NCBI RefSeq assembly: GCF_029872155.1
Contig: NZ_JARXLA010000005.1
Span: 1-64,000 of the forward strand
DNA: 64,000 nt
Source of the DNA: Hyphomicrobium sp. D-2
GTDB lineage: Bacteria > Pseudomonadota > Alphaproteobacteria > Rhizobiales > Hyphomicrobiaceae
Direction of reading: 5' to 3'
Of the stretch, positions 1-64,000 are shown piece by piece (position 1 is the first letter of the stretch; every line of letters starts with the position of its first letter). The translations under genes were made by a program, and so were the position numbers. The notes under the pieces are model-generated. The model was not told where the DNA came from, searched no databases, and saw only the letters and a program-made list of their open reading frames with translations.

Positions 1-311
1 ATATTGCCATATTAAAGAAACGACTTCCATACTCGTGACAGATATCTCTCGGCATCATGCTCACGGATCAGCCTGAACAGCCGCCCGCGCGCACGCATCG
101 TGCCCTGCGCGCGCTGCTCAAGCGCGGATGACAAGCACACTCTCCGCTGACGCGTTTGCCGGCACAGCGCAGCAGCTGCACGCGCACGCTCACTGGAAGC
201 GCGGGCGAGCCAACATCGAACCGCACCACCATCTGCTGACGTTCGCCGGAGGAACGTTGGTCGCCAGCCGGTTCCACGAGGTCACGCTTCGCGAGACATA
301 GACAGTTGCAT
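1..311 (-). pseudogene. Corrupted copy of arfB (17280-17705)
   Basis: The minus strand from 311 gives the same ATVYV start and, further on, the RFDVGSPALP segment seen in the intact gene. The frame is broken and the GGQ region is scrambled. The copy runs off the left edge. It is part of the degraded fold-back arm and probably not a real locus. Confidence 0.8.
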
Positions 312-315
312 ACCT

Positions 316-1764
316 AACTCCTTCCATGCCGCGAACGGCGCGTTCGATGCCCGCAGCGGCCTGACCGCAGTATCCGCGCCAGGTTGCGGTGCCAGGGCGC
401 ATCGGTGACACATCATCAGGGATGCGCCAGACCCGCACAGATATAGCCCCAGTTTACGGCAACGATATCGGCAAAGCCTACAGCGGGCGAGTTCAGCGCG
501 CCGCGGGAATGCCATCGGCAACAGCCGAAGCGGCCTTCATCCGCGACAGGAGTTCGCCGTCCGATTGCCGACGCGGCAAGTTCAGCGCGGCGGACCACGG
601 TTGATGACAACGTCAGCGAACGCCGCCTTCACGCGCATCTGGGTTCAACTCGCCAGCTGGCGCAGACGCGGCGCAAGAGGTTCGCGCGAGCGTATCGTCG
701 ATCGTCGATGGACGCATTCATCACGCGAAGGCGCGCATCGAGGATAGCCCGTCTGAGTCCAGCGTTGATACCGGCGTCAGTGGTGATCCCGCTGCCGTGT
801 TCCGGGCCTGCATTGAAACTGGCAATCTGGACAGCGCAGATTCATGCGAACGCGCTACCGCCTTCATGCCGGTGTAATGCGCGCGTCTTCTGATGCAGGC
901 ATCGGGCGCACACCTGAAATACAGCTCGGCGGCACGCTGGCGACGATACCGTACGCGAAAATTCAGTTCGCCATCCGCCAGCTCGACATCTCAACCGCGG
1001 CATTGCGCCGCGGGTGATGATACGCGCACCTTGGCATCGGCGCGGGATGAATGCGCCGATGGGCGGCAGCGCAGCGTTACGATAGCGCGCCCCACGCACC
1101 ACGCCGTCTTCAACGCCGCCGAAGCGCACAGCAGCAGCACGGCAGTGCGCCGCGCTGCGCCAGTGTAATGTCGATACCGCCATCGAATGAACGCCGTCTG
1201 ACGACATCACCTGACCAGCCATCGAGAAAATCGGATGCGCCAAGCGCGAATATCCAGAAGAATCGCGCTTTCATCATAGCCGAGCGCCATCATGCGCCGC
1301 CCCAGTCCAGCGCCCTTGATCAGTCTGGTGATGCCACTGCTACTGGGAGGCGCTGCGAGCATTAAGATCGCGCACAGCAGCGCGCATCGCGCACATATTG
1401 GCACCGCCCAGAGAGCCGCCCGCGATGAATTGCGATATCGCCCATATTCCGCCGCGCATCAGCAGATAACGCTTATTCGTCTGTATTGCATCCGCCGGAC
1501 GACGTACGATGCGCAGCCCATGGCGCACAGTTCAGATCATCGATCACCTGGGATTTCAGAGCAGGACCGACAAGGCATGGCGACTGATTACGGAAGCTGA
1601 TGAAATTCGGTGAACGCAGCACAGCAACAGAATTTTCCGCTATTCAGCACTTGAGATCAGCGCCAGCCAGATAGGCCGCACATCAGCCAATATCGCTACT
1701 CGATTAATAATCATGTCCAGATGCGAACGGGCGCTGCGCGGCGGTGCCTTGATTCCAGCATCAT
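316..1764 (-). pseudogene. Corrupted copy of the FAD oxidoreductase (15594-17276)
   Basis: Short matching blocks in all three minus frames follow the intact gene in order. The bases at 1706-1724 mirror 15642-15660, and the start region at about 1764 mirrors 15594. Frequent small deletions leave no frame longer than about 130 codons. Confidence 0.8.
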
Positions 1765-2291
1765 CGCTCCACACTTGTTTCAGCATCTGCACATTGACTG
1801 ATTTTGTATTTGACAGCCATATATTCACCGAAAATTTGTTTGAATTTCTTCTATTCCGTCATACACTTGAGTATCTGATCATCTTCCCAAGTTCAGTTGA
1901 CCTCCGTCTAACGGGTGGAGTTTGAATGTAATAAGCCAGTTACAGCAAGAGCTGCATGATTACTGCCGATCCCATCACTGACTATCGTTCCCAAAATTCG
2001 CTGATTATGTTCTTTCCGCTCTGTTCTGATTGCTGATTGCAGCGGCTGGATCAATGGCCGGGTACCGGTGACGCCAGAGCGATTGTTGCTCAATATCGGC
2101 ACGACATAATGGCAAATTCGCGGTTATCGGCCAGCAGCCACTGTACGGGTGGCAAAACTCGTCATAGAAGTCAGTGCCGCGCGATTACTGCGAGGCAATC
2201 ATTCTGATGCAAACGAAAAACGCTGCGCCAATCCGGCGGGCGTTTGCTTTAGAGCTGCGAAGGGCAAGCGAAAGCTGTAGCCGTTTATCTG

Positions 2292-3045
2292 CCAGCCCTT
2301 TACGGGAAGGTCAACGCATGCAGCGTAATCGCCCAGCAGGTTCTGGAGAAGCAGCCGGAGTATAGGTGCTCATCGATCTGCGAGACCGGCGTCAGTTTTC
2401 AGTTGCGGTGCCAGGGTGACGAATACCTGCGAAGCCTTCAACTTCAGACATTACGCGTTCGATCATCTTACCCACGCTTCTGGACAATGGCAGAGGCGAT
2501 AGCGAAGGTCAATTTCGGCGGAATGACGCCACCTGATGTTGGCGCCGGGTACACTCGGCCAGGCTGCGCCAGCCCGGCGACATACGTGCGCTCCGCAGCC
2601 CGGCGTTGGTCGCATCATAAGGCTACAGTTCTTTGCTGGAGGGCGCCAGGTTGTGACGGCGGTATTGCCATCGCGGACCTTGATGCCTTTCAGGCGCTGT
2701 TCATCGGCGACGACGACGCGCGGCCAGAAAGGCGGAGAGGCCTGCGCCGCCATGCCGATCCTGAATTGCGCGCCAGCGATGGGGCGGATGTGGCACCGGA
2801 CAGATTACCGCACGACATCGCGGCAGATCTGACCGATTCCGATTACCGCAGGGATGTCGAAATCGAGCGTCTGGCGCTGTCGATCAGACGTTGAAATGCT
2901 CCGAGTTTCCGGAAAATCCGCCGTTACAGGCGGCCTCAAACACGCATTGCCGTTATAGCGCAGCGCGTGGGTGAGAACGTGAATGTTATCTACAGCGCTG
3001 TAAGCACATCCAGCCATCGCTTTCAGATGATGACCGTCGCGATCG
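2292..3045 (-). pseudogene. Corrupted copy of ilvE (14129-15022)
   Basis: Minus-strand blocks match the intact aminotransferase; 2967-2985 mirrors the segment coding NIHVLTHAL. The downstream terminator hairpin is mirrored at about 2205-2260. Frameshifts throughout. Confidence 0.8.
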
Positions 3046-3354
3046 AGGTATTCCCATTCCAGTTTTCAGATTTCGCGCCAGGATTGCTAGTAATGAAAAG
3101 GCTGGCTTGGCGATTGTTCCGTGAATTTTGCGGTTGCGTAATCGGCGCACCAGAAGCGATCCAGATTGCTCTTCCAGATCAATTGGGGCAGTTTGGCGGT
3201 GTAGTACTGCTCCCAGTTTATCCAGCGCTTCAAGATACCTGAAACCTCCTTGATGCAAGCCTGAAGCGCGGACTTTATAGACTGGGCGAGCACGCCACCA
3301 TTCCGCGCGAAATCATTTCGTCATGACTATCAATCGAGGCCAGTCAGCGTCAAC

Positions 3355-3890
3355 ATGACTGATTACACCGCCCGACGCCACGGGCCAGGGCGCGCCACCA
3401 AGGCTTCCGCAGTAAGCAATAGAGGAGCTGATAACGGAGCAGTCTCGGGAATTCCGGCAGGTGCCGCATCGCCGGATGATCTGGTCGCCTGAGGCCGAGC
3501 TGTTGTTCTGCCTATCGTGATTTACTGGCGGTCTCGATGCGATATCTCCGAAACCTACAGCGCGCATCAACTGCGCTGCATTATCGCGTATCCGGGTTTT
3601 CGAGGGGTCGCTTGCCTGATATCTGGCGCATCACAAGCAGAGCTTTTTCGTGCGCTGAAATATCATCGATGTGCTGCCTACATTCACGCAATTACTCGGT
3701 GATGACGATTCGGCGTGGCGCCTGCCTATCAGCATTGTACAGCGGGCGTCTGGCGGTGCCTTCATTCTGCAACGCGACATTACTGGCGTCAGCGCTTGCC
3801 ACTGTCTCGAAGCTGCCGGAGTTTGCACGCTTGCCACATGATTGCGGCTCGATCGCCGCGGAGCCTGGTCAGCGCGGTAATGCCCGCGCA
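3355..3890 (+). pseudogene. Corrupted copy of the marR gene (13169-13780)
   Basis: The ATG at 3355 with MTDY corresponds to MTDI of the intact regulator. Recognisable blocks continue to about 3890, but the frame breaks repeatedly. Confidence 0.75.
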
Positions 3891-3925
3891 TCGACAGTAT
3901 TGGCATTCGAATGCGAGGGGCACCC

Positions 3926-4566
3926 ATGAGAACGGCAAGCCGCGAAAGAATTCCGCTCTGATAACGTGCCGATTGCCGACGACGACCAGAAGATCCACTG
4001 GCTCGCGTTATCTGGCGCCGTGAGAAGTTTCCGCGTAACCACGCACAGGACGCAGCAATGGCGCAGGAATGCAAAAGCGGCCTGAGTCTGACGCTGCATT
4101 GGCTGACGTGATGATGCCAGGAAAGGGCTGGATTCCAGCGCGAAGCCGAAAGCAACGCGCTGCCCCATCCGTATGCTGACGGCGCGATTTATGGAAGCTT
4201 TCCGCGCTGATGATTACATCCTCTGGGGCTTGATGCCGCGCGAGCGTTTCGTCACCGCTGGAGCCTGCTGGCGGTGGGCGGTGGCCTGGGCCTGCTGGGT
4301 GATGAAATCTGCATGGCAATCACGTTTCATCGGCGACAGCGCGGCGAGCTGAAGCATGGAAGAAACGGTGAAGCTGACGGTGGAGCGCGATTCGCCGCGC
4401 ATGTTCCCGCAGCGCATCGGCATGCCTATCTCCACGCCATGAACTGGCGTCAGACAAGGCGACCGCTGACGCGCAGATCACCGTCTGCGCCGGAAAATTG
4501 AAACCGACTTCTCTTACCCGTCACCAGAGAAGTTCGGGGCAAGCGCGTTCTCTGCGCGCGGATTGA
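3926..4566 (+). pseudogene. Corrupted copy of the response regulator (12421-13137)
   Basis: The ATG at 3926 (MRTAS) matches MRTAK of the intact gene, and the same upstream bases precede it. The end near 4566 mirrors 12421. Frames are broken by deletions. Confidence 0.78.
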
Positions 4567-4601
4567 TCGGGTGACGTCCGCAGTTTTAAGGTCGGTTGTT
4601 G

Positions 4602-6057
4602 ATGTTGCCAGAGGCGATGAACCTGAAAGCCGCTCGCTCCTGCCATGCAGCAGCCAGCGCCTAAGCAGTGGCTGCGCTGCGGACGCAGCGCGCGATTTCG
4701 CCACCGAGAGCACCATTTTGCCGCATCTGCACGCGGTGCATCGTCCGGGCATGGCGTTTATGCCGCCGTTCGGCTGCTGGCGTTTCGCTGCATTCAGGAA
4801 TTACGTTAGCGCCACGCTGCATGGCTGCGGTCGTCTGGAGCCTCTGGTCTGTATGCGTCTATCGTTGCAATGTCGGCGGCTGGTTTGCATCTATACAGTT
4901 ACCTCTGCTGATGCGCTCATCATTATCAGCGACGTGCGCTGGAGCGCGTGACGCGTTCGTCTTCATGGAATGCCACTCGGGCGGCGACGCGGCGCCTTCG
5001 GCGCACCGCGCGCGCATTGCAGCAGTCATCGATACCTATCAGCAGCATCCGAGCGCGACGATAGCCAGCTCATCGAGATGGCGTACCGTCACCTTTCATG
5101 CAGGTTCTGCTGAGCGGCGATCTGCCGCTGCCACAACCAGTTGCTTTTCTTCGCGCTTCTAGATCGCGCGTTGTCAGACGAGTAAGCAGGTGCAACGGTT
5201 ACCGACATAGTTGGCTAATTCGCGCACGTTGAAATTGCGTCAGTTACGACGCCATTCTGCGCCTGCGTCGCCAGCGCTCCCAGACGTAGCCCCACGCCCG
5301 CGCACATCTTCCCGCTGCGGATTTGCTCATCGCATCTCCCGCTGACGGCAGCCATCCAGTTCCGCGCACCAGATCAGGCCCATCTTGCGCTGGCAGGAAG
5401 CTGCCGACGCATTCGGGTCGGGTACCTGAGGATTCGCGCGTAGCGCGCGAAGCTCCGCCAGTGGCAACGGCATTCTCGAGATGCGCGGACACCACTGCAC
5501 GTCGAACAGTAACGATGCTGGCCGGCGTCAGCCACCATTTTGCGCTCGCCAGAGCTGGCGCTGGCGATACGCCTGAGCGCTGTCGCTTTAAAGCCGATGC
5601 GCGAGATGCCGTGAAGACATCTGGCATTTCGCGAAGGGTGATGGCGCAGACGCGAATCGACGCCTATGCCAATCTGCGCGAACTGCCGCAGGAAATTTAC
5701 GACGATCAGCACGCCGATACCGAAGCAGCTGCGCAAGCGGCGGCAGGATCTGCGTCGTTACCCGAGCGGCAGGCGTCAAGCAAGGCGATTTCACCTACTT
5801 TTCATCAGATATTCGTTATGGCGACAGACATCATCGCGGTGCGGTCGAGGGCCAGCGGCTGATTGAGGTGACGACATTCCCGGCATTCCGGAGGGGAGGC
5901 GAATGCAGTTCCGGCCATTCTATCGCATCGACCATGTGCGTCAGACGAGGCACCGGCCTGGGCTCCGCCATCGTCTGCGACATCGCCAAGAGTTACGGCG
6001 GTGAGGTGCTTGCGTCAGTTCAATATGGATTGCGCGCGATTTCGCGCCAGTTTAGCT
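4602..6057 (+). pseudogene. Corrupted copy of the histidine kinase (10776-12383)
   Basis: The start region 4571-4620 mirrors 12361-12420 almost base for base, and blocks of LAGVSHH and GLGSAIVCDIAKS type recur in shifting frames. The copy is about 150 bases shorter than the intact gene. Confidence 0.8.
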
Positions 6058-6114
6058 CTCTTTGATTGCGCTCGGCGATTTTCCCGGAAGAGCCGGCCGC
6101 CGAGCAACGGTCTA

Positions 6115-6744
6115 CGAGATACAGCGCGCCAAATGCCCATGTCGGCGTCGGATCGGCGGCGTTATCTTCGATGTTCCCGCGATGCGTGCCTGTTTACGTT
6201 CCGGCAGTCCGCATTGCCGGCTAAGCGCTGCCAGTCAGCGACGGACATTGCTTACTGTTTTAGCTGAGGTCTGATTTCCGCCAGAGTCAGCCAGTGCGAT
6301 AGACCGATGTGATATACGCTGGTAAGACATCCGCAAGGCCCTCGACGCCATCGGCATCTATGTTACAGCGGCATCCAGACTTGCGAGCGCGCACATTGTT
6401 GCGATATGGACGACCGACAGCTGTCAGAAATTGAACGCAGCGCCGTTTTGCCAAGGCATCGAAAGGCGCCATGATGATTCTGAACAGCATCAGCGGCGTT
6501 GTTCGCGATGGAGCGCTATCTTCCGTTGTTGCGCGACAGCCGCGCAGTGCTGCGTTTGAGTAGTATTCCTGTCGTCGATCATGCACGAAAGCTGCGATTA
6601 CCCGCCTTTGAACTGAAGTGTTGCGCACCAATCGACATCTGCTGAAGTTGCGATATTCCGTCAGCTGCTGCTGCCACGCCACGGCGCGGCGAGGGCGCAT
6701 GTGGTTGCTGTTGTTCAGCGTCTCTTTATCGATTGATCGATCAT
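6115..6744 (-). pseudogene. Corrupted copy of the TetR/COQ9-like gene (9979-10716)
   Basis: Bases 6731-6744 are the reverse complement of the intact start at 9979. Segments such as DGVEG and SVYRT remain readable. The palindromic element that follows the intact gene is mirrored, damaged, near 6070-6098. Confidence 0.78.
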
Positions 6745-7129
6745 CGTTACCTTCGGAGCTGCTCGTTCCGGCGCCGCGGCGCGCTTCCGCTACCTTAGAC
6801 GGCAGCCATCGAGGCCGTTAATTGCAATGGAATTATCCTTTGGCTAAGCTCAGCAGCGTCTCCCGCATGGATGCAGGCGTCAGCGCGAGTTGTCACGCGT
6901 TTCTGGAGCGCCGATCACGCATCGACATCGACAAAAGTGACGCCTATGGCGCGGTTGAACGGCCTGCACATTCATACTCATAATCTCATCTGCATGGCAG
7001 CGCCTGCAGCTGACGCAGAGCCAGCAGTCTGGCCCCGGCTTATCTGGCGACAATACTGTTCCTGCGCCGAGCGCGACAGGTTTGTCTGCTCAGGCAAGGA
7101 TGTCGAGGATCACGGATGCGTTTCAGCGC

Positions 7130-7812
7130 TATCTGCTCGGGTCGCGGCCGCGTTGTACAGAATGCCGCCACGCTTCCGTCATCAGTTTTGTTCAGCCGTC
7201 AGCGCAATTACCCGCCGCCGCAGCCGCCAGGCGATAACAGCCGCTGCGGCGAAGATCCGCCAGCTGACAGTCTGATGCACGAAACCGTGGCGCGCAAGGT
7301 TGCCACGCTGGATCAAGGCCCAGCTCGTCTGCGCGAGACATTCAGCCAGATAGAAATGGCCTGTTCCAGAGTCTGACCAGTGGTGACAGTCGAGCAGGTC
7401 TTCATCGTCGAGCCAGATCACGTCGCGCTGACTGCCGCAAGAGCTGGCATCTGCAACGGCGCGCTGCGCATCGCTCATCTGGCATTCGGTATACCGCAGC
7501 CGTAGCGCAGAATACGCGTTTCGGCACGCGCAGCACGGCGGCATCCGGCGAAGTACTGCTCGACGCGATAACGATAAGCGTCTGCGCAGCGCGGGCGCCA
7601 GTCCATGATTCAGAGCGACCAGATCACCGCTGGCGACATCGACAGCGGCGGTATCAAGCACGGTCTGATTGCGCCTGACAGCATGACGGCTCGGCGGTGC
7701 CGGATCCCGCACAACGAATGCGGAGTGATTCAGTCCGCGGGCTAGCAACTTTCAGGATCGCCCACCCACTTTGCACAACCCCGGCGTCAGCAAAATCCGT
7801 TGAAGTGCAACG
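7130..7812 (-). pseudogene. Corrupted copy of proC (8684-9508)
   Basis: Minus-strand blocks include VIWLDDEDLLD and VSDAQRAVADA-like stretches in the same order as ProC. Whole segments are missing and the frame changes several times. Confidence 0.8.
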
Positions 7813-7879
7813 CTCGGCACTTGTGCTCAAAATGCGCGGGGCGTGCGCCGCGCCCGATATCAGGGCCCCGGATTTCGGA

Positions 7880-8223
7880 TTCAGGCCCGCCTTCGTCTTC
7901 AAATACGCCGCCGAAGCCGCGCGCCTCACGGTGCCTGCTTACCCGGGGCCCAGAGACGAACCGGCGCCTGATAGTAGCGCTTCACAGTTTCGGCCGCCTG
8001 CAGCATGGCCTCAGACCGACGGGCATAGTAACAGCAGGTCATTGAGCAGCAGCGGCATGTCGGAACATGACCAGTTGTCTTTAGCATCTTCAGATTTTCC
8101 AGCCAGAGTTGCCTGCTTGATCTGGGCCACCAGCTTGTACATTTCCGGCAGCCGGTTTTCCGGCACGCGGAAGTCGAAAGCACATGCCAGATGCAGCGCT
8201 TCCAGATCGTCCTGCCAGTTGAG
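7880..8223 (-). pseudogene. Corrupted copy of the YbjN-like gene end (8269-8613)
   Basis: Next to the turn-around the match is best: 8110-8223 carries WQDDLEALHLACAFDF and PENRLPEMYKLVAQI in frame. It decays with distance, and the stop at 7880-7882 mirrors that at 8613. Confidence 0.82.
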
Positions 8224-8268
8224 CTGACGCTGGTTATCGCCGGCACGTGGACCGACTATCACGTCTCG
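8224..8268. other. Turn-around spacer between inverted arms
   Basis: These 45 bases are the only unpaired part of the palindrome: 8223 and inward pairs with 8269 and outward. The spacer continues the reading frame of the YbjN-like gene on its right, so it belongs to the intact arm. The point of artificial joining is therefore 8223/8224. Confidence 0.8.
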
Positions 8269-8613
8269 CTCAACTGGCGGGACGATCTGGAAGCGCTGCA
8301 TCTGGCATGTGCTTTCGACTTCCGCGTGCCGGAAAACCGGCTGCCGGAAATGTACAAGCTGGTGGCCCAGATCAACGAACAGCTCTGGCTGGGGCATTTC
8401 GATCTGTGGGCACAGGACGGGCTGGTCATGTTCCGACATGCGCTGCTGCTCAACGGTGCTGTTGCAACCACCCGTCAGTGCGAGGCCATGCTGCAGGCCG
8501 CGCTTGAGGGCTGTGAGCGCTACTATCAGGCCTTCCAGTTCGTCGTCTGGGCAGGTAAGCAAAGCCGTGAGGCTTTGGTTTCGGCGATGTTTGAGACCGA
8601 AGGCCAGGCCTGA
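8224..8613 (+). CDS. YbjN domain-containing protein, 5'-truncated
   Basis: The C-terminal ~130 residues of a YbjN-family protein (type III secretion chaperone-like fold, general role unclear) are readable: AGTWTDYHVSLNWRDDLEAL, then PENRLPEMYKLVAQINEQLW, FRHALLL and a Gln/Tyr-rich helix YYQAFQFVVW. Family members are usually about 160-170 residues, so some 30-40 N-terminal residues are missing at the fold-back junction. It lies 70 bases upstream of proC on the same strand, a pairing I associate with alphaproteobacteria. Family call fairly sure; the true start lies outside the reliable sequence. Confidence 0.75.
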   Translation: MTLVIAGTWTDYHVSLNWRDDLEALHLACAFDFRVPENRLPEMYKLVAQINEQLWLGHFDLWAQDGLVMFRHALLLNGAVATTRQCEAMLQAALEGCERYYQAFQFVVWAGKQSREALVSAMFETEGQA

Positions 8614-8683
8614 GATCGGGGCTTTGAACTCCGGGGCCTGATATCGGGCGCGGCGCGCGCCCCGCAGCACTGGGGCGTAAAAT

Positions 8684-9508
8684 ATGAGCGTTGCCTTCAA
8701 CGGGCCTTTGCTGTTTGCCGGGGCCGGCAAGATGGGTGGAGCGATCCTGAAGGGATTGCTAGCCCGCGGACTGGATCCTTCCACGGTCGTTGTGCAGGAT
8801 CCGGCACCGCCGCAGGCCGTCATGGATCTGCTGGCCGAACACGCAATCAAGACCGTGCCCGATGCCGCCGCTGTCGATGTCACGCCAGCGGTGATCCTGG
8901 TCGCGGTCAAGCCGCAGATCATGGACGACGTGCTGCCCGCGCTTGCCGTGCTTGCCGGGCCGCAGACGCTTATCGTTTCTATCGCGGCAGGACGGCGGAT
9001 CGCCAACTTCGAGCAGTACTTCGCGGATGCCGCCGTTGTGCGCGCGATGCCGAATACGCCGGCTGCGATTCTGCGCGGCACCACGGTTGCTGTTCCGAAT
9101 GCCAAGGTGAGCGATGCGCAGCGCGCCGTTGCGGATGCCATGCTTGCGGCAGTCGGCGACGTGATCTGGCTCGACGATGAAGACCTGCTCGACGCTGTCA
9201 CCGCGGTTTCGGGCTCTGGACCGGCTTACGTTTTCTATCTGGCTGAATGTCTCGCGCAGGCGGGCGAGGCTGCGGGCCTTGATCCAGCATTGGCGCAGCA
9301 ACTCGCACGCGCCACGGTTTCCGGCGCCGGTGCGTTGCTGGATGCATCGGAGCTGTCAGCGGCGGATCTTCGCCGCAACGTGACATCGCCTGGCGGCACC
9401 ACGGCAGCGGCGCTGGAGGTGCTGAGTGCACCCGGCGACGGACTGCAAAAGCTGATGACGGAAGCAGTGGCGGCTGCAACGCAACGCGGCCGCGACTTGG
9501 CCAAGTAA
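8684..9508 (+). CDS. proC: Pyrroline-5-carboxylate reductase
   Basis: Last step of proline synthesis: reduces pyrroline-5-carboxylate to proline with NAD(P)H in the cytoplasm. 274 residues, the normal length. An N-terminal Rossmann loop GAGKMGGA is followed by the VAVKPQ segment, RAMPNTPA, and the C-terminal family signature around VSGSGPAYVF and TSPGGTTAAAL. The ATG at 8684 follows the YbjN-like gene, probably one transcript. Intact here, with a frameshifted mirror copy at 7130-7812. Confidence 0.96.
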   Translation: MSVAFNGPLLFAGAGKMGGAILKGLLARGLDPSTVVVQDPAPPQAVMDLLAEHAIKTVPDAAAVDVTPAVILVAVKPQIMDDVLPALAVLAGPQTLIVSIAAGRRIANFEQYFADAAVVRAMPNTPAAILRGTTVAVPNAKVSDAQRAVADAMLAAVGDVIWLDDEDLLDAVTAVSGSGPAYVFYLAECLAQAGEAAGLDPALAQQLARATVSGAGALLDASELSAADLRRNVTSPGGTTAAALEVLSAPGDGLQKLMTEAVAAATQRGRDLAK

Positions 9509-9978
9509 GCGCTGAAAGCGCATCAGCCGATCGCGACCGCGTCACTTGCATTGCCTGAGCGGACAAGAACCCCGGCGGCTCGGGCAAGTTGGTGTGTCTG
9601 GCACCCAAGGCTCAGAAAACCAAGGAGGATAGGCTGCTGAGCTCTGCGCGTCCGGTGCCCCAGGGCGCCACACCATGCAGATAGTTATGGTATAGTGTTA
9701 CAGGCCGTTCAACCGCCTCGCGGGCGTCTCACGCAATCGTGTCGGTGCGTGATCTGAACAAACCTCGGCGCTCCAAACCCCTCAGGGCTGCGTGACAGCT
9801 CGCTTCGCTGACGCCCTCCATCCGGCAGGCATTTAACGTTGCTGCTGAGCTAGCCCAAGGGAAACTCCAATTCCGATGACTGCGGTGGCTTTTTCCGGCC
9901 TCGATGGCTGCCTATCTCTAAGGTAGCGGAAGAGAGCACGCCGCGACGGGGCAACGGCTCCGGCAAGGAGGCAGCACG
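9509..9978. other. Intergenic region without a convincing gene
   Basis: 470 bases between proC and the TetR-like gene. No open frame with a ribosome site stands out. The last ~80 bases hold the leader of the regulator, ending in a clear AAGGAGG at 9964-9970. No terminator with a T-run was identified. Confidence 0.5.
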
Positions 9979-10716
9979 ATGATCGATCAATCGACGATAA
10001 AGGGGCGGCTGGTGGCAGCGGCCATGCGCCTCGCCGCGCAGTCGCCGTGGCGTGACGTAACGCTGACAGATATCGCAGCTTCAGCGGGTGTCAGTCTCGT
10101 TGATTTGCGCAACACCTTCAGTTCTAAAGGCGAGGTGATCGCAGCTTTCGTGCGCATGATCGACGACGAGGTACTTGCTCAAACGCAGCTTACGCAGCGT
10201 GGGCGCGCGCAAACAACGGAAGATGGCGCTCCATCGCAGACAACGCCGCGCGATGCGCTGTTCGAAGTCATCATGGCGCGCTTCGATGCGCTGGGTCCGT
10301 ATAAGGCGGCGCTGCGTTCAATTTCTGACAGCTGGTCGGTCGATCCCGCTATCGCAGCTGCTGTTGCGCGCTCGCAAGTCTGGATGCTGCGCGCGGCTGG
10401 TATAGGTGCCGATGGCGTCGAGGGCCGTTTGCGTGCAGGCGGTCTTACCGGCGTATATGCATCGGTCTATCGCACCTGGCTGACCGACGACGATCCGGGC
10501 CTCGGCAAAACAATGGCTGTGCTCGATCGCCGGTTGCGCCGTGGCGAAAGCGTGCTGAAGCAGGCCGACAGTGCATTCGGCAAGCTATGCGGTTTTGCCA
10601 GATCGTGCCGGGATGCAGTCAACAGGCGCACATCATCGCGGGGAGCATCGAAGGCCAACACCGCCGATCCGACGCCGGACGACATGGAAAACATTCCCCC
10701 CGGCGCGCTGTCGTGA
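9979..10716 (+). CDS. TetR-family / COQ9-like regulator
   Basis: 245 residues with an N-terminal TetR-type helix-turn-helix: residues ~12-55 read AMRLAAQSPWRDVTLTDIAA, then AGVSLVDLRNTFSSKGEVI, the usual recognition helix and following helix. The C-terminal ligand domain (residues ~85-190) has the ALGPYKAALRSI and VYRTWL pattern seen in COQ9-like proteins. A disordered Arg/Ser-rich tail ends the protein. The ribosome site AAGGAGG sits 8 bases before the ATG. It is convergent with the histidine kinase gene, with a palindromic element between. Ligand and target genes are unknown. Confidence 0.8.
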   Translation: MIDQSTIKGRLVAAAMRLAAQSPWRDVTLTDIAASAGVSLVDLRNTFSSKGEVIAAFVRMIDDEVLAQTQLTQRGRAQTTEDGAPSQTTPRDALFEVIMARFDALGPYKAALRSISDSWSVDPAIAAAVARSQVWMLRAAGIGADGVEGRLRAGGLTGVYASVYRTWLTDDDPGLGKTMAVLDRRLRRGESVLKQADSAFGKLCGFARSCRDAVNRRTSSRGASKANTADPTPDDMENIPPGALS

Positions 10717-10727
10717 ACCGTCACGCG

Positions 10728-10762
10728 CTCGGCGGCCGGCTCTCCGGAGGAGAGTCGCCGAG
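10728..10762. repeat. 35-base palindromic element, copy A
   Basis: An imperfect hairpin: 7-base outer stem, 5-base bulge, 6-base inner stem and 3-base loop. It lies between two convergent genes. It matches 30 of 35 bases of copy B at 61606-61640, inside thiC, and several differences are paired so that the stems stay closed. Confidence 0.8.
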
Positions 10763-10775
10763 CGCAATCAAAAAG

Positions 10776-12383
10776 CTAAAGCGGCACGGAAATGATCGCG
10801 CGCAGTCCGCCCATTGAACTGACACCAAGCGCGATGTCGCCGCCATGGCTCTTGGCGATGTCGCGGGCGATGGCTAGGCCAAGGCCGGTGTTGCCCTCGT
10901 CCTGATTGCGCGCATGGTCGATGCGATAGAATGGCCGGAACACGTTCGCGCGTTCCTCCTCCGGAATGCCGGGGCCGTTGTCGTCCACCTCAATCCGCAG
11001 CCACTGGCCCTCGACCGCACCGCGGATGATGATCTGGTCGCCATAACGGGCCGCGTTTGAAACAAGGTTGGTGATCGCGCGCTTGAACGCCTGCCGCTTC
11101 AGCGGCAACACCAGATCCTGCCGCCGCTTGCGCAGCTTCAGTTCAATCGGCGTGCCGAAGTACTGGGCCTCGTCGTAAATTTCCTGCAGCAGTTCGCGCA
11201 GATTGGTAGGCGTCGATTCCTCGCCGCCATCACCCTTCGCGAATGCCAGATAATCTTCCAGCATGTGCTGCATCTCGCGCACGTCCGACTGCAGCGACAG
11301 CGCTTCAGGCGTATCGCCCAGCAGCGCCAGCTCTAACTTGAAGCGCGTCAGAATGGTGCGCATGTCGTGGCTGACACCGGCCAGCATCGTTGTGCGCTGT
11401 TCGACGTGCGTGGTGATGCGATCGCGCATCTCGAGAAATGCCGTTGCCGCTTGGCGAACTTCGCGCGCGCCGCGCGGCCGGAAATCCTCAGGTACCCGGC
11501 GCCCTTTGCCGAATGCGTCGGCAGCTTCCGCCAAGCGCAAAATGGGCCGGATCTGATTGCGCAGGAACAGGATGGCTACCGTCAGCAGAATGACGGATGA
11601 GCCGATCATCCACAGCAGGAAGATGTGCGAATTGGAGGCGTACGTCTGGGAGCGTGTGGCGACGAAGCGCAGAATGGCGTCATCCAGCTTGACGCGAATT
11701 TCAACGTGCCGCGATTGGCCAACTGTGTCGATCCAGAACGGCCGTTGCACCTGCTTGCGGATTTCGTCTGACAACGCACGATCTAGAAGCGCGAAAAACG
11801 GCTTGGGACGTGGCGCCGGCAGATCGCCGCTCGGCAGAACCTGCATGGAAAGGTTCAGGCGGTTGCGCGCCATCTCGATGAGCTGGCTGTCGTCGCTCTT
11901 CGGATACTGCTGATAGATGTCGATGACTGCTGCAATGTCACGCGCGGTTGCCTCCGAAAGGCGCCGCGTCACCGCCTGCCAGTGGCGTTCCATGAAGACG
12001 AACGCGATCACGCCTTCCAGCACCACGATCGGCGCGATGATGATGATGAGCGCGCGCGCATAGAGGCCCTTCGGCAGCAGGTCGCCAAGCCAGCCGCCGA
12101 TATAGGCCATGTTGCGGCGATGAACGCGCCCGAACCAGGAGCCGAACGACCGCAGCCATTGCGGCGTGGCTGGCAGCCGGTTCCACAGTGCAGCGGGAAA
12201 CGCCAGCAGCCAGACAGGCGGCATAAGCCATGCCGGGATGATACCGCTGCGTGCGGGCGCTTCAGGTGCAGCCGTCGTTATGCTTTCGGTGGCGGGGTCC
12301 TTGCGTCCACGGCGCAGCCACTGCCAGAGCGCATGCCATGGCAGGAGCGAGCGGCGCTCGGGTTCATCGCCTCTGGCAAGCAT
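10776..12383 (-). CDS. EnvZ-like sensor histidine kinase
   Basis: 535 residues. An N-terminal ~100-residue extension precedes the first membrane helix (LIIIIAPIVVLEG region, ~110-130). A periplasmic domain of ~130 residues, a second helix (FLLWMIGSSVILL) and a HAMP linker (RPILRLAEAADAFG) follow. HisKA carries the phospho-accepting His in GVSHDMRTILTR. The ATPase part shows N-box NLVSNAARY, VDDNGPGIP and NTGLGLAIARD. The ATG at 12383 is preceded by two in-frame TTG codons, so the start could be 6 bases earlier. Third gene of a marR-ompR-HK operon, 37 bases after the regulator. The signal is unknown. Confidence 0.92.
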   Translation of the reverse strand: MLARGDEPERRSLLPWHALWQWLRRGRKDPATESITTAAPEAPARSGIIPAWLMPPVWLLAFPAALWNRLPATPQWLRSFGSWFGRVHRRNMAYIGGWLGDLLPKGLYARALIIIIAPIVVLEGVIAFVFMERHWQAVTRRLSEATARDIAAVIDIYQQYPKSDDSQLIEMARNRLNLSMQVLPSGDLPAPRPKPFFALLDRALSDEIRKQVQRPFWIDTVGQSRHVEIRVKLDDAILRFVATRSQTYASNSHIFLLWMIGSSVILLTVAILFLRNQIRPILRLAEAADAFGKGRRVPEDFRPRGAREVRQAATAFLEMRDRITTHVEQRTTMLAGVSHDMRTILTRFKLELALLGDTPEALSLQSDVREMQHMLEDYLAFAKGDGGEESTPTNLRELLQEIYDEAQYFGTPIELKLRKRRQDLVLPLKRQAFKRAITNLVSNAARYGDQIIIRGAVEGQWLRIEVDDNGPGIPEEERANVFRPFYRIDHARNQDEGNTGLGLAIARDIAKSHGGDIALGVSSMGGLRAIISVPL

Positions 12384-12420
12384 CAACAACCGACCTTAAA
12401 ACTGCGGACGATCACCGTGA

Positions 12421-13137
12421 TCAATCCGCGTAGAGAATATACCCTTTGCCCCGAACTGTCTGGAGGTAGACCGGGTTGGAGGGGTCGGTTTCAATTTTCC
12501 GGCGCAGACGATTGATCTGCACGTCGATGGCGCGGTCGCTGCCAGTGGAATCCTCCGACGCCAGTTCATGGCGTGGAATGGGCATGCCGATGCGCTGCGA
12601 GAACATGCGCAGCAGGTCGCGCTCCCGCTCCGTCAGCTTCACCGTTTCTTCCATGTGCTTCAGCTCGCCGCGCGTCACGTGGAAAACGTGATTGCCCATG
12701 CGGATTTCATCACCGGCCGGGCCCAGGCCACCGCCCGCCGCCCGGCGCAGAATGTTGCGCAGGCGCAGCAGCAACTCGCGCGGCTCGAATGGCTTGGGGA
12801 TGTAATCGTCAACGCCGGCTTCCAGCCCCTCGATGCGGTGCTCGGGCTCCGATCGCGCCGTCAGCATGCAGATGGGAACGGGCCGCGTTGCTTTCAGCTC
12901 GCGCGCAAGATCCAGCCCGCTTTCCCCCGGCATCATCACGTCCAGCAGCACGGCGTCGAACTCAAGGCCGCGCATTCCTGCGCGTGCGGTTGCTGCGTCC
13001 TGTGCGGTGGTTACGCGGAAGCCCTGCTCGGCCAGATAGCGCGCAAGCAGATCGCGGATCTTCTGGTCGTCGTCGACAATCAACACATGGGGCGCGTTGT
13101 CAGGAAGCGGAGTGCTCGCAGCCTTTGCCGTTCTCAT
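12421..13137 (-). CDS. OmpR-family response regulator (PetR-like)
   Basis: 238 residues: receiver domain with acidic pocket VDDDQ, phospho-acceptor Asp in LLDVMMPGESG, MLTAR and the conserved Lys in YIPKPFEP, then an OmpR winged-helix domain ending SNPVYLQTVRGKGYILY. The ATG at 13137 (MRTAKA) is chosen over a longer frame because homology begins soon after. It lies 31 bases after the marR stop and 37 before the kinase, so the three form one operon. A MarR protein beside an OmpR regulator resembles PetP/PetR of Rhodobacter; that comparison is inference from gene order. Confidence 0.93.
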   Translation of the reverse strand: MRTAKAASTPLPDNAPHVLIVDDDQKIRDLLARYLAEQGFRVTTAQDAATARAGMRGLEFDAVLLDVMMPGESGLDLARELKATRPVPICMLTARSEPEHRIEGLEAGVDDYIPKPFEPRELLLRLRNILRRAAGGGLGPAGDEIRMGNHVFHVTRGELKHMEETVKLTERERDLLRMFSQRIGMPIPRHELASEDSTGSDRAIDVQINRLRRKIETDPSNPVYLQTVRGKGYILYAD

Positions 13138-13168
13138 GGGTGCCCCTCGCCGGTTCGAATATATGCAA

Positions 13169-13780
13169 TCACGTGCGCGGGGCCGCCTGCTTGACCAGGG
13201 CCTCCACGTGCGCGCGATCGGAGGCCGCAATCATGGCAAAAAGGAAGCGGCGTGCAAACTCCGACGCTTCGGGGCCAACATTGGCAAGCGCTGACGCCAT
13301 GTGTCGCGTTTGCAGGGTAATGAGCTTTTCCGCCAGACGCCCGCCTTTGGTGCTGACAAACAGGCGCCGCTCACGCCGGTCGTCATCACCGGTGCGTTGA
13401 ATAATAAAACCTTTATCGATGAGCTGTTTCAGCACACGGGCAAGGCTCTGCTTGGTGATGCGCAGAATATCGAGCAGATCGGCGACCCGCAGGCCGGGAT
13501 TGCGATAGACGAAATGCAGCACCCGGTGATGCGCGCGCCCGAAGCCATAGGTTTCGAGTATCGCATCGGGGCCGCCGGTGAAATCACGATAGGCGAAGAA
13601 CAGCAGCTCGACGCAGGCGACCAGATCATCCGGCGATGCGACACCTGCCGGAGCGGCCATTCCCGAGGCTGCTCCGTTATCCGAGCTCTCCCCCTGTGCC
13701 CTGCGGGAGGGGGTGGATGCAGCCTTGGTGGCGCGCGCCCTGCGGCGACCCGATGTGGCGTCGGACGTTATGTCAGTCAT
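13169..13780 (-). CDS. MarR-family regulator (PetP-like)
   Basis: 203 residues. A ~50-residue low-complexity Arg/Ser/Ala-rich N-terminus precedes a MarR winged helix: GRAHHRVLHFVYRNPGLRVA, then LLDILRITKQSLARVLKQLI and the wing RTGDDDRRERRLFVSTKG, with the typical DxRxR pattern. First gene of the marR-ompR-HK operon and divergent from ilvE, so the 348-base gap probably holds both promoters. Ligand unknown. Confidence 0.9.
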   Translation of the reverse strand: MTDITSDATSGRRRARATKAASTPSRRAQGESSDNGAASGMAAPAGVASPDDLVACVELLFFAYRDFTGGPDAILETYGFGRAHHRVLHFVYRNPGLRVADLLDILRITKQSLARVLKQLIDKGFIIQRTGDDDRRERRLFVSTKGGRLAEKLITLQTRHMASALANVGPEASEFARRFLFAMIAASDRAHVEALVKQAAPRT

Positions 13781-14128
13781 GTTGACTTATTTGGCCTCGA
13801 TTGATAGTCATGACAAGTGATTTCGCGCAGGTGGTGGCGTGCTCGCCCAGTCTCTCAAGTCCGCGCTTTCAGGCTACATCAAGGGGTTTCCGGGTTAATT
13901 TGCCCGGCCTTGCATCGGATGCTGAAGCGCACTGGATAAACTTGGGAACGGTGCACACCTTAAGCCTTGTGGTGATCTGGAAGGGCAGTCTGGATCGCTT
14001 CTAATTTGCGCCGATTACACCAACCACCTTCAAAATTCACGAGAACAATCGCCAAGCCAGCCTTACCTAGGTTACCCGCAGTCGGTTACTAGCAATCCTG
14101 GCGCGAAAGTCTACGGAGAGAACACAGG
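13781..14128. other. Divergent intergenic region marR/ilvE
   Basis: 348 bases containing no credible gene. It must hold the promoters of the marR operon and ilvE. A purine-rich stretch ending GGAGAG, about 10 bases before the ilvE ATG, is the ribosome site. No operator symmetry stood out. Confidence 0.5.
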
Positions 14129-15022
14129 ATGTCAGGGCCAACCCCTTTCCACGATCGCGACGGTCTCATCTGGCTTGATGGCAAGATGGTGCCCTGGCGC
14201 GAGGCCAACATTCACGTTCTCACCCACGCGCTGCACTATGGCAGCGGCGTGTTTGAGGGGCTGCGCGCCTATGGCGGCGAGATTTTCAAGCTTTCGGAGC
14301 ATTCCCAGCGTCTGATCGACAGCGCCAAGACGCTCGATTTCGACATCCCCTATACGGTGGCGGAAATCGATCAGATCTGCCGCGATGTCGTTGCGGCCAA
14401 CAATCTGTCCGATTGCTACATCCGCCCCATCGCCTGGCGCGGTTCGGAGCAGATCGGCGTGGCGGCGCAGGCCACCAAGATCCACCTTTCCGTGGCGGCG
14501 TGGGAGTGGGGTTCCTACTTCCCGATGGAGCAGCGCCTGAAGGGCATCAAGATCACGATGGCGAAATACCGCCGTCCTGACCCGGCCACGGCGCCCTCCA
14601 CGAGCAAGGCAGCTGGCCTTTACATGATCTGCACCGTTGAGAAGCACCGGGCCGAGAACGCGGGCTTTGCCGATGCGCTGATGCTGGACTGGCGCGGCCG
14701 CGTGGCCGAGTGTACCGGCGCCAACATCTTCTTCGTCAAGGATGGCGTCATTCACACGCCGGAAGCCGATTGCTTCCTGAACGGCATCACTCGCCGCACG
14801 GTGATCGATCTGGCCAAGAAGCGTGGTTATCAGGTGATCGAACGCGCGATCATGCCTGAGGAGTTGAAGGACTTCACCGAGGTGTTCGTCACCGGCACCG
14901 CAGCTGAAGTGACGCCGGTCTCGCAGATCGGTGAGCACACCTATACTCCGGCTGAGATCTCCAAGAACCTGCTGAACGATTACACTGCATGCGTGCAGCC
15001 TTCCCGTAAGGCGGCAGAGTAA
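14129..15022 (+). CDS. ilvE: Branched-chain amino acid aminotransferase
   Basis: PLP enzyme for the last step of Leu, Ile and Val synthesis, with 2-oxoglutarate/glutamate as partner. 297 residues, class IV fold. Visible: HVLTHALHYGSGVFEGLRAY near the start, RPIAWRG, the PLP-lysine region TSKAAGLYM, and the C-terminal phosphate-binding area GITRRTVIDL and VFVTGTAAEVTPV. Stand-alone gene followed by a strong terminator. Broken mirror copy at 2292-3045. Confidence 0.95.
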   Translation: MSGPTPFHDRDGLIWLDGKMVPWREANIHVLTHALHYGSGVFEGLRAYGGEIFKLSEHSQRLIDSAKTLDFDIPYTVAEIDQICRDVVAANNLSDCYIRPIAWRGSEQIGVAAQATKIHLSVAAWEWGSYFPMEQRLKGIKITMAKYRRPDPATAPSTSKAAGLYMICTVEKHRAENAGFADALMLDWRGRVAECTGANIFFVKDGVIHTPEADCFLNGITRRTVIDLAKKRGYQVIERAIMPEELKDFTEVFVTGTAAEVTPVSQIGEHTYTPAEISKNLLNDYTACVQPSRKAAE

Positions 15023-15067
15023 GCAGCTACAACGCTTTCGCGCGTTGAACTTTCACAGCTCTAAAGC

Positions 15068-15096
15068 AAACGCCCGCCGGATTGGCGGGCGTTTTC
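15068..15096 (+). terminator. Rho-independent terminator after ilvE
   Basis: A GC-rich stem (ACGCCCGCC / GGCGGGCGT) with a short loop, then a T-rich run. It lies 46 bases after the ilvE stop. The same hairpin appears in reverse at about 2215-2255 in the degraded arm. Confidence 0.88.
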
Positions 15097-15145
15097 GTTT
15101 GCATCAGGGAAAGGGTGTTGGCCTCTGTGTCGCGTAGCATGACCC

Positions 15146-15394
15146 CTATGACGGGTTTTGCACCCGTGCGAACAACAACTGGCCGATGAGGCCGCAGGTT
15201 GCCATTATGGTCGTGCCGATGGTGAGCAGCGTCATCTGGCTGATACCGGTACCGGCCATTGATCCAACCGCTGCAATCAGCGCGGTCCAGAACAGGGCGG
15301 GAAAAAGGGCTATAATCAGCAGGCCCACGAAACGATAGTCGGTTGATGGGAGATCGGCGGCAATCGTTACAGCTCTTGCTGTGGCAACTGACAT
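15146..15394 (-). CDS. Small two-helix membrane protein
   Basis: 82 residues with two predicted membrane helices (FVGLLIIALFPALFWTALI and MTLLTIGTTIMATCGLIG) and a short polar tail. No family recognised. It is convergent with ilvE and divergent from the FAD oxidoreductase. The ATG at 15394 follows a GTGGGAG-like ribosome site. A plausible real gene because the hydrophobic segments are well formed; function unknown. Confidence 0.65.
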   Translation of the reverse strand: MSVATARAVTIAADLPSTDYRFVGLLIIALFPALFWTALIAAVGSMAGTGISQMTLLTIGTTIMATCGLIGQLLFARVQNPS

Positions 15395-15593
15395 TCAAAA
15401 ACTCCCACCGTTAGACGTTGAAGGGTCAACGAACTTGGGAGGGTATGATCGGGCCCCTCAAGGGTACGCTAACGGAATAGAAAAAGTTCAAAGCAAATTT
15501 TCGATTGAGCTACGGCCCCGCCTGTAACGGTGTCCAGAAGCCACAAAAATCAGTCAATGTGCAGGTGCTGAAGCAAGTGCAGAAGGTTGAACG

Positions 15594-17276
15594 ATGATTA
15601 GCGGGTCAGAAACAGGCACCGCCCGCGCAGCGCCGGATTTGCAGCATCTGGACGCGATTATTGTCGGTGGCGGTCATAACGGCCTGACATGTGCGGCCTA
15701 TCTGGCTGGCGCCGGTCTCAAGGTGCTGGTGCTTGAGAAGAATGCCGCTGTTGGCGGTGCTGCGTTCACCGAGGAGTTTCATCCCGGCTTCCGTAACTCG
15801 GTCGCGGCCTATACGGTCAGTCTGCTGAATCCCAAGGTGATCGATGATCTTGAGCTTGTGCGCCATGGGCTGCGCATCGTGCATCGTCCGGCGGCAAACT
15901 TCTGGCCGGTGGACGATAAGCGTTATCTGCTGATGCGCGGCGGGCTGTCCGAACGACAGGCGGCTGTCGCGCAATTCTCGCAGGCCGATGCCGGACGGTT
16001 GCCGGCCTATGACGCGATGCTTGAACGCGCTGCCGATGTATTGCGCGATCTTGTGCTCACAACGCCTCCCAATGCTGGTGGTGGCATCACCGAACTGATC
16101 AAGGGCGCTGGACTGGGGCGGCGCATGATGGCGCTCAGCCTCAATGAAAAGCGCGTGCTGCTGGATTTGTTCACGCGCAGCGCATCCGATTTTCTCGATG
16201 GCTGGTTCGAGAGTGATGTCGTCAAGGCGGCGTTCGCATTCGATGGCATTGTCGGCAACTACGCAGCGCCATCGACGCCCGGCACCGCCTACGTGCTGCT
16301 GCACCATTGCTTCGGCGAGGTGAACGGCAAGCGTGGTGCGTGGGGGCACGCTATCGGCGGCATGGGTGCAATCAGCGCTGCACTCGCCGCTGCCGCCACG
16401 CAGCGCGGCGCATTCATCCGCACCGATGCCAAGGTTGCGCGTATCATCACCCGCAATGACGCCGCGGTTGGTGTCGAGCTGGCGGATGGCGAACAGATTT
16501 TCGCGCGTACAGTCGTCGCCAACGTGCCGCCGAAGCTGCTGTTCCGCGATTTGATTGCGCCCGATGCCGTGCCATCAGAAACGCGCGCGCAGTTCACCGG
16601 CATGAAGGCCGGTTCCGGCACGTTCCGCATGAATGTTGCGCTGTCCGAATTGCCGGATTTCACATGCAGGCCCGGAACGCAGCAGCAGGATCACCACGGC
16701 GCCGGTATCGTCATCGGGCCGACGCTGGATTATCTCGAACGGGCCTATCTCGATGCGCGCCTTGAGGGCTGGTCGCGTGAGCCGGTGGTGGAGATGCTCA
16801 TCCCATCGACGATCGACGATACGCTCGCGCCGCCCGGCCAACATGTTGCGAGCCTCTTTGTGCAGCACGTTGCGCCGCATCTGCCCGCTGGCAGGAGTTG
16901 GGCAAATGCGCATGAGAAGGCAGCGTTCGCTGACGTTGTCATCAACACCGTGAACCGCCACGCGCCGAACTTTGCCGCGTCGGTAATCGGACGGCAGGTT
17001 CTGTCGCCGCTGGATCTGGAAAACCGCTTCGGCATGATCGATGGCGATATCTTCCACGGCGCGCTGTCGCTCGATCAGCTTTTCTCGGCACGCCCGCGGT
17101 TGGGCTTTGCCGACTATCGTTTGCCGCTTGCAGGGCTATATCTGTGCGGGTCTGGCGCGCATCCCGGTGGTGGTGTCACCGGTGCGCCCGGCCATAACGC
17201 AGCGCGCGAGATACTGCGCGATCTGTCCGGGCCGCTGCGGGCATGGACGCGCCGTTCGCGACATAGGAAGGGTTAG
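15594..17276 (+). CDS. FAD-dependent oxidoreductase, phytoene desaturase-like (COG1233)
   Basis: 560 residues. The N-terminal dinucleotide-binding motif DAIIVGGGHNGLTCAAYLAG is followed by GLKVLVLEKNAAVGG, then a long amine-oxidase/carotenoid-desaturase-like body. The C-terminal FAD-contact region reads LYLCGSGAHPGGGVTGAPGH, typical of the COG1233 family. No carotenoid genes are nearby, so a role in pigment synthesis is not supported; substrate unknown. The next gene, arfB, begins 3 bases after the stop, so they are co-transcribed. Mirror copy at 316-1764. Confidence 0.88.
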   Translation: MISGSETGTARAAPDLQHLDAIIVGGGHNGLTCAAYLAGAGLKVLVLEKNAAVGGAAFTEEFHPGFRNSVAAYTVSLLNPKVIDDLELVRHGLRIVHRPAANFWPVDDKRYLLMRGGLSERQAAVAQFSQADAGRLPAYDAMLERAADVLRDLVLTTPPNAGGGITELIKGAGLGRRMMALSLNEKRVLLDLFTRSASDFLDGWFESDVVKAAFAFDGIVGNYAAPSTPGTAYVLLHHCFGEVNGKRGAWGHAIGGMGAISAALAAAATQRGAFIRTDAKVARIITRNDAAVGVELADGEQIFARTVVANVPPKLLFRDLIAPDAVPSETRAQFTGMKAGSGTFRMNVALSELPDFTCRPGTQQQDHHGAGIVIGPTLDYLERAYLDARLEGWSREPVVEMLIPSTIDDTLAPPGQHVASLFVQHVAPHLPAGRSWANAHEKAAFADVVINTVNRHAPNFAASVIGRQVLSPLDLENRFGMIDGDIFHGALSLDQLFSARPRLGFADYRLPLAGLYLCGSGAHPGGGVTGAPGHNAAREILRDLSGPLRAWTRRSRHRKG

Positions 17277-17279
17277 GCC

Positions 17280-17705
17280 GTGGCAACTGTCTATGTCTGC
17301 GAAAGCGTGACCCTCGACGAGGACGAGCTGAAAGAGCGCTTCGTGCGTTCCTCCGGCCCTGGCGGACAGAACGTCAACAAGGTTTCGACGGCGGTTGAAT
17401 TGCGGTTCGATGTTGGCTCGCCCGCGCTTCCCGGTGAGGTGCGCGTGCGGCTGCTGCGCATTGCCGGCAAGCGCGTCAACGAGGAGGGTGTGCTTGTCAT
17501 CCGCGCTGAGCGCTTCCGCACGCAGGAACGCAATCGCGACGATGCGCGCGAACGACTGTTCGAGCTGATCCGTGAAGCATGCGTGGTGCCGAAGCGGCGC
17601 GTGAAGACGAAGCCGACGCGCGCGTCGAAGGAGAGGCGTCTCGATAGCAAAACACGCCGCAGTACGGTGAAGCGGTTGCGCACCGGCAAACCGGACTTAG
17701 GCTAA
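17280..17705 (+). CDS. arfB: Alternative ribosome-rescue factor / peptidyl-tRNA hydrolase ArfB (YaeJ)
   Basis: 141 residues. It releases stalled ribosomes by hydrolysing peptidyl-tRNA. The catalytic GGQ motif is in RSSGPGGQNVNKVSTAVE, and the C-terminal basic tail (RRVKTKPTRASKERRLDSK then KRLRTGKPDLG) matches the mRNA-channel-binding tail of the family. Length is close to E. coli ArfB (140). The start is GTG at 17280, 3 bases after the oxidoreductase stop, with an AGGAAGG ribosome site inside the upstream gene. Confidence 0.95.
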   Translation: MATVYVCESVTLDEDELKERFVRSSGPGGQNVNKVSTAVELRFDVGSPALPGEVRVRLLRIAGKRVNEEGVLVIRAERFRTQERNRDDARERLFELIREACVVPKRRVKTKPTRASKERRLDSKTRRSTVKRLRTGKPDLG

Positions 17706-17907
17706 TCTTCGTTTCGAGCTTTAGCGCTGCAGTTCTGCGAATCAGGCGGCTGATCCAGGTCGCCCCTGCAAATGCGGACACGCAATGCGTGCGCTGCATG
17801 CAAGGCAATATTTTCCCATGTGTTGGCGGCGGCGATTTATCCGGAATCTGCAGCGTGACATCTGCGCGGGTCGATCCTAAGACATTAACCGCGTGTGGGG
17901 CGTTAGA

Positions 17908-18022
17908 CCATGATCGCTTCGGACCCTATCAGTCCGGAGCGTGAATCATCGGTCTCATCAAAGGGCCAGATCAAAGGGCTAGAGTTGGATCGCGATTCAA
18001 AGAAAAGCGATCATGCTCTAGG
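17908..18022. repeat. Dispersed repeat, family 2, copy 1
   Basis: About 115 bases beginning CCATGATCGCTTCGGA and containing ATCATCGGTCTCATCAAA. It recurs with changes at 53188-53283. The ends are partly inverted to each other (GATCGCTT near the start, AAGCGATCATG near the end), so it can fold. It lies in the leader of the DUF2147 gene. Confidence 0.7.
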
Positions 18023-18098
18023 CCGTAGATTCGGCGCGATGGCGCGCGGCGGGGCCGTCGTCGGAATCATCAGCTCAGGGATGCAGGGGAAGACGACA

Positions 18099-18518
18099 AT
18101 GAAGCTTGCGAAAGTTGCCATCGCGATGGCCGCGTTTGCGACAACGTTTGGCCTCACGGCCCACGCGCAGAACGACCGCGCACCGCTTGGGGTCTGGATC
18201 GATCACACCGGACGCGGCGCCGTAAAAATCTCTGAATGCGGCAAGGCGTTGTGCGGCAAGGTCGTATGGGTTGCCGATCAGGCCAACTCTAAGGGTTGTG
18301 GCCTCGATATCATTGGTGACGTGAAGCCAATGAGCGATGGCACCTTCGATGAGGGCTGGATCTACGATCCTGACAACGACGCGAAGTTCGATGTGCAGTT
18401 GCAGCCATTGCGCGACGGCACGATGAAGGTGATCGGCTACAAGGGCATCAAGTTCTTCAGCCGCAGCTTCATCTGGAAGCCGGCACCGGCAGACCTGCCG
18501 CTTTGCGTCACTGAATAA
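18099..18518 (+). CDS. DUF2147 family secreted protein
   Basis: 139 residues. A signal peptide (MKLAKVAIAMAAFATTFGLT, cleavage after AHA) precedes a mature domain with PLGVWIDHTGRGAVKISEC, GKVVWV, GWIYDPDNDAKFDV and a C-terminal SFIWKPA. This is the short lipocalin-like DUF2147 pattern of secreted proteobacterial proteins; function not established. The ATG at 18099 is chosen over a longer upstream frame because it starts the signal peptide and has AGGGGAAG 6-7 bases before it. A terminator follows. Confidence 0.87.
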   Translation: MKLAKVAIAMAAFATTFGLTAHAQNDRAPLGVWIDHTGRGAVKISECGKALCGKVVWVADQANSKGCGLDIIGDVKPMSDGTFDEGWIYDPDNDAKFDVQLQPLRDGTMKVIGYKGIKFFSRSFIWKPAPADLPLCVTE

Positions 18519-18589
18519 AGCCCGCGCACACCGGTAAACGGCTGTCCGTTCCGGCTTGGCGTGGCCAAGCTTGCTGCCCAAATATGAAT

Positions 18590-18630
18590 TCGGCCGATCC
18601 CGCAATGAGCGGGGCCGGCCGATTTTTTTA
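18590..18630 (+). terminator. Rho-independent terminator after DUF2147 gene
   Basis: Inverted TCGGCC...GGCCGA stem with inner CCCGC/GCGGG pairing, followed by a run of seven T. About 70 bases after the stop. Confidence 0.8.
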
Positions 18631-18659
18631 TCCGGATGGGAGTAGGCGTGGCCAAGCCG

Positions 18660-19103
18660 TCAGGCGGCCGCCAGATTGGGGTGGGCATCGCCAGGCAGCA
18701 GCGCCCGCGCGCCGAATGGCACGATGTTGCCGTTGAGCGCCTCGTTCAGCGCCAGCAGAAACCGCTGCGGGTTGAACCCGCGCTTGCTGTTGAGGCGCAT
18801 GTTGGCGGCGATGGCAATGGACGGCGCCATAAGCGTGTAGCCGTTTTGCAGCATCATGCTGTGCAGGCGGCGGGCGCCAAACACTGCCACAAGGTGCCGG
18901 AAGCGCAGGAATGCGGCCAGCGCCTGCTGTGGATCGGCATGCAGACGGCGTTGCAGGGTCGCTCGGGCAGCGTCTAGATCAGTGTCGGTGGCGCCGTTGA
19001 GCAGCACCAGCCCGTGGCCCGATTCGATCAGTGAGCGCATCGCTGCGGCAAGATCCGCCGCATTCGAAGCTGGCACGTCGCTGAGATCGAAGGTCGTCGC
19101 CAT
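18660..19103 (-). CDS. Hypothetical protein, helical, 147 aa
   Basis: Not recognised. An acidic/alanine-rich N-terminal half (NAADLAAAMRSLIESGHGL) and a helical C-terminal half with RFRHLVAVFGARRLHSMM and RGFNPQRFLLALNEAL are visible; no signal peptide or membrane helix. The ATG at 19103 is the only sensible start. It is convergent with the DUF2147 gene and shares its terminator region. Codon use looks like that of neighbouring genes, supporting a real gene; no function offered. Confidence 0.65.
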   Translation of the reverse strand: MATTFDLSDVPASNAADLAAAMRSLIESGHGLVLLNGATDTDLDAARATLQRRLHADPQQALAAFLRFRHLVAVFGARRLHSMMLQNGYTLMAPSIAIAANMRLNSKRGFNPQRFLLALNEALNGNIVPFGARALLPGDAHPNLAAA

Positions 19104-19274
19104 TGGTTCGGCTCCGGTGGTTGTACGCGTCGCCGCGCTTGCGGAGACGTAGGTTACTGTTTTGATCCGCCACCCCCAGTGGGCCAGCGCCGGAGTTATG
19201 CCCCTGGCCCTTGGCGAATGTGCGGCACGCTCGTGTTCGTATGCGGCAGATTTTTGTCAGCTTACGGAGGCAGA

Positions 19275-19400
19275 ATGTCCCACAGGCGCCATGTGGGGCT
19301 GTTACCTGTGGAACTGTGGCCGCACGGTCACGATGGAGAGCCACACAGTGCCAAATATGACGCCAGAATCGCCTCGCCACTGAAAACGCCTAGATTCTAG
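19275..19400 (+). CDS. Possible 41-residue small protein
   Basis: A short frame beginning MSHRRHVGLLPVELW with a good ribosome site, GGAGG four bases before the ATG. His/Pro-rich and without hydrophobic segment. No homology recalled. It lies in the otherwise empty region 19104-19533. The ribosome site is the only support. Confidence 0.28.
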   Translation: MSHRRHVGLLPVELWPHGHDGEPHSAKYDARIASPLKTPRF

Positions 19401-19533
19401 CCACGCTATCGCTGCTGCATCTGGGTGATGGAAAAGCACCGCCCGGCGCCGTATTCAGATGCGGTTCAGGCCCCCTTGGTTAATTTCGGGCTTCGGGCGC
19501 AATGATTGTGACGGTGAGACGGTGAGGACGACC

Positions 19534-19815
19534 ATGAAACGGAAGCTACGGATGTTCGGGTTTGCGCCGGTCGCCACGCTGATATTCGGACTCACCGCCG
19601 CCGCGCTGCCAGCATCCGCCAACTGCGACTGGTACGTGAAGACCGCGCTGGAACAGCAGCAGCGTAATCTGAAGCATCGGTGCGAGCTGTCGGGCGCGGA
19701 ATGGTCGGGCGATAAGGCTGCCCACGCGGCATGGTGCGCATCCGTTAGCCCCGACACCTCGCGCGCCACGGCCCAGAAGCGCGAGGCTGCACTGACTGCC
19801 TGCGCCGCCAAGTGA
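19534..19815 (+). CDS. Small secreted Cys-containing protein
   Basis: 93 residues. Signal peptide with hydrophobic core GFAPVATLIFGLTAAALPAS and cleavage near ASA; mature part starts NCDWYVKTALEQQQRNLKHR and has four Cys (CDWY, HRCEL, AWCAS, LTACAAK), likely two disulfides in the periplasm. I recall similar short proteins in Hyphomicrobiales annotated as hypothetical. The ATG at 19534 has a GTGAGGACG ribosome site. Function unknown. Confidence 0.72.
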   Translation: MKRKLRMFGFAPVATLIFGLTAAALPASANCDWYVKTALEQQQRNLKHRCELSGAEWSGDKAAHAAWCASVSPDTSRATAQKREAALTACAAK

Positions 19816-20106
19816 GCGTGCGTGCCGACCAATCTCCACGTCGGATTTCGCCGTCGGGGCAGAATAGGCGTGGATTGCGGTGTGTTCAGATGGCGCCGGG
19901 GCATCGGCACCGGGGTGGTGCTTGTAGTATGGGCATCGCATTGAGTCGCGGAACCGCGCCCTCGTTTGGACATATTGCGAGGCAACATGCCCGATTGGGG
20001 ATTTGGGTGAAGCACGTCTAACCTTGGAACGGTTGCGCGCCAAAGGCGGCTCCGGACCACCTTCGGCCGCCATGTTCCCAGAGCCATCCTCGCCACGGAT
20101 AAACAG

Positions 20107-20823
20107 ATGAATCCCACCGATCTTGCCCAGGAAGCCATCGGTCCGCCGACGGCGCACGGCTTTTCGTTCCTGGAACTGTTCCTGCAGGCCCACATCGTCG
20201 TGCAGCTCGTCATGGTCGGGCTGGTCATCGCCTCGATCTGGTCCTGGGCAATCGTCATCGAGAAGTTCTTCGCGTTCCGCAAGGCACGCGCCGAGTCCGA
20301 TCGGTTCGAGCATATGTTCTGGTCCGGCCAGTCGCTTGACGAGCTCTATTCGGCTCTGTCGCGTACCAAGCCGATCACCACGGCGGCGCTGTTCGTTGCT
20401 GCGATGCGCGAGTGGAAGCGCTCCGTCGAGGGCAACATCCGCGCCATGGGCGGCATCCAGTTGCGCGTTGAGAAGGTGATGGACGTCACCATCAGCCGCG
20501 AGATGGAGCGCCTGGACCGCCGGTTGCTGTTCCTCGCCACCGTGGGCGCGATCGCGCCGTTCGTCGGACTGTTCGGCACCGTCTGGGGCATCATGACCAG
20601 CTTCCAGGCCATCGCCGTTTCCAAGAATACCAATCTGGCTGTCGTTGCGCCGGGTATCGCCGAAGCGTTGTTCGCCACCGCGCTGGGCCTGCTGGCGGCT
20701 ATTCCAGCCGTTATTTTCTACAACAAGTTCTCCGCCGACAGCGCGCAGATCAGCCAGCGGCTTGAATCGTTCGCCGACGAGTTCGCTGCCATCGTATCGC
20801 GCCAGATTGACGTTAGAAGTTGA
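20107..20823 (+). CDS. tolQ: TolQ, Tol-Pal proton channel subunit
   Basis: 238 residues, MotA/ExbB family. A first membrane helix (IVVQLVMVGLVIASIWSWAIVIE), a long cytoplasmic segment, then two helices: LLFLATVGAIAPFVGLFGTV and FATALGLLAAIPAVIFYNKF. The helix-2 signature APFVGLFGTVWGIM is intact. With TolR it converts the proton gradient into TolA movement at the division site. First gene of tolQ-R-A-B. Confidence 0.97.
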   Translation: MNPTDLAQEAIGPPTAHGFSFLELFLQAHIVVQLVMVGLVIASIWSWAIVIEKFFAFRKARAESDRFEHMFWSGQSLDELYSALSRTKPITTAALFVAAMREWKRSVEGNIRAMGGIQLRVEKVMDVTISREMERLDRRLLFLATVGAIAPFVGLFGTVWGIMTSFQAIAVSKNTNLAVVAPGIAEALFATALGLLAAIPAVIFYNKFSADSAQISQRLESFADEFAAIVSRQIDVRS

Positions 20824-20868
20824 GACTGCGCGCCATCGGGCGGCAGCAAGACGGAGATCCGATAATCC

Positions 20869-21318
20869 ATGGGCGCTAGCGTCAGGATGAACAACGGAGG
20901 CGGTGGCAAACGCCGCCGCCGTGGGCGCCATGCTCCGATGGCCGAGATCAACGTCACGCCGTTCGTCGACGTGATGCTGGTGCTGCTGATCATCTTCATG
21001 GTCGCAGCACCGATGCTGCAGGTGGGCGTGCCGATCGAGCTGCCGCAGGCAAAGGGCAAGCAGCTTGAATCCAACAAGGAACCGCTGGCCATCAGCGTTA
21101 AGGCGGATGGCAGCGTCTACATCGGCGAGACCGCAGTCGACCTTGAGGAAATTGCGCTGAAGCTGAAGGCAATCGCCAAGAACGGCTACGACGAACAGAT
21201 TTTCGTGCGCGGCGACAAGGGCGTTTCCTACGGCACCGTGATGCGGGTGATGGGGCGCATCAGCGCTGGCGGATTCCGCAAGGTGTCTCTCGTAACCGAA
21301 GTGGAGGATGGAGGCTGA
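20869..21318 (+). CDS. tolR: TolR, Tol-Pal proton channel subunit
   Basis: 149 residues, ExbD/TolR family. Gly/Arg-rich cytoplasmic N-terminus, then the single helix in VTPFVDVMLVLLIIFMVAAP with the essential membrane Asp, followed by the periplasmic domain. It starts 45 bases after tolQ. An internal ATG at 20887 is an alternative start. Confidence 0.97.
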   Translation: MGASVRMNNGGGGKRRRRGRHAPMAEINVTPFVDVMLVLLIIFMVAAPMLQVGVPIELPQAKGKQLESNKEPLAISVKADGSVYIGETAVDLEEIALKLKAIAKNGYDEQIFVRGDKGVSYGTVMRVMGRISAGGFRKVSLVTEVEDGG

Positions 21319-21483
21319 TGCGGTGACCGTGAAACTCGCGCTCCACTGCGTCGAAACCGATTGTGACTTTCGCGACGCTCACATGCGCGATTTTCGAATG
21401 CCCAGATCTCCGGTCGAGGGATCTGAGTTTGCTTCGTTTTCCGGCGATAACCGCTGGCGAGCTTTAGTATTGGGACGCTAGCC

Positions 21484-22557
21484 GTGTACCGCGGTCTCTT
21501 CACCTCGTTTGCAGGCCACGCGATGCTGCTGGCATACGCGCTGTTTTCGTTCAAACAGGCGCCGCTTGATCTGCCGACCGTGATTCCGATCGAGGCGACG
21601 ATTGTCACGCCGTCGGAAATCACGCGTCTGAAGCAGGGCGATCCGCAGTCCAAGCAACTCGAAGCGAAGGCGAAGGAAGAGCCCGAGCCTCAAATCTCAA
21701 AGAAAGAGGCTGAGAAGCCCAAGCCGGTGACGGCACCGCCGCCTGCTGCCGAACCGCCGCCGCCTCCGCCGGAGCCCGAGCCTCCGCAGAAAACCGAAAC
21801 ACCGCCGCCGCCGAAGTCGGATCCGATCGCCGAAAAGCTGGCGGCTGCGCCGCCGCCCGAACCCACTCCACCTGAACCCGAACCGGGGCCAACGCCGGAC
21901 GAAAAGAAGCTGCTTGAGGAAAAGATCGAGCAGGAGCGCAAGGCGGAAGAGGCGAAGAAGCAGGCCGAAGAAAAGCGCAAGGCCGAAGCCAAAAAGAAAG
22001 CTGAAGCTAAGAAAAAGGCCGAGGCGAAGAAGAAAGAGGACGAGCGTAAGCGCAAGCTGGCTGAGGAAAAGCGCAAGGCCGCGGAGAAGAACAAGTTCGA
22101 CGCCGACAAGATTGCCGCGCTGCTGGACAAGACGCCGGACAAACGCGGTGCGCCGCAGTCTTCAACGCCGCCGACCAGGCCGACCGACTATACCGGCCCC
22201 ACCGCAGGTGAGCGGCAGGGCAACGACACCGTTTTGTCCGCACGCGAGCAAGACTTGCTGCTGTCGATGATCAATCGCCAGCTTGAGCCGTGCGCGCGTC
22301 TGCCGGGCGGTGGCGGCGGTCCCGATACGCCGATTGTCAACGTGCGCTTCCAGCTCAATCAGGACGGTTCGTTGAATGGCGAACCGGTGGTGCTGGGGCG
22401 GCAGAACACGCCGCTGTTTGCCATTGCCGCCGATGCATCCGTCCGGGCCGTCAAACAATGCGCGCCATTCCAGCTTCCGCCGGACAAATATGGCGCCTGG
22501 AGCACGGTAACCTGGGCCTTTGATTGGCCCGTCATCCTCGGTCTTGTGCAGCGATAG
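21484..22557 (+). CDS. tolA: TolA, cell-envelope spanning protein
   Basis: 357 residues. One N-terminal membrane helix (FTSFAGHAMLLAYALFSF, ~7-25), a Pro/Glu-rich stretch (PPPPPEPEPPQKTE type, ~80-140), a Lys/Ala/Glu-rich helix (KKKAEAKKKAEAKK type, ~145-215) and a compact C-terminal domain from about residue 250 (LLSMINRQLEPCARL to VTWAFDWPVILG). This is the TolA layout. The start is GTG at 21484; an ATG at 21523 would cut the helix. A 165-base gap after tolR is unusual for this operon. Confidence 0.93.
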   Translation: MYRGLFTSFAGHAMLLAYALFSFKQAPLDLPTVIPIEATIVTPSEITRLKQGDPQSKQLEAKAKEEPEPQISKKEAEKPKPVTAPPPAAEPPPPPPEPEPPQKTETPPPPKSDPIAEKLAAAPPPEPTPPEPEPGPTPDEKKLLEEKIEQERKAEEAKKQAEEKRKAEAKKKAEAKKKAEAKKKEDERKRKLAEEKRKAAEKNKFDADKIAALLDKTPDKRGAPQSSTPPTRPTDYTGPTAGERQGNDTVLSAREQDLLLSMINRQLEPCARLPGGGGGPDTPIVNVRFQLNQDGSLNGEPVVLGRQNTPLFAIAADASVRAVKQCAPFQLPPDKYGAWSTVTWAFDWPVILGLVQR

Positions 22558-22573
22558 GAATGCGCGAGGGCCT

Positions 22574-22677
22574 GGAGCATTTTCCGACGAAGCTGACGCC
22601 GTTCGTCGAAAGAAAATGCGACCAATCAAAAATCCAGGGCGTGCGATCCGATTCTATCGGATCGCAAAACGCCCCAG
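22574..22677. repeat. Dispersed palindromic repeat, family 1, copy 1 (tolA-tolB)
   Basis: About 104 bases starting GAGCATTTTCCGACGA with internal GAAAATGCGACCAAT and a terminal hairpin GCGATCCG...CGGATCGC. The same layout recurs at 44347-44450. It sits wholly in the tolA-tolB gap. Confidence 0.85.
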
Positions 22678-22718
22678 TTTGATGCTAAGCAACCCTCAGC
22701 GACAAAGGGTTCGACGAC

Positions 22719-24209
22719 ATGCAAAACGCGAAGCAGACGGTTGCAGCAGGTGGACGCGGAAATTCCGTGCGGCACGTATGGGCACGATTGGGGGCGTTGG
22801 CGCTTCTGATGGCCGGAGTGCTGTCGACGCCGGTATTCGCGCAGCGCCCTGACGATAGCTACAAGGGCCCAGGGGCTGGAGGTGGTTTCGATAGCCAGCT
22901 CCAGCAGATGCAAGCCCCGCCGCCGCAAATGAGTGGCGGTGGTGGCGGACTTTCGGGCGGCACTTCCGGCGGTGGTCTGCAGGGACGCCAGACGCAGGGC
23001 ACCATCGCGCCAATCCCGATTGCGATTCCGTTCTTCCTGGGGCCCGATCCAAAGCTGGCGGCGGATGTCGCCGAGGTTGTGACCGCCGACTTGGGCGGCT
23101 CGGGTCTGTTTGATCCGCTCGACCGTGCGTCATTCCTGGAGCAGGTGCGGGACGTCAACGCCGCGCCCCGCTTCGGTGATTGGCGCGCCATTCGTGCCGA
23201 TGCTCTGGTCGTGGGTGATGTCGCGCGCGGCCCCGATGGGCGAATCATTGCGCAGTTCCGGCTGTGGGACGTGACCACGGGCAAGCAGTTGGCTGGGCAG
23301 CGGTTCGCAACCGCGCCGCAGAACTGGCGTCGTGTCGGTCACATCATCGCCGATCAGGTTTACAAGCAACTCACCGGTGAATCCGGTTACTTCGATTCCC
23401 GCGTAGTTTTCGTCGATGAAACCGGCCCGAAAGATCGCCGCGTGAAGCGTCTGGCGATCATGGATCAGGATGGCCACAACGTGCGCCTGCTGACCAAGGG
23501 CAACGAGCTGGTGCTGACGCCGCGCTTCAGCCCGACGAATCAGGAAATCACCTTCATGTCCTATACGAGCGGACAGCCGCGGGTGTTCCTGATGAATCTG
23601 GAAACAGGGCAGCGCGAAGTCGTCGGCGATTTCCCGGGCATGACGTTTGCGCCGCGATTCTCTCCGGATGGGCAGCGCATCGTGATGAGTCTGCAGTCGG
23701 ACGGCAATTCAGCGATCTTCGAAATGGATCTGCGCAGCCGACAGCGGCGCCAGCTCACGCCGGGCACCTCGATTGATACGGGGCCAAGCTATTCACCCGA
23801 TGGCCGGCAGATCGTGTTCGAGACCGATCGCGAAGGCACCCAGCAAATTTATGTAATGAATTCCGATGGTTCAGGTGCACATCGGATCAGTCGCGGTGAG
23901 GGGCGTTACTCAACGCCCGTGTGGTCGCCACGCGGCGACTACATCGCCTTCACCAAGCAGTATGGCGGCCGCTTCCTTATCGGCGTCATGCGTCCGGACG
24001 GCACCGGCGAGCGTGTGTTGACCGAGGGCTACCACAACGAGGGCCCGACCTGGGCGCCGAACGGCAGAGTTCTGATGTTCTTCAGAGAATCGCAGGGCGC
24101 GAACGGCGGAGCACAGATCTTTTCGGTCGATTTGACCGGCTACAACGAGCGAATAATCCGTACGCCATCTTTCGCGTCGGATCCGGCTTGGTCACCGCTC
24201 CTGAATTGA
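22719..24209 (+). CDS. tolB: TolB, periplasmic beta-propeller
   Basis: 496 residues, longer than E. coli TolB (430) because of an N-terminal extension and a Gly/Gln-rich insert (residues ~45-90). Signal peptide core [19 protein letters not shown]. TolB N-domain ([20 protein letters not shown]), then propeller blades with [39 protein letters not shown] and [13 protein letters not shown]. Binds Pal and colicin-type partners in the periplasm. The ATG at 22719 falls just after repeat family 1. Confidence 0.96.
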
Positions 24210-24480
24210 TACGGCATTTAACTTGGTGTTAACCATTTCAGATGCTGTATTATGCACAAGTGCTCCGAGATTCGTTTGGCGTTTTTCATATGCAAGAACA
24301 ACGACTTGCGAATGTCGGGGTAGTGCTGCGCGTGCCGTTTGAAAAGGTGTGAAATGGAGTTGCATTTTCGCATCTACGTGGTTGGAAAACAGAGGGATAA
24401 TCGCCTCTGTTCTTGATCAAGACGAGCCGCGCCAGTACGCCAATATATGGCTAGTGCCGATAAAGCATCAGGAGATTACC

Positions 24481-24612
24481 ATGCAGGTGAAGGGGCTGAT
24501 CGTTTTGTCAGCAGTGGTTGCGGCCATTGCGCTAAGTGCTTGCCGCCGTGAAGAACCGGTGCCGTTGAAGCTGGGCGCCGAACTACCTGTCGCCACGCAG
24601 CCCGCTCGCTAA
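24481..24612 (+). CDS. Mini-lipoprotein, tandem copy 1
   Basis: 43 residues: a type II signal peptide with Lys4 and hydrophobic core ending in lipobox LSAC (Cys21), then a 23-residue mature part RREEPVPLKLGAELP and so on, identical in length to copies 2 and 3. A predicted envelope lipoprotein of unknown function; its size recalls entericidins, but no sequence relation is seen. Ribosome site CAGGAG seven bases before the ATG. Lies 271 bases after tolB. Confidence 0.8.
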   Translation: MQVKGLIVLSAVVAAIALSACRREEPVPLKLGAELPVATQPAR

Positions 24613-24652
24613 GAGCCGGGGCAAGGCCAGGACAACATTAGGAGAAAAAGCT

Positions 24653-24778
24653 ATGAAGAGTGCACTCGTACTCGCCGCCGTCGTTGCTGCTGTTGCTCTG
24701 GGCGCTTGCCGTCGTGAAGAGCCTGTTCCGCTGAAGCTCGGCGCCACTGACCTGATCACCACCGAAGTTGCTCGCTAA
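24653..24778 (+). CDS. Mini-lipoprotein, tandem copy 2
   Basis: 41 residues: MKSALVLAAVVAAVALGAC with lipobox LGAC, then the mature 23 residues RREEPVPLKLGATDLITTE plus VAR. Ribosome site AGGAG about 9 bases before the ATG. Forty bases after copy 1. Very close to copy 3 at DNA level, which indicates recent duplication or gene conversion. Confidence 0.82.
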   Translation: MKSALVLAAVVAAVALGACRREEPVPLKLGATDLITTEVAR

Positions 24779-24836
24779 GCATTCCGCTTAGTGAGTGGGG
24801 ACATTTAGCCTACTTACCTTTTTAGGAGATACGACG

Positions 24837-24962
24837 ATGAAGGGGGCCATCCTTGTTGCGGCCGTTGCTGCTGCTGTTGCTCTGGGCGCTTGCCGCCGTG
24901 AAGAGCCGGTTCCGCTGAAGCTCGGCGCTACGGACGTGATCACCACCGAAGTTGCTCGCTAA
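24837..24962 (+). CDS. Mini-lipoprotein, tandem copy 3
   Basis: 41 residues: signal peptide with lipobox LGAC and mature part RREEPVPLKLGATDVITTE plus VAR, differing from copy 2 in one mature residue. Ribosome site TTAGGAGAT. Last of the three; two terminators follow, so the array ends here. Function unknown. Confidence 0.82.
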   Translation: MKGAILVAAVAAAVALGACRREEPVPLKLGATDVITTEVAR

Positions 24963-24977
24963 TTTGTGAGCTAACTT

Positions 24978-25005
24978 CCTCTCAGGTTTCCTGAGGGCGA
25001 TTTTT
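24978..25005 (+). terminator. Terminator after mini-lipoprotein array (first hairpin)
   Basis: CTCAGG/CCTGAG stem with a three-base loop, a short GGCGA and then five T, 16 bases after copy 3. Confidence 0.7.
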
Positions 25006-25052
25006 AAGGCCGAGGCTAGCGTGAAGAACGCTGGCCTCGGCCTTGTCGTTTT
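25006..25052 (+). terminator. Terminator after mini-lipoprotein array (second hairpin)
   Basis: Long stem AAGGCCGAGGC/GCCTCGGCCTT with inner AGCG/CGCT and a T-rich tail ending in five T. The double terminator suggests strong transcription of the array. Confidence 0.8.
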
Positions 25053-26086
25053 TGGGGTTGTTTCTGCGTCGCTGCTCCCGGCTTCGTCTCTGCGTTGTCG
25101 CCGTATCGCGATTGGCTATCGGGCGAGTACGGCTCCAGCCTCGCAGGCGCACCCCTCAAAGCTCTGGCCTCGCTGGTCCGCCCCTCGCAGGCCACCCAAT
25201 TTTCCCGCGCCCGCGGCCTCTGACGGTAAGCCGATATGGACGTTGGGCTGATCCGCGGATCGTTTGGTGTGGCGCCGCGCCTTTCCTGCTGCACGGCCAG
25301 CTGTGATTCGCCTTCGTGCGCTGCCCGGCCTAGATGGGCACTCTCGCCGTCTGAAATGTGGGCGGCGCTGTGCTGTGGCGGGCGAAGGCACAGGCGACTG
25401 CTGGCCTGCAACTGCTCCGATCGATGGATGGATGGTCGCCGAGTCGGACTGCTCGGATCAGGAATTGCGCGTACGTAGCTCCCAGCCCAGATGGTGATGG
25501 GCGGTTGATGCGGTCGAGGCCTCATCAGCGTCGCGCGGAACGGCGCATCAGTCAGCTTTCTGTCATGCTGAGCGGCGCCCTGACCGTTCGAGTGGCCGTG
25601 CGGAGATCAAGGGGACGACCGGCAATTGGGTAACGGGCGGTTCCTCGCAGTTTCCGATCCGTTGTCTGATTCTCTGGCTGGCAATCGACGGGCCGCAAAT
25701 TCACCAAGCCTTGGCTGCGAGTCGGCTGCACCTTACGCCGCGTTTGGTACCGGACGCTGAGCACACCGATGCTCCGCAACGTCACGCTGGATGCAGCCCG
25801 CAACGCCCATCTCCGGTTGCCCGTCACCTCCCGGTTAACCCCATGTTAGTTCCCGAGCCGGGTAACACATGTGTGCAAACCGGACACACCGGGGCCTTTG
25901 GTCGCCGCGCGCGATGACTGCCCACCGATTATTTTGTTGCATACGGACCTTCGCCGGACGAATCGGAGCAAGGTTTCGGAAATTGCTGGGTGGCCACAAT
26001 TTGGTACGGCCAATGGGGTAGCCCATGCAGAGGGAAACAGTCGCCCGCTTGCGGAGTTGTTATGCGGGCTGACGAAAGGGATTTTC
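25053..26086. other. ~1 kb gap between mini-lipoproteins and pal
   Basis: No frame here has a signal peptide, known motif or good ribosome site. The longest, on the minus strand at 25016-25525, is Arg/Pro/Ser-rich and overlaps the terminator, so I read it as spurious. Composition differs from the flanks, which suggests a decayed gene or non-coding spacer. The pal promoter should lie in its last ~200 bases. Confidence 0.5.
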
Positions 26087-26596
26087 ATGGCGTCGACAAC
26101 TTGGTTCGCTCGTGGGACGCGCCTGCTCGCCGTCGTTCTTTTAGGAGCGTTGGCTGCCGGCTGCGCCAACAATGAGAACCAGCCCAACTCGCAGTTAACC
26201 GGCCGTGATGGTTCGGTCGCGCCGGGTACGCATCGCGACTTCTCTGTGAATGTGGGTGATATCGTCTACTTCACAACCGACAGCACGGATCTTACGCCGG
26301 AAGCTGTTGCAACCCTGCAGAAGCAGGCGCAATGGCTGCAGCACTATCCGCAGTACACGGTGACGATCGAAGGCCACGCGGACGAGCGCGGTACGCGTGA
26401 ATACAACATTGCGCTGGGCGCACGCCGTGCCACCACGGTGCGCAACTTCCTGGCGCAGAACGGCATCAACGGCGCGCGTATCCGCACCATCTCCTACGGT
26501 AAGGAACGCCCGGTTGCGGTATGTAACGACATCTCGTGCTGGTCGCAGAATCGCCGAGCACAAACGGTGCTGAACTCTCGCACCGCCGGAAACTGA
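26087..26596 (+). CDS. pal: Peptidoglycan-associated lipoprotein Pal
   Basis: 169 residues. Signal peptide with core RLLAVVLLGALAAGC (lipobox AAGC), then an OmpA-type peptidoglycan-binding domain: VYFTTDSTDLTPEA, VTIEGHADERGTREYNIALG and ARRATTVRNFL, with the Asp and Arg that hold diaminopimelate. Anchors the outer membrane to peptidoglycan and binds TolB. The ATG at 26087 begins the lipoprotein signal. A terminator follows. Confidence 0.97.
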   Translation: MASTTWFARGTRLLAVVLLGALAAGCANNENQPNSQLTGRDGSVAPGTHRDFSVNVGDIVYFTTDSTDLTPEAVATLQKQAQWLQHYPQYTVTIEGHADERGTREYNIALGARRATTVRNFLAQNGINGARIRTISYGKERPVAVCNDISCWSQNRRAQTVLNSRTAGN

Positions 26597-26675
26597 TTCC
26601 GCCGCTGCGTTGTCATTGGGCCAAGCTTGGCGATGACGGCGACAGGCTGAAACGGCCCGTCTGAAGCAAACATAA

Positions 26676-26708
26676 AAACACCTCGGGGCAACTCGGGGTG
26701 TTTTTTGT
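26676..26708 (+). terminator. Rho-independent terminator after pal
   Basis: AACACCTCGG and its complement around GGCAA, followed by six T. About 85 bases after the pal stop. Confidence 0.88.
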
Positions 26709-26935
26709 TTCTGCGGTCAGTGCCGGAAACGGCGCACCAGCGCGCCCGCGTAATTATGTCGACATGCAACGATTTGGTGTCACGGCCGCACGCCCGCGAT
26801 TGCTCCCGATGCGCAAATCTGTTGCGTGCATGCCGCACATCCACAACAGCATGTGACATGGGCAAAAACGGCAAAGAATCGCCGCAAACGCTGCGCAATG
26901 ATCAGCGTGTTTTCAGCGGTTTGTCCGTGGGTGGA

Positions 26936-28021
26936 ATGATGGTTCGTTTGGCTTTTGCGAACAGTCGGTGTGGTTTCGTTGCAGCGTGCTTCGGTGTTGC
27001 CGTCGCGGTCTGGGCGCCTGTTGTTCCCGCGTCGGCGGAGCCTTCCCATGCAGGAACTGGCTATTCGTTGTTCAGCGACGAGCAGCGCGCACGCGAGCTC
27101 TATCTCGACGGCATTGAAAAGCTGCAGGCGGGGCATGAGGATGTCGCGCGCCGGATGTTTGAAACTGTTGTGCTGCAGTTTCCCGAAACGGGGTCGGCGC
27201 AGCGGGCACAGAACGAGCTTTCACGGCTTGCGGACAGCGCGTTTCATTCCGTAGCGGAAGTTCCGGCCATCGCCCGTGCAGGCACGCCGCCGCATTATGC
27301 TGAAGCTGCAGCTGTCCCAACGGAAGCTGGAACATTCGATCTGCAGGCGCATGGTCTGGACGCGCGTTACGATGCGGCTGCGGTTGCTGTAACCGGCGAG
27401 ATGACCACCGGTTCGTTGCCGCTTCCTGTTGTGCAGCAACCGCCGAAAAATCTGTATCAGGGCTTCCGTCCTACACCCGCATGGGATCAGGAGGTGCGCC
27501 GGAACGCTTCGATCCAAACGCGGATGCGCCTCGAAGCCGGGGACCGTGTGTTTTTCTCCGCCGGCAGTGCCGAGCTTGGCAGCCGTGCGCGCATGGCCCT
27601 CGCAGCGCAGGCGCTCTGGCTGAAGCGCTGGCATGAGTTTGAAGCTACTATCGCCGGATACGCTGACGAGCCAGGCTCCGATGAGGACAACGTGGCTTTG
27701 TCGGTCAAGCGCGCCACCGCCGTGCGCCAGCGTCTTATCGATGAAGGTGTTGAGCCTTCCCGTTTGGCTGTCGCGCCTCACGGCCGCTCCGGTCGAGTTG
27801 CAGTCTGTTCCGATGCGGGCTGCCAGGCACAGAACCGCCGCGTCATAACGGTGGTGTTCGTCGCCGGTACGCATGCGCGTCTTGGCCTGACGCCGCCGCC
27901 GATTGCCACCGCCGCGCGGATTGTTGAGGATGACGCGACTGCGATCCACCACGAACACCGCGCCGGGGCCGACGGACACGATAATTCCGCATTGGTCAGG
28001 CAGGTGGGGGTGTCGCGTTGA
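26936..28021 (+). CDS. Second Pal-like protein: TPR-like N-terminus fused to OmpA domain
   Basis: 361 residues. Signal peptide to about ASAEP, then a short TPR-like helix pair (ARELYLDGIEKLQAGHEDVA, RRMFETVVLQFPETGSAQRA) like the repeat of CpoB, a linker, and an OmpA domain (VFFSAGSAELGSRARMAL, IAGYADEPGSDEDNVALS, VKRATAVRQRL, then AQNRRV). The peptidoglycan-contact Asp and Arg are kept. Not a lipoprotein: no lipobox Cys. A ~45-residue charged tail ends it. Start chosen at the first of two ATGs after GGTGGA. Lies between pal and cpoB and seems to mix features of both. Confidence 0.82.
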   Translation: MMVRLAFANSRCGFVAACFGVAVAVWAPVVPASAEPSHAGTGYSLFSDEQRARELYLDGIEKLQAGHEDVARRMFETVVLQFPETGSAQRAQNELSRLADSAFHSVAEVPAIARAGTPPHYAEAAAVPTEAGTFDLQAHGLDARYDAAAVAVTGEMTTGSLPLPVVQQPPKNLYQGFRPTPAWDQEVRRNASIQTRMRLEAGDRVFFSAGSAELGSRARMALAAQALWLKRWHEFEATIAGYADEPGSDEDNVALSVKRATAVRQRLIDEGVEPSRLAVAPHGRSGRVAVCSDAGCQAQNRRVITVVFVAGTHARLGLTPPPIATAARIVEDDATAIHHEHRAGADGHDNSALVRQVGVSR

Positions 28022-28165
28022 CAACCCTAGCGTGAAATGGTGGCCTAGCGCGAAATGGTGGCTAAAACAGACGCCAAAGCTTGCATAGTCTGGTTTGCGC
28101 TTAACGCTAGCAGCGTGCGATTGCATGCATGCCGCAAATTTGCGGCACATAGTTTCATCGAACGC

Positions 28166-28240
28166 CTAGGGTGCTTCCGGAAAAGTGGGGAACCGGTTTT
28201 CCGAAGAGAAGCACGGCAAAACAGACATCTAGGGCCTTTC
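28166..28240. repeat. Palindromic repeat related to family 1
   Basis: GTGCTTCCGGAAAAGTGGG followed by ACCGGTTTTCCGAAGAGAAGCAC forms a long imperfect hairpin. The core accggtt between two arms resembles family 1 at 44347-44450. It lies in the leader of cpoB. Confidence 0.65.
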
Positions 28241-28311
28241 CGTGGTTCAATGAAATGCTGACAGGCTTTAGATACCAAGTTTCGCTTCAGAATTCAGGTA
28301 GCCAAACGCCA

Positions 28312-29448
28312 ATGCTCCGCCACACTCCATTCACCCCGATCCGCCGCGGTGCGCAGTCAGGGCTCCTGCTGGCTTCAGCGTTGCTCGCCGCGCCGTGCCT
28401 GTTGACGGCCAATGTGGCGCAGGCAACTGCCGAACAGCCGCTGCGGATTGCTCAGGCAGCTCCGGCGGGGCAGGGCGCACCCAAGGCAGGATCGTCGGCA
28501 TCGTCCGCAAACTCCGAGGCGGCAGCTTTGCGCCGTCGCATCGAGCAGCTTGAGGAACAGCTTGTCGACATGCAGGTGATGATCGGCACCGTGGAGTCGC
28601 TGGCGCGTGGCGGCGGCGGTGGCGCATCCGGCGGTGGCGGCGGCGCTGATGGTCTGCGCCTCGATGGCCTCGAAACACAGATGCGCGCGCTGTCGGCTCA
28701 GGTGCAGCAGCTTACCGATCAGATCCGCACGATGGGCGGCAGTCCGCGCCGTTCCGATGCGGGTACGGACAGCAGCGGTGGCGGCTTCGCTACGCAGTTG
28801 ATGCCGGCGGCGGGGCAACCGGCAGACTTCGGCGCGACGGTTCCTGATACGGCGCGGTTTGGCTCCACGACCGTTACGGCTGGCAGCGGAAACGATCTGA
28901 TCGGCGGGCTGATCGAAAATGATAGCGCCGCCGGTTCGGCGGGTGCGATGCGCGGAGCACAAATGCCGGGCGGTATTGCTGCGGCGGCCGATCCTGCTCC
29001 GGAAATGGCAGCGCTTCCGCCAGCATTCGGCGCAGCTACAGCATTGAATGCCGCCGAGCAAGGCAACGCCAAGCAGCTTTACGAAACCGCCTATGGCTAT
29101 CTGATGCAGCGCGATTACCCGGCTGCGCAGGGTGCGTTCGAGGATTTTCTGGGCCGCTATCCGCAGGACTCGCTGGCGGGAAACGCCCAATACTGGCTGG
29201 GTGAGGCGTACTTTGTGCGCGGCGAATACAAGGCTGCAGCGGCTGCATTCCTGAAGGGCTATCAGAACTACGCCGGTAACGCGCGCGCGGCCGACAGTCT
29301 GCTCAAGCTTGCCATGTCGCTGGACCGCCTCGGCCAGAAAGATGCCGCCTGCTCTTCGTTTGGCGAACTTTCGACGCGCTTTCCCAATGCGGCGGAGAAC
29401 GTGAAGTCGCGGGCCAAGGAGGAGCGTCAGCGCATTGGCTGCGGATAA
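28312..29448 (+). CDS. cpoB: Cell division coordinator CpoB (YbgF)
   Basis: 378 residues. Signal peptide core SGLLLASALLAAPCLLTANV, a coiled-coil trimerisation segment (AALRRRIEQLEEQLVDMQVM), a Gly-rich linker of ~170 residues, and C-terminal TPRs: AKQLYETAYGYLMQRDYPAA, FLGRYPQDSLAGNAQYWLGE, and AADSLLKLAMSLDRLGQK. Couples Tol-Pal to peptidoglycan synthesis at the septum. The linker is longer than in E. coli YbgF (263 residues). The end overlaps the start of tilS. Confidence 0.93.
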   Translation: MLRHTPFTPIRRGAQSGLLLASALLAAPCLLTANVAQATAEQPLRIAQAAPAGQGAPKAGSSASSANSEAAALRRRIEQLEEQLVDMQVMIGTVESLARGGGGGASGGGGGADGLRLDGLETQMRALSAQVQQLTDQIRTMGGSPRRSDAGTDSSGGGFATQLMPAAGQPADFGATVPDTARFGSTTVTAGSGNDLIGGLIENDSAAGSAGAMRGAQMPGGIAAAADPAPEMAALPPAFGAATALNAAEQGNAKQLYETAYGYLMQRDYPAAQGAFEDFLGRYPQDSLAGNAQYWLGEAYFVRGEYKAAAAAFLKGYQNYAGNARAADSLLKLAMSLDRLGQKDAACSSFGELSTRFPNAAENVKSRAKEERQRIGCG

Positions 29449-30859
29449 TCCGAACAGCTTAGCGCGTGATGCCCGGCAAGCTGCGGCTGCTCCGGACGAT
29501 GCCGATGGACGTACCGATGCCGCCGAAGGCTGCGCGGTCGCGGCCGAACCCTTGATTTCGGATGATGCACTGGCGGCGCTGTTTGCGCCGCTAACCGCTT
29601 TTGATGCCGTTGTGCTGGCGGTGTCCGGGGGCGGTGATAGCATGGCGCTGATGCATCTGGCTGCACGCTGGCGCCAGCAGTGCGGGAAGCGCTCCCCCAA
29701 CATCATCGTCGCAACCGTCGATCACGGCCTGCGAGCTGAATCGCGCCGCGAAGCTGAATGGGTTGTGCAGCAGGCGCGCGATTTAGATCTCGAAGCTCAT
29801 CTGCTGAGCTGGATCGGCGACAAACCCGCCACCGGTATTCAGGATGCAGCGCGCCGCGAGCGCTACCGGCTGTTGGGTGAGCTGGCGAATAGCCTGCCGG
29901 AGCGAGGACGGGTTGCCGTTGTTACGGCGCACACTGCGGACGATCAGGCCGAAACGCTGCTGATGCGGCTGGCGCGTGGCAGTGGCATCGATGGGCTGGC
30001 GGGCATGGCTCCGGAACGGCCGTTGGATGCCGCCGCAGCCGATGGCGTGATGCTGGTGCGGCCGCTGCTGAGCATCTCGGGAGCATCGCTGCGCGCCACG
30101 TTGCAGGCGCGGGGCATCGGCTGGATCGACGATCCCAGCAACGCTGTTGAACGGTTCGAGCGGGTGCGAATCCGCAAGGCCGCACGGCTGCTGGCTGAAA
30201 TGGGCTTCAGCAACGATCGGCTGGCTGTCAGTGTGCGGCGGATTGCGCGTGCTCGCGCTGCGCTCCTGGAGGCGCAGAAGGAACTGGCGGCCCGTGCGCG
30301 TCTCGATCTGCACCGGGGCGCCTACGCAAGTTTCGACCTGACGATCTGGCGGCAGGCGCCGGAGGAACTGCGGCTGCGCATGCTGGGCGATCTGATCGGC
30401 CGCTTTGGCGGATCTGCCGTTCCGGTTTCGCTGGCGAGCCTGGAGGATCTGACGCGCCGGGCCAGCGCCGTAGGGTTTGAAGGTGCAACGCTGGGCGGCG
30501 CCATCGTCACCCCCCAGGGCGATGAGCTGCGGATCTGGCGCGAGGACGGCCGTGGGCTGCCAGTGCTGACGCTGCAACCCGGCGAAACCGCAATCTGGGA
30601 CGGCCGCTTCCGCGTCCGGGCCGACATCACAAGCCCGTCATTGGTAGAGGTCAGGGCACTGGGCCGGCCGGCGTTGGCGAATCTGCGGCGGATGGAGGGC
30701 TGGCCGGATACCATGCAAGCAGCTCCGGCGGCGACCTTACCGGCGATCTGGCGGGGCGATGAGCTGGTGGCGGTGCCCTTTTTTGCCGATTGGCTTAAGA
30801 ATGATAAGGGCCATTTCGGGCGCGAGATCGAACTCTATTCGGCCGAATTTCTGGCCTAG
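29435..30859 (+). CDS. tilS: tRNA(Ile)-lysidine synthetase
   Basis: 474 residues. Attaches lysine to C34 of tRNA-Ile(CAU), allowing it to read AUA. The PP-loop ATPase motif is VSGGGDSMALMHL; further marks are DHGLRAES, GIQDAARRERYRLL and HTADDQAETLLMRLARG, then a C-terminal domain. The start is TTG at 29435, which overlaps cpoB by 14 bases and has AAGGAGG upstream; a later start would leave a shorter N-terminal tail. Part of the cpoB-tilS transcript. Confidence 0.95.
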   Translation: MAADNPNSLARDARQAAAAPDDADGRTDAAEGCAVAAEPLISDDALAALFAPLTAFDAVVLAVSGGGDSMALMHLAARWRQQCGKRSPNIIVATVDHGLRAESRREAEWVVQQARDLDLEAHLLSWIGDKPATGIQDAARRERYRLLGELANSLPERGRVAVVTAHTADDQAETLLMRLARGSGIDGLAGMAPERPLDAAAADGVMLVRPLLSISGASLRATLQARGIGWIDDPSNAVERFERVRIRKAARLLAEMGFSNDRLAVSVRRIARARAALLEAQKELAARARLDLHRGAYASFDLTIWRQAPEELRLRMLGDLIGRFGGSAVPVSLASLEDLTRRASAVGFEGATLGGAIVTPQGDELRIWREDGRGLPVLTLQPGETAIWDGRFRVRADITSPSLVEVRALGRPALANLRRMEGWPDTMQAAPAATLPAIWRGDELVAVPFFADWLKNDKGHFGREIELYSAEFLA

Positions 30860-31192
30860 AAACGCGATCGCACCGTTATTTCGCGATCCATACAACCATT
30901 TGTGGGAACGCCCTAGCTACGTCCGTTCAAGCGACCTTGGCTTTAATTTGTGCGCTGGAGGCAGCTTTTGAGCGGGATCAACAAACTCTGCGGCGGCTGG
31001 CCCGTCGCGTTTTTCGTTGGTCGGCGTTAAGCTCCTGGGCAGCGAAGCAGGTGTAAAAAGACGGTGTAACTTGGCATTGCCGAGGCTCACTCCTATGTTA
31101 GCGGGAAGCGATGCGCAGACCCGCAGGGACGTCCGGTCAAGGACCGAAAATAGGGTTGGGCTGAGCCATATGTGCGCTCCACAGGGAACGAG
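30860..31192. other. tilS-ftsH intergenic region
   Basis: 333 bases without a credible gene; no strong terminator after tilS is obvious. It should contain an ftsH promoter. A possible ribosome site AGGGAACGAG lies just before the ftsH ATG. Confidence 0.5.
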
Positions 31193-33112
<1,920 letters not shown>

Positions 33113-33157
33113 GGCTAGCCTCCTCGGGTTTACGGTAGCGACAAGAACACGCTAGAA

Positions 33158-33195
33158 GCGGCCGCGAGACAAACATCGCGGCCGCTTTGTTTTTT
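33158..33195 (+). terminator. Rho-independent terminator after ftsH
   Basis: Perfect ten-base stem GCGGCCGCGA/TCGCGGCCGC with an eight-base loop, followed by TTTGTTTTTT. Confidence 0.9.
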
Positions 33196-33216
33196 GCGAA
33201 AGAGGCTCCTTCACCC

Positions 33217-34302
33217 ATGCAGCGCGCCACCTATCTGAAGCCGATCGGATTGTTCCCGGCTCCCGCCGATCCCATCGAGGAAGGCTTTGCGGGGCTGCCA
33301 CTCGCCGGGCAGGCGCTGTCCTTCACGACGGTTGAACTGGCGGAACGCGATGGCACCCACATAACCCGCCGCATCGTGACGCTGGGCGATGCCATCGAAC
33401 GCGACTGGGGCCGCGCGACGCTGCTGGCCGCGCAGGATCTGGAAGCCATTACCGCTCCACGTCCGCGCATTGCTGGCCTTGCGCTTGACCGTCCGCGCAT
33501 CATGGGCATCGTCAACGTCACGCCAGACAGTTTCTCCGATGGTGGTCTGCATGATCAGGCGGAGGCCGCGATCAACCACGCGCTCCAGCTTGCCGAAGAG
33601 GGCGCGGATATCCTGGATATCGGCGGAGAATCGACCCGCCCCGGCGCGGCTTACGTGCCGGCGGAGGACGAGCTTGCGCGCGTTATTCCGGTGATCGAAG
33701 GTCTCAGAAAGCGCACCGACAAGCTTATTTCTATCGACACACGCAAGGCCGAAGTTATGCGTCAGGCAGCGGCAGCCGGGGCCGATATCCTGAACGATGT
33801 TTCAGCGCTGTCGCATGATCCCGATGCGATGCGCATTGCCGCCGCGACCGGGCTGCCGGTGATCCTGATGCATGCGCAGGGCGATCCGCGCACCATGAAC
33901 GACAACCCGCAGTATGACGACGTCGTGCTCGATGTTTTTGATTATCTGGAAGGGCGCATTGCTGCATGCGAGGAGGTGGGCATTCCGCGCGCGCGCCTGA
34001 TCGTCGATCCCGGTATCGGCTTTGGCAAACATCTGCACCACAACGTAGCTGTGATGGCGTCGCTGTCGCTTTATCATGCGCTGGGCGTGCCGATTCTGCT
34101 GGGCGCATCGCGTAAAAAGTTGATCGACCATATCTGCGATGTGCCCAATCCACGGGACAGAGTACCCGGCTCAATCGCGGCAGCGTTGGCGGGCTCCGCG
34201 CAGGGTGTGCAGATTGTGCGCGTGCACGACGTTGCGGCGACGTATCAGGCGTTGAACGTCTGGCGTGCTTCGATTGCCGGCACGGCAGAGGCGCTGCGCT
34301 AA
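33217..34302 (+). CDS. folP: Dihydropteroate synthase
   Basis: 361 residues, about 80 more than E. coli FolP because of an N-terminal extension. Joins pABA to hydroxymethyl-dihydropterin diphosphate in folate synthesis. Signatures: IMGIVNVTPDSFSDGG, DIGGESTRPGA, ISIDTRK, NDVSAL, and DPGIGFGKH; the C-terminal part has GASRKKLID and the final HD. The ATG at 33217 has an upstream ribosome site only of moderate quality. folB and folK are not adjacent. Between ftsH and glmM. Confidence 0.95.
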   Translation: MQRATYLKPIGLFPAPADPIEEGFAGLPLAGQALSFTTVELAERDGTHITRRIVTLGDAIERDWGRATLLAAQDLEAITAPRPRIAGLALDRPRIMGIVNVTPDSFSDGGLHDQAEAAINHALQLAEEGADILDIGGESTRPGAAYVPAEDELARVIPVIEGLRKRTDKLISIDTRKAEVMRQAAAAGADILNDVSALSHDPDAMRIAAATGLPVILMHAQGDPRTMNDNPQYDDVVLDVFDYLEGRIAACEEVGIPRARLIVDPGIGFGKHLHHNVAVMASLSLYHALGVPILLGASRKKLIDHICDVPNPRDRVPGSIAAALAGSAQGVQIVRVHDVAATYQALNVWRASIAGTAEALR

Positions 34303-34525
34303 CGATCAATTATGCCGGGATTTGTGACATCAGGATCGTGCGGTATACATAGAGTTTATACTGCAACCTGATAGAACCTAATTTGATTGTACGACCGCGG
34401 GATAGCGGCCATTAGGGCTTGTACTGGCCCATCCGTATGCTCGAAATGAGCGTCTTAAGTCTTTGATTTTGATTCAGCAGAATTGGTGGGTGCAGGCGTC
34501 TCACCGCAAATCCAAGGGGATCCAT

Positions 34526-35881
34526 ATGTCGCGTCGTTATTTCGGGACCGACGGCATCCGGGGGCTCGCCAATCGTCCGCCCATGACGTCCGAGGTTGCG
34601 CTTAAGGTCGGGATGGCCGCAGGCAAGATCTTCCAGAAGCAGCAATCGAATTATCGCCACCGCGTGGTGATCGGCAAGGATACGCGCCTGTCCGGTTACA
34701 TGCTTGAAGCCGCGCTAATGTCCGGCTTCACGGCGGTCGGCATGGATGTGTTTCTGCTCGGTCCGATGCCGACGCCAGCGGTCGCGATGCTCACGCGTTC
34801 GCTGCGTGCCGATCTCGGCGTGATGATCTCCGCTTCGCACAACCCTTACGACGACAACGGCATCAAGCTGTTCGATCCCGATGGCTACAAGCTTTCCGAT
34901 GAGACGGAGCTTGAGATCGAGGGACTGATCGACGGCAACGTCGCCGATCTGCTCGCGCCTGCGGATCGCATCGGTCGCGCCACCCGGGTTGAGAGCGCGC
35001 AGGAGCGCTACATCGAATTCGCCAAGCGCACCCTGCCGAAGAACTTGCGGCTCGACGGTATGCGCATCGTCATCGATTGCGCCAACGGCGCTGGCTACAA
35101 GGTGGCGCCGGAAGCGCTGTGGGAACTGGGCGCCGAGGTCATCAAGATCGGCGTTGAGCCCAACGGCCGTAACATCAACGACAAGTGCGGCTCCACTGCC
35201 CCGGATGCGCTGATCAGCAAGGTGCGCGAAGTGCGCGCCGACATTGGCATCGCGCTCGATGGCGACGCCGATCGCGTCGTGATCGTCAACGAGAAGGGTG
35301 AGATCGTCGATGGCGATCAGCTCATGGCGGTGATCGCAGAGAACTGGCATCGCACCGGCCGGCTTACCGCCGGTGGTGTGGTTGCAACGGTGATGAGCAA
35401 CCTCGGTCTTGAGCGTTACCTGAAGGGCATCGGCCTTGAGATGGTGCGCACGCCGGTGGGCGATCGCTATGTCGTCGATCACATGCGCAAGCATGGCTAC
35501 AACGTCGGCGGCGAGCAGTCGGGGCACATTGTGCTGTCCGAGTACGCCACCACGGGCGACGGCCTCGTCACGGCGCTGCAGCTGCTGGCGGTTGTTGTTT
35601 CCACCGGCGTTCCGGTCAGCGAGGTCACGAAGCGTTTCGATCCGCTGCCGCAGATCCTCAAAAACGTGCGCTATGAAAGCGGCAAGCCGCTGGAAGACAC
35701 GCGCGTGGTCGAGGCGATCAGTGCGGGTAAGAAAAAGCTCGGCAAGTGCGGCCGGCTTGTCATTCGCCCGTCCGGAACCGAACCGGTCATCCGCGTCATG
35801 GCGGAGGGCGACGATGAAACGCTCGTCAACAATGTCGTCGGCGATATCGTTGAAGCCGTACGCGCAGCCGCTGTTGAGTGA
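34526..35881 (+). CDS. glmM: Phosphoglucosamine mutase
   Basis: 451 residues. Converts glucosamine-6-phosphate to glucosamine-1-phosphate for peptidoglycan and LPS. N-terminal [10 protein letters not shown], active-site phosphoserine loop [15 protein letters not shown], metal loop DGDADRV, sugar loop GGEQSGH, and phosphate-binding [12 protein letters not shown]. Start at 34526 by homology, with AAGGGGAT upstream. A terminator follows. Confidence 0.98.
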
Positions 35882-35918
35882 TCGATCCGCTTGCAGCATA
35901 TCGCGCTGACGCTATAGA

Positions 35919-35947
35919 GATGCCCTGCTTCGGCGGGGCATTTCCGT
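35919..35947 (+). terminator. Rho-independent terminator after glmM
   Basis: ATGCCCTGC stem closing on GCGGGGCAT through a TTCG tetraloop, then a short T-run. About 40 bases after the stop. Confidence 0.75.
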
Positions 35948-36150
35948 TTCGATGTCCGCGTGCTGAATAATCCGGCTGGGCGCCGTTTACACTTCGTTAA
36001 CACTATGGCCGACGGTTTTGTTTCAAACCGAAACGGCGATTAAGTGTCCTTTAAACCTTCTTCCCCATAGTCGCTAACCGAGCACGTTGCGCGTTCGCCA
36101 GACGAGCGCCGGCCTACGGGTTGGCATGACGATTTCGAAGGGGAAGTAAC

Positions 36151-36987
36151 ATGAATACCAATCGCAGTTCCTACGCGCTTGGCGCCGCGCTCGGCTCAGC
36201 CCTCGTGCTCGCCCTGTGCGCTCCAGCCTCTGCCGCGGACATTTATAATGGTGGTTACGACGGCGGTCTGAAGGGTGGCTATGACGTGCCGCCGCCGCCG
36301 CCGTCCGATCGCGGCATCTACTTCAAGGGTTATGTTGGTCAGGCCAATCCGGATGTCGGCAACATCTGGACCGACGCCTACAACACCAACACCTTCTCGG
36401 TGCATCACAAGGACATCAAGTCGAGCCCGCTGTACGGCATCGGCATTGGCTGGCAGGCGCGCCACTGGCTGCGCTTCGACCTGACCGGTGAATATCGCGG
36501 CGACGCGCTGTTCGTTGGTCACGACAGCTATCCCGGTGGTTTTGGCTTCGGTGCCGGCACCAACGAATACACCGCCGACGTCAAGAGCTGGCTCGGTCTC
36601 GCCAACGCTTACATCGACATGGGCAACTGGTGTGGCTTCACGCCTTACATCGGTGCCGGCATCGGTTTTGCATCGGTCAACGTCTCCGGCATGAAGGACA
36701 TCAACGTGCCTCTGGGTGGCGTTGCCTTCGGTGGCGACAAGACCACGACCAACTTTGCCTGGGCGATCCACGCCGGTGTGAGCTACGACGTGACACCGCA
36801 GATGGTTGTCGATCTGTCGTACCGCTACACCGATCTGGGCAGCGCTTCCAGCGGAGCGGTTTACGACTTCAACGGCAACTACGCGCACAGCGGCGTCCAC
36901 ATCAAGGACATCACCTCGAACGACCTGCTGTTCGGTGTTCGCTACAAGCTGCAGCGCGAAACCGTTGCTTACGCTCCTGTGAAGTAA
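36151..36987 (+). CDS. Outer membrane beta-barrel protein, Omp25-like
   Basis: 278 residues. A signal peptide (core AALGSALVLALCAPASA) precedes a Gly/Pro-rich linker (PPPPPSDRGIYFKGYVG) and an eight-strand-type barrel with alternating aromatic strands (WLRFDLTGEYRGDALF, FTPYIGAGIGFASVNV, FAWAIHAGVSYDVT). The C-terminal strand LLFGVRYKLQ is followed by a 9-residue tail rather than ending in an aromatic. Resembles the surface-antigen OMPs of Hyphomicrobiales. Own transcription unit after glmM. Confidence 0.85.
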   Translation: MNTNRSSYALGAALGSALVLALCAPASAADIYNGGYDGGLKGGYDVPPPPPSDRGIYFKGYVGQANPDVGNIWTDAYNTNTFSVHHKDIKSSPLYGIGIGWQARHWLRFDLTGEYRGDALFVGHDSYPGGFGFGAGTNEYTADVKSWLGLANAYIDMGNWCGFTPYIGAGIGFASVNVSGMKDINVPLGGVAFGGDKTTTNFAWAIHAGVSYDVTPQMVVDLSYRYTDLGSASSGAVYDFNGNYAHSGVHIKDITSNDLLFGVRYKLQRETVAYAPVK

Positions 36988-37229
36988 TACTGCGCGGCGC
37001 ATCCCTCAGCGCCGCACACAAACTAGCGTGACGCCGGGCTGTTCATCGCAACAAGCCCGGCGTGCGCGGCCCGCGTCGATTGTGGCCGCCTGAAAGTCTC
37101 CAGTTCGATTTCCTGTTTTGCTTACGCGTGATCGTTCGTCCCCGTCGGGCGGGCAGTAGCTTTAAAAGCAGAGTTAGGACGTTGAGCGAGGCTTCAAGCC
37201 AGCCAGCCGTCAAGCAAGGATCGACGCAC

Positions 37230-38042
37230 ATGAACTGCGCCCTGAAAAGAATTTCGCTCGCCTTGGCCGTTGGCGTTGGCATGATCGCCCCGATGGCTTC
37301 GATGGCGCTGGCTGACGGCGACCCATACTATTCCAACGGCATCAATCCGTCAGGCATCCGCACACCCGTGCCAGCACCCATTCCGGTGCCGGTTTACGAA
37401 GCCGAGTGGTACTTCCGCGGTGACTTCGCGGCTGGCTTTGGCGGCTCGCCCTCGGTCAACGTGCTTGGTGCCAACATCATCGAGCAGACGTTCGGCAATG
37501 TCGGGCGCGAGAACAGCTTCGAGCCATCTTTCACCGGCGGCGTCGGTGTGGGTTATGTGTGGGGACCGTACTTCCGCACCGATCTCACCGTCGACATGCA
37601 TTCGATCATGAGCACTAAGCAGACCGCTTCCGCTGTGATCGGTGGCAACACCGTTTCGGCGGTGGATCGCACCAAGTGGATGTCCACCATCCTTATGCTG
37701 AACGGCTACTACGACATTCGTACCGGTACGCCCTGGACGCCCTACATCGGTGGTGGTCTTGGCTTCGCGGTCAATCAGGGCACGCGCAACGTCGATTACA
37801 CCAACACGGGTGTCGGCTCATTCTCGACCGGAGACCGCAGCACGCAGGTGCAGTTCGCCGGTGCGGCGATGGTCGGTCTCACCTACGAATTTTCATCGTT
37901 CTGGGCGCTGGACGTGAACTACCGCTTCCTGCATGTCGGCGGCCCGAGCGTCAGCTCGTCACCGAACTATGCTTCAACGGTTGAGTTCGGCAGCCTCAAC
38001 GAACATCAGATCCGCGCTGGTCTCAGGTTTTATGTCAATTAA
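37230..38042 (+). CDS. Outer membrane beta-barrel protein
   Basis: 270 residues. Signal peptide (SLALAVGVGMIAPMASMALA), short Pro-rich linker (PVPAPIPVPVYEAEWYFRGD), then barrel strands (PSFTGGVGVGYVWGPYFRTD, WTPYIGGGLGFAV, FAGAAMVGLTYEFSSFWALD). It ends in the classical outer-membrane signature IRAGLRFYVN, with an aromatic near the C-terminus. Second of two barrels in a row, little alike in sequence. The ATG at 37230 begins the signal peptide. A terminator follows. Confidence 0.85.
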   Translation: MNCALKRISLALAVGVGMIAPMASMALADGDPYYSNGINPSGIRTPVPAPIPVPVYEAEWYFRGDFAAGFGGSPSVNVLGANIIEQTFGNVGRENSFEPSFTGGVGVGYVWGPYFRTDLTVDMHSIMSTKQTASAVIGGNTVSAVDRTKWMSTILMLNGYYDIRTGTPWTPYIGGGLGFAVNQGTRNVDYTNTGVGSFSTGDRSTQVQFAGAAMVGLTYEFSSFWALDVNYRFLHVGGPSVSSSPNYASTVEFGSLNEHQIRAGLRFYVN

Positions 38043-38065
38043 CCGGCGCTGAGTTTTGCGTAGAG

Positions 38066-38096
38066 AGGGCGGCCCTGTGCCGCCCTTTCGTTTTTC
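38066..38096 (+). terminator. Rho-independent terminator after second barrel gene
   Basis: AGGGCGG/CCGCCCT stem with a CCCTGTG loop, then TTCGTTTTT. About 25 bases after the stop. Confidence 0.88.
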
Positions 38097-38203
38097 CGGG
38101 GCATGGTTGACGTTATCCGCGCCGGGCCATAGAGCGTTGTGATGTGAAAACGCTTCGTGGCGCGCGCCTAAGCGTGCCGGATCAGTCGAGGATCGCGTCT
38201 GCC

Positions 38204-39358
38204 ATGGGCGGCTTACCCAAGCCAACGCTGCGGCCAGCCAACCCGCATTTTTCCAGCGGGCCGTGTTCCAAGCGTCCCGGGTGGTCGCTGGATGTGCTCA
38301 GCGGTGCGCTTGTCGGCCGCTCGCACCGCTCCCCGGTAGGTAAGCAGCGGTTGAAGCTAGCCATCGACCGGACCCACGCGCTGCTGCAGCTTCCGCATGA
38401 TTATCGTGTTGCGATAGTGCCGGGCTCCGACACCGGCGCCTTTGAAATGGCGCTGTGGAATCTTCTCGGCGCGCGCGACGTTGATGTGCTGGCGTGGGAA
38501 GATTTCGGCCATCGCTGGGTGCGTGACATCATTGCCGAATTACAGATTGCCGATGCGCGCGTGCTGGCTGCCGACTACGGCCATCTGCCTGATCTCGCCG
38601 CGGTCGATTTCGATCACGATGTCATCCTGCCATGGAACGGCACGGCCGCCGGTGTGCGTGTGCCCGATGGCGCGTGGATCGCGGCTGATCGCAAGGGCCT
38701 CACCATCGTCGATGCAACATCGGCGCTGTTCGCGCAGCGTATCGATTGGGCGAAGGTGGATGTCGCCACGTTCTCCTGGCAGAAAATACTTGGCGGAGAA
38801 GCTGCGCATGGCATGATCGTGCTGTCGCCGCGCGCAATCGAGCGCCTGCAAAATCATCGACCGTCCTGGCCGGTTCCAAAGCTGTTCCGGTTGACCGAAG
38901 GCGGCAAGCTGCAGGACGACATCTTCGCGGGCGTCACCATCAACACACCGTCGATGCTGTGCGTTGAGGATTATCTCGATACGCTGGCATGGGCGGCAAG
39001 CATTGGCGGGTTGGAAGCGCTGTGTGCACGCGTCGACGCCAACGCCGCTGTGCTGTTTGACTGGATCGCGCGCACACCATGGATCGCCAACCTTGCGGCT
39101 CATCCTGCAACGCGTTCGAATACATCGGTTTGCATGCGCTTTACCGATGTTGGCGGAGCGTCCGGCGCTGAGCGCCGCATCGCTGATGGCATCGTCAGCC
39201 TGCTCGAAAGCGAAGGCGTCGCTTATGATATCGGGGCCTATCGCGGCGCACCGCCGGGGTTGCGTGTCTGGTGCGGCGCTACAGTAGAACGCAGCGACGT
39301 TGAAGCGCTCATTCCATGGCTGGAGTGGGCATACGCGCAGGTCCGTGGTACGGACTGA
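38204..39358 (+). CDS. serC: Phosphoserine transaminase
   Basis: 384 residues. PLP aminotransferase of serine (and pyridoxal) synthesis, the alphaproteobacterial/archaeal type: FSSGPCSKRPGW start, IVPGSDTGAFEMALWNLLGA, and PLP-Lys in FSWQKILGGEAAHG. The ATG at 38204 is chosen because family members start shortly before this segment; a GTG at 38144 would add 20 residues. serA, which often follows serC in this order, is absent; a DUF4139 gene comes next. Confidence 0.9.
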   Translation: MGGLPKPTLRPANPHFSSGPCSKRPGWSLDVLSGALVGRSHRSPVGKQRLKLAIDRTHALLQLPHDYRVAIVPGSDTGAFEMALWNLLGARDVDVLAWEDFGHRWVRDIIAELQIADARVLAADYGHLPDLAAVDFDHDVILPWNGTAAGVRVPDGAWIAADRKGLTIVDATSALFAQRIDWAKVDVATFSWQKILGGEAAHGMIVLSPRAIERLQNHRPSWPVPKLFRLTEGGKLQDDIFAGVTINTPSMLCVEDYLDTLAWAASIGGLEALCARVDANAAVLFDWIARTPWIANLAAHPATRSNTSVCMRFTDVGGASGAERRIADGIVSLLESEGVAYDIGAYRGAPPGLRVWCGATVERSDVEALIPWLEWAYAQVRGTD

Positions 39359-39579
39359 AGCTGCCGCACGCCGCCCGTCCAAACTGAGGCGTGTCATCCA
39401 AACTAAGGCGCGGTTGTCATAATTCAGACGTGAACGGCCGCCACTCGTCTTACCCGGCGCAGGTCTTGCCGATGCCGTTGCTGGCCTCGAAACAAGCAAG
39501 GCGAAAGCCAGCAACGCAAGTCCTGCATGCAAGCCTCAGGACTGCATGCTCAAGACTGCAAGCAAGGAATAGTGTTCCC

Positions 39580-41298
39580 ATGCGCAAGCTCGCCGCCATC
39601 GTTGCTGTGTTTAGTGCTGTCGTTTTTCCGGCGCCGCTATTCGCTGACACGCAGGTCAATTCCCGCATTGAATCGGTCACGGTGTTTCCGTCCGGCGCTG
39701 AAGCGACCAGAACCGCGCGTCTTCCGTTGAGCAGGGGCGAGCACACGCTTGTCTTCAACGATCTTCCAGCCGAAGCGGTGGCGAGCTCAATTCGCGTTGA
39801 TGGCAAGGCGACCGCCGGGCTTGATATTCAATCGGTCGATACCCGCCGCCGCTATATCCCGCGCGCCGATCAGGAAGCGCTGCAGGCCGAACGCAAGAGC
39901 ATTGACGATCAGATCGAGCGCCTGCGCGATGAGCGTGGGCTGTTGCAGGGGCAGGAGGATGCGGCGCTGACGCAGAAGGCCCTGCTGCAAAATCTGGCTC
40001 AGCTTCCCGCGCGTCCGCAGGGTTCCGCCGAAGCGCCTGCTGCCGGTGGTGCCGCAGTGCCCGCAACCGATTGGACGCAGGTGCTGGCGCTGATTGGCTC
40101 GGGCATGACTGAGGCGCAGAAGCTTGCGGTTGATGTCGAGGTGAAGCGCCGCGATCTCGACCGTCGCATCGAAGATCTGGAACGGAAACTGTCAGCACTG
40201 GCTCCGGGCCGCACGGAGCAGACCGAGGTGACGGTGCATGTCGTGGCCGAAGCCCAGTTGGAAGCCGATCTGACGATCAGGTATCAGGTGCAGAACGCAG
40301 GCTGGACGCCGCGTTATGACGCCCGGCTTTCAACCGGTTCCAAGACCGATCCGGCCAAGCTGGAATTGACCCGCCGCGCCGATATCGTGCAGCGAACCGG
40401 TGAGGACTGGAGCAACATCGCGCTGCATCTGTCGACGACGCGTCCGACGGCCAATGCTGCTGCGCCGGACATCAATTCCACGTTCGTTGATTTCGAGCCT
40501 GAACCGCCGCCGCCGCCCGTCGCCATGCCCGCTCCAGCTGCAGCGTATGAGCGGCGTGCAGCCGTTCAGCAGCGGCAGCGTGTTGGTGGTGCCGGGCCGG
40601 CAGACGATATGGTGATGGCGGAAGCCGCGCCGATGATGCTGGAAGTCGCTGAGCAACGGTCTGTTGTTGAAGCGGCGCCGTTCCAGGCCGTGTTCTCCGT
40701 GCCGGGCCGCTTGGCTGTGCCTTCAACGGGCGAGTCAAAGCGCGTGTTCCTGCAACAGGACACAATTGAGCCGGTGCTTGCGGTGCGCACCGTGCCGAAG
40801 GCCGACGCCAAAGCGTACCTTTATGCCAAGCTGACCCTGCCCAAGGGCGCGCCGGCGCTTCAGGGCGATGTGCTGCTGTTCCGCGATGGCACCTTTGTCG
40901 GCACCGGCTCGCTGCCGGTGCTGTCGCCGGGTGAACCGCACGAACTTGGCTTCGGTGCCGACGATTTGGTTCGCGTGCGCCACACGGTTGCGGAAGAGAA
41001 GCGCGGCGAGACCGGGCTCATTTCATCGGCGCGCACCGACAGCCGCAACTTCCGCATCACGGTCCGGAATATGCACGAGCGCGCGGTTGAGCTGGTCGTG
41101 CTGGATCAGGTGCCGGTGTCGCGCAACGAAGATATCAAGGTTGAGATGCTGGGCCCGGCGCAGCCACTGAAACGGGATGTCGACGGCAAGCGCGGGGTCA
41201 TCGCCTTTGAATCGAAGCTCGGGCCCGAGGAAGAGCGGCAGATCGAGTTTGGCTATCGGGTGATCTGGCCGGGCGCCCGGGCGATCACCTATCGTTAA
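39580..41298 (+). CDS. DUF4139 / mucoidy-inhibitor A family protein
   Basis: 572 residues. Signal peptide (AIVAVFSAVVFPAPLFA), N-terminal DUF4140-like domain (SRIESVTVFPSGAEATRTAR), a coiled coil at residues ~100-130 (ERKSIDDQIERLRDERGLLQ), a second coil at ~180-205, then DUF4139 with YQVQNAGWTPRYDARLST and WSNIALHLSTTRP. A Pro-rich loop (~300-325) and a C-terminal beta region end it. Predicted periplasmic; function not established. Ribosome site AAGGAA before the ATG at 39580. Confidence 0.87.
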   Translation: MRKLAAIVAVFSAVVFPAPLFADTQVNSRIESVTVFPSGAEATRTARLPLSRGEHTLVFNDLPAEAVASSIRVDGKATAGLDIQSVDTRRRYIPRADQEALQAERKSIDDQIERLRDERGLLQGQEDAALTQKALLQNLAQLPARPQGSAEAPAAGGAAVPATDWTQVLALIGSGMTEAQKLAVDVEVKRRDLDRRIEDLERKLSALAPGRTEQTEVTVHVVAEAQLEADLTIRYQVQNAGWTPRYDARLSTGSKTDPAKLELTRRADIVQRTGEDWSNIALHLSTTRPTANAAAPDINSTFVDFEPEPPPPPVAMPAPAAAYERRAAVQQRQRVGGAGPADDMVMAEAAPMMLEVAEQRSVVEAAPFQAVFSVPGRLAVPSTGESKRVFLQQDTIEPVLAVRTVPKADAKAYLYAKLTLPKGAPALQGDVLLFRDGTFVGTGSLPVLSPGEPHELGFGADDLVRVRHTVAEEKRGETGLISSARTDSRNFRITVRNMHERAVELVVLDQVPVSRNEDIKVEMLGPAQPLKRDVDGKRGVIAFESKLGPEEERQIEFGYRVIWPGARAITYR

Positions 41299-41443
41299 CG
41301 CGGATCGGAGCTCAGCGCGGGGCGCGCCCTATGCCCCACCTGCTGGCCGGGCAGGGATCGGCTGGGCGCCTTGCCCGGCTGCAAAAATGCGGAAATTGGG
41401 GCGACAGAAGCGCCTGATCCCCCCGAATGCACCCTCGAAGGGG

Positions 41444-41502
41444 TTGGCAACGGCAGATCTGCGCTATAAGCCCCCGGTAGGCCCCGGTGCTCACTCCGGG
41501 GC
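41444..41502 (+). promoter_or_regulatory. Candidate purA promoter and leader hairpin
   Basis: TTGGCA (41444-41449) and TATAAG (41465-41470) with a 15-base spacer form a tentative sigma-70-type promoter. Directly downstream, 41481-41502 is a GCCCCGG...CCGGGGC hairpin ending 22 bases before the purA ATG. No T-run follows it, so it is not a classical terminator. Both are readings by eye. Confidence 0.4.
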
Positions 41503-41524
41503 TTCGTTGCGAGTGGGGCTATAA

Positions 41525-42817
41525 ATGGCGAACGTAGCGGTTGTCGGCGCCCAGTGGGGCGATGAAGGCAAGGGTAAGGTTGTTGATTGGCTCTCGGAGC
41601 GTGCCGATGTCGTGGTGCGATTCCAGGGCGGTCGTAACGCTGGCCATACGCTCGTCATAGGCGACAAGACCTTCAAGCTGTCACTGCTGCCTTCGGGCGT
41701 CGTGCGCGCGGGCAAGCTGGGCGTGATCGGCAACGGTGTTGTCGTCGATCCGTGGGCGCTGTGCTCGGAGATCGAAAAGCTCGGCGCCCAGGGCGTGGCC
41801 GTCAATCACGACAACCTGCGCATCGCCGAGAACGCTACGCTTATTCTGCCGCTGCACCGCGAACTGGATGCGCTGCGCGAGGAAGCTGCGGGCGCTGGCA
41901 AGATCGGCACCACGGGTCGCGGCATCGGCCCGGCCTATGAAGATAAGGTCGGCCGCCGCGCTATCCGCGTGCAGGATCTGCGCAACCTGACGACACTCAG
42001 CGACAAGATCGATCGCCTGCTGGTGCACCACAACGCGCTGCGGCGCGGCCTGTCGCAGCCCGAGATTTCCAAGTCGGAGCTGATGGCTCAGCTGGCGGAG
42101 ATCGCGCCGAGAATTCTTCCGTTCGTTGATGTCACCTGGGAGCTGCTGGATCGCGAGCGTCGCGCCGGCAAGCGCATCCTGTTTGAGGGCGCGCAGGGCG
42201 CGTTGCTCGACATCGACCACGGCACCTATCCGTTCGTCACCTCGTCGAACACGGTTGCGGCGCAGGCGGCCACCGGTTCCGGCATGGGTCCGCGCAGCAT
42301 CGGCTACGTGCTGGGCATCGCCAAGGCTTACACTACGCGTGTGGGCTCGGGGCCGTTCCCGACTGAGCTGACCGACGAGATCGGCACGCGCATCGGCGAG
42401 CGTGGCCGCGAGTTCGGCACCGTCACGGGGCGTAAGCGCCGCTGCGGCTGGTTCGATGCCGCGCTGGTGCGCCAGACGCTGAAAATCGCTGGCATCGATG
42501 GCATCGCGCTCACCAAGCTGGACGTGCTGGATGGCTTCGACGAGCTGAAGGTCGGCGTTGGCTACATGCTGGACGGCGAGCGTATCGACGTGTTGCCCGC
42601 CGAGAGCGACGCGCAGGCACGCGTGCAGCCGATCTATGAGACGCTGCCGGGCTGGACGCAGTCGACCCAGGGCGCACGCTCGTGGAGCGAACTGCCCGCG
42701 CAGGCGGTGAAGTACGTGCGCTATATCGAGGAGCTGATCGAGCGTCCGGTGACGATGCTCTCGACCAGCCCCGAGCGCGACGACACCATCCTGATGAAAG
42801 ATCCGTTCGCCGACTGA
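41525..42817 (+). CDS. purA: Adenylosuccinate synthetase
   Basis: 430 residues. Joins IMP and aspartate with GTP in AMP synthesis. Signatures: [18 protein letters not shown] (P-loop-like start), [48 protein letters not shown], and GPFPTEL. Normal length. Single gene with a leader hairpin; the ribosome site is weak (GTGGGGCTATAA). Confidence 0.98.
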
Positions 42818-42839
42818 GCCGTCTACTGACGCACAGAAG

Positions 42840-43259
42840 TCAGATTGGCGGCGGCAGCGTTTGATAGCCGGGGACATCGCAGGTTGTGATGTCCCATAGC
42901 GGCTGCGAACGCTTGAAGATGATCATCTCCGGCTGAAACCAGCTGTTGTCATCGAACGCGCCAGCCATCACGCCGATAATGCCGGGCCGTCCCGTTGTTT
43001 CGCTGAACAGTCTGCTGCCGCAGGTTGGGCAGAAGTGGCGCGTTATGACGTTGCCGCTGTCAGCCCTGATCGCATGGGTTTTGGGTTGGCCTTTAATTGC
43101 GATGTCATCGCGTTTGAACCGGGCAACCGACAGATGCCCGCCGCCTGATACGCGCTGACAATCGGTGCAGTGACATTGGGACATGACAATCGGCGGCGCG
43201 GCAGCCGTGAATGTCACCTCGCCACACAGGCATCCACCGCTCGCGAAAGCATCCGCCAT
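42840..43259 (-). CDS. GFA-family (glutathione-dependent formaldehyde-activating-like) protein
   Basis: 139 residues. Zinc-binding GFA/CENP-V fold: GGCLCGEVTF, CHCTDCQRVSGG and FCPTCGSRLF supply the expected Cys ligands. Most members have no known formaldehyde activity, so the substrate is unknown. The ATG at 43259 is preferred over a longer upstream frame, because MADAFASGGCLCG begins the family domain. Convergent with purA. Confidence 0.9.
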   Translation of the reverse strand: MADAFASGGCLCGEVTFTAAAPPIVMSQCHCTDCQRVSGGGHLSVARFKRDDIAIKGQPKTHAIRADSGNVITRHFCPTCGSRLFSETTGRPGIIGVMAGAFDDNSWFQPEMIIFKRSQPLWDITTCDVPGYQTLPPPI

Positions 43260-43339
43260 GGTGTTGGTCTCCCGGACCTGCAAATTACAGGTCAGCGTAA
43301 AGGCGTGATGGCGGGGTTTCAATCCGATTGGGCGTGCAA

Positions 43340-43386
43340 AAAAAGGGACACCACACGGCGCATATCGCGCTGTGGGTGTCCCACTT
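43340..43386 (-). terminator. Terminator for the 26-residue peptide gene
   Basis: On the minus strand a GGGACACC/GGTGTCCC stem with a longer paired upper part (CACAGCGCG/CGCCGTG, imperfect) is followed by seven T. Lies ~130 bases after the micro-gene stop at 43520. Confidence 0.85.
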
Positions 43387-43519
43387 AAATGGTGGATCTG
43401 CACCTCGGGGGGAGGGGAGGAGCGAGGCGCGTTTCCGCAGATGAAACGCGGCCTGCAGGCTTTGGTTCCCTCGCCGATACGCGAAGCGATCAGGGCGAAG
43501 GTGCCAGAGCACTATTGCG

Positions 43520-43600
43520 CTAGAGCACGCCAAAAAGATGCATCAGAACAATGACGCTGATCGGCACGCCGAGCAGCCACAGAAAAACGCTGCGAGCCAT
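43520..43600 (-). CDS. 26-residue single-helix membrane peptide
   Basis: A stand-alone micro-gene: MARSVFLWLLGVPISVIVLM then HLFGVL and TAG. One hydrophobic helix with Arg3 near the N-terminus and a Gly-Val-Pro kink. Ribosome site GGAGAAG lies 4 bases before the ATG, and a terminator follows at 43340-43386. I recall similar ~25-residue peptides with a G-x-P-I core in other Hyphomicrobiales. Function unknown; too short for most gene callers. Confidence 0.72.
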   Translation of the reverse strand: MARSVFLWLLGVPISVIVLMHLFGVL

Positions 43601-43731
43601 GGGGCTTCTCCAATTTGCGGTGTGCTGAATAAACCCGCAACGGCGGCTCTGGGTTCCCTCATTATTGTTTGCAACGATGTCCGCGATTTGCCTGCATGCT
43701 CACCGCTTTTCGAATGAAGCGATCGCGCTCT

Positions 43732-44280
43732 CTAGGGCGTTGGCGCCTGAAACAACCGCATCGCCTCACTCGCCAGAACGCCGCCGGTAATCTCTATCGA
43801 TGTAAATGGCGTTGCGTCGGCGATCTGCCGCGCGGTGATGTCGATCTGCCCGATGCTTGTTGCAAGTTCAGCAATGGAAGCGGCGAACACCAGCCGCTTG
43901 ATGCCGCTCCAGATGATCGCGCCCATGCACATCACGCAGGGCTCTCCGGATGCATAAAGCGTGGTGGCGCGCAGATCCTCCGGCCGGTGTTCCTGCAGAA
44001 ACGTGCGGATAGCCATCATCTCCGCGTGCGCGGTTGGATCGCCGTTGCTGCGCGTGCGGTTGTGCGCCAGCGCCATCACATGCCCGTCGCGCACGATGGC
44101 GGCGCCGAACGGATAGTCGCCAAGCTTGGCCTGATCGACGGCAAGCTGCATGAACCGGATATCGGCTTCCGTGGCCGGCGTCGTGGTTGCACCCGACCTT
44201 GCCTCAGCCACTGCCGTTGCAGAAATGACGTGCGCAGAAAAAAGCGCGCCCGCGCCTGTTAAAAGCTCGCGCCTGTCCAT
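43732..44280 (-). CDS. Exported nucleoside/cytidine-type deaminase (Tat signal)
   Basis: 182 residues. Zinc deaminase fold: PTAHAEMMAI (HAE, ligand and catalytic Glu) and SGEPCVMCMGAI (PCxxC ligands), as in guanine/tRNA-adenosine deaminases. Unusually, the N-terminus MDRRELLTGAGALFSAHVIS looks like a twin-arginine signal, so the folded enzyme may act outside the cytoplasm. The ATG at 44280 is chosen for this; a start at 44298 would add six residues. Substrate unknown. The gene is convergent with none; same strand as the GNAT. Confidence 0.85.
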   Translation of the reverse strand: MDRRELLTGAGALFSAHVISATAVAEARSGATTTPATEADIRFMQLAVDQAKLGDYPFGAAIVRDGHVMALAHNRTRSNGDPTAHAEMMAIRTFLQEHRPEDLRATTLYASGEPCVMCMGAIIWSGIKRLVFAASIAELATSIGQIDITARQIADATPFTSIEITGGVLASEAMRLFQAPTP

Positions 44281-44346
44281 CGTCCTCAATCCCCGCATCG
44301 GCTGACAATTGGCACAGCTTAACCGTGCCCGTTGCGTCAGGTCATC

Positions 44347-44450
44347 AGAGCATTTTCCGACGAGTGGGCACCGGTTCGTCGCAAGAAAATGCGACCAATA
44401 AAACAGACTACGGCGTGTGATCCGTTTCTATCGGATCGCAAACGCTCTAG
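44347..44450. repeat. Dispersed palindromic repeat, family 1, copy 2
   Basis: About 104 bases starting AGAGCATTTTCCGACGA, with internal AGAAAATGCGACCAATAA and a terminal hairpin GTGATCCG...CGGATCGC. Same order of blocks as 22574-22677. Its end supplies the stop codon of the GNAT gene (44447-44449). Confidence 0.85.
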
Positions 44451-44977
44451 CTGCGTTGGCCGGCGATGGCGCCACTGAAACGGGAAAGTGCGTCAGGCTG
44501 CAGTTCAGCTGCCAAAAGACGCTGCGGATTGACCGGGCCGGGAAGCCGGATCTGCCCCATCGGCACGGCGCGGTATCCGAAGCGGCCATAGTAGGGCTCA
44601 TCACCCACCAGCAGCATCAGCTCCAGCCCATCCGCGCGGGCTGCATCCATCGCCTGCAGGATCAGCCGCGTACCATGGCCACGGTCGGTAAAATCCTGAT
44701 GGACCACCAGCGGACCAAGCAGCAGGGCGCCGGGCTTGCCGCCGATGGTGATCGGCGTGAAGCCAACCGCCGCAATCGTGCGGTCGCCCAGCATCGCCAC
44801 GCGGCAATAGCGTGACAGATCGTTGGTGCCTTCGCGTACGCGGTATGCCGTGCGGGCAAATCGGCCGGGCCCAAACGCTTCCGCGTGCAGGCGTGAGACG
44901 ACCGGAAAATCGGCGGCAGTCATGGGACGATCGACGACGCTGGATGTCATGACGTTGGGCGACGCACTGGCTGGCAT
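44447..44977 (-). CDS. GNAT family N-acetyltransferase (YhbS-like)
   Basis: 176 residues. GNAT fold with the AcCoA-binding loop VHQDFTDRGHGTRLILQAMD and the following LMLLVGDEPYYGRFGYRAVP, characteristic of the YhbS/COG3153 group. Substrate unknown. ATGs at 44977 and 44950 are both possible starts. The last codon and stop lie in repeat family 1, so the C-terminus may have been remade by the insertion. Confidence 0.88.
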   Translation of the reverse strand: MPASASPNVMTSSVVDRPMTAADFPVVSRLHAEAFGPGRFARTAYRVREGTNDLSRYCRVAMLGDRTIAAVGFTPITIGGKPGALLLGPLVVHQDFTDRGHGTRLILQAMDAARADGLELMLLVGDEPYYGRFGYRAVPMGQIRLPGPVNPQRLLAAELQPDALSRFSGAIAGQRS

Positions 44978-45399
44978 TGGGGAATTCCGGGCAATCCGCG
45001 CTGGATGGGTGAAGGGAGCGGCGCGGAGCGACTACTGGGATGGCGAACGGTCAGGCAAGGTCAACGCACGCAGAAGGTGCGGCCTCGTCGTAATTCTGTG
45101 CCTCGGAACAGCCTCGTCATTGCGCGCCTGTAGCATGGCGCCCTGTCATGGTCCAGAGCGGCAACGCCCCGCAGGCCCGGCGACGCGCGCAGCAGGGCTC
45201 AGACAGCGGAAATGGGCGGATTAACCCCCCGGAGCAGACCGATGGATGCGTTAGCCGAAACGGAGTTCGCCCCTGCCGGGCGCAGTGAAGACTGCGCGGG
45301 CAGATACCGGCGATGCTGAAAAGTCTGATGCTGTAAAAGACTTGTCACAAAAGCAAACGAGGCCCGAAGGCCTCGCGCTAAGCTTTGCAATGTTGGGGA
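44978..45399. other. Intergenic region GNAT / Tyr-rich gene
   Basis: About 420 bases with no credible gene. It contains the terminator of the Tyr-rich gene at 45350-45375. Nothing else recognisable. Confidence 0.5.
45350..45375 (-). terminator. Terminator for the Tyr/Arg-rich secreted protein gene
   Basis: On the minus strand GAGGCC-TTCG-GGCCTC followed by GTTTGCTTTTG. 25 bases after the stop at 45400. Confidence 0.75.
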
Positions 45400-45726
45400 T
45401 CAGAAACCGAGATAGATTCCAAAACCCGGGCGGCGGTAATACCGCGGGCCGTATCCGCCATAGCGGTACGGGCGATAGTAGCGCGGGCCACCATAGTAAC
45501 GGTACGGGCGATAACGCGGGCCACCATAGTAGCCGCGGTAGCCGCGATAACCGCGGTACTTACGCCGATGGTACCGCACTTCTTCGGCGGTGCTGGTGGC
45601 GGTTTTTCCGACGATGTCTGCGCGCGACGCGGAGGGGAGAGCCGACGCGCTAGGGATTGTGACATAGAAGAAACCGGCGAGAACCGTGGCAACGAACGCT
45701 GTCGTTCCAAGACGCATCGCTTTCAC
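45400..45726 (-). CDS. Small secreted Tyr/Arg/Gly-rich protein
   Basis: 108 residues. Signal peptide (LGTTAFVATVLAGFFYVTIP, cleavage near ASA) and a mature tail from about residue 50 made of YRGYRGYRGYYGG and RYYRPYRYGGYGPRYY repeats, ending FGIYLGF. This repeat layout and terminal GIYLGF-type ending are frequent in small envelope proteins of Hyphomicrobiales. Probably exported; role unknown. AGGAGT ribosome site before the ATG. Confidence 0.8.
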   Translation of the reverse strand: MKAMRLGTTAFVATVLAGFFYVTIPSASALPSASRADIVGKTATSTAEEVRYHRRKYRGYRGYRGYYGGPRYRPYRYYGGPRYYRPYRYGGYGPRYYRRPGFGIYLGF

Positions 45727-45899
45727 TCCTTAGGCTTGTGCTGCACGTTATTTTATTAGCCAACAGTGCAACCCGCATGGGGGCGCGGAGGTTCCGCCAA
45801 CAGCCAGCAATTTTATTTAAGTCCAACACTGGAAAGCGGCGGCACTAGGAGATTGGACCCTCCGTCAGGAAAATCAAGAGCGATTGCTGTTGATAGCGA

Positions 45900-48800
45900 T
45901 CACGAAACTGCGCTGTGTGCGGTTGCTTCATCACGCGTTTGCTTGCGACGGCTGAACCATTCTTCCAGGCGTTGCAGAACGACAAACACCGAAGGCACAA
46001 AAGTCACGGTGAGCAGCGTTGATGCAAGCATGCCGGACAGCACCGCGATGCCGATCGACTTCTGCGCGTTTGCACCGGCTCCATCGGCGAGCACCAGCGG
46101 CACGACGCCAAGGATAAATGCAAACGACGTCATCAGGATCGGACGAAAGCGCGAGCGTGCAGCTTCCGTTGCCGCCTCTAGCAAGCCTTTGCCTTCGTGA
46201 CGCAATTCGCGCGCAAACTCGACGATGAGGATGGCATTTTTGCTCGACAGCGCGATCAGCAGGATGAGGCCGATCTGGGTGTAGAGATTGTTCGGCACAC
46301 CCAGTGCGATCAGTGTGCCGGCTGTTCCAAGCAATGCCAGCGGCACCGATGCAATAACCGTTGCCGGCGCGAACCAGCTTTCATACTGGCCAGCAAGAAC
46401 GAGATAAACCAGCAACAGGCTCAGCCCGTAGATGATGTAGATCTGATTGCCGACTTCCTGCTCCTGATAGGACATCGCCGTCCATTCGAAGCCCGCATCC
46501 GTCGGCAGCGTTTCGTTGGCGATCTGCTCCAGCATGTCCATGCCCTGGCCGGATGAATAGCCCTGAGCGGTGTTGGTCACGACGGTTGCAGCCGGATAAA
46601 GATTGTAAAGGCTGATGACCGATGGCCCGGCAATGGTGGTGATCTTTGCCATCGTGCCCAGCGGCACCATGTTGCCTTCGTTATTACGCACCTGAAGATA
46701 TTGCAGGCTTTCCGGATCGATGCGCGCGGCGGCATCGGCCTGCACATAGATCTGGAACACGCGTCCGAACTTGTTGAACTGCCCGATGTAGCTCGAGCCG
46801 ATGTAGGTCGAGAGCGTGTCGAGCGCATTGCCAAGCGGCACACCGAGCGTCTCGGCCTTCACGCGGTCGATCTCGACGTTGATCTGCGGTGCGTCGGCTT
46901 TGAAGGTGTTGGTGGCCGACTGGATCATCGACTGGTCGCCAGCGCGGCTTGAGATCGCCTCCGCCAGGCGCTGCAGCTTCGCATAGTCGAACGAACCATC
47001 GCGCAACTGCACCTTCATCGTTGCACCGGAGACGTTGCCGATGCCCTGAATGGCCGGTGGTGGAATGACGAGGGCGGTGCCGTCCGGGATGTCGTTCACG
47101 CGCGCGGAGAGCGCATGATAAAGGCTCAGCAGATCCTGCCCCTCGCCACGCTTGTCCCAGTCGGTCAGAACAACATAAGCCACGCCCGCGCTGGAGAGGC
47201 TGGCGCTGTCGTTCAGCGCAGCAATGCCGCCGATTGAAACGACATGCTCAACACCAGGCTGTTGTCTCAGCCTGACGCTGACATCGTCCATCGCGCGCGT
47301 AGTGCGTTCCAGCGAAGCGCCTTCGGGAAGCTGCACCACGGCGATGAAGTAGCCCTGATCCTCAACCGGCAAGAAGCCCGTCGGAACGCGGCTGAGGCTC
47401 CACACTGCCAGCGCAACAAGGCCAGCAACGATCAGCGTCATAAAGCCTGCATGGCGCACCATGCGTGCGATCAGGCCCGTGTATGCATTCTCCAGCTTGC
47501 CATAAACATAGTTGAAGCCGCGAGCCAGCACGTTGCGCTGCTCCGGCGGTGTTGCCGGGCGCAGCCACAGCGCGCACTGCGTCGGCTTCAGCGTCATGGC
47601 GTTGATGGCCGAGATGATCGCAGTTGCGGCAATGACGAGAGCGAACTGGCGATACATCTGGCCGGAGAGACCGGGCAGGAACGCGGCGGGAATGAACACC
47701 GCCATCAGCACCAGCGTGATGCCAATGATCGGGCCCAGCAACTCGTCCATGGCCTTCACGGCGGCGTCGTGCGGCGTTAGTCCACGCTCGATATGCTTGG
47801 CGGCACCTTCAACGACGATGATCGCGTCATCCACCACGATGCCGATCGCGAGAATGATGGCGAACAGCGTTGAAAGGTTCACCGAGAACCCGAGCAGTGC
47901 CATGGCAGCAAACGCGCCGATGATGGTAACCGGCACCGTAGTTGCGGGCACCAGCGTGGCGCGCCAGTCCTGCAGGAACACAAGGATGACGACCAGCACC
48001 AGCAACGCCGCTTCGATCAGCGTGTGATAAACGTCGTTGACGGCGGAAGAGACGAACTTCGTCGTGTCGAATGGCACCACCCAGTCCATTCCCTTCGGGA
48101 ACGACTTGGCAAGCCTTGTCATTTGCTCTTCGACGCGTTTGGCAACATCGAGCGCGTTCGCTTCCGGCAGCAGGTAGATCGCAACACCCGCTGAAGGTTT
48201 GCCGTCGAGCTTGAACGACTGGCTGTAAAGCTGCGCGCCAAGCTCCACCGTCGCGACATCCTTCAGCCGCGTTATGCGTCCGCCCTTGTCGGTCTTGACG
48301 ATGATGTTTTCAAACTCGGAAACGTCGTCGAGCTTGCCGTGGATGTTGATCGAATACTGGAACGATTGCCCCATCGGCACCGGTGGTAAGCCCACCTGTC
48401 CAGCGCTGGTCGATCGGCTCTGCAGATTGACCGCTTCGCTGACGTCCTGCGGAACAAGACCGCGCGCCTGCAGCTTCTGCGGATCGAGCCAGATGCGGAT
48501 GGCATACTCGCCGCCGCCGAAAACCGAGACACTGCCGACGCCATCAAGCCGGGACAACTCGTCGACGATATTGATGGTCGCGAAGTTCGACAGGAACAGG
48601 CTGTCGAACTTCCCGTCCGGTGATGTCAGCGACACGATCTCAAGGATCGACGTCGATTTCTTGTTGGTCTGCACGCCCTGTTTCTGCACCGCCTCCGGCA
48701 AGGAAGGGAGCGCGGCAGAAACGCGATCCTGCACCAGGATCTGGGCTTTGTCGGCGTCGGTGCCGATCTTGAAAGTGACTGTAAGCGTGTACTGGCCATC

Positions 48801-49055
48801 GCTGGTCGAAAGCGACGACATGTAGATCATGTTTTCGACGCCGTTGACCTTCTGCTCGATCGGCAGGGCCACTTCGCGCGTGACGGTTGCGGCCGTTGCA
48901 CCTGGATAGCGTGCGGTAACGACAACGGTCGGCGGAACGATATCGGGATATTGCGCTACCGGCAGCCGCACCAGCGACACAAGGCCTAAGATCACGATCA
49001 AAATCGCGATCACGTTGGCGAGGATGGGCCGGTCGATAAAAAACTTGGCGATCAT
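45900..49055 (-). CDS. RND multidrug efflux permease (HAE1 family)
   Basis: 1051 residues, the AcrB/MexB length. N-terminal FFIDRPILANVIAILIVILG, porter domains, the proton-relay Asp pair in TM4 (GIVVDDAIIVVEG), the second half with repeated helices, and C-terminal SFAFILGVVPLVLADGAG. Pumps hydrophobic drugs or metabolites with the adaptor encoded just upstream. The first ATG overlaps the adaptor stop by four bases (ATGA), so translation is coupled. No TolC-type outer-membrane gene is in the window. Confidence 0.96.
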   Translation of the reverse strand: MIAKFFIDRPILANVIAILIVILGLVSLVRLPVAQYPDIVPPTVVVTARYPGATAATVTREVALPIEQKVNGVENMIYMSSLSTSDGQYTLTVTFKIGTDADKAQILVQDRVSAALPSLPEAVQKQGVQTNKKSTSILEIVSLTSPDGKFDSLFLSNFATINIVDELSRLDGVGSVSVFGGGEYAIRIWLDPQKLQARGLVPQDVSEAVNLQSRSTSAGQVGLPPVPMGQSFQYSINIHGKLDDVSEFENIIVKTDKGGRITRLKDVATVELGAQLYSQSFKLDGKPSAGVAIYLLPEANALDVAKRVEEQMTRLAKSFPKGMDWVVPFDTTKFVSSAVNDVYHTLIEAALLVLVVILVFLQDWRATLVPATTVPVTIIGAFAAMALLGFSVNLSTLFAIILAIGIVVDDAIIVVEGAAKHIERGLTPHDAAVKAMDELLGPIIGITLVLMAVFIPAAFLPGLSGQMYRQFALVIAATAIISAINAMTLKPTQCALWLRPATPPEQRNVLARGFNYVYGKLENAYTGLIARMVRHAGFMTLIVAGLVALAVWSLSRVPTGFLPVEDQGYFIAVVQLPEGASLERTTRAMDDVSVRLRQQPGVEHVVSIGGIAALNDSASLSSAGVAYVVLTDWDKRGEGQDLLSLYHALSARVNDIPDGTALVIPPPAIQGIGNVSGATMKVQLRDGSFDYAKLQRLAEAISSRAGDQSMIQSATNTFKADAPQINVEIDRVKAETLGVPLGNALDTLSTYIGSSYIGQFNKFGRVFQIYVQADAAARIDPESLQYLQVRNNEGNMVPLGTMAKITTIAGPSVISLYNLYPAATVVTNTAQGYSSGQGMDMLEQIANETLPTDAGFEWTAMSYQEQEVGNQIYIIYGLSLLLVYLVLAGQYESWFAPATVIASVPLALLGTAGTLIALGVPNNLYTQIGLILLIALSSKNAILIVEFARELRHEGKGLLEAATEAARSRFRPILMTSFAFILGVVPLVLADGAGANAQKSIGIAVLSGMLASTLLTVTFVPSVFVVLQRLEEWFSRRKQTRDEATAHSAVS

Positions 49056-50431
49056 TGGCCCCGCGTTCCCGCGCTCTTGGCTTTCGATTTTGTCTGAGCG
49101 TCGGAACTATCAGCGGCGGCGTCCGCGGCATCCTTCTTCATCGGAAGGTTGCTCTCCACGGCCTTGCTGTCGGCGCCGCGCGCTGGCTCAGCGCTTTTCG
49201 CCGATGACGATGAAGCGTCGTCGTTCGCAGCGTTTTTGCTGCCGCTGGGGGCGTCTTTCGGCACGGGGATTTCCGGACCGGAACCATCGCCGCCTGCGGT
49301 TCTCGATACGGGCACCACGGTGTTGCCGGGCAGGGCACGCATCAGCCCGCCGACGATAACCCGGTCGTCAGGCTTCAGGCCACCGGTGATGATGCGTAGG
49401 CCGCCGTCTATCGTGTCGCCGGTTTCAACCAGGCGCTGCTCGACGACGTTCTTGTCGTTGACCACCAGAACGTAGCGGCCTTCCTGACTATTGCCGAGCG
49501 CCACATCGGGTATCAGCAGCGAGGGCACGTCCTTCTGCTTCGGGATGCGTACGCGCACAAACATGCCGGGCGTCAGAATGATGCCGTCGTTCTTGAAGAT
49601 GGCGCGTGCCGCCAACGTTCCGGTCGAGGCATCCACTTCCGGCGCCACGTAGTTCAGCGTTCCGGTATGCGGATAGCCCGTTTCCGTCTGCACGCCGATA
49701 CCGACCGGAATTGGCCCCAGCTCTTCCAGCGTCACCCCAGCCTCGCGCAATTGCTCGCGCACGTTCAGCACCTGCTGCTCGTCGATGTTGAAGTTGATGT
49801 AGATCGGCTTCTGCTGAACGATCGTTGCCAATTTGGTTGGCTCGCCAGCGCCGACCATCGCACCGGGATCGACGAAACGCGCGGTGACGGCGCCATCGAA
49901 CGGAGCGACGATGGTTGTGTAAGCGAGATTGGTCTTTGCCTGCTCCAGCTGGCCCTTGGCCTGCGCCAGTGCCGCTGCGGTGGAATCCCGCTTGGCCAGC
50001 GATTCATCGACCTGCGCGACGGAGACGGCCGAAGTCTTGACCAGATCGCGTTTGCGCTTCAGATCCGCCTCAGCCTGCAACAGCAATGCGTCCTGCTGGG
50101 CAACCGTCGCCTGAGCAATCTGCAGCGCGATTTCGTAATCGGTCTTGTCGATCTGGAACAGCAGATCGCCCTTCTTGACCTGATCGCCGTCCTTGTAGCC
50201 CACCTTTTCCAGGAAGCCCTGGACGCGCGCGACGAGATCGACGCGATTGTAGGCCACGGTATTGCCGGTGAATTCCATATACAGCGTTACGTTGCGCTTT
50301 TCTGGCTGTGCGACTGTAACCTCGGCGGGCGGCGGCGGCTGATAGGTGTTGCTGTCACTGCATCCGGCCGCTGCCAGACCAAGCAATGCGACTGCGAGCC
50401 ATCCGCCTGTGCGTATTTTCAAATTATGCAT
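49052..50431 (-). CDS. RND efflux periplasmic adaptor (membrane fusion protein)
   Basis: 459 residues. Lipoprotein signal with core LAVALLGLAAAGC, beta-barrel/lipoyl start (VARVQGFLEKVGYKDGDQVK), a coiled-coil hairpin (~100-165), lipoyl return (LAYTTIVAPFDGAVTARFVD) and the membrane-proximal part (GGLKPDDRVIVGGLMRALPG). A low-complexity Ser/Ala/Asp/Lys tail of ~75 residues follows and is unusual. The ATG at 50431 is the start that gives the lipobox. First gene of the adaptor-permease operon; divergent from the O-antigen ligase. Confidence 0.93.
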   Translation of the reverse strand: MHNLKIRTGGWLAVALLGLAAAGCSDSNTYQPPPPAEVTVAQPEKRNVTLYMEFTGNTVAYNRVDLVARVQGFLEKVGYKDGDQVKKGDLLFQIDKTDYEIALQIAQATVAQQDALLLQAEADLKRKRDLVKTSAVSVAQVDESLAKRDSTAAALAQAKGQLEQAKTNLAYTTIVAPFDGAVTARFVDPGAMVGAGEPTKLATIVQQKPIYINFNIDEQQVLNVREQLREAGVTLEELGPIPVGIGVQTETGYPHTGTLNYVAPEVDASTGTLAARAIFKNDGIILTPGMFVRVRIPKQKDVPSLLIPDVALGNSQEGRYVLVVNDKNVVEQRLVETGDTIDGGLRIITGGLKPDDRVIVGGLMRALPGNTVVPVSRTAGGDGSGPEIPVPKDAPSGSKNAANDDASSSSAKSAEPARGADSKAVESNLPMKKDAADAAADSSDAQTKSKAKSAGTRGQ

Positions 50432-50660
50432 TCCGTTGACCCGTCGCCCCACCAGCGCCGCTGCCATGTTCGGGCGCCGCTGCGATGTTTGGGTCCGACC
50501 GTAATGCAATTGAGCTTAACAATTGATCGATTGCCGGCCACCTCCAAGCCATGGGGGCACGCTGTGCGCAGACTTGCCTATCCCTCTCGACTCCGTGGTA
50601 AGAAGCGGCGGCTCTGCGGGTAAGCCTCGGGGCCGCCGGATTACCTAGGGGGGAAGTTCT

Positions 50661-51983
50661 GTGTTTTCGAATGAAACGGGTGGTGTTGGCCTCGGTCAGC
50701 GTTACCGCGGCATCGCGCTCGGCACGCTCCTTATGGTGGCGGTAATTGCAGCGCTCATCAGTCCGCGCACGTTGGCTGTCACATTCTGGATCGTGGCGCT
50801 TGCTTTTCTGGTCTCGGCCTTCCTGCGCCGTGACATCGATATGCAACAATTCCGCCCCGGTCCGGTCACCGCAACGCTGGCCCTTTTTGTCGGCTACGTA
50901 TTTCTCAGCGCCACGTGGGCCGACGTGCCAGCCATGCCCTTGGAAAAGGCAGCCCTGGCTGCCGGCACGGTGGCGGCGATCTGGATGATGTGCGCCCTGA
51001 TCCGTCAGGAGACGCGCGCCAACATAATCCATATGGGCGAGGGCGTTTTCCTGGGCGTTCTGATAGGCACGCTGTTCCTGCTGGAGGAGCATCTGAGCGA
51101 ACAGGCCATCAAGATTGCGGTATTCAATTTTCTCGAGATGCAGCCGGGGCAGCTCAAACCCGCTGAATATTTTTACTGGAACAAGGGCGCGCTGATCTGG
51201 ATCGAGCCTAACGATCTGGTTCGCAACCTGACCGGTGTCGGTGTCTATCTCTGGCCAGCCATCGCGGCCGTTCTGGGCGTCTGGCGACGTCCAATGAATT
51301 TCTACGCAGCCATTGCCCTGTTCGTCATCGCGGCTGCCGCCATCATGATCTCGAACCATGCGGCCTCGCAGCTCGCCTTGATCGCGGGTGTCATCGTGTT
51401 CGCAATCGCCTCCCGGTCGCTGCTATGGGCGCGGCGGTGCGTGGCGGCAGGGTGGCTCATTGCCTGCTTCGCGGTTATTCCGCTGGCGCTGGGTGCCTAC
51501 AAGGCCAACCTGCAGCAGGTGGATGCGCTCGGCTCATCAGTGCAGGCGCGTCTGATTATCTGGAAATACACGGCGGAAAAAACGTTCGAAAATCCGTGGT
51601 TCGGCGTCGGCGCAAACATGACGCGCGTCATCGGCCCTGAGCTGGAAAAGACCGCGGTGACCGTTGGCAATGACCGCTGGCCACACCGGCTGTCGATCCA
51701 CGCCCACAATATGTACCTGCAGACGTGGTTTGAGCTGGGTGCAGTCGGTGCGGTTCTGCTGGCGGCAATCGGGCTGGCAATCCTGTCGACGATCGCCCGG
51801 CTGGATCGGCGTGTGCAGCGCTATGCGCTGGCCGCATTCGCGCTGACGGCAGCCGTCCTGACGTCCAGCTATGGCATGTGGCAGGTGTGGCTGATCGGAA
51901 CGCTCGGTATTGCCGCCGTGGCGATGTGCGTTGGTGTGCGGGCGCTTGAAACGTCGTCGCCCGCACCTGCTGATCGATCCTGA
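50661..51983 (+). CDS. O-antigen ligase family membrane protein
   Basis: 440 residues with about ten membrane helices and the long periplasmic loop of the Wzy/WaaL superfamily. In the C-terminal half, SVQARLIIWKYTAEKTFENP and WFGVGANM precede IHAHNMYLQTWFELGAVGAV, the conserved H-(x)n-N segment of ligases. Polymerase or ligase activity cannot be told apart. No glycosyltransferase or LPS genes lie nearby. Divergent from the RND operon. Confidence 0.82.
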   Translation: MFSNETGGVGLGQRYRGIALGTLLMVAVIAALISPRTLAVTFWIVALAFLVSAFLRRDIDMQQFRPGPVTATLALFVGYVFLSATWADVPAMPLEKAALAAGTVAAIWMMCALIRQETRANIIHMGEGVFLGVLIGTLFLLEEHLSEQAIKIAVFNFLEMQPGQLKPAEYFYWNKGALIWIEPNDLVRNLTGVGVYLWPAIAAVLGVWRRPMNFYAAIALFVIAAAAIMISNHAASQLALIAGVIVFAIASRSLLWARRCVAAGWLIACFAVIPLALGAYKANLQQVDALGSSVQARLIIWKYTAEKTFENPWFGVGANMTRVIGPELEKTAVTVGNDRWPHRLSIHAHNMYLQTWFELGAVGAVLLAAIGLAILSTIARLDRRVQRYALAAFALTAAVLTSSYGMWQVWLIGTLGIAAVAMCVGVRALETSSPAPADRS

Positions 51984-52053
51984 GCCACCCCACTACCGGG
52001 CAACCGGGCGGCGCGTGCGTTCGCCGCTCCGGTGTAGTGTTGGAGCTAGCCGA

Positions 52054-53169
52054 CTAAGCGGATGTCGGCGTCAATGCGGGATAGTCGGTATAGCCGCGCT
52101 CTTCGCCGGCATAGAACGTGTTCGGATCTGCCTCCGCAAGCGGCGCACCGGACCGCAGACGCTCGACCAGATCCGGATTGGAAATGAACGGCCGCCCGAA
52201 GCAGATGATGTCGGCGAGGTTTTCCTCACGTGCCTTGATGGCGAGTTCCAACGTGTAGTTATTGTTGGCCATGAAGAGGCCGTTGAACGCTCGGTGCAGT
52301 TTCTGCAGATCAAAGCCACCCGGCGGATTGCGGTCGCCGCCGGTATCGCCTTCGATAACGTGCAGATAGGCGAGATTGTAAGCGTTGAGTTCTTCGACGA
52401 GCGACAGATACAGCGGTTCGGGGTTTGAATCGCCGATGTCGCCGAATTTGGTCAGCGGCGAAATGCGGATGCCGACGCGATCGCCGCCCCAGACCTTTGT
52501 CACCGCATCCACCACCTCACGAACGATGCGCGTCCGGTTTTCTATCGAGCCGCCATATTGATCGGTGCGCTTGTTGGTTTTGTCGGACAGAAACTGTTGC
52601 AGCAGATAGCCGTTCGCGGCGTGGATCTCGACGCCGTCAAACCCGGCCTCAAGCGCGCATTTGGCGGCATGGGCATAGTCGGCGACGATGCCGGCAATCT
52701 CATCGGTTTCCAGTGCGCGCGGCGTGCCGATCGGCTTGAAGCCTTCGGCGGTGTAAGCCTGCTGATTTTCCGGAGCGACGGCGCTGGGGGCCACAGGAAG
52801 CTGTCCGCCCGGCTGTAAATCGGGATGCGATATACGCCCCACATGCCAGAGCTGCAGGAAGATGCGGCCGCCCTTGTCATGCACGGCCTTGGTCGTCAGC
52901 TTCCATCCAGCCACCTGCTCCGGCGACCAGATGCCAGGCGTGCGGATGTAGCCCTTGCCTTGCGGCGAAATATTCGTGGCCTCGCTGATGATGAGACCCG
53001 CGGATGCGCGCTGGGCGTAGTGGATGGCCTGAAGCTCGCCGGGCACGCCCTCATCGGTCGCGCGTGAGCGGGTCAGTGGCGCCATCGCAATCCGGTTGGC
53101 GAGCCGATACGGCCCCAATTCGACAGGATCAAAGAGATCGGATCGCTGGTCCGCGCGCGTCTGAGACAT
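52054..53169 (-). CDS. Old Yellow Enzyme-type alkene reductase
   Basis: 371 residues, NADH:flavin oxidoreductase of the NemA/OYE class. FMN and substrate residues are visible: NRIAMAPLTRSRA, LQLWHVGRISHP, VEIHAANGYLLQQFLSD and TDQYGGSIENRTR, DIICFGRPFISNPDL. Reduces activated C=C bonds or nitro-esters; natural substrate unknown. A GGAGCT-type ribosome site precedes the ATG. Family 2 repeat lies directly upstream. Confidence 0.95.
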   Translation of the reverse strand: MSQTRADQRSDLFDPVELGPYRLANRIAMAPLTRSRATDEGVPGELQAIHYAQRASAGLIISEATNISPQGKGYIRTPGIWSPEQVAGWKLTTKAVHDKGGRIFLQLWHVGRISHPDLQPGGQLPVAPSAVAPENQQAYTAEGFKPIGTPRALETDEIAGIVADYAHAAKCALEAGFDGVEIHAANGYLLQQFLSDKTNKRTDQYGGSIENRTRIVREVVDAVTKVWGGDRVGIRISPLTKFGDIGDSNPEPLYLSLVEELNAYNLAYLHVIEGDTGGDRNPPGGFDLQKLHRAFNGLFMANNNYTLELAIKAREENLADIICFGRPFISNPDLVERLRSGAPLAEADPNTFYAGEERGYTDYPALTPTSA

Positions 53170-53187
53170 CTGGGAAGCTCCTTAGGC

Positions 53188-53283
53188 CATGATCGCTTCG
53201 GAGCCTGATAGTCCCGAGGCGTGCATCATCGGTCTCATCAAATGTTAGAGCGTGTCGCGATTGGGAAAGGCGACCACGCTCCA
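53188..53283. repeat. Dispersed repeat, family 2, copy 2
   Basis: Starts CCATGATCGCTTCGGAGCC, contains ATCATCGGTCTCATCAAA, as at 17908-18022. The inner part differs and is shorter. It lies in the leader of the alkene reductase gene. Confidence 0.7.
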
Positions 53284-53487
53284 AGGTGGGTGACCGACCA
53301 TTTAGGAGCCCGGATGGAGAGCGGCAAGGGGCTGAGGCTGGCTTGCGGATGCACGGAGCAAGGCCACGCCGGAGCGGAGGGCTGGGAGGGCGGAGCGGAT
53401 CCGCGGGCAGAAGGATTGGCGGTTCACGCCCCCTGCCTCCCAAGGCAGGTGCTCAACGGGGCAAGCGCAGCGTCGTAACACAACGCT

Positions 53488-53523
53488 AAAAAACAAAGAG
53501 GCCGCCCCGAGGGACGGCCTCCG
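53488..53523 (-). terminator. Terminator of the 25-residue peptide gene
   Basis: On the minus strand GAGGCCGTCC and its complement close on a CTC loop, then TTTGTTTTTT. 50 bases after the micro-gene stop and ~320 upstream of the alkene reductase, so the two are separate units. Confidence 0.88.
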
Positions 53524-53571
53524 TGAGACTTCGGCGGCGGGGCAGTATCGGCTGCTCCTGGCCGCTGCGCT

Positions 53572-53649
53572 TCAGGCGCTCACCAGAGGTAAATCCGGCT
53601 TGAACCCGAGCGACCACGACATCGCCGTCCTCAAGATCCCACTCGACAT
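53572..53649 (-). CDS. 25-residue peptide with ideal Shine-Dalgarno
   Basis: MSSGILRTAMSWSLGFKPDL followed by PLVSA and TGA. The ribosome site AAAGGAGGTGATCC (53651-53664) is a full match to the 16S anti-Shine-Dalgarno, seven bases before the ATG, the best in the window. A strong terminator follows, so SD-ORF-terminator spans only ~170 bases. No membrane helix or signal. Could be a micro-protein gene or an sRNA with a translated part. Function unknown. Confidence 0.62.
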   Translation of the reverse strand: MSSGILRTAMSWSLGFKPDLPLVSA

Positions 53650-53754
53650 CGGATCACCTCCTTTCAATTGTTGAACCACGCTTGCAGGCTGCCACGCTTT
53701 TCGCCGTCTGCAAAGTTACGTTTTGGACATGCGGGCGCCTGTGCAATGTTTGCA

Positions 53755-54345
53755 TCAGAAGCGCCAGGGCCGGGTGTTGACTATCCAGCTCGCGAGCTGA
53801 TGCCACGGCTCGGAGTTCCAATAACGGCGTGCCGAGGCCATTGTCGGCGGTAGTACAAAAATTTCGCAGCCGATGCCGTCGCGCCGATGTGTCTGCCGGC
53901 CATATCGCAAGCGTGTGGGGCTGCGCTGCAGCCAGATGCTGGCGCTGCGCTTGCCGACAAATGCGCAGGCGCGCGGCCGGAATCGCAGCAGCTTGTCGTT
54001 GAATTGCGTTATGTCCTGCGCGCTGACTTTGCTCTTGCCGCCGGTGCCATCACGATGAACGCCGGGTAGAAACAGCACGCCCATGCCGATCTCCGGTAGA
54101 CGATTGATCGTGTCCGCTGAATAACGCCGCGGGATAAGCCCCGCCTCGTGCGCTGTCGGCCAGAACCGATTGCCCGCATTGGCGAACATCGTCTCGGCGC
54201 CGTGCGGATGTGAATTGACGGGGCAGGCAAACACAAGGTCAAGCCCGGCACACAGAATATCAGGCGACGTCGGGCCCGGTGCGCTGTCGCTGAACTGCGG
54301 TGCCGTGGCGCGATCCGGCACGGCGGGATCAGTGCTGAGGTCCAT
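53755..54345 (-). CDS. Mug-like DNA glycosylase paralogue, divergent motif
   Basis: 196 residues. Recognisable Mug/UDG fold: NAGNRFWPTAHEAGLIPRRY, RFRPRACAFVGKRSA, RYGRQ and VLPPTMASARRYW align with the second copy at 58286-58807. The first active-site motif (GTAAG in the other copy) reads ACPVNSHPHG here, and the GLTDL segment is GVLFL, so catalysis may be lost or changed. Probably a paralogue with altered function or an early decay product. Confidence 0.72.
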   Translation of the reverse strand: MDLSTDPAVPDRATAPQFSDSAPGPTSPDILCAGLDLVFACPVNSHPHGAETMFANAGNRFWPTAHEAGLIPRRYSADTINRLPEIGMGVLFLPGVHRDGTGGKSKVSAQDITQFNDKLLRFRPRACAFVGKRSASIWLQRSPTRLRYGRQTHRRDGIGCEIFVLPPTMASARRYWNSEPWHQLASWIVNTRPWRF

Positions 54346-54500
54346 GCGTTTTCACTCGCCGAATCAGGATGGCCCACATCGGCTAATGATCGCTGGAGCG
54401 CGGCAACCGGCAAGCGGTCCCCACGCTATTTGCACTGAATGATTATGTTTAGCTGCGCCGCGCATTAAAAAAAAGCGCTTCGCCCGGTCCGGCGCACCGC

Positions 54501-55055
54501 TTAGCGCGGCCTGATGCGGCTGATCTTCGAGCCTTCCAGCGTCAGGTTATACATCAGGCCCTTCGGATCGAGCACGAAGCCGATAACCGGACTGGTGATC
54601 TTGTTGGTGTCGATCGATCCGCCGATGCCGACCGTGATGACCGCAACAGAAGCATCCGCGCCAACCTTCCAGCCCTTGGTGCGGCGGAACTGCTGCAGGG
54701 CTTCCGGCGTCATGAACATGATGATGACGGATCGCTCCTGCACGCCGAGCTGAAACCCGACCGAAGCTGAAACGGTGTTGAAGTAGTCAACCGTGCGTCC
54801 GCCGATGCGCAGCGCGCCTTCGCCATATTCGCCACCGATGCCGAAGCCAGCCTTCACCACCGACGGGAACACCAGGATGCCAACGGATTTGTGCGCAAGT
54901 TCCCGCGCGCCCCGCACGCTGTGAAAGAAGCGATCCAGCGTGGCGTCGACATCGACATCGATTTCATGCGCCGACGCGGCCTTGGCCTGCGGAGCGAGGG
55001 CAGGGGAGGCAAGCAGAATGGCGGCCATGACCGCCCACATGATATTGCGCACCAT
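54501..55055 (-). CDS. SYLF-domain (YSC84-like) secreted protein
   Basis: 184 residues. Signal peptide (MWAVMAAILLASPALAPQAKA), then a SYLF domain: AHKSVGILVFPSVVKAGFGI, GGEYGEGALRI, VGFQLGVQERSVIIMFM and ASVAVITVGIGG. The domain binds lipids in eukaryotes; bacterial role unknown. ATG at 55055 with an AAAGGATC ribosome site. Four bases of upstream frame ignored as they lack homology. Confidence 0.88.
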   Translation of the reverse strand: MVRNIMWAVMAAILLASPALAPQAKAASAHEIDVDVDATLDRFFHSVRGARELAHKSVGILVFPSVVKAGFGIGGEYGEGALRIGGRTVDYFNTVSASVGFQLGVQERSVIIMFMTPEALQQFRRTKGWKVGADASVAVITVGIGGSIDTNKITSPVIGFVLDPKGLMYNLTLEGSKISRIRPR

Positions 55056-55174
55056 TGGCGTTGATCCTTTTTTGTTTCGAGTTTTGTGACGCCACTTCAT
55101 GGCCAAATTTGCGTCGGCTGCGCCACGCCGGCTGAAACGCCGCAAGCACAGTGGCGGTTGCCATCAATCGGAGG

Positions 55175-55597
55175 TTATTCCCCTGCGGTCTTGCGCGCGG
55201 CCATCATGTCGAATGTGCGCCCAAGCCCCGCCAGCAGCGATCCCAGCCCGAACAGCACAATCACCACAATCTCCAGATAGCCTTCGACCCGCTCATTTTC
55301 GAGCATGTAATCCGAAATGTCGGCGTCCGAGTTGCGATACTTGGCGAAGATTTCGTCGCGCCTTGCTTCCGTCGCGGTAATCACCTCCGGCGCGGCATTC
55401 ATCTGCTGCAGCAACGTGATCTGATTGATAAAGCTCTCGCGCAACTGCACCTGCGCATTCTGCTGCGCGGTGAACGCCGCCAGCCGCCACTCGATCTGGC
55501 GCTTCATCGGTTCGAGATAGAACAGCTGCATGGCCGTTGAGCCGAGCAACAGCAGGATGCCGAACAGCTCGCCGAGCTGATGGATTTTAAGGCGCAT
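55175..55597 (-). CDS. Two-helix membrane protein with central coiled coil
   Basis: 140 residues, not recognised. Helix 1 (LGELFGILLLLGSTAMQLFY), a charged helical middle of ~75 residues (RQIEWRLAAFTAQQNAQVQL, LQQMNAAPEVITATEARRDE) and helix 2 (YLEIVVIVLFGLGSLLAGLG), so both ends are in the membrane with a middle on one side. The ATG at 55597 is chosen because MRLKIHQLGE directly precedes helix 1. Divergent from the ABC-F gene. Confidence 0.65.
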   Translation of the reverse strand: MRLKIHQLGELFGILLLLGSTAMQLFYLEPMKRQIEWRLAAFTAQQNAQVQLRESFINQITLLQQMNAAPEVITATEARRDEIFAKYRNSDADISDYMLENERVEGYLEIVVIVLFGLGSLLAGLGRTFDMMAARKTAGE

Positions 55598-55780
55598 GGT
55601 TCCCCCGGAGTGCGGGGGCTGCTGCCGCCGCGTCTTCGGCATTTTAGCGCCGGGCGAGGGCGGCGTTAAGTATCGTCGCAGGCGGGGGCTCATCACCCCG
55701 CAATTGCCGCATGCCCTTTCCCCGGGCCGCCGCATGGATTATGCGAAGCGCAAACGCTGATCCCAAGGGCCCCGCCGCAC

Positions 55781-57403
<1,623 letters not shown>

Positions 57404-57512
57404 ACTTGATAGCGCAGGGCCTTCGTCGCGTTGCAGCGGAGTTCTGCGCCACATCCCTTGCAATTCCGCGCCACGCAGGGAGGCGATGACGCGTCTTTGC
57501 AGATTGGGAAAG

Positions 57513-58178
57513 TCAGCGTCTTACGCAACTCGGGTAGGGCGCGCTTTCGCCCGGAACAATACGGCATAGTCGTATCGGGCTGAGATCAGCTCTACGCTTT
57601 TCCCAGGCTGCTTTGTCGAATGCGGGTGGTTTATCGGATGCCGGACCGCGCGTGGCCCACTGGATGGTGTAGTAGTCGCTCTCGCCCTCGATCGCGATGA
57701 TGAGCGTTTCTTCGCGGCGCGGTGATCCGTTGCCGGTTACAGTTCCGCAGCCGACGACGGCAGCGAACGATTTGAAACCGTCAACATCCGGGGGCGGTAC
57801 CGGCATTACGGCGAACAGATCTGGGCAGAAATTCTTATAGCCGTTTGCGATAGCGCTAGTGATCGCGACAGGTTCGGCTTGGGGCTGCAGCGCCAACTGT
57901 TTAAAGCCGGTGACTGTAACCATCTGCGTCCAGTCCTCGACCGTCTCGCCGCTTGGAATGGCTTCGCGGATGTAGTTAGAGCCGTTGACGTTCTCGAGGC
58001 CGATCACGAAGTCAGACGGCTGAGAAAAAGCGACGAGTTGCCCGAAGATGGGCGAGACAACAGTGACGAACGGCGGCATCTTCTCTGCGGCAATGGCTGG
58101 GGGTGAAGCCGTGGGGGCTACCTGAATCGTGAAGAGCATTGCCGCTAGAGCGAAAAAAGCACGTTTTATAAATACCAT
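57513..58178 (-). CDS. Secreted hypothetical protein, 221 aa
   Basis: Signal peptide (MVFIKRAFFALAAMLFTIQV, cleavage near AIA). The mature part has a beta-rich look (FVTVVSPIFGQLVAFSQPSD, ETLIIAIEGESDYYTIQWAT) and four Cys (FCPDL, VGCGT, RLCRIV, SCVRR), possibly two disulfides. No family recognised. The ATG at 58178 starts the signal peptide, a longer upstream frame being ignored. Convergent with the ABC-F gene. Confidence 0.68.
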   Translation of the reverse strand: MVFIKRAFFALAAMLFTIQVAPTASPPAIAAEKMPPFVTVVSPIFGQLVAFSQPSDFVIGLENVNGSNYIREAIPSGETVEDWTQMVTVTGFKQLALQPQAEPVAITSAIANGYKNFCPDLFAVMPVPPPDVDGFKSFAAVVGCGTVTGNGSPRREETLIIAIEGESDYYTIQWATRGPASDKPPAFDKAAWEKRRADLSPIRLCRIVPGESAPYPSCVRR

Positions 58179-58285
58179 AAGACTCTGCCTAACATTATAC
58201 GGCCAAGCCGGTAATCCGACTGGCTCAGCAAAGTGGCAGATCAAAATGGATATTGTCACGAACGAACGATTCTAAACTGACCGGC

Positions 58286-58807
58286 TCAGCCTGGGATGCT
58301 GCGCGTCGCGGCGTGCCAATCCGCCAGCGCCGCCCAAGGGGCGATGTCCCAATGGGAGCGGGCGGCGGCAGAAGTGGACGTAAGGACGAACACCTCCGGA
58401 AAACCGTCACGAGCGGGTTGGCGCCCGTAAGCCACTTGATCCGTGCCGTCTTTTCCTAGCGCAATTGCAGCGGCTTTCTTACCTGTGAATGCAATCGCTC
58501 GGGGACGGTAGCGGACGATATTCTGTGCAAAGTGCTCAAGATCAAAATGGCGGATTTCGCCATCCGTGCCAGATTCAAATTTAGACAGATCGGTGAGACC
58601 CATCCGCAGGCTGCGGAGCTCATGAAATTCATCCGGCCGAAAGCGTCGCGGCGTCAGGCCGACCTCATGCAGCGTCTGCCAGAAACGATTTCCTGCTCCG
58701 GCATAATATTCGCCACGCTCCGCTGACTCCTTTCCCGCGGCGGTTCCGACGAAAACGATATCCAGATCAGTGGAGAGAACGTCGGGAAGTTTGTGCCCAT
58801 CGGTCAC
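58286..58807 (-). CDS. mug: Mismatch-specific (G:U/T) DNA glycosylase, Mug family
   Basis: 173 residues. Mug/TDG family: LDIVFVGTAAGKESAERG followed by YYAGAGNRFWQTLHEVGLTP, MGLTDLSKF, RYRPRAIAFTGKKAA, and STSAAARSHW near the end. Removes uracil or thymine opposite G. The first motif is GTAAG instead of GINPG of E. coli Mug, a known subgroup variant. A diverged paralogue lies at 53755-54345. Confidence 0.88.
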   Translation of the reverse strand: MTDGHKLPDVLSTDLDIVFVGTAAGKESAERGEYYAGAGNRFWQTLHEVGLTPRRFRPDEFHELRSLRMGLTDLSKFESGTDGEIRHFDLEHFAQNIVRYRPRAIAFTGKKAAAIALGKDGTDQVAYGRQPARDGFPEVFVLTSTSAAARSHWDIAPWAALADWHAATRSIPG

Positions 58808-59030
58808 GATTTTCGTCCTTCGTTGCGTAAAGAATCGGCCTCAGGGTCAAATATAAACCGTCGGGCCGACATGCAGGAACCGGTGGGCCGCGCTCTGCCC
58901 GACGTCGCTGCGCTCCTCGCCCGCTTACCATGCGCAGATCTGCCTATCAGACAGGCACCGTTTAGCGACGACATCAAACTATGCATCCGTTATACCAAAT
59001 CCGGCGTAATGGCGCGCCGCGAGTTGGAGG

Positions 59031-59987
59031 ATGCTAGTGACTTTCCGGTTTTCTGTATTTGTGTTCGCACCGTTCCTTGCTGTTTCCGCGCTTGCCGGTC
59101 TCTCCTCAATAGCGCCCTTCGGCGTGCCGCCAGCTATGGCGCAGGCATCGGCCACGCCAGAAAGCGCAGCCTTTGAACAGGCCAAAGAGTTGGGAACGGC
59201 GGACGCCTGGCACGCCTTCATCAACTCATTTTCTAATGGGTTTCACGCCGATCTGGCGCGCGCTTACCTAAAGAAGTTGGGCGACCAGCCGCAGGCAGCG
59301 AATGTTCCGGCAGCTCAAACTGTCCTTCCTTCCGCACAAGCTGTTGCGCTCAAATGTACCGAGCGCAAGGCAATGCGGTCGCTCGACGCCGGGGTGGCGA
59401 CGAAGATCACCTTCATCAACGCGTCCGGGGCGGACCGCCTGCTGAAGTGGATCGACTATGAGGGCAAGCTGCAAGATAACGGCCTGCTGAAAGCGGGCCA
59501 TCAGGTGACGATTGACACCTACCGCACGCACCCTTTTCTGATCGCGACACCGTCGAGGGATTGTCTGCAGATTTTCCTCCCGGGAGACGAACGCGCGACC
59601 GTTGAACTTGGCGCTGATTTGCGGCCCGCGGCCACAACCGCAAACACAAATACATCCGCCCAGCCAACCGCCGCTCGCGTAGCCCAGGCTGTTCCCACAT
59701 CGGCACGGGCGGCTGAACGCAAATGTTCCGAGCGCAGAGGTTTGCGGTCAAAGAACTCTAATGAGGCAACCAAGATCACCTTCATCAACTCTGCCGGTTC
59801 GGATCGCGTTCTGAAGTGGATCGATTTCAACGGCAAACTGCAAGACTACGGGCGGTTGAACGCGGGCCATCAGGTGACGATTGACACCTACCGCACGCAT
59901 CCGTGGGTAATCGAGACTGGCGCCGGAAATTGCATGCAGGTTTTCCTGCCGGCGGCCCAACACGCAACCGTCGAGCTGCGGAAGTAG
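59031..59987 (+). CDS. Secreted protein with two tandem VHL-beta-like domains
   Basis: 318 residues. Signal peptide (VFAPFLAVSALAGLSSIAPF to AMA), a short helical segment EQAKELGTADAWHAFINSFS and ADLARAYLKKLGD (~48-85), then two repeats: residues ~120-190 (KITFINASGADRLLKWIDYE, TIDTYRTHPFLI, IFLPGDE) and ~240-310 (LRSKNSNEATKITFINSAGS, LKWIDFNGKLQDYGRLNAGH, TIDTYRTHPWVIETG, FLPAA). The pattern N-x-S / W-x-D-F-x-G / Y-x-x-HPW-x matches the beta domain of von Hippel-Lindau protein. A GTG at 59037 has better spacing to GGAGG than the ATG at 59031. Function unknown. Confidence 0.82.
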   Translation: MLVTFRFSVFVFAPFLAVSALAGLSSIAPFGVPPAMAQASATPESAAFEQAKELGTADAWHAFINSFSNGFHADLARAYLKKLGDQPQAANVPAAQTVLPSAQAVALKCTERKAMRSLDAGVATKITFINASGADRLLKWIDYEGKLQDNGLLKAGHQVTIDTYRTHPFLIATPSRDCLQIFLPGDERATVELGADLRPAATTANTNTSAQPTAARVAQAVPTSARAAERKCSERRGLRSKNSNEATKITFINSAGSDRVLKWIDFNGKLQDYGRLNAGHQVTIDTYRTHPWVIETGAGNCMQVFLPAAQHATVELRK

Positions 59988-60119
59988 CGCCGGCAGGCTT
60001 GCCACGGTCGTCGCCAACAAGCAGGGCACAGAGTGGTGCCCTGCTGCTCCGATCATCGTCGGTGCAAGCGAATTGCTCTGCATCTCCTCCACATGAGATG
60101 CGGAACTCGCGCGTGTTGG

Positions 60120-62781
<2,662 letters not shown>

Positions 62782-62878
62782 ATTCCGTCCCTTCGCCGGT
62801 GCTAACCGGATCAGGTTCTAAGGGTGCTCGCGCACGATGCGCAATCTCAGCCGGCTACCTCCGGCGCCCCTCGGAACG
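62782..62878 (-). promoter_or_regulatory. TPP riboswitch (THI box)
   Basis: On the minus strand: GGCTGAGATT near the 5' part, then ACCCTTAGAACCTGATCC, GGTTAGCACCGGCGAAGGGA, the conserved cores of the TPP aptamer. The outer stem P1 pairs 62872-62877 with 62782-62787, whose last base touches the DUF2233 ATG (62779-62781). GAAGGGACGG, part of P3'/P1, is the only ribosome-site candidate. Binding of TPP would therefore block translation of the gene directly. Confidence 0.95.
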
Positions 62879-62940
62879 TCTCTAATGTGCGATGTCTCGC
62901 TTGAGGATGCAACCCTTACCCGTGCACCTCTCCACGGTAT

Positions 62941-64000
62941 TTAAGCTGCGTTGCGCGTCGCGGCGGCGGCTTTCACCCAGCCCATGATCTTCTCGCGGGC
63001 CGGTGGCTCTCCCTGACGCAACAGCCGCTGCCCCTCCGTGCTCGCCGCATATTCCAGCACGGCGGCGCAAACCGCGTCATCGTTGGCAGCGGCGATTGTG
63101 TCCGCACAGGTATACCCCGCGCCGGTCAGCAATTGCGCATGGGTGCCGCGCAATCCGGGCACGTCCATCACCAGCTGCGCCTGCTGCTGCCAAAGCACAA
63201 ATGCGTCGGGGCGGATGCCGATGGCCTTCAGCTTTTTCGCCAGTTTTTGTGCGTCGGCTGCGATCAGATCGGCGACGAAAAAGATGTCCACCTTGGCGAG
63301 ACGATCCGCCGTCTTGGGGCCGATTGAAGGACCGGCCGCAACATCATCTGACGGCTTGAGATAAAAGCGCGGCGGTGCAGTTTCGCGCGGTGTGTCGGTG
63401 TTTTCTCCCGTGTGACGCGGCTGCGTATCGTTGGCGGCTGGATGTGCTGTCGCGCCGGAGCCAAACGAGTTGGCGGGCGCTTCAGCGGCTGCGCCAAGGC
63501 TGGCCATGCGCGCAATGAGCGACGAAGGTGCGGCGACGGCCGGAGCAGGATTTGATTGCGTAGACGAGGTGGGCGCCCATGCGGACGCAAGTTCAGGCGT
63601 TGATGTTGTCGAAGCCGCAGGCACTGCCGGAGCAGGCGCCGCCGAAGTTGTGTCCGTCGGAGCAGATTGAGGGCCAGCATCAGTCTTGGTTTGTGGCAGC
63701 GCCGATGGCGGAGCTGAAGTGACTGACGCTTGCGGAGCAGGTTGGTTGGCGACAACCGGCGCTGCCGGCGTCAACTGCAGCGATTCAGCTTTTTGCGCCG
63801 CTGGCGCAGATTGCGTCGGCGCTGCGTTGACGCTGGCGACTGCCGCAGGTGCTGCCGTTGCCACAGACGCCAACCCGACATCGCCGCCAGCTGCTATTCT
63901 GCTCGCGCGCTGTGCTTCCAGCTCCTTCTGGCGCGGCGCTTCCACCTCCACAGCATGCAGATCGCGCACGATGCGGTCATCTTCGGGCAGCGTCGCCTCA
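62941..64000 (-). CDS. DUF4332 / helix-hairpin-helix protein, 5' end off window
   Basis: More than 350 residues visible, open to the right edge. A long Ala/Pro/Thr-rich linker (residues ~35-210) is followed by a C-terminal domain of ~130 residues: GPSIGPKTADRLAKVDIFFV, LIAADAQKLAKKLKAIGIRP, MDVPGLRGTHAQLLTGAGYT, the double helix-hairpin-helix pattern of DUF4332. Possibly DNA-binding or a protein scaffold. The leftward stop at 62941 lies just before the riboswitch. Partial gene; the start is beyond 64000. Confidence 0.8.
   Translation of the reverse strand, partial: EATLPEDDRIVRDLHAVEVEAPRQKELEAQRASRIAAGGDVGLASVATAAPAAVASVNAAPTQSAPAAQKAESLQLTPAAPVVANQPAPQASVTSAPPSALPQTKTDAGPQSAPTDTTSAAPAPAVPAASTTSTPELASAWAPTSSTQSNPAPAVAAPSSLIARMASLGAAAEAPANSFGSGATAHPAANDTQPRHTGENTDTPRETAPPRFYLKPSDDVAAGPSIGPKTADRLAKVDIFFVADLIAADAQKLAKKLKAIGIRPDAFVLWQQQAQLVMDVPGLRGTHAQLLTGAGYTCADTIAAANDDAVCAAVLEYAASTEGQRLLRQGEPPAREKIMGWVKAAAATRNAA

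Follow-up and report, generated by a model that had tools for sequence, protein, structure and literature searches.

Very short lipoproteins encoded between tolB and pal in Hyphomicrobiaceae, with linkers that match between paralogues

We conclude that the tol-pal cluster of the Hyphomicrobiaceae holds a real and conserved family of very short lipoproteins that is absent from Pfam, NCBIfam and PHROGs as searched, and that tandem members in one genome carry the same mature linker despite diverged synonymous codons. Sequence comparison establishes the genes themselves, their lipobox, their conservation and synteny, a conserved promoter pattern upstream of them, and the matching of linkers without matching of codons. 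This matching between paralogues is the most informative clue, and it points to specific recognition. The reading that we prefer, with a probability of about one half, is that the products act as membrane-tethered short linear ligands that would dock, through the epitope P-[ML]-K-L-G, on a specific partner in the envelope. The initial annotation had offered an anchored ligand or a membrane spacer. The first fits the matching linkers, and a pure spacer leaves both these and the conserved P-[ML]-K-L-G unexplained.

The array and its regulatory surroundings

The window analyzed here is a stretch of 64,000 nucleotides from Hyphomicrobium sp. D-2. It contains three tandem genes for tiny lipoproteins between tolB and pal, and their coordinates and sequences had been given correctly in the initial annotation. 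Copy 1 (24481..24612, + strand), recognized from its reading frame and its homologues, encodes a 43-residue precursor with a signal of the 'MQ(G)xKGLIV' type (signal MQVKGLIVLSAVVAAIALSA, mature part CRREEPVPLKLGAELPVATQPAR). Copies 2 (24653..24778, +; MKSALVLAAVVAAVALGA and CRREEPVPLKLGATDLITTEVAR) and 3 (24837..24962, +; MKGAILVAAVAAAVALGA and CRREEPVPLKLGATDVITTEVAR) each encode a precursor of 41 residues. All three frames lie on the same strand and show an N-terminal Lys, a hydrophobic stretch and a lipobox with a terminal Cys, and in each the mature part has 23 residues and starts CRREEPVPLKLGA. Each copy has its own AGGAG ribosome-binding site, as had been noted (24470..24474, 24640-24644 and 24824-24828, +), and similar sites are found in homologues. 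Copy 1 is indeed diverged, with 68% protein identity to copy 2; to call copies 2 and 3 almost identical is a little strong, as they share 85% identity in protein and DNA alike. Copy 2 is 100% identical in Hyphomicrobium sulfonivorans S1, and a single-sequence search of the own genome (E <= 10) returned the three array places and no others.

The gene order upstream of the array is tolQ, tolR, tolA, tolB, with tolB (22719..24209, +) identified by PF04052 (TolB_N), PF07676 propeller repeats and synteny; pal (26087..26596, +) follows downstream, identified by PF00691 (OmpA) and synteny. Among the neighbors, Pfam recognized TolQ/ExbB, TolR/ExbD, TolB_N with its propeller, the OmpA domain of Pal, a second OmpA protein and a TPR protein; tolA has no Pfam match and was assigned from its position and low-complexity look alone. 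The second OmpA-domain protein (26705-28021, start uncertain) is encoded between pal and the TPR gene, has no obvious lipobox and occurs in many Hyphomicrobiaceae loci. The open reading frame beyond these genes is probably tilS. In Rhodobacter sphaeroides, tolQRAB and pal-cpoB are described as separate units (PMC9275681), and the array is placed between the genes corresponding to these two units.

A sigma70-like pattern that probably serves as a promoter is conserved upstream of copy 1. In the window it occupies 24413..24441 (+), with -35 TTGATC at 24413-24418, a 17-nt spacer and -10 TACGCC at 24436-24441; the missing T at -7 is consistent with alphaproteobacterial promoters as described in PMC8407463. 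Of 72 distinct upstream regions from the family, 63 contain the string CTTGATC-N17-TA, and among the other spacings from 12 to 22 only N13 occurs, in 4 regions. Farther upstream lies an element that is possibly an activator site (24359..24390, +), made up of GTTGCATTTTCGCATC (24359-24374) and TGGAAAAC (24383-24390) and matched nowhere else in the own genome at <= 3 mismatches. Across the same 72 regions, CTTGAT was found in 67, the first part of this element in 44, GGAAAA from its second part in 61, and all three in 35. The distance from the -35 to the first extracted start codon is 63-73 nt in 60 regions and 142-352 nt in 8, at least some of which have a first copy that was lost or not extracted. 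Of 22 loci from other families, 17 combine CTTGA with a relaxed version of the first element; CTTGA is missing from L072, L143, L152, L157 and L158, and in L069 CTTGAT lies further upstream. An inverted repeat, GGC-TAGT-GCC (24449..24458, +), lies close to where the transcript is expected to begin and recurs in a number of homologues, as judged by eye.

A CtrA-like box, TTAA-N7-TTAA (24218..24232, +), directly follows tolB and precedes the promoter pattern by almost 200 nt. It occurs in 28 of the 72 upstream regions, whereas spacings of 3-6 and 8-11 occur in 0-1 of them and shuffling predicts 0.28. Among 48 tolB-pal gaps that have no lipoprotein gene, 2 contain the box. The motif given for CenR is TGA-N8-TGA (PMC9275681). 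At the other end, the double terminator that had been proposed exists as two terminator-like hairpins in a hairpin scan (24979..24997 and 25005..25045, +, the second with a stem of 17-18 bp); shuffled versions of the region contain 2.5 such sites on average, so the pair in the window is not significant by itself. Pooled loci do show an excess: in 36 of 91, the 150 nt that follow the last copy contain a terminator-like site, compared with 11.3 expected in shuffles. No such site was found in 59 gaps between copies, which are shorter than the 3' regions scanned, and Rfam gave no match around the array.

Conservation, range and copy number

In a pattern search and reading that themselves select for a lipobox, the family has the features of predicted SPII-type lipoproteins (basic N-terminus, hydrophobic stretch, lipobox Cys), and the lipobox Cys is invariant in alignments of 41 and 34 members. 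Arg occupies +2 in 126 of 133 distinct proteins, and Arg or Lys occupies +3 in 125; 126 contain the motif [PE]-x-K-(x)-hydrophobic-G, and none has a second Cys or a Trp. The mature length is 22-24 residues in 117 of them, and the C-terminal residue is Arg in 109 (as in the window copies), Lys in 8 and another residue in 16, which makes 117 basic ends. The ratio pN/pS is 0.35 for copy 1 and 0.40 for copy 2, indicating purifying selection (signal 0.29; mature parts 0.39 and 0.46), as calculated from non-independent pairs with dS of 0.05-0.8. Homologues, conserved position and pN/pS beyond chance together confirm, at the level of sequence, that the genes are real. AlphaFold2, run on the monomer, predicts a confident signal helix, pLDDT of 57 and 53 for the mature blocks, a single short helix at residues 35-40, and neither a strand nor a confident helix in the mature part. 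This unconfident prediction agrees with the earlier view that the mature peptide is too short to fold alone.

That no described family corresponds to these proteins also held up: Pfam, NCBIfam and PHROGs produced weak matches only, mostly over the signal peptide. In NCBIfam, searched with 30 of the 34 rows of alignment A2 and the window copies, every listed match (E <= 0.1) fell below its cut-off, two A2 rows having been scanned without cut-offs shown; the best E-value, 0.00059, came from a model of a cobalamin enzyme whose cut-off is 282 bits. A search of solved structures returned nothing below E 0.4, and a search of the open-licence literature on small lipoproteins with tol-pal or Hyphomicrobium gave none between tolB and pal. 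The entericidins EcnA and EcnB are encoded by tandem genes as two lipoprotein precursors of a size similar to the array's. They differ in that the array's mature part has no confident predicted helix and that PF08085 matched none of 34 members (E <= 0.1) and none of 13 genomes, with matches in the E. coli, Caulobacter and Deinobacterium controls. DalA, an alphaproteobacterial lipoprotein of the outer membrane, where the array's products are probably located too, belongs to the divisome of Rhodobacterales and had Pal in its immunoprecipitate; it is another gene, set apart by its published distribution, with homologues predicted in 93% of Rhodobacterales and 3% of Hyphomicrobiaceae (all as reported in PMC10470522).

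The check suggested in the initial annotation, a search for homologues outside the strain that stay beside tolB and pal, gave a clear answer. Profile A1 detected the family in 97 of 103 Hyphomicrobiaceae genomes (E <= 0.01), including 75 of the 76 good ones and 24 of 25 genera, and tolB lies directly upstream in 81 of the 84 loci with upstream sequence (81 of 89 non-redundant loci, 5 others being contig ends). Members span Hyphomicrobium and Filomicrobium, and the best match among named loci is in H. sulfonivorans S1. A search with a single sequence gave matches in 50 of 60 relatives at E <= 1, some of them clearly chance. The arrangement tolB-lipoprotein-pal is seen in 70 of the 89 loci, which establishes genetic linkage to tol-pal; a contig end takes the place of pal in 7 and of tolB in 5, tolB is present without a nearby pal in 4 (L061, L112 and L115 of genus g20, and L140), and 3 have neither neighbor despite sequence being present (L070 and the ectopic single copies L116 and L118). 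In genus g20 (L061, L112, L233, L236), pal and the second OmpA gene are on another contig than tolQRAB, and the lipoprotein gene stays behind tolB; this split was established in G026 and G077, G076 being too fragmented to judge.

Several members lie elsewhere. The match at L070:1987-2115 (f9, 56% identity) lies on a contig of 4.8 kb and is flanked by neither tolB nor pal. In Hyphomicrobium, single paralogues at ectopic sites (L116:6001, L118:5989, L161:5153, L162:5257, L163:4841, L164:4762; L118 and L163 have one and the same sequence) retain CRRE...P-M-K-L-G but have linkers of different lengths. A second copy in f30 (L167) and a diverged open reading frame in f18 (L171) were also located away from the cluster.

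Lipoproteins adjoining tolB or pal were read in 12 families of the order beyond Hyphomicrobiaceae; the families with one by locus reading are f1, f2, f8, f11, f16, f18, f25, f29, f30, f31, f32, f38 and f45. An order-level profile search matched 48 of 297 genomes, six of which were discounted as false: the match in G181 is the start of Pal, those in G046, G199, G291 and G309 cover signal-peptide positions only, and that in G270 has two internal stops. At class level (289 genomes, four of them listed as the own order) there was no credible match outside the order; two weak ones sit, judging from the match table, in open frames of 216 and 357 codons. When 60 more genomes of the order were taken at the tolB end, the ORF rule gave no lipoprotein in any of the 57 with a recognized tolB or pal, the rule being imperfectly sensitive (it missed L147 although the profile matches there). 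The 48 measurable tolB-pal gaps from genomes without a lipoprotein by this rule have a median of 206 nt, and 43 are <= 330 nt. Three loci (L185, L189, L226) have large gaps of 768-1192 nt and no lipoprotein ORF by the rule.

Carriers cluster together, with few exceptions, in a tree built from 93 Pal sequences, and a single origin with mainly vertical inheritance is therefore likely. Within genus g53 of f29, L191 and L224 differ from L153 and L154, some carrying the lipoprotein gene and others a tolB-pal gap of 207-220 nt without it, and this mixed presence suggests loss.

Triplication is true of the window. As read, it is confined to the window's genus, which accounts for all ten cases of three tandem copies; the commonest number in Hyphomicrobiaceae is two. 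Complete tolB-pal gaps from all families, in a list that contains repeats, comprise 62 with two copies, 34 with one, 10 with three and 2 with none by the ORF rule. Other families have a single copy in 21 of the 22 loci that were read with copies. Some single-copy counts are extraction failures (L055, for example, has a second copy), and L078 has a single copy together with an apparent remnant of copy 1. In several other genera the profile search gave three to five matches, part of which were located.

Agreement of linkers between paralogues

The comparison of paralogues covered 54 non-redundant loci with at least two copies, six of them with three. Over the 14 residues that open the mature part, copy 1 and copy 2 from a single genome are 92% identical. 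When copies 1 and 2 come from different genomes the identity is 72%, and for one and the same copy across genomes it is 75% and 72%. Signal peptides behave otherwise: copies 1 and 2 share 69% within a genome and 64% across genomes, and the same copy in another genome (72% and 78%) is closer than the paralogue at home. Tails are 58% identical at home and 48-55% otherwise. A permutation test gave 0 of 10,000 re-pairings for linkers, signal peptides and tails alike, with a re-pairing that ignores phylogeny. The linkers are identical across all extracted copies in 34 of the 54 loci (35 if L043 is counted, where the start of Pal was picked up as a third copy). When the mean Tol/Pal distance is removed, distances for copy 1 and copy 2 correlate at 0.91 for linkers, 0.19 for signals and 0.33 for tails (35 loci that have all six of TolQ, TolR, TolA, TolB, Pal and the second OmpA protein); the copy 2 linker and its own signal peptide, under the same control in 35 loci, correlate at 0.35.

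Codons do not follow this pattern. Where copies share a residue at mature positions 1-13, their codons agree in 58% of cases within genomes and 59% between them, and recent gene conversion is thus unsupported as a general cause. In L046 the copies have 13 of 13 residues in common and 1 of 12 codons. In L050, L057, L101 and L113 they have 10 of 12 codons in common, so conversion may act locally; in L040 and L041 the copies are identical across the whole protein and look like the outcome of recent duplication or conversion. On a 57-locus TolQ-TolB-Pal tree, read by eye, parallel changes in both copies appear in several clades, including linkers that became one residue shorter in two or more clades, and exchanges of T/K, T/E, A/V and M/L. 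The 54 loci may correspond to perhaps ten independent linker changes.

Because the linkers match and the codons do not, the data favor matching at the protein level, either to a partner in common or between the copies themselves, over recent conversion. The main alternative is old conversion followed by synonymous saturation, which could also leave such a pattern. We read the agreement of linkers as selection for one recognition surface per genome.

Possible roles of the peptides

Under the preferred reading, a dedicated transcription unit between tolQRAB and pal would give rise to one to three tiny lipoproteins, with the array probably strongly expressed. The precursors would be exported, presumably through Sec, then acylated and cleaved at the lipobox Cys, and, given Arg rather than Asp at +2, probably transported to the outer membrane. 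The product would be a lipid-anchored and mostly unfolded periplasmic peptide of about 22-24 residues, consisting of C-R-[RK]-E as a basic foot, a linker that is short and variable, the strongly conserved epitope P-[ML]-K-L-G and a usually basic C-terminus, and it would act as a ligand that docks on a specific envelope partner. We propose that the linkers of paralogues agree because both proteins have to fit one common surface, either on a single receptor or on each other in a mixed assembly. Single-copy lineages, the apparently copy-free part of the f29 genus and L070, away from tolB and pal, count against the ligand reading. A more elaborate picture, in which order-specific, vertically inherited, fold-less lipopeptides with a genome-specific recognition code and a private promoter region conserved in nucleotide sequence across families would form a self-recognizing layer or a receptor-bound array beside Tol-Pal, is one that we put forward tentatively.

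Tol-Pal proteins, suggested as partners in the initial annotation, are plausible targets by location. A peptide that engages TolB or Pal at the outer membrane and adjusts the Tol-Pal cycle would explain the strong synteny and the persistence of the g20 lipoprotein behind tolB though pal is on another contig (G026, G077). Linker divergence shows no excess covariation with these proteins, however: across 35 loci it is not tracked beyond phylogeny by TolQ, TolR, TolA, TolB or Pal (partial r -0.13 to 0.14; TolB -0.07/-0.13, Pal 0.04/0.03, at low power), and the second OmpA protein does not stand out either (0.22). For tails, the same 35 loci gave 0.35 both for copy 1 with TolQ and for copy 2 with Pal, and -0.28 for copy 2 with TolR. 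As no tested Tol-Pal protein follows the linker, Tol-Pal as the target is unproven. The array also has its own promoter pattern, synteny can be inertia, the epitope is retained in ectopic Hyphomicrobium paralogues that do not lie beside tolB, and L070 is without both neighbors. We therefore regard a Tol-Pal accessory as possible but doubtful.

The copies may instead pack together without any separate receptor, as a lipid-anchored homotypic oligomer or a coat lining the inner face of the outer membrane. Identical linkers in 34 of 54 loci, copies that track each other (r 0.91) and no tested Tol-Pal protein, and the tandem arrangement behind one promoter pattern would all be expected of such a coat. 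It accords poorly with the single copy in several family loci and in 21 of 22 loci of other families, and with a monomer model that predicts no strand or confident helix in the mature part, and we consider it rather improbable.

We think it unlikely that the peptides assist outer-membrane barrel assembly in the manner of LptM (YifL; PF13627/NF047847), with a short lipoprotein N-terminus that would bind a barrel or translocon. LptM has a longer mature part than the array peptide. The analogy lies in a small lipoprotein whose conserved N-terminal mature residues touch an outer-membrane partner, LptD, as described for LptM in PMC10567701. In contrast, PF13627 matched none of 34 members (E <= 0.1), NF047847 matched two of the 34 over the signal peptide only and at about half its cut-off (13.4 and 14.1 bits against 27.7), and the motif and gene neighborhood of LptM are unlike those of the array.

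An abundant lipopeptide that serves as a spacer without a specific partner, in place of Lpp, is quite unlikely, even though strong ribosome-binding sites, tandem copies and a conserved promoter pattern would suit it. Braun's lipoprotein, Lpp, is likewise a small lipoprotein of the outer membrane, the probable location of the array's products, and is said to contact TolB in E. coli. It is a longer coiled coil, and its C-terminal Lys cross-links to peptidoglycan. The array peptides, at 23 residues and with no Pfam match, end in Arg in 109 of 133 cases and not in this Lys, and a bulk role leaves no place for the conserved epitope and the matching linkers. Homologues of Lpp are said in PMC10470522 to be missing from most Alphaproteobacteria, which would leave room for a substitute.

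A leader peptide regulating pal is highly improbable: the array is upstream of pal, but its lipobox and mature motif are conserved, there is a terminator-like excess after it, and it persists where pal is elsewhere. A YnbE-like strand extending a YdbH lipid-transfer bridge is largely refuted, for while YnbE (PF13617) is, like the array proteins, a small lipoprotein with a periplasmic peptide, and two relatives touch DUF6726, which we presume to resemble YnbE, at 18.8 and 14.4 bits (cut-off 27), YnbE was found in 0 of 40 and YdbH (PF11739) in 0 of 25 relatives including the own genome (E <= 0.01), the E. coli and Caulobacter controls matching. No genome matched in a DUF6726 search whose control also failed to match.

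The Tol-Pal system is central to envelope constriction. In Alphaproteobacteria, where Lpp homologues are mostly absent according to PMC10470522, it may carry more of the load. The tol-pal cluster of nearly all the Hyphomicrobiaceae genomes examined contains an extra gene or gene pair that Pfam, NCBIfam and PHROGs do not recognize, and the parts list is thus incomplete in this family. The matching linkers offer a direct handle for finding the partner.
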